Source: Aquificaceae bacterium
GTDB lineage: Bacteria; Aquificota; Aquificia; Aquificales; Aquificaceae
DNA length: 14,451 nucleotides
Direction of reading: 5' to 3'
Assembly: GCA_026983685.1 (NCBI GenBank)
Contig: JALSTO010000122.1
Coordinates: 1-14,451 of the forward strand
Below, piece by piece: positions 1-14,451 of this stretch. Below the pieces are notes generated by a model that was not told the DNA's origin, did not search any database, and saw nothing but the letters and a program-made list of their open reading frames with translations. The position numbers were made by a program, and so were the translations under genes. How positions within the stretch are numbered: position 1 is the stretch's first letter; each line of letters begins with the position of its first letter.

Positions 1-1
1 G

Positions 2-505
2 CCCTGCTACATGTGTGAAGACATACCCTGCGTCCCTGCCTGTCCTACAGGTGCTCTGGAACCAGATCTCGTTTCCACCCTCAGGAACGGCAAAAAGGAG
101 CTTGACATAACTAAGGCGCGCATGGGTGTGGCGGTCATAGACCAGAAGAACTGCATAGCCTACTGGGGGCTCAGGTGTGACGCCTGTTACAGGGTCTGCC
201 CCCTCCTGGATAAGGCTATATACATAGAGCTTTACAGAAACCCCAGAACGGGCAAGCACGCCTTCATGGTTCCCAAAGTTGACCCGGACTACTGCACCGG
301 CTGTGGACTCTGCGAACATGCCTGCGTTACGGAGAAGCCCGCCATATTCGTCCTGCCCAGAGAGATAGCCCTCGGAAGGGCTGGCAAACATTACATGAAG
401 GGCTGGGAGGAGAGCAGAGAGGTTGAGGAACCAAAGGGGACAAGGGGATTAGGACACAAGAGCGCTGAGGACTACCTGAACACGGAGGATCTTCTCAATG
501 AGTGA
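2..505 (+). CDS. napG: NapG ferredoxin-type protein, 5' truncated by window edge
   Basis: C-terminal 167 residues of NapG, the periplasmic iron-sulfur partner of the membrane protein NapH. Together they pass electrons from quinol toward the nitrate reductase NapAB. The reading frame is open from base 2, so the true start lies upstream. Three cysteine clusters are visible: [14 protein letters not shown] near the first base, NC...CDACYRVCP about 50-65 residues in, and [11 protein letters not shown] about 95-105 residues in, each fitting a [4Fe-4S] site. The tail is charged and without further cysteines. The stop at 503-505 overlaps the napH start, which suggests translational coupling. The twin-arginine signal expected for NapG would be outside the window. 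MauM, a related ferredoxin family, is the alternative, but the nap neighbours favour NapG. Confidence 0.9.
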
Positions 506-1349
506 GGAGAGAAAGGGAGTAGGACACTACCTTTACAAGCACAGATTCCTGATCCTGCGTAGGCTCTCCCAGTTTTCTATAATGGCTCTTTACATAGGGG
601 GAAATATCTACGGCTGGAAGATCCTTCGGGGGAACCTGAGCTCCTCAAGGCTTCTTGACACCGTGCCTCTCGCAGACCCCTTTGCGGTTCTCCAGATGTT
701 CTTTGCGGGGGCTATCGTTGCTACCGATGCGCTGATAGGTGCAGGCTTGATACTCGCCTTCTACTCGCTGATAGGAGGGCGTGCCTTCTGTAGCTGGGTG
801 TGTCCGGTGAACGTGGTGACAGACTTTGCCAACTGGCTCAGGGTGAAGACCAAGATACACAGGGAGGAGTGGCAACTCAGGATAACGAGGAAGACGAGGT
901 ATATAGCTCTTGCCCTTGCCCTCATTCTCTCCCTGATACTCGGTATGCCTGCCTTTGAGTACGTTAGTCCCATATCCATACTCCACAGGGGGCTGATATT
1001 CGGAATGGGTCTCGGCTGGACTATGGTCCTTGCCTTATTCCTCTTTGACCTCTTCGTCATAAAGAACGGGTGGTGCGGGCACGTCTGTCCCCTCGGAGGC
1101 TTTTACTCCCTTGTAACAAGACCGAGCCTTATAAGGGTCAACTACAACAAGGAAAGGTGTACCGAGTGCATGGAGTGCGTGAGGATATGCCCCGAGAGTC
1201 AGGTTCTTCATATGGTTGGAAAGCACAGCTCCCTTGTAAAGTCTGGAGAGTGCATAAACTGCGGGAGGTGTGTGGAGGTCTGCAATGACAACGCAATCTA
1301 TTTCTCTTTGAGATTTAAAAAGGAGGAAGTCAGCCATGAGACTAAGTAA
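498..1349 (+). CDS. napH: NapH quinol dehydrogenase membrane subunit
   Basis: Integral membrane iron-sulfur protein of 283 residues that oxidises quinol and hands electrons to NapG. Four hydrophobic segments are visible at about residues 24-42, 63-93, 134-155 and 165-188. Two Cys-x3-Cys-Pro motifs (C98/C102 and C193/C197) follow membrane segments, as is typical of NapH/CcoG-like proteins. The C-terminal domain carries two [4Fe-4S] clusters (C221, C224, C227, C231 and C252, C255, C258, C262). The ATG sits 8 bases after a GGAGG (485-489) and overlaps the end of napG by 8 bases. The 3' end overlaps napB by 14 bases. No napC-type tetraheme gene is seen in the visible part of the operon, consistent with NapGH being the electron entry route. 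Confidence 0.93.
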
Positions 1350-1878
1350 GGAGCTTTTCTTACTGTCCGCAGGAGTTTCTCTGGTGTTTCTGAGCGTAGC
1401 TCAGGCTGTTAAGGAGGTCATCTCCGAAGAGGAGCTGGGCTACAGGAACCAGACCCTCTACGACGAAAAGCCCGTAGCTCCTCCAAAGGTTGAGTTTCCC
1501 AAGAACCCGCCCGGTAGCGGAAAGAAGTTCGCAAGGGCTTACGAGAACGCCCCGCCCCAGATACCCCACTCAATTGAGGGACTCGTTCCCATAAAGCCCG
1601 GTCAGAACGCATGCCTCGGTTGCCACATGCCCGACGTAGCCAAGTCTGTGGGAGCCACACCCGTACCCAAGACCCACATAGCCCTTGACCTCTTCACCAA
1701 AGGAGGAAAGAAGAAGGAGCTTAAGATTGACCCCGCGAGGTATCAGTGTGTTATGTGCCATACTCCTCAGGCTAATGCAAAACCCCTCGTGAAGAACACC
1801 TTTAAGCCCGAGTTCAGGGATCCGCAGGCAAAACAGAGGTCAACCCTTTTTGAGCACTGGAAAGAGGGGCTACCTTGA
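1336..1878 (+). CDS. napB: NapB periplasmic diheme cytochrome c
   Basis: Small electron-transfer subunit of periplasmic nitrate reductase (180 residues). A signal peptide is clear: basic start, hydrophobic stretch about residues 7-22, then an Ala-rich cleavage region ending near AQA. Two CxxCH heme sites occur at C93-H97 and C138-H142. H78 and H114 lie where the distal axial histidines of NapB are expected, so both hemes can be bis-His ligated. An AAGGAGG just upstream (within 1319-1326) supports the ATG, which lies inside the end of napH. The stop TGA (1876-1878) overlaps the TTG start of napF. The protein is exported unfolded and hemes are added in the periplasm, where it partners NapA, whose gene would be left of the window. 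Confidence 0.93.
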   Translation: MRLSKELFLLSAGVSLVFLSVAQAVKEVISEEELGYRNQTLYDEKPVAPPKVEFPKNPPGSGKKFARAYENAPPQIPHSIEGLVPIKPGQNACLGCHMPDVAKSVGATPVPKTHIALDLFTKGGKKKELKIDPARYQCVMCHTPQANAKPLVKNTFKPEFRDPQAKQRSTLFEHWKEGLP

Positions 1879-2345
1879 ACAGGAGAGAGCTCTTTAAAGC
1901 CTTCGTGCCCTCCTCAAAGAGGGAAAGGTTTCTGCCCAGACCACCCGGCAGTAAGGATGACTTTACCTCCTGCAAAGAATGCGATGCACCGTGCATCAGA
2001 GAGTGCGAGACAGGAGTTCTTGTCAGAGATGAGGAGGGCGCACCTTACCTTCTCTTTGAAAGGTCCGGCTGTTCTTTCTGCGGGGTATGTGCCCAAGTCT
2101 GTCCGAAGGGAGTCATATCTGAAGGCTCAAGTACTATAAGGGCAAAGATTGTAATAAATCCGAACATATGCAGTGCCTGGAAAGGAGTTTTGTGCTTTTC
2201 CTGTAAGGAGCCTTGCCTTGACAATGCGATAAGGTTTGAGGGTCTCTACAAACCCGTTGTAGTATCGGAAAGATGCACAGCCTGTGGCTTCTGTGTATCC
2301 CACTGTCCTACTGGAGCCATTGAGGTGAGAGCAAATGTCTCTTAA
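1875..2345 (+). CDS. napF: NapF ferredoxin-type cytoplasmic protein
   Basis: Cytoplasmic iron-sulfur protein of 156 residues associated with NapA maturation. No signal peptide is present. Cysteine groups are at C33/C36/C40/C44, C66/C69/C72/C76, C99/C107/C110/C114 and C134/C137/C140/C144. The second and fourth are classic CxxCxxCxxxCP motifs, and the first and third have altered spacing. This matches NapF, which carries several [4Fe-4S] clusters and interacts with NapA. Translation appears to begin at TTG 1875, sharing bases with the napB stop (TTGA), after a GAGGGG (1864-1869). An alternative start further in would cut the conserved N-terminal RRELF segment seen in the family. The 3' end overlaps the next gene by 11 bases. 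Confidence 0.88.
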   Translation: MNRRELFKAFVPSSKRERFLPRPPGSKDDFTSCKECDAPCIRECETGVLVRDEEGAPYLLFERSGCSFCGVCAQVCPKGVISEGSSTIRAKIVINPNICSAWKGVLCFSCKEPCLDNAIRFEGLYKPVVVSERCTACGFCVSHCPTGAIEVRANVS

Positions 2346-3285
2346 CCTCCTTCTCTTTCTGCTTATAAGCCTCTGCTTTGGTGCGGAGCTTGAAGGAACC
2401 ATTGATGTTGGGCATGCGGTCACAGACATGATCTATAAGAAGGGTATTCTTTATGTTGCCACAGAGCAAGGGGAGGTGAAGTTCATTGACCTTAAAAAGA
2501 AGAAAGTTCTTAGGAGCATTGAGCTTCCCGCCATAAGGGACTTCATGGGAAATCCCATACCGCCGAAGGTCTATTCGGTTGATCTCTCGCCGTCCCGAAA
2601 GGAGCTTCTCATAGTGAGTCAGGCATCGGGAGGCTTTAGCGAGGTTTACACCTACAGAGAGGGAAGGGGCTTTGAAAAGGTCATAGACCTGGGCTGGAAC
2701 CTGATAATAAAAGAAGGGAGATACGTATCCGATGACAGAGCCCTCCTTGCCCTTCTGGGGGATGAGATAGCCCTCATGGACCTGAGGAAGAAGGAGTTTA
2801 TATACAGGGTTCAGGTGGGGCGTTCTTCACTATCCGATATTGACCTGAGCGAAGACAGGCAAAAGGCTGCGGTGTCGGACGAGGCGGGCGTAGTCAGCCT
2901 CGTGAGGGTATCCGATGGCAAGGTGATAAGGCGCTTTAAGGGTGTGAACGTGGACAAGCTCTACAGGCTTGATTACAGGGACGGGAAGATACTCGTCGGA
3001 GGAAGGGACAGGAGGGTAGCCCTCTACTACACCGACGGCGATAAGTACAGGAAATTTCCCGCAAGGTTCTTAGTCTTCTCGGTTGCAATGGACAGCTCTG
3101 CAAAGCTGGGTGCATACCTTTACAACGAACACAGCGATGTAAGGGTGATTGAGCTTGAATCCGGAACTGAGGTAGCTATGCTCAGAGGACACACCTACCC
3201 GGTCAGTGTTATGCTCTTCCTTGACGGGAAGCTCCTGACCGGGTGCGATGACGGAAAGATATTTATATGGAGGTTAGAGAGATGA
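2335..3285 (+). CDS. napL: NapL-type secreted beta-propeller (WD40-like) protein
   Basis: Protein of 316 residues with an N-terminal hydrophobic export signal (about residues 3-17) and no lipobox that I can see. The body is a run of short beta-strand blocks separated by charged turns (for example residues 30-60, 115-150 and 160-190), ending in a clear WD40-type repeat: GHTYPV near residue 283 and IFIWRLER at the extreme C-terminus. This fits a seven-bladed propeller closed by the last strand. In epsilonproteobacterial nap operons a periplasmic propeller protein, NapL, sits between napF and napD; its role is not firmly established. Position and fold are the basis of the call. The start overlaps napF by 11 bases and the stop overlaps the napD start as ATGA. 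Confidence 0.78.
   Translation: MSLNLLLFLLISLCFGAELEGTIDVGHAVTDMIYKKGILYVATEQGEVKFIDLKKKKVLRSIELPAIRDFMGNPIPPKVYSVDLSPSRKELLIVSQASGGFSEVYTYREGRGFEKVIDLGWNLIIKEGRYVSDDRALLALLGDEIALMDLRKKEFIYRVQVGRSSLSDIDLSEDRQKAAVSDEAGVVSLVRVSDGKVIRRFKGVNVDKLYRLDYRDGKILVGGRDRRVALYYTDGDKYRKFPARFLVFSVAMDSSAKLGAYLYNEHSDVRVIELESGTEVAMLRGHTYPVSVMLFLDGKLLTGCDDGKIFIWRLER
3270..3274 (+). promoter_or_regulatory. Shine-Dalgarno site deciding the napD start
   Basis: GGAGG lies 7 bases before ATG 3282 and downstream of the alternative ATG at 3267, so it supports the shorter NapD product. Confidence 0.7.
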
Positions 3286-3632
3286 ACATATCGGGAGTTG
3301 TGGTGAGAACCAAACCCGAGAATCTGGAGCAGGTAATCAGGGAGCTTGAGGAATCGGGGATGTGTGATGTCCACTTCCACGACGATAAGGGAAGGATAAT
3401 AGTTACCATAGAGGCGGAGACTACCGAGGAGGAGATATTCAAGCTCAAGGCTATCCAGTCCCTTGAGAACGTCCTCTCAGCAGACCTTGTCTATGCCTAT
3501 AGCGAAGAAGAGCTTGAAAAGGCGAGAGAAGAGATAGTGATGGAGAAGGGAGCACTGCCGAAGCTGATAGAGGAAGACGTCCCCGCGGAGAGGATAAAGT
3601 ACTACGGACATATATATAAGGAGTATGAGTAG
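3282..3632 (+). CDS. napD: NapD chaperone for NapA export
   Basis: NapD binds the twin-arginine signal peptide of NapA and holds the enzyme in the cytoplasm until the molybdenum cofactor is inserted. From ATG 3282 the protein has 116 residues, beginning MNISGVVVRTKPENLEQVI. That is the typical NapD opening: a beta strand, then the Pro-Glu segment leading into the first helix of a ferredoxin-like fold. I chose this start over the in-frame ATG at 3267 because GGAGG at 3270-3274 lies 7 bases before it, and because it forms an ATGA overlap with the napL stop. The C-terminal 35 residues are charged and extend past the usual NapD core of about 80-90 residues. It is the last nap gene here; about 490 bases of non-coding sequence follow. 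Confidence 0.88.
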   Translation: MNISGVVVRTKPENLEQVIRELEESGMCDVHFHDDKGRIIVTIEAETTEEEIFKLKAIQSLENVLSADLVYAYSEEELEKAREEIVMEKGALPKLIEEDVPAERIKYYGHIYKEYE

Positions 3633-3690
3633 AGTTCAACTTACAAGGCTAAAGGGAAGGTAGTTAAAATCGTTCTTGGGTTCTAATATC

Positions 3691-4023
3691 TCAATAACTT
3701 ACTCTGAGTGAAAGCAAAATTCGGACCCTCACTTTTCAGGGATGACTGTAACCCTACCGATCAAAAACCCTTTTTATCAATAACTTAGAACTGCGAATTG
3801 TTTGCAATTAGAGTTGGTGTCATGATTTTGTAGATATATCAATGCATTCCTGCCCGAGTGCATCCCCCAACGTTTTGCTCAAAATCCGCCCTATTCAGTT
3901 GTCAAGGAGCCGGCAGGGAATTTCCCCCTGCATATTGGGCTTCAAAAAGCTTAGAACTTCGGCTGAAAATAGAATATGATTTTTGTCATCTCTCAATATT
4001 CTAGGCGCATTATCAACAACTTA
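3691..4023 (+). repeat. Three dispersed direct copies of TCAAYAACTTA
   Basis: Copies at 3691-3701, 3777-3787 and 4013-4023. The second and third extend to a 14-base match (TTATCAAYAACTTA, 3774-3787 and 4010-4023) with a single T/C difference. Spacings are 86 and 236 bases, too irregular for a CRISPR array. They could be operators for a regulator of the CRISPR operon or relics of a repeat element. Confidence 0.55.
3913..3931. repeat. GC-rich inverted repeat (6-bp stem, 7-base loop)
   Basis: GCAGGG (3913-3918) and CCCTGC (3926-3931) are perfect complements around AATTTCC. An outer pair, GCCC (3888-3891) with GGGC (3937-3940), could extend the fold. No T-tract follows, so it is not a standard intrinsic terminator. 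Confidence 0.45.
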
Positions 4024-4114
4024 CGATAACAAATTTCAAAATTTTGTAAGTCATTCATCTATCATTCTTTTTTAACCACGCCTGAGGTGTCAGATACAAG
4101 CTTATTTTTTCGTT

Positions 4115-4120
4115 TATAAT
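4115..4120 (+). promoter_or_regulatory. Probable -10 box of the cas10/csm operon
   Basis: TATAAT matches the sigma-70 -10 consensus exactly. Initiation about 7 bases downstream would fall near 4127, giving a 5' leader of about 20 bases that contains GGGGAGG and leads to TTG 4149. At the 17-base spacing no good TTGACA is seen (AGATAC at 4092-4097), so the promoter may be weak, activated, or read by another sigma factor. Confidence 0.5.
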
Positions 4121-4133
4121 CAGTATGAGCTTT

Positions 4134-4140
4134 GGGGAGG
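4134..4140 (+). promoter_or_regulatory. Shine-Dalgarno site deciding the cas10 start
   Basis: GGGGAGG ends 8 bases before the in-frame TTG at 4149. It lies inside the coding frame opened by ATG 4125, which has no such site and sits only 4 bases after the TATAAT box. Confidence 0.65.
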
Positions 4141-4148
4141 TTGGTTTT

Positions 4149-6530
4149 TTGCAGGGGAGAGAGCTCATAGCCCTGGGAGGACTACTCCACGACATAGGCA
4201 AGTTCGTCCAGAGGGCAACAAACAAGAAAGCTCAAGAAAAAGAACATTTTGGATACGCACACGCTGAGCTGAGCTACCAAGAAAGCAAAAGGATACTCCA
4301 ATTGTTTGATATAGAAGGTGTGGGTAGAGAGTTGGTTCTTTCTTCTTGCTTTCACCACAACCCATCCACAACCCATCCTGAAGCGAGCCCTGAGCTCAGA
4401 TGGTTAAGAGCACTGTTCAGGCTTGCGGATTGGTATGCTTCAACGGAAAGAAGCTCTCTTACGGATGTAGAAAATGAGGAAAAGTACAAAAGACTCAGGT
4501 CTATTTTTGAAGCTGTAAGTCTGGAAGGGGAAGCACAGCCTTCAATAGTAAGGCTTTCTCCTCTCTCCCTTGATGAAGATGTTATATTTCCGAAACCTCT
4601 TAAAGAGGCTCAAGATTACGCAAAACATGGTGAGGAAGAACAGTACTATGAATATTACGGAGATTATTCAAAACTATGGCAAGATTACAACACCTTCCTT
4701 GAGAATATTCCTTCTAAGAGCATGACCTCCCTAAGCCAGAAGCTCAGCCTGCTTTATCACCTGATGTATAAATACACCTGGTGCATTCCTGCCTCAATAT
4801 ACGATAGGGAAAGGTATCACTCCCATTATCCAGACATATCCTTGTTTGACCACTCAAGGGTAGTTTCTGCCCTCGCTACCGCTCTTTACACTGATGAAAA
4901 CAAAAAGCTCCTTTCAGGATACGATGATAGCAAGAGAGAGGAATTTGCAAGTAAACTTAAGCTCATCCTCTTTGAAGGAGACATAAGTGGAATCCAAAAG
5001 TTTCTTTATGACATAACGAATATAAAGGGTGTTTCTAAAAGGCTCCGGGGCAGGAGCACTTTCCTCGCTTTCCTGCCTGAGATCGTTGGAAGATCCGTTC
5101 TGAAGGAGCTCGGCTATCCGTGGACCAGTATGCTCTATGTGGGAGGAGGTAAGTTTCAGGCGGTCGTGGGTTATGAAGAAGGCATAGAGGAGAGGCTCTA
5201 TGAGGTGGGAGGAAAGGTGGAAGAGGCTCTTATAAGGGAGTTTGGGGGTAAGCTCGGGTTTGTCATATACCACACGGATATGGTTCTATCTGACCTGAAA
5301 GATTACCAGCAAGTTATAAAGAAGCTTATGGAGGAAGGTCAGAGAGCTAAAAAGAGGAAGTTCTCTAAAACCCTCATGAACTTTGAAACCCTTGCCAATG
5401 GGAATGTTCGGAGGAAGGTAAAGCTCTGTCTCTCCTGTAGGTGGGAGGCTGTGGAGGAGGAAGAAGAAACCTGCCACTGGTGTGAGAAGTTTGCAGAGGT
5501 GGGAGGTAAGATTCCAAAAAGCGTATATGTAGCCTTTTCCTCCAGGCCTGTGGATAGATACATAGACAGAGGTTTTCATATAGATGGTCTGGGCGCAGTT
5601 TACTTCTTTAAAGAAATAGAAACTACAAGTGGGTTTGAAGATATCTTCGTTATAAACGATACCCGGAGATTTACCGAAGATAAATACTCAACAGGCTTCA
5701 AATTTCTTGCCCAGAGCGTTCCCTTTGAAGAGGGAGGTTCTGGAGAGATAAAAACTTTTGAAGAGCTTGCCCAAGAAGCTAACGGAGACAAGAAGATTGC
5801 GTACGTTAGAGCGGATGTTGATAATCTTGGCCTCATTTTCATGAAGGGTTTAGAAGGAAACTATACCGTCTCTCGTGTTGCCACTCTAAGCAGAAGTCTT
5901 GATCTCTTTTTCTCAGGATACCTGAATACCCTCTTTTCTAAAGAGTTTCCCAACAAGATATACACAGTCTATGCGGGCGGTGATGATCTTTTTATAGTCG
6001 CTCCCTGGGACATTGCTATAAAGGCTATAGGCAGGATAAGAGAGGAATTCAGATACTTTACATGTCACAACAGCTCCTTCGGACTTTCTGCTGGAGTTTA
6101 CATCACTGGAGGCACCTATCCCATAAGGCTTGCTGCGGATGGAGCTGAGCAAGCGGAATTAAAGGCGAAGTCTGCTCCAGGTAAGGATAGTATAAGCATA
6201 CTTGGAGAGGTTCTGAGGTGGGAGGAGCTTAGGGAGAGGACTGAACAGATAGAGGAGGTAGTCAGAAGAGTTATTGAAAAGCAGATAGGAAGAACAAACC
6301 TATACAGGATCTACATGCTCTTGAGAGAGTATAGAGAAGGGAGTGAAAAGGAAAGGTACATGTTCTATCCTTTCTTCTATTACTATCTTTTGAGAAATGT
6401 AAAGGACGAACGGAATAGGGAAATGATAATAGACCTTTTCTTGGATAAATCTAAGGACTATGAAGTTAGGATCTCTGCCCTCTTCAGTGCCAAGTACGTC
6501 CTCATGAGAACAAGGGATGTCAGACACTGA
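4149..6530 (+). CDS. cas10: Cas10/Csm1, type III-A signature protein with HD and GGDD domains
   Basis: Large subunit of the Csm complex. It cuts single-stranded DNA with its HD domain and makes cyclic oligoadenylate with its palm domain when target RNA is bound. I start it at TTG 4149 (793 residues); the ATG at 4125 would add 8 residues. Numbered from TTG, the HD motif is H14-D15 in LLHDIGK, with a second histidine pair in the following helices (SSCFHHNPS). The first palm domain begins near GDISGIQKF (about residue 278). A four-cysteine zinc site lies at C427, C430, C442 and C445. The second palm carries ADVDNLG and the intact GGDD at 610-613, so cyclase activity is expected. A helical C-terminal domain follows. 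Both active sites look complete, which supports a signalling type III system. Confidence 0.96.
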   Translation: MQGRELIALGGLLHDIGKFVQRATNKKAQEKEHFGYAHAELSYQESKRILQLFDIEGVGRELVLSSCFHHNPSTTHPEASPELRWLRALFRLADWYASTERSSLTDVENEEKYKRLRSIFEAVSLEGEAQPSIVRLSPLSLDEDVIFPKPLKEAQDYAKHGEEEQYYEYYGDYSKLWQDYNTFLENIPSKSMTSLSQKLSLLYHLMYKYTWCIPASIYDRERYHSHYPDISLFDHSRVVSALATALYTDENKKLLSGYDDSKREEFASKLKLILFEGDISGIQKFLYDITNIKGVSKRLRGRSTFLAFLPEIVGRSVLKELGYPWTSMLYVGGGKFQAVVGYEEGIEERLYEVGGKVEEALIREFGGKLGFVIYHTDMVLSDLKDYQQVIKKLMEEGQRAKKRKFSKTLMNFETLANGNVRRKVKLCLSCRWEAVEEEEETCHWCEKFAEVGGKIPKSVYVAFSSRPVDRYIDRGFHIDGLGAVYFFKEIETTSGFEDIFVINDTRRFTEDKYSTGFKFLAQSVPFEEGGSGEIKTFEELAQEANGDKKIAYVRADVDNLGLIFMKGLEGNYTVSRVATLSRSLDLFFSGYLNTLFSKEFPNKIYTVYAGGDDLFIVAPWDIAIKAIGRIREEFRYFTCHNSSFGLSAGVYITGGTYPIRLAADGAEQAELKAKSAPGKDSISILGEVLRWEELRERTEQIEEVVRRVIEKQIGRTNLYRIYMLLREYREGSEKERYMFYPFFYYYLLRNVKDERNREMIIDLFLDKSKDYEVRISALFSAKYVLMRTRDVRH

Positions 6531-6551
6531 GGTTTTGAGAGGTTTATATAG

Positions 6552-7037
6552 ATGGAGGGAAGTATAGTGTTCAGAGTTATGAAAGATATTGAGGCTTTTA
6601 AGAGCCCTATAGGTCAGTTTTTTAAACTGATAGCCGAACTAAGTGAAGAGGTCTATAGAAATCTTGGCGAAGGCTTTCCAGAAGAGATATATCAGAAAGC
6701 TCTCCAGTTTGAAATGAGGGAAAAGGGTATAAGCTTTCAAAGGGAGGTAAATATTGAGATATTCTATAAGGGAATACCTCTTGGTTTTGACAGACCAGAC
6801 TTCATTGTTAGACCCTGCCAGCTCTCTGGAGGAAAACCCGTGGTAATAGAGCTAAAAGCTGTAAAAAAGCTCGGTGAAAAGCACATAACGCAGGCTAAAA
6901 CCTATCTAAGGTCCCTTCCTCATGCTTCCGATGGAGAACTTAAAGACTGTAAGCACTGCATACTGATAAACTTTCCAGATAATAATAATGGAAGTGTTGA
7001 ATGTTTTCTTATAGAAAGAGAGGAGGTGGAGAGATGA
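6552..7037 (+). CDS. GxxExxY-family PD-(D/E)XK nuclease-like protein
   Basis: Protein of 161 residues inserted between cas10 and csm2. It carries the family signature G41-x2-E44-x2-Y47 in a helical segment. It also has a nuclease-fold core, a strand ending in D83 (RPDF) followed by E100-L-K102 (VIELKAVKKL), the pattern of PD-(D/E)XK enzymes. All three expected catalytic positions are present, so activity on nucleic acid is possible, but the family (GxxExxY / PDDEXK_3) has no settled function that I know of. No membrane segment or sensor domain is visible. It follows cas10 by 21 bases and overlaps csm2 as ATGA, so it is co-expressed and coupled with the Csm subunits. Its codon use resembles the neighbouring csm genes. 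A CRISPR-ancillary role is an inference from position. Confidence 0.82.
   Translation: MEGSIVFRVMKDIEAFKSPIGQFFKLIAELSEEVYRNLGEGFPEEIYQKALQFEMREKGISFQREVNIEIFYKGIPLGFDRPDFIVRPCQLSGGKPVVIELKAVKKLGEKHITQAKTYLRSLPHASDGELKDCKHCILINFPDNNNGSVECFLIEREEVER
7021..7026 (+). promoter_or_regulatory. Shine-Dalgarno site deciding the csm2 start
   Basis: AGGAGG lies 7 bases before ATG 7034. The earlier in-frame ATG at 7001 lacks such a site and would put csm2 37 bases into the preceding gene. Confidence 0.75.
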
Positions 7038-7438
7038 GAGATAATACATACTCTGTTGAATCTCTTGTGAGCAGACTAAAGAGAGAGCCTTTAAATTCCA
7101 TACCTCCCAGTGAACTCTTAAAGCCCCGTAAATTCGCTTATTCTATAGCCAAGCAGTTAAAAATTAGGCGTGCTCAGTTAAGAAGGATTTACGGAGAGCT
7201 TAAAGCTATCTTTGAAGATGTGAAAAAGAGAGGAAGCTTTGATGATGAATCGCTAACAAAGCTCTACATGCTGTATCCTATTCTTGAATATCAGAGGAGT
7301 AGAAATTTAGTCGGTTCTGATTTTGTGAAGCTGATAACAGCTCTTCTGGAGAATGTGGAGCAGTTTAGCGAACAGGAGAACATAGACATGGTTGATAAGT
7401 TCCTCACAGCGTTAGTTGCCTATGCAAGAGATAAGTAA
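7034..7438 (+). CDS. csm2: Csm2, small subunit of the type III-A complex
   Basis: All-helical protein of 134 residues forming the inner filament of the Csm complex beside the Csm3 backbone. The diagnostic stretch is LYMLYPILEYQRSRN near residues 76-90, which matches the Csm2 family pattern, preceded by basic helices (about residues 30-60: RKFAYSIAKQLKIRRAQLRRIY). The length is normal for Csm2. The ATG at 7034 overlaps the stop of the GxxExxY gene. Csm3 begins 12 bases after the stop, with AAGGAGG between. No enzymatic residues are expected; its role is to shape the channel that holds crRNA and target RNA. Confidence 0.9.
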   Translation: MRDNTYSVESLVSRLKREPLNSIPPSELLKPRKFAYSIAKQLKIRRAQLRRIYGELKAIFEDVKKRGSFDDESLTKLYMLYPILEYQRSRNLVGSDFVKLITALLENVEQFSEQENIDMVDKFLTALVAYARDK

Positions 7439-7450
7439 AGGAGGGTTGAG

Positions 7451-8383
7451 ATGAAGTACACAGGCTCTTACATCATCAATTATAAGCTCAAAGCCCTTAC
7501 AGGTTTGAGGGTGGGAGGTTCAAAAGAAGAATTTGATATTGGAGGTACTGACAACCCTGTCATGAAAGTGCCCGCGGATATACCTGATTACTACGGTGAG
7601 AACAGACCACTTCCCAAAGGAGCTCCCTACATACCCGGCTCTTCAATCAAGGGGAAGATGAGAAGCCTCCTTGAATGGGTCTATGGGCGGGTGGAAGATA
7701 ACATCACATCAGAAGAAGCCCTTAAGGTTCAAAAAAAGGTGGGACAAGCCAAAAGAGCTTACGAAGAGGCGCTCAGAAAAGGAAATATTGAAGAAATTAA
7801 CAGGGCTAAAAAGAACTTCAGTGATGCTGTTGAGGAATATACAAAAGTAGCTGGAAGGGTTTGCAGTTGTGGAAAGTGCCCTGTATGCATTGTTTTCGGA
7901 ATAGGAGAAATAGATACCTACAAGGAACTCTTACCAGAAGAACAGCCTGGACCCCCAAGGGCAAAGTTCTTTGATCTTTATCCTACAGAAGAGACCCTTA
8001 GCAACCTTCAAGAAGCCTTAGGTAGGGGGATCTTCACAGAGATAAAAACGGAGAATCAGATCAACCGCATAACCTCTCGTGCAAATCCTCGTAAAGTGGA
8101 GAGGGTTCCAGCAGGAGCTGTTTTTGAAGGCACCATAGTCTTTGACTGCTACAAAGAAGGTGATGAAAACCTTCTCAAGGTAGTCCTGCAAGGTATGCAG
8201 AAGCTTGAAGATAACTTCCTTGGAGGCTATGGCTCAAGAGGCTCAGGGAGGATTAAGTTTGAGGATATAGAGATAAGGTGGAGACCTGCGGAGTTCTATA
8301 AGAGTGGCACAGGTGAAGAGGTAAAGGGCAAGTTCAGCACACTCATGGAGGCAATGGAGAGCCTGGGAGAAATAAAGGGATGA
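7451..8383 (+). CDS. csm3: Csm3, backbone RAMP and target-RNA nuclease
   Basis: Repeated backbone subunit that binds crRNA and cuts target RNA every six bases. The catalytic aspartate of the family is present as D34 in GGTDNPVMK. The RAMP core motif PYIPGSSIKGKMRSLLEW is at 59-76, and the glycine-rich GGYGSRGSGRIKF is at 258-270. The protein is 310 residues, longer than the roughly 215-220 of well-studied Csm3. The extra length includes a charged, probably helical insertion at about 82-135 just before a four-cysteine group (C138, C140, C143, C146), plus a C-terminal extension after residue 275. The stop overlaps the csm4 start. AAGGAGG (7437-7443) lies 7 bases before the ATG. Confidence 0.93.
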   Translation: MKYTGSYIINYKLKALTGLRVGGSKEEFDIGGTDNPVMKVPADIPDYYGENRPLPKGAPYIPGSSIKGKMRSLLEWVYGRVEDNITSEEALKVQKKVGQAKRAYEEALRKGNIEEINRAKKNFSDAVEEYTKVAGRVCSCGKCPVCIVFGIGEIDTYKELLPEEQPGPPRAKFFDLYPTEETLSNLQEALGRGIFTEIKTENQINRITSRANPRKVERVPAGAVFEGTIVFDCYKEGDENLLKVVLQGMQKLEDNFLGGYGSRGSGRIKFEDIEIRWRPAEFYKSGTGEEVKGKFSTLMEAMESLGEIKG

Positions 8384-9318
8384 TGCCCAAGAAAACACTC
8401 AGAGTTGACTTCCTACCCCGTTCCGCCTTCAAAGGGTATCCAGATAGTTATACTCTCTTCGGTGCTATATGCTGGGGTATAAGGGTTCTTGAAGGAGAAG
8501 AAGCCCTAACAGATATGCTTGAAAAGTTTAAAGAAAAACCTCCCTTTTTAATATCCTCTCCCGTTTTTATCAGGAAAGGGAAGCTTTTCTTTCCCAGACC
8601 TGCCCTTGAAGAGAACTCAGAGGAGGAGCTTACTCCTGAGAGTTACAGCTTGAGGAAGAAGGTTAAGAAGGCTAAGTACGTTAGCGAAGACGCCTTCAGA
8701 GCTGTGCTTGAAGGAAAGGTAAGGACAAGCGGGGAGCTTTCCAAGTTCACAGAAGAAGGTGAATTTTACAGCAGTTTGAACACCATCCATGCAAGTATAA
8801 ATAGGATAACCTGGACTACCAGTGGGGGAGAGCTTTACAACGAAGAGGTCTACTATTTTTCCCTTCCATTCTCAGTTTTCTTTCTCTTCTATCAGGAAGA
8901 GTTTGAAGCACTCGTGAAGTCAGCCCTGCGCTTTGTTCAACTTGGTGGTAATAGATCTACTGGTATGGGAAGATATAAAGTTATATTTGGAGACGTACCT
9001 GAGTGGTTTATAAAACACCTTGAGCCTACTGAAAACTTTATAAGCCTTTCTCCACACTTCTATGATGATTCTTTTGTGCTTGAAGAAAGCCTCTATGAAC
9101 CCAAACCTCTGATGGGAATTGTAGATAACTATTTCTACGCACCTACCCCAGCAATAATAAAGCGAAAGGTGATGTACATTGACAGAGGCTCCAATATAAG
9201 GGTTAAGAACAGAAAGGACTTCTACGGTGGACTTAAGGAAGTCGTGAGAGACGAAGGAAGGAATGTAACGGTTTATCAGTACGGGTACGCCTTTCCTCTC
9301 TATGTGAGGTGGCAGTAA
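8380..9318 (+). CDS. csm4: Csm4, RAMP subunit at the crRNA 5' end
   Basis: RAMP protein of 312 residues that holds the 5' handle of crRNA and contacts Cas10. It opens with a RAMP strand and helix (LRVDFLPRSAFKGYPDSYTLFGAICWGIRVL), typical of Csm4. A conserved arginine/glycine segment LGGNRSTGMGRY lies at about 188-199. The last third is beta-rich and less conserved. It begins at ATG 8380 (or the adjacent ATG 8383) overlapping the csm3 stop, and its TAA stop overlaps the csm5 ATG. No nuclease residues are expected. I am confident of Csm4 rather than Cmr3 because of the order csm2-csm3-csm4-csm5. Confidence 0.9.
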   Translation: MMPKKTLRVDFLPRSAFKGYPDSYTLFGAICWGIRVLEGEEALTDMLEKFKEKPPFLISSPVFIRKGKLFFPRPALEENSEEELTPESYSLRKKVKKAKYVSEDAFRAVLEGKVRTSGELSKFTEEGEFYSSLNTIHASINRITWTTSGGELYNEEVYYFSLPFSVFFLFYQEEFEALVKSALRFVQLGGNRSTGMGRYKVIFGDVPEWFIKHLEPTENFISLSPHFYDDSFVLEESLYEPKPLMGIVDNYFYAPTPAIIKRKVMYIDRGSNIRVKNRKDFYGGLKEVVRDEGRNVTVYQYGYAFPLYVRWQ

Positions 9319-10421
9319 TGAAGATAGAGGCCATTACACCAGTCCATATAGGAAGTGGGGAGGAGATAATACCTTGGGAATACAGCATCGTAGGAAAGAA
9401 ACTCGGCATATATCCCGTGGACTACATAGTTTCATCCCTTGCGAATATATATAAAGGTGCACGCTTAAGAAACCTGCTGATCGCCCTCAGGAATGAAGTT
9501 AAGGAGTATGGCTTTAAGAAAAGCTTTGGAGACTTTCTTAGGAGTGAAAGGATAGCTCTTGAACCCCTATACACTCTTGAATTTAGAACTAACCTCAGAG
9601 GTGGAGGAGAGTATAGAACTGTAAAGAGCTTTATAAAGAGCAAAGATAGAGTTTACATTCCCGGCTCGGAGATAAAGGGTGCTCTCAGGACCGCCTTTAT
9701 CTTCGGAGTTATCCTGAGGGAGATTAAAAAAGAAAATTACTCTCTTTTGGGGAGAATTGTAAGTATAGTGAAGAGAGCACTGCAAACCAAAGAATGGGGA
9801 GAAGCTTCTTCAAAAATTGAGTCCCTGATTCTGAGGAGAGGTTCTCCTAACGATGCAAGGTACGACCTTTTCAGAGCGATTGAAGTCTCTGACAGTACTG
9901 AGGCTGAACCTTCTGGAACTCTATATGTGGATTCGGTTAATGTAATCGGTGCAAGTGAGTCCATACAAGAAATTGACGAACTTCTCAAGCCCAGCAGGAG
10001 CTTTGAGGTAGAGGTGCATATAGATGAGGACTCAAAGAAAGCCCTCTCAAAAATTACGGATAACCCCTACGTTGAACTGCTTGACCTTGAGTTTTTGAAA
10101 GAGAGTGCTACTGAGTTTTACAAATTCCTACTTGATGTAGATAGGAAATATTTTGATAAACATGCCTATGAGATAAGTGGAGACCCACTCAAGGAACCTG
10201 AGGAGGCTCTTACAAGAGGGGATTTTCTGCTGAGGATAGGTAAACATCAGGGATTCTTAAGTATGACTCTAACTATCACCATTCTTATGGGGGACAAGGG
10301 GCTCTATGAAAAGCTCTACAAGGGGGTTGTACCTAAATTTAGTGGTGGGATTAACAAAACGAGAAAGCTGACTTCGGAGGGTAAAGCCCTCGGCTGGTGC
10401 AGGCTGGCGGAGGAAAGCTGA
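9318..10421 (+). CDS. csm5: Csm5, RAMP subunit capping the crRNA 3' side
   Basis: RAMP protein of 367 residues at the head of the Csm complex, needed for crRNA maturation in characterised systems. It starts with the family opening IEAITPVHIGSGEE and has the RAMP core VYIPGSEIKGALRTAF at about 112-127. A C-terminal FSGGINKTRKL segment probably supplies the glycine-rich loop. I use ATG 9318 rather than GTG 9309, because AGGTGG (9307-9312) lies 5 bases before the ATG and TAATG overlaps the csm4 stop. This is the last gene with the lower-GC composition of the csm module; the next gene starts one base after its stop. Confidence 0.9.
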   Translation: MKIEAITPVHIGSGEEIIPWEYSIVGKKLGIYPVDYIVSSLANIYKGARLRNLLIALRNEVKEYGFKKSFGDFLRSERIALEPLYTLEFRTNLRGGGEYRTVKSFIKSKDRVYIPGSEIKGALRTAFIFGVILREIKKENYSLLGRIVSIVKRALQTKEWGEASSKIESLILRRGSPNDARYDLFRAIEVSDSTEAEPSGTLYVDSVNVIGASESIQEIDELLKPSRSFEVEVHIDEDSKKALSKITDNPYVELLDLEFLKESATEFYKFLLDVDRKYFDKHAYEISGDPLKEPEEALTRGDFLLRIGKHQGFLSMTLTITILMGDKGLYEKLYKGVVPKFSGGINKTRKLTSEGKALGWCRLAEES

Positions 10422-10422
10422 G

Positions 10423-11628
10423 ATGAAGACCCTCATTACCACCCTCGGGAGGGGTCAGTTTAATAAAGAGACAAAGGAGTTTGACTACTTTGAGGTTCCC
10501 TACAGGCTTTCCGATGAAAAGACCTACAGGACCAAGCTCGTTGCCCGTGCGCTCGTTGAGTATCTCAAGCCCGACGAGGTTTACGTTGTGGGCACATCAG
10601 AGTCCCTCTGGAATCTGGCGGACAATCTTATAGGGAACTACAAAAGGGTAGAGATACCTTACGGCAAAAGTCAAGAAGAGTTCTGGGAGATGTTCAGAAA
10701 AGTTTACTCAATTGATGTTGAGGGTAAGGAGCTATACATAGACATAACTCACGGCTTCAGGTCTATACCCCTGATGACCACGACGATGGTAAGCCTCTTT
10801 ACAAAGGTAAAGGGTGCGCACATAAAGGGGGTTTACTACGGCATATACGAGGCGAAGTCCGAGGACGGCACCGTTCCCATAATTGACCTTCTGCCCTTCA
10901 TAGAGCTAAACGAGTGGATAGAGGGCTTTACCCTGCTCACCCGATATGGGGACGGGCTTTCCATTGCGGAGCTGGTAAAGAAGAAAGCAGAAGGTTACCC
11001 CGACAGAAAGGGTCTCGGAAGGATAAACTCCCTCCCCAAGGTTCTTGAGAAGTTCTCTCAGGCGGTTAGCTTCAATGCCCTTGAGCTGATAACAAAATCC
11101 ACAAAGGACCTGATAGACTGCCTTGAGAAGGTTGACAAAATCCCCACGGGCTTTGAGGCTCTGGAGCTTTTAAAGGATGCCATTCTCTCAGAAGCCCTCA
11201 AATTTGCCTCCTACAAAAGCGTGTGGGAAAAACAGCTTAAGCTCGTCAAGTGGCTATTTGAGAAGAGAAGATACTCAGAGGCACTCATTGCTCTGGAAGA
11301 AACTATCTTTACTTACATAATGGAGAGCCTCCGCAAAGACTACCTTGATGACAGCAGGAGGAAGTTGGGAGCGGTGTTCAGGGAGGACTGCGAGAGCCAC
11401 AGGCTCTTTACAAAGGATATGAACAAACTCTTTAGCAGAATTCAAGAACTCAGAAACAAAACGGGACATGCCTTTATGAAGAAGAGCACGAGTGAGGGGG
11501 ATATAAAGGAAGCCATAAACAACTTAAGAGACTACATCAAAACCGCGGAGGAACTGCTCAAAGAAGGCAGAGTCGTAAAGGACTTTACAGCTTTGAGGGA
11601 AGCTCTGGAGGCTTGTCCGGAGGCTTGA
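10423..11628 (+). CDS. csx1: CARF-HEPN ribonuclease, Csx1/TM1812 type
   Basis: Ancillary type III effector of 401 residues, expected to be switched on by cyclic oligoadenylate. The N-terminal CARF region (about 1-150) has a first strand MKTLITTLGRG and the segment I106-DITHGFRSIP, which is characteristic of the TM1812-like Csx1 group. The C-terminal helical half contains a HEPN RNase motif R344-x4-H349 (RNKTGH), so a metal-independent, sequence-relaxed RNase is likely. GGAGG (10409-10413) supports the ATG, which begins one base after the csm5 stop. Sampled composition is near 55% GC, unlike csm5, so it may have a different history from the Csm module although it is transcribed with it. The ligand ring size cannot be read from sequence by eye. 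Confidence 0.9.
   Translation: MKTLITTLGRGQFNKETKEFDYFEVPYRLSDEKTYRTKLVARALVEYLKPDEVYVVGTSESLWNLADNLIGNYKRVEIPYGKSQEEFWEMFRKVYSIDVEGKELYIDITHGFRSIPLMTTTMVSLFTKVKGAHIKGVYYGIYEAKSEDGTVPIIDLLPFIELNEWIEGFTLLTRYGDGLSIAELVKKKAEGYPDRKGLGRINSLPKVLEKFSQAVSFNALELITKSTKDLIDCLEKVDKIPTGFEALELLKDAILSEALKFASYKSVWEKQLKLVKWLFEKRRYSEALIALEETIFTYIMESLRKDYLDDSRRKLGAVFREDCESHRLFTKDMNKLFSRIQELRNKTGHAFMKKSTSEGDIKEAINNLRDYIKTAEELLKEGRVVKDFTALREALEACPEA
11619..11623 (+). promoter_or_regulatory. Shine-Dalgarno site for the acidic membrane protein
   Basis: GGAGG at the very end of csx1 stands 7 bases before GTG 11631, favouring that start over TTG 11613 or TTG 11625. Confidence 0.6.
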
Positions 11629-11630
11629 GG

Positions 11631-11945
11631 GTGGAGTATATTCTCTTTGCCCTTTTGGGTTTGTTACCTTTCGGTCTCTACAGGTGGCTCAGGTCAGAGG
11701 AGGATACCTCGGACTCATACGCTACCCATTGGGAAGACGATGACAGCTCGGAAGAAGATGAAGATATAACAAGGTATTCTGATACCGACAACTATTACTA
11801 CAGCTCAATTTCAGACACGGAGGACGATACAGACCCCCTAACCGACCCTTCCTACTGCTTTATGGAAGGGAATATATACCACGATATATGCCACGACGAT
11901 GACCACTGGGACAATGATTGGGACAGCTGGGATGATGACTGGTAG
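11631..11945 (+). CDS. Small single-span membrane protein with highly acidic tail, function unknown
   Basis: I do not recognise this protein. From GTG 11631 it has 104 residues. Residues 3-17 are hydrophobic (YILFALLGLLPFGLY) and are followed by RWLR, so a single membrane span with the C-terminus in the cytoplasm is likely by the positive-inside rule. The remaining roughly 84 residues contain about 32 Asp or Glu and almost no Lys or Arg, plus many Tyr and Trp. The end is a run of D/W/H (HWDNDW then DSWDDDW). Low sequence complexity and strong negative charge suggest a disordered tail, a metal-binding tail, or a nucleic acid mimic; none is proved. It begins 2 bases after csx1, so it belongs to the CRISPR operon. 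A chance open frame is possible but unlikely, given the Shine-Dalgarno site and tight packing. Confidence 0.65.
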   Translation: MEYILFALLGLLPFGLYRWLRSEEDTSDSYATHWEDDDSSEEDEDITRYSDTDNYYYSSISDTEDDTDPLTDPSYCFMEGNIYHDICHDDDHWDNDWDSWDDDW

Positions 11946-12438
11946 TCAGTTCTTTATGTTCATGTCAGGAGGATATTATAATAGCTTTAAAGTATTGGAA
12001 TGCAGGGTATTGAGGGCATATACAGGGAGCTTATTGGGAAGAGGGGGGGAGAAGTTCTTAGGAATTGTTAGATATGACTCTCTCAAGTATCTTGAGGAGC
12101 TTCTCAATACCGATCTCGGGGTAAAGATTCGCGTACTCGCTGGAGAAGACCCGAGAAAGGCGAGACCCTTCATAGGATGGGTGTCGGGAGGCTTTATCAC
12201 CATCGTTTTCCTGACAGCGAACAGAAAGAGGATAAAGATTGACATGAGTTTCTGCAAAAAGCTTGATGAAGAGTGTAAATGGATAAAAGAAAGATGTTAC
12301 GTCCTTGAAGACTGGAGAAGGGGAGGCGTATTCAGATACAAACTCAGGGAGGAGCTTCTGGAGGATTACGTTCTATGTGGTAGATGCGATGATCTGGATT
12401 TCCTTGAAGAGCTGAGGGAAGTTAAGCATGAAGGATAA
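11935..12438 (+). CDS. Hypothetical protein between csx1 and the sigma factor gene
   Basis: Unrecognised protein of about 167 residues. The start is uncertain: in-frame ATGs occur at 11899, 11932, 11935, 11956 and 11962, none with a convincing Shine-Dalgarno site. I give 11935 because it makes a short overlap with the preceding stop, as elsewhere in this operon. After a weak first 20 residues there is a mixed alpha/beta core: strand-rich LECRVLRAYTG and KFLGIVRYD, then LKYLEELL, IRVLAG, and the hydrophobic GWVSGGFITIVFL followed by KRIKID. The C-terminal third is rich in charge and cysteine (FCKKLDEEC, KERCYVLED, CGRCDD). The CxxC near the end could bind metal. It overlaps the sigma factor gene by 11 bases, so it is probably a partner of the sigma/protease cassette, but no function can be assigned. 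Confidence 0.7.
   Translation: MTGSQFFMFMSGGYYNSFKVLECRVLRAYTGSLLGRGGEKFLGIVRYDSLKYLEELLNTDLGVKIRVLAGEDPRKARPFIGWVSGGFITIVFLTANRKRIKIDMSFCKKLDEECKWIKERCYVLEDWRRGGVFRYKLREELLEDYVLCGRCDDLDFLEELREVKHEG
11977..11982 (+). promoter_or_regulatory. Possible internal -10 box upstream of the sigma/protease cassette
   Basis: A perfect TATAAT lies within the early coding part of the hypothetical gene. The hexamer 17 bases upstream (TTATGT, 11954-11959) is a poor -35. If real, it could drive the sigma factor, MazF-like and Lon genes separately from csm. A chance match is quite possible. Confidence 0.25.
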
Positions 12439-13060
12439 GATCGTAGCACTACTTGAAGGAGACCTGCAGGCGAAAGAATTCTTTCTGAGGGAGATAAAGA
12501 AGGTAGCGGGCGAGATGGAGCCTCTCCTAAAAGCACGCCTGGAGGATGACTACGGCGAGGAGATCCTCTCAGACCTTCTGCTAAAGCTCCTGATAATGAA
12601 GGATGCTCTCCTTCAGAAGGAAAAGATAAACAGGAGCTACCTGCACAAGGTGATAAGGTCATGCATAATTGACAGACTCAGCAGAGAAGGTAAGCTACAA
12701 ACCCTTAGCATGGACAGACCTCTATGGGAGGATGACGAGGGGGAGATAAGGAGCTTTGAGGAAGTTTTCGGTGTGGAGGAGAACAGGGACCTTAAGATAG
12801 AGGCTGGGACGCTTTTTGATGAGATCATGTCCTTTCTCTCTGAGAAGGACAGAGACGTCCTTTGCTACTACCTTTATAAGGAGCTCTACAACAAGGAGGT
12901 AAAGGTAGAGGGGATTTCCAAGGGAGCTCTTTACAAGCGGTGGGAGAGGTTAAAGGCTAAGATAAACAGAAAGCTCTCCTTTGTGCCTACGCAAGAGGAG
13001 TTCAGGCTATTTGCGGAAAGATTTCTGTCAGAAGTCTGCACAAAGAGAGGTTTTAAGTAA
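12428..13060 (+). CDS. calpS: ECF-like sigma factor, CalpS candidate
   Basis: Protein of 210 residues with the two domains of an ECF-type sigma factor. The sigma-2 region spans about 30-88 and contains YLHKVIRSCIIDRLSREG (71-88), which matches the region 2 pattern that opens the -10 element. The sigma-4 region spans about 135-185: LSEKDRDVLCYY, then a helix-turn-helix with GISKGALYKRWERLKAKI as recognition helix. A short C-terminal extension (186-210) follows. It is preceded by the hypothetical gene (11-base overlap) and followed by the MazF-like gene (TAATG overlap), then the Lon-type protease. This trio matches the CalpS-CalpT-CalpL arrangement of type III systems, where the sigma factor is held inactive until CalpT is cleaved. 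The symbol rests on context; the sigma fold itself is clear. Confidence 0.82.
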   Translation: MKDKIVALLEGDLQAKEFFLREIKKVAGEMEPLLKARLEDDYGEEILSDLLLKLLIMKDALLQKEKINRSYLHKVIRSCIIDRLSREGKLQTLSMDRPLWEDDEGEIRSFEEVFGVEENRDLKIEAGTLFDEIMSFLSEKDRDVLCYYLYKELYNKEVKVEGISKGALYKRWERLKAKINRKLSFVPTQEEFRLFAERFLSEVCTKRGFK

Positions 13061-13842
13061 TGAGCGGAGAAAAGAATATGCAGGAGATTCTATACAGGAA
13101 CTTTATAAAAAGTCTCGGAGACGAGGTTCTCGTCGTCTCCGCTCCTGAGCCCCCTGAGCCAGGACAGGTAAGGCTCTACCTAATGACTCCTCCCGAATAC
13201 GTCCTTATAACGGAAAAGGTGCACGAAGACCTCTACGAGGTCGTCCCCCTCACCTCATACATCCCGCTCGCTATCACCGATAGATATCCTCCCGTGATAG
13301 AGTGGAGAGGACTGAGACTTGTCCCCCTTCCCTTCGTAGTCTATATAGCAAGGAGCCTGCTGGAAAGACACTCGGAGCCCGTATTCAGGGTAAGAGAGGG
13401 TTTGGAAAAGGTGAGCGAGTACGCAAACACCGCAAGGATAAAAGGCATAGGAAAGTGGAGAGAAAAATTTATAAAAAAGAACATACAGAGATGGAAGGAC
13501 ATTAACCTTTCGTCTATCATTGCGGACGTCCTGTCCGCGGAAGCTCAGGAGGAAGCCCCGGTGGTGATAGAGTTTCCAAGCGCGCTTTTTGAGGAAAGGA
13601 ACCTTCCGCTTGCCGCTCAGCCCGCAACTGCCTTCAGAGGGGAGAACTGGCTGGGGGTTTTGGAAGAGGGGAAGCTTTACCTCTACCTGCCTGAGGAGTG
13701 TGAAGGGAAGAATATCAGGATAAGCTACCGGGGAAATGTTCTGTATGAAGGTCCGGCTTCACCCGTGGTGGTTTTGAAAAACGTGCCGGAAAGATTAACA
13801 GACCTTGAGGAGGAGCTCAATGTTCAGGTTCTCGGGGATTGA
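13060..13842 (+). CDS. calpT: MazF-like protein, CalpT candidate (sigma-factor inhibitor cleaved by Lon-SAVED)
   Basis: Protein of 260 residues. Residues 20-70 resemble the small beta barrel of MazF/PemK proteins: GDEVLVVSAPEPPEPGQVR, then PEYVLITEK and YEVVPLTSYI, which parallel the MazF strands around the proline-rich loop and the V-P-L-T motif. Residues 95-160 are helical and basic in part. A Pro/Ala/Glu-rich, probably flexible stretch at about 160-195 leads to a compact beta-rich end (196-245). CalpT of Sulfurihydrogenibium is described as a MazF homologue that binds the sigma factor CalpS and is cut by CalpL. The gene order and domain plan here agree. Start ATG 13060 overlaps the sigma stop; ATG 13078 is a possible alternative. 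Toxin activity is not implied. The assignment is by resemblance and context. Confidence 0.68.
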   Translation: MSGEKNMQEILYRNFIKSLGDEVLVVSAPEPPEPGQVRLYLMTPPEYVLITEKVHEDLYEVVPLTSYIPLAITDRYPPVIEWRGLRLVPLPFVVYIARSLLERHSEPVFRVREGLEKVSEYANTARIKGIGKWREKFIKKNIQRWKDINLSSIIADVLSAEAQEEAPVVIEFPSALFEERNLPLAAQPATAFRGENWLGVLEEGKLYLYLPEECEGKNIRISYRGNVLYEGPASPVVVLKNVPERLTDLEEELNVQVLGD

Positions 13843-14451
13843 TCAGAAACATCTTCTTAAACTCCTGAGGGCTGGCGAGCTTGACGAATATATTGACGAG
13901 CTCTTTTCCCAATTCTGGGAGCTTCCTTCCGCTGTTCAGTTTGAGATCGTCAGGTATGTGAAGGAGAGGTCCGTCTTTCCCTCAATAACTACCTTACAGG
14001 ATACCTTCCGCCTGGATTACGAAGACGCAAAGAGGCTTTTGAATACTCCCCACAGGGAGTTCTTAGTTCCAGCAGTTAACGGGGCAGGCAGGGGGCTTCT
14101 CGTAAGTGGACTTTCTATAAGGGGAACTAAGGGGCTTATAACAAATCAGAGACATCTGCTCCAGAGCATGGAGGTCATAAAGAGCTTCCTCGGAGAGGGC
14201 TTTGCCCTTTTCTTTAGTGCTGATATAGGTGGGGAAAGCTACATGCTACCCGCTGTAGTGAGTATGTATATTGATAAACCACCGCCGGAGGCGGTCTTTA
14301 CAGGAAAGATAGATGAAAAAGGCAACATATACGAGGTGAACGGGCTTCCCCAAAAGAGGAAAGCTGTCCGAGAAAAGGGGCTCAGGCTCGTTGAACCCTC
14401 CCGCCTGACCCGGCTTCAGGACCTCAAGAGCTGGTGTGATGCCAAGTCCTA
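13820..14451 (+). CDS. calpL: Lon-type Ser-Lys protease domain, CalpL candidate, 3' truncated by window edge
   Basis: The first 210 residues are visible and the frame is still open at the window end. GAGGAGGAG (13807-13815) supports ATG 13820, which overlaps the MazF-like gene by 23 bases. Residues 1-75 are a helical N-terminal region. Residues 90-200 match the Lon proteolytic domain: S140 in GGESYMLPAV occupies the nucleophile position, and FTGKIDEKGNIYEVNGLPQK (160-179) aligns without gaps to the Lon strand-loop that ends in the catalytic lysine, giving K179. There is no AAA+ ATPase before it, unlike classical Lon, but as in CalpL. A C-terminal SAVED domain that binds cyclic tetra-adenylate would be expected downstream and cannot be seen here. 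The flanking sigma and MazF-like genes strengthen the CalpL call. Confidence 0.8.
   Translation, partial: MFRFSGIDQKHLLKLLRAGELDEYIDELFSQFWELPSAVQFEIVRYVKERSVFPSITTLQDTFRLDYEDAKRLLNTPHREFLVPAVNGAGRGLLVSGLSIRGTKGLITNQRHLLQSMEVIKSFLGEGFALFFSADIGGESYMLPAVVSMYIDKPPPEAVFTGKIDEKGNIYEVNGLPQKRKAVREKGLRLVEPSRLTRLQDLKSWCDAKS

Follow-up and report, generated by a model that had tools for sequence, protein, structure and literature searches.

Calp cassettes and the locus in the window

The best-studied Calp system, that of Sulfurihydrogenibium sp. YO3AOP1 (CalpL 7qda/8b0r/8b0u, CalpT and CalpS), combines a Lon-SAVED protease with a sigma factor and with a CalpT protein made of a MazF-like N-terminal domain and a CalpT10-like C-terminal domain. 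Mechanistically, Craspase (Csx29-Csx30-sigma) resembles Calp in that a CRISPR-switched protease cleaves an inhibitor and a sigma factor is involved, but it belongs to type III-E, uses a caspase-like protease and is activated by target RNA without cA4. The published passages available to us, which are limited in coverage, describe Calp as CalpL, CalpT and CalpS only, and an earlier description of a fourth gene is possible. Here we compare with these systems a locus of an Aquificaceae bacterium, carried on a stretch of 14,451 nucleotides that is hereafter called the window; other fetched loci are numbered with the prefix L. The identities, order and motifs of the genes, the position of the predicted cut site in CalpT and the near-universal linkage of a fourth gene (see below) come from sequence and fold comparison, and the features of the window are as follows.

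4125–6530, + strand: cas10/csm1 (TIGR02578, 1.7e-173), with GGDD at residue 618 and HD at residue 22
7001–7438, + strand: csm2 (PF03750, 5.7e-12)
7451–8383, + strand: csm3 (TIGR02582, 5.6e-54)
8380–9318, + strand: csm4 (TIGR01903, 1.6e-42)
9309–10421, + strand: csm5 (PADLOC Csm5, 1.7e-35)
10423–11628, + strand: csx1, CARF-HEPN (PADLOC Csx1/Csm6, 1.4e-77), with RNKTGH (R-x4-H) at residue 344
11956–12438, + strand: fourth cassette gene, MazF-like with four conserved Cys, directly upstream of calpS (AF2 model and VIA-align; motif conservation)
12428–13060, + strand: calpS, ECF-like sigma factor (PADLOC HTH, 1.5e-62; TIGR02937 sigma70-ECF, 4.3e-7)
13060–13842, + strand: calpT, MazF-like N-terminal domain and CalpT10-like C-terminal domain (PADLOC Unk_02, 2.5e-54; CRISPR-T, 2e-21)
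13612–13617, + strand: predicted CalpL cut site in CalpT, between A185 and A186 (alignment to the start of the 8b0u CalpT10)
13820–14451, + strand: calpL 5' part, N-terminal Lon domain (7qda CalpL, 5.7e-9; CRISPR-Lon, 4.6e-47, and three related PADLOC Lon profiles)

The first-pass annotation had read the end of the window as a sigma factor, a MazF-like protein and a Lon-type protease, joined by overlaps into a Calp-style cassette downstream of a type III-A operon, and this interpretation is supported: profiles match Cas10/Csm1, Csm2-5 and the CARF-HEPN Csx1 upstream, all three cassette frames were found on the + strand (calpS and calpT overlap by 1 base, calpT and calpL by 23 bases), and the three proteins match dedicated PADLOC profiles far beyond chance, which makes the cassette a further member of the known Calp system. 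Its account of three genes was incomplete in that it overlooked the fourth, at the head of the cassette. The order sigma, MazF-like, Lon is as it had been described, and is not peculiar to this locus, as the Sulfurihydrogenibium-type locus L060 has the same order, S-T-L, likewise with the fourth gene upstream. In distinction from the Sulfurihydrogenibium system, the window has a type III-A operon with Csx1, and its CalpL has low identity to the solved one (the two halves match 7qda at 5.7e-9 and 1e-12).

Looking at the individual proteins, Cas10 keeps the GGDD motif at residue 618, and would therefore be cyclase-competent, as Calp requires. The TIGR02937 match of CalpS (residues 44-183) falls below the curated cut-off of that family. 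A confident match of the middle protein to a family unrelated to CalpT would have counted against the cassette; the protein instead matches CalpT families, the solved CalpT10 fragment and the MazF fold, with the C-terminal CalpT10 domain, an Ala at the predicted cut and the MazF-like N-terminal domain all present. In the structure model the cut site lies in a linker (residues 181-188) with pLDDT under 50, and cleavage there would leave fragments of 21.3 and 8.4 kDa. In the alignment of CalpL with 7qda, Ser at 14237-14239 (in GESY) falls on chain position 152 and Lys at 14354-14356 (in PQKRK) on the Lys of a 7qda stretch, and we take the two to be the catalytic pair.

Several further frames surround these genes. 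A PD-(D/E)XK nuclease-superfamily protein is encoded between cas10 and csm2 (6552-7037; PF13366, 1.8e-25), and a small ORF between csx1 and the cassette (11613-11945) encodes a hydrophobic N-terminus and a strongly acidic tail; neither has relatives among the frames of the fetched loci searched. Upstream of cas10, positions 2-3632 carry nitrate-reductase genes (ferredoxin-type, NapB, NapD) and a WD40-like beta-propeller frame.

The two halves of CalpL and its SAVED domain

The gene calpL starts at ATG 13820 and runs past 14451, where the window ends. A SAVED domain had been anticipated in the rest of the gene, and one was found, though on contig C65 of the same genome and thus outside the window: calpL continues as SAVED at G000:C65:2-940, in a frame that runs for 312 aa (PF18145, 3e-18; NF033611, 3.1e-24). 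Window positions 14317-14451 correspond to G000:C65:1-135, with 126 identical bases followed by 3 differences in the last 9, and consecutive, overlapping parts of the intact relative L042 are 72% identical to the window half and 73% identical to the C65 half. Given the in-frame overlap and the consecutive alignment, the two halves very likely make up one Lon-SAVED CalpL, the join being drawn from the overlap. The run of identical bases followed by differences suggests strain variation in the sample, and the contigs may represent alleles from two different strains. The stop of the contig inside the gene and the 3 terminal differences could also be taken to mean that the Lon half is degenerate or chimeric, and not a working CalpL, but the 126-base identical in-frame overlap and the fit of both halves to one intact relative make this highly improbable.

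The closest solved SAVED to the C65 half is AcrIII-2 (9r8s, 5.1e-45), followed by CalpL (7qda, 1e-12). AcrIII-2, from the Thermocrinis Great Boiling Spring virus, is a stand-alone viral anti-CRISPR without Lon; its ring nuclease residues R, K, H and Q, whose positions are treated in the available part of PMC12751052, are aligned with the same residues in the C65 SAVED, and its Ser194 aligns with an Ala (the numbering offset between the two is inferred from the alignment). According to the same partial text, cA4 conversion by the S194A variant of AcrIII-2 was very low at a 10:1 ratio (PMC12751052), and with Ala at this position the window CalpL may therefore, by analogy, be a slow ring nuclease. 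At the Ser194 position L039 and L042 share the Ala of C65, reading ACPVPVAF, and most other rows of the alignment have Ser.

Evolutionarily, a divergent branch of CalpL proteins of 560-593 aa (L118:6342-8051, L119, L120, L121:5952-7640, L122, L125 and L066) ends in a Crn2/AcrIII-1-type ring nuclease domain, as seen in the two members examined (PF08960, 5.7e-21 and 1.1e-20), and the C-terminus of the L118 protein matches STIV B116 at 4.4e-15. The ISHxxTA motif is present in 7/7 aligned divergent proteins, in which the SAVED match is weak or absent. Judged by its sequences, this branch would be a self-limiting Lon-SAVED-Crn2 fusion; PMC12409355, in its available passages, describes Crn2 fusions for Csx1 only.

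A fourth gene upstream of calpS

The fourth gene overlaps calpS by 11 bases in the window; its start at 11956 was chosen as lying after the small ORF at 11613-11945 (the longest frame spans 11899-12438). The gene stands directly upstream of calpS on the same strand in 61 of 63 fetched loci from two phyla, the exceptions being L077 and L120, and in 51/53 loci after reduction to <80% CalpS identity. The set of 63 consists of the fetched loci with calpS, with repeats of one genome removed (L073, L080, L082, L084 and L086, whose genomes were already counted) and L002 likewise excluded. With first possible start codons, the fourth gene and calpS overlap in 50 of the 61 loci, most commonly by 4 bases. 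As 61 family members went into the profile used for the final count, the count is, for those loci, not an independent test of discovery; five loci that did not contribute to the profile all have the gene, with the copy in L153 ending before the last two Cys. Distant members in L054, L055, L058, L060 and L066 were found only by sensitive search (E 8e-11 to 0.004). The CalpL of L060 equals PDB 7qda in the stretches compared by eye; on this basis the fourth gene appears to be present in the best-studied Calp locus as well.

Across 136 genomes of the window's phylum the family occurs at 56 places, 54 of which adjoin calpS or calpT by coordinates; the two places without a visible calpS are L131, an 80-aa fragment, and L137, at a contig end. 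Distances among the fourth proteins track those of CalpS, CalpT and CalpL at r 0.86 to 0.87, against 0.87-0.93 among those three (30 loci, leaving out L002, L035, L036, L041-L044, L053, the window and loci missing one of the four), a correlation to which host phylogeny alone could contribute. In L033, L035, L036 and L044, two tandem copies precede calpS (L036 equals the Thermocrinis record L086). Altogether, the Calp system appears to comprise four genes, the fourth of which encodes a MazF-like protein.

By its predicted model, the fourth protein may share the fold arrangement of the MazF/PemK/CcdB toxins, and it has Arg-Pro and Thr/Ser at their positions (R70 at 12163-12165 and T87 at 12214-12216 in the window), but it differs from them in a shorter Arg-to-Thr spacing than in the PemK relatives compared, in a four-Cys site and in giving no Pfam PemK match: PemK_toxin was not among the 10 families listed for 24 family members, and none of the PF02452 places listed in the 136 genomes coincides with a Calp cassette. 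Arg-Pro is found in 61/61 fourth proteins, as is Thr or Ser at the second MazF position, both presumably catalytic in MazF, and the four Cys are near-invariant in the 61 sequences. In contrast, Arg-Pro stands at the MazF position in 0/30 CalpT proteins (6 have an Arg nearby). A Foldseek search with the fourth protein gave no useful match, and a PDB profile search with the family gave chance matches only. Profile comparison with CalpT returned no homology (probability 0.1%), a weak test, as CalpT itself scores low against PemK (17.7 and 15.5). The PADLOC profile C3a162 (PDLC01080), which is matched by the L060 protein at 2.3e-60 and by 20/53 family members, covers one branch only of the family; the window protein does not match it (no family at E<=10), and C3a162 was not mentioned among the matches listed in our literature search.

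Proposed mechanism and possible role of the fourth protein

Functionally, we consider it quite probable that a type III-A CRISPR system in this locus feeds two cA4-type outputs, Csx1 and the four-gene Calp cassette, acting as outlined here, with cA4 activation, CalpT cleavage and ring nuclease activity adopted by analogy from published work on relatives. Upon engagement of viral RNA by the Csm complex, Cas10 would make cA4; SAVED-bound cA4 would stack CalpL and switch on its Lon domain; and CalpL would cut CalpT between A185 and A186, parting the MazF-like N-terminal fragment, which would hold CalpS, from the C-terminal fragment. CalpS would then be freed and RNA polymerase redirected, and SAVED may also degrade cA4 and end the response, perhaps slowly in the window CalpL. 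The fourth gene, overlapping calpS, would contribute a protein of probable MazF fold in which the Arg and Thr/Ser of MazF are retained, next to a CalpT whose MazF-like domain is without Arg-Pro.

Everything about the function of the fourth protein we infer; most likely it works with CalpT, as an RNase or an RNA-binding partner. MazF acts as a dimer, and the two MazF-like proteins, one apparently live and the other apparently dead, are encoded by neighbouring genes that mostly overlap; this suggests that the fourth protein and CalpS could both be held by CalpT, so that one cut would free both. Taken further, Calp might be a four-protein, two-output switch in which a single cA4-driven cut of CalpT releases the sigma factor and a MazF-type RNase, with CalpT as a dead MazF paired with a live one, as in the MazF dimer, and the system therefore both an anti-sigma and a toxin-antitoxin switch; we offer this tentatively and regard it as rather unlikely. 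An ordinary three-part Calp, in which the fourth gene encodes a co-translated, non-catalytic accessory such as a chaperone or adaptor with bound zinc that assists the departure of CalpS from the CalpT fragment, is a serious possibility that falls somewhat short of an even chance: the near-invariant Cys suggest a structural metal site, MazF-like folds occur in non-enzymes too, CalpT probably among them, and CalpS release by ClpX/P is, in the available passages of PMC11417357, only thought to happen, by analogy. A scaffold, however, need not keep Arg-Pro and Thr/Ser at the MazF catalytic positions, as all 61 sequences do. It has also been proposed, reportedly by the title of the first CRISPR-Lon preprint, that Calp is a death switch, and the MazF-like CalpT fragment could itself be the toxin of a cassette that mainly serves this end. 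The lack of Arg-Pro at the MazF position in the 30 CalpT proteins compared makes this reading very unlikely, and later papers, in the passages available, treat CalpT as an anti-sigma factor.

The fourth gene, present in nearly all fetched loci from two phyla, may be absent from Calp reconstitutions, and it may explain what finishes CalpS release and whether the response also blocks translation. For thermophilic CalpL and CalpT, expression in E. coli has already been achieved (PMC11417357, available part), and the fourth gene is directly testable beside them.

Promoters of the cassette

The first-pass annotation also suggested that the locus could help define the genes controlled by the sigma factor. 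This was not borne out: no convincing two-part promoter motif was found to be shared among 53 non-redundant regions upstream of cassettes (36) and cas10 genes (17), where the best spaced pair of words reached a count of 10 and 40 shuffles gave up to 11. Taken singly, three G/C-containing words were conspicuous (e.g. 7 regions against 0.6 expected), but they had been chosen from a very large number of words. A TATAAT -10 box precedes the fourth gene in 13/39 regions (mean 1.6, maximum 5 in 200 shuffles), the window's own region being without it; this enrichment at the cassette head fits a housekeeping promoter and points to constitutive expression of the cassette.

Distribution and variant loci

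Within the window's phylum, the PADLOC CalpS profile matches in 42/136 genomes and the CalpT profile in 63/136. In the Thermodesulfobacteriota, CalpT is present in 9/41 genomes of the order around L079 and in 3 of 297 genomes sampled across that phylum. Some Calp loci are cut by contig ends (L076, L081, L085 and L136). L127 and L083/L135 carry calpT and calpL with upstream sequence and no visible calpS or fourth gene, and L128 and L130 have a lone calpT, so CalpT and CalpL may work without the other two or be decaying there. Lastly, L036:6737-8656 is a 640-aa frame in which CalpT without its last part is joined to CalpL without its first part, an apparent deletion fusion of the two.
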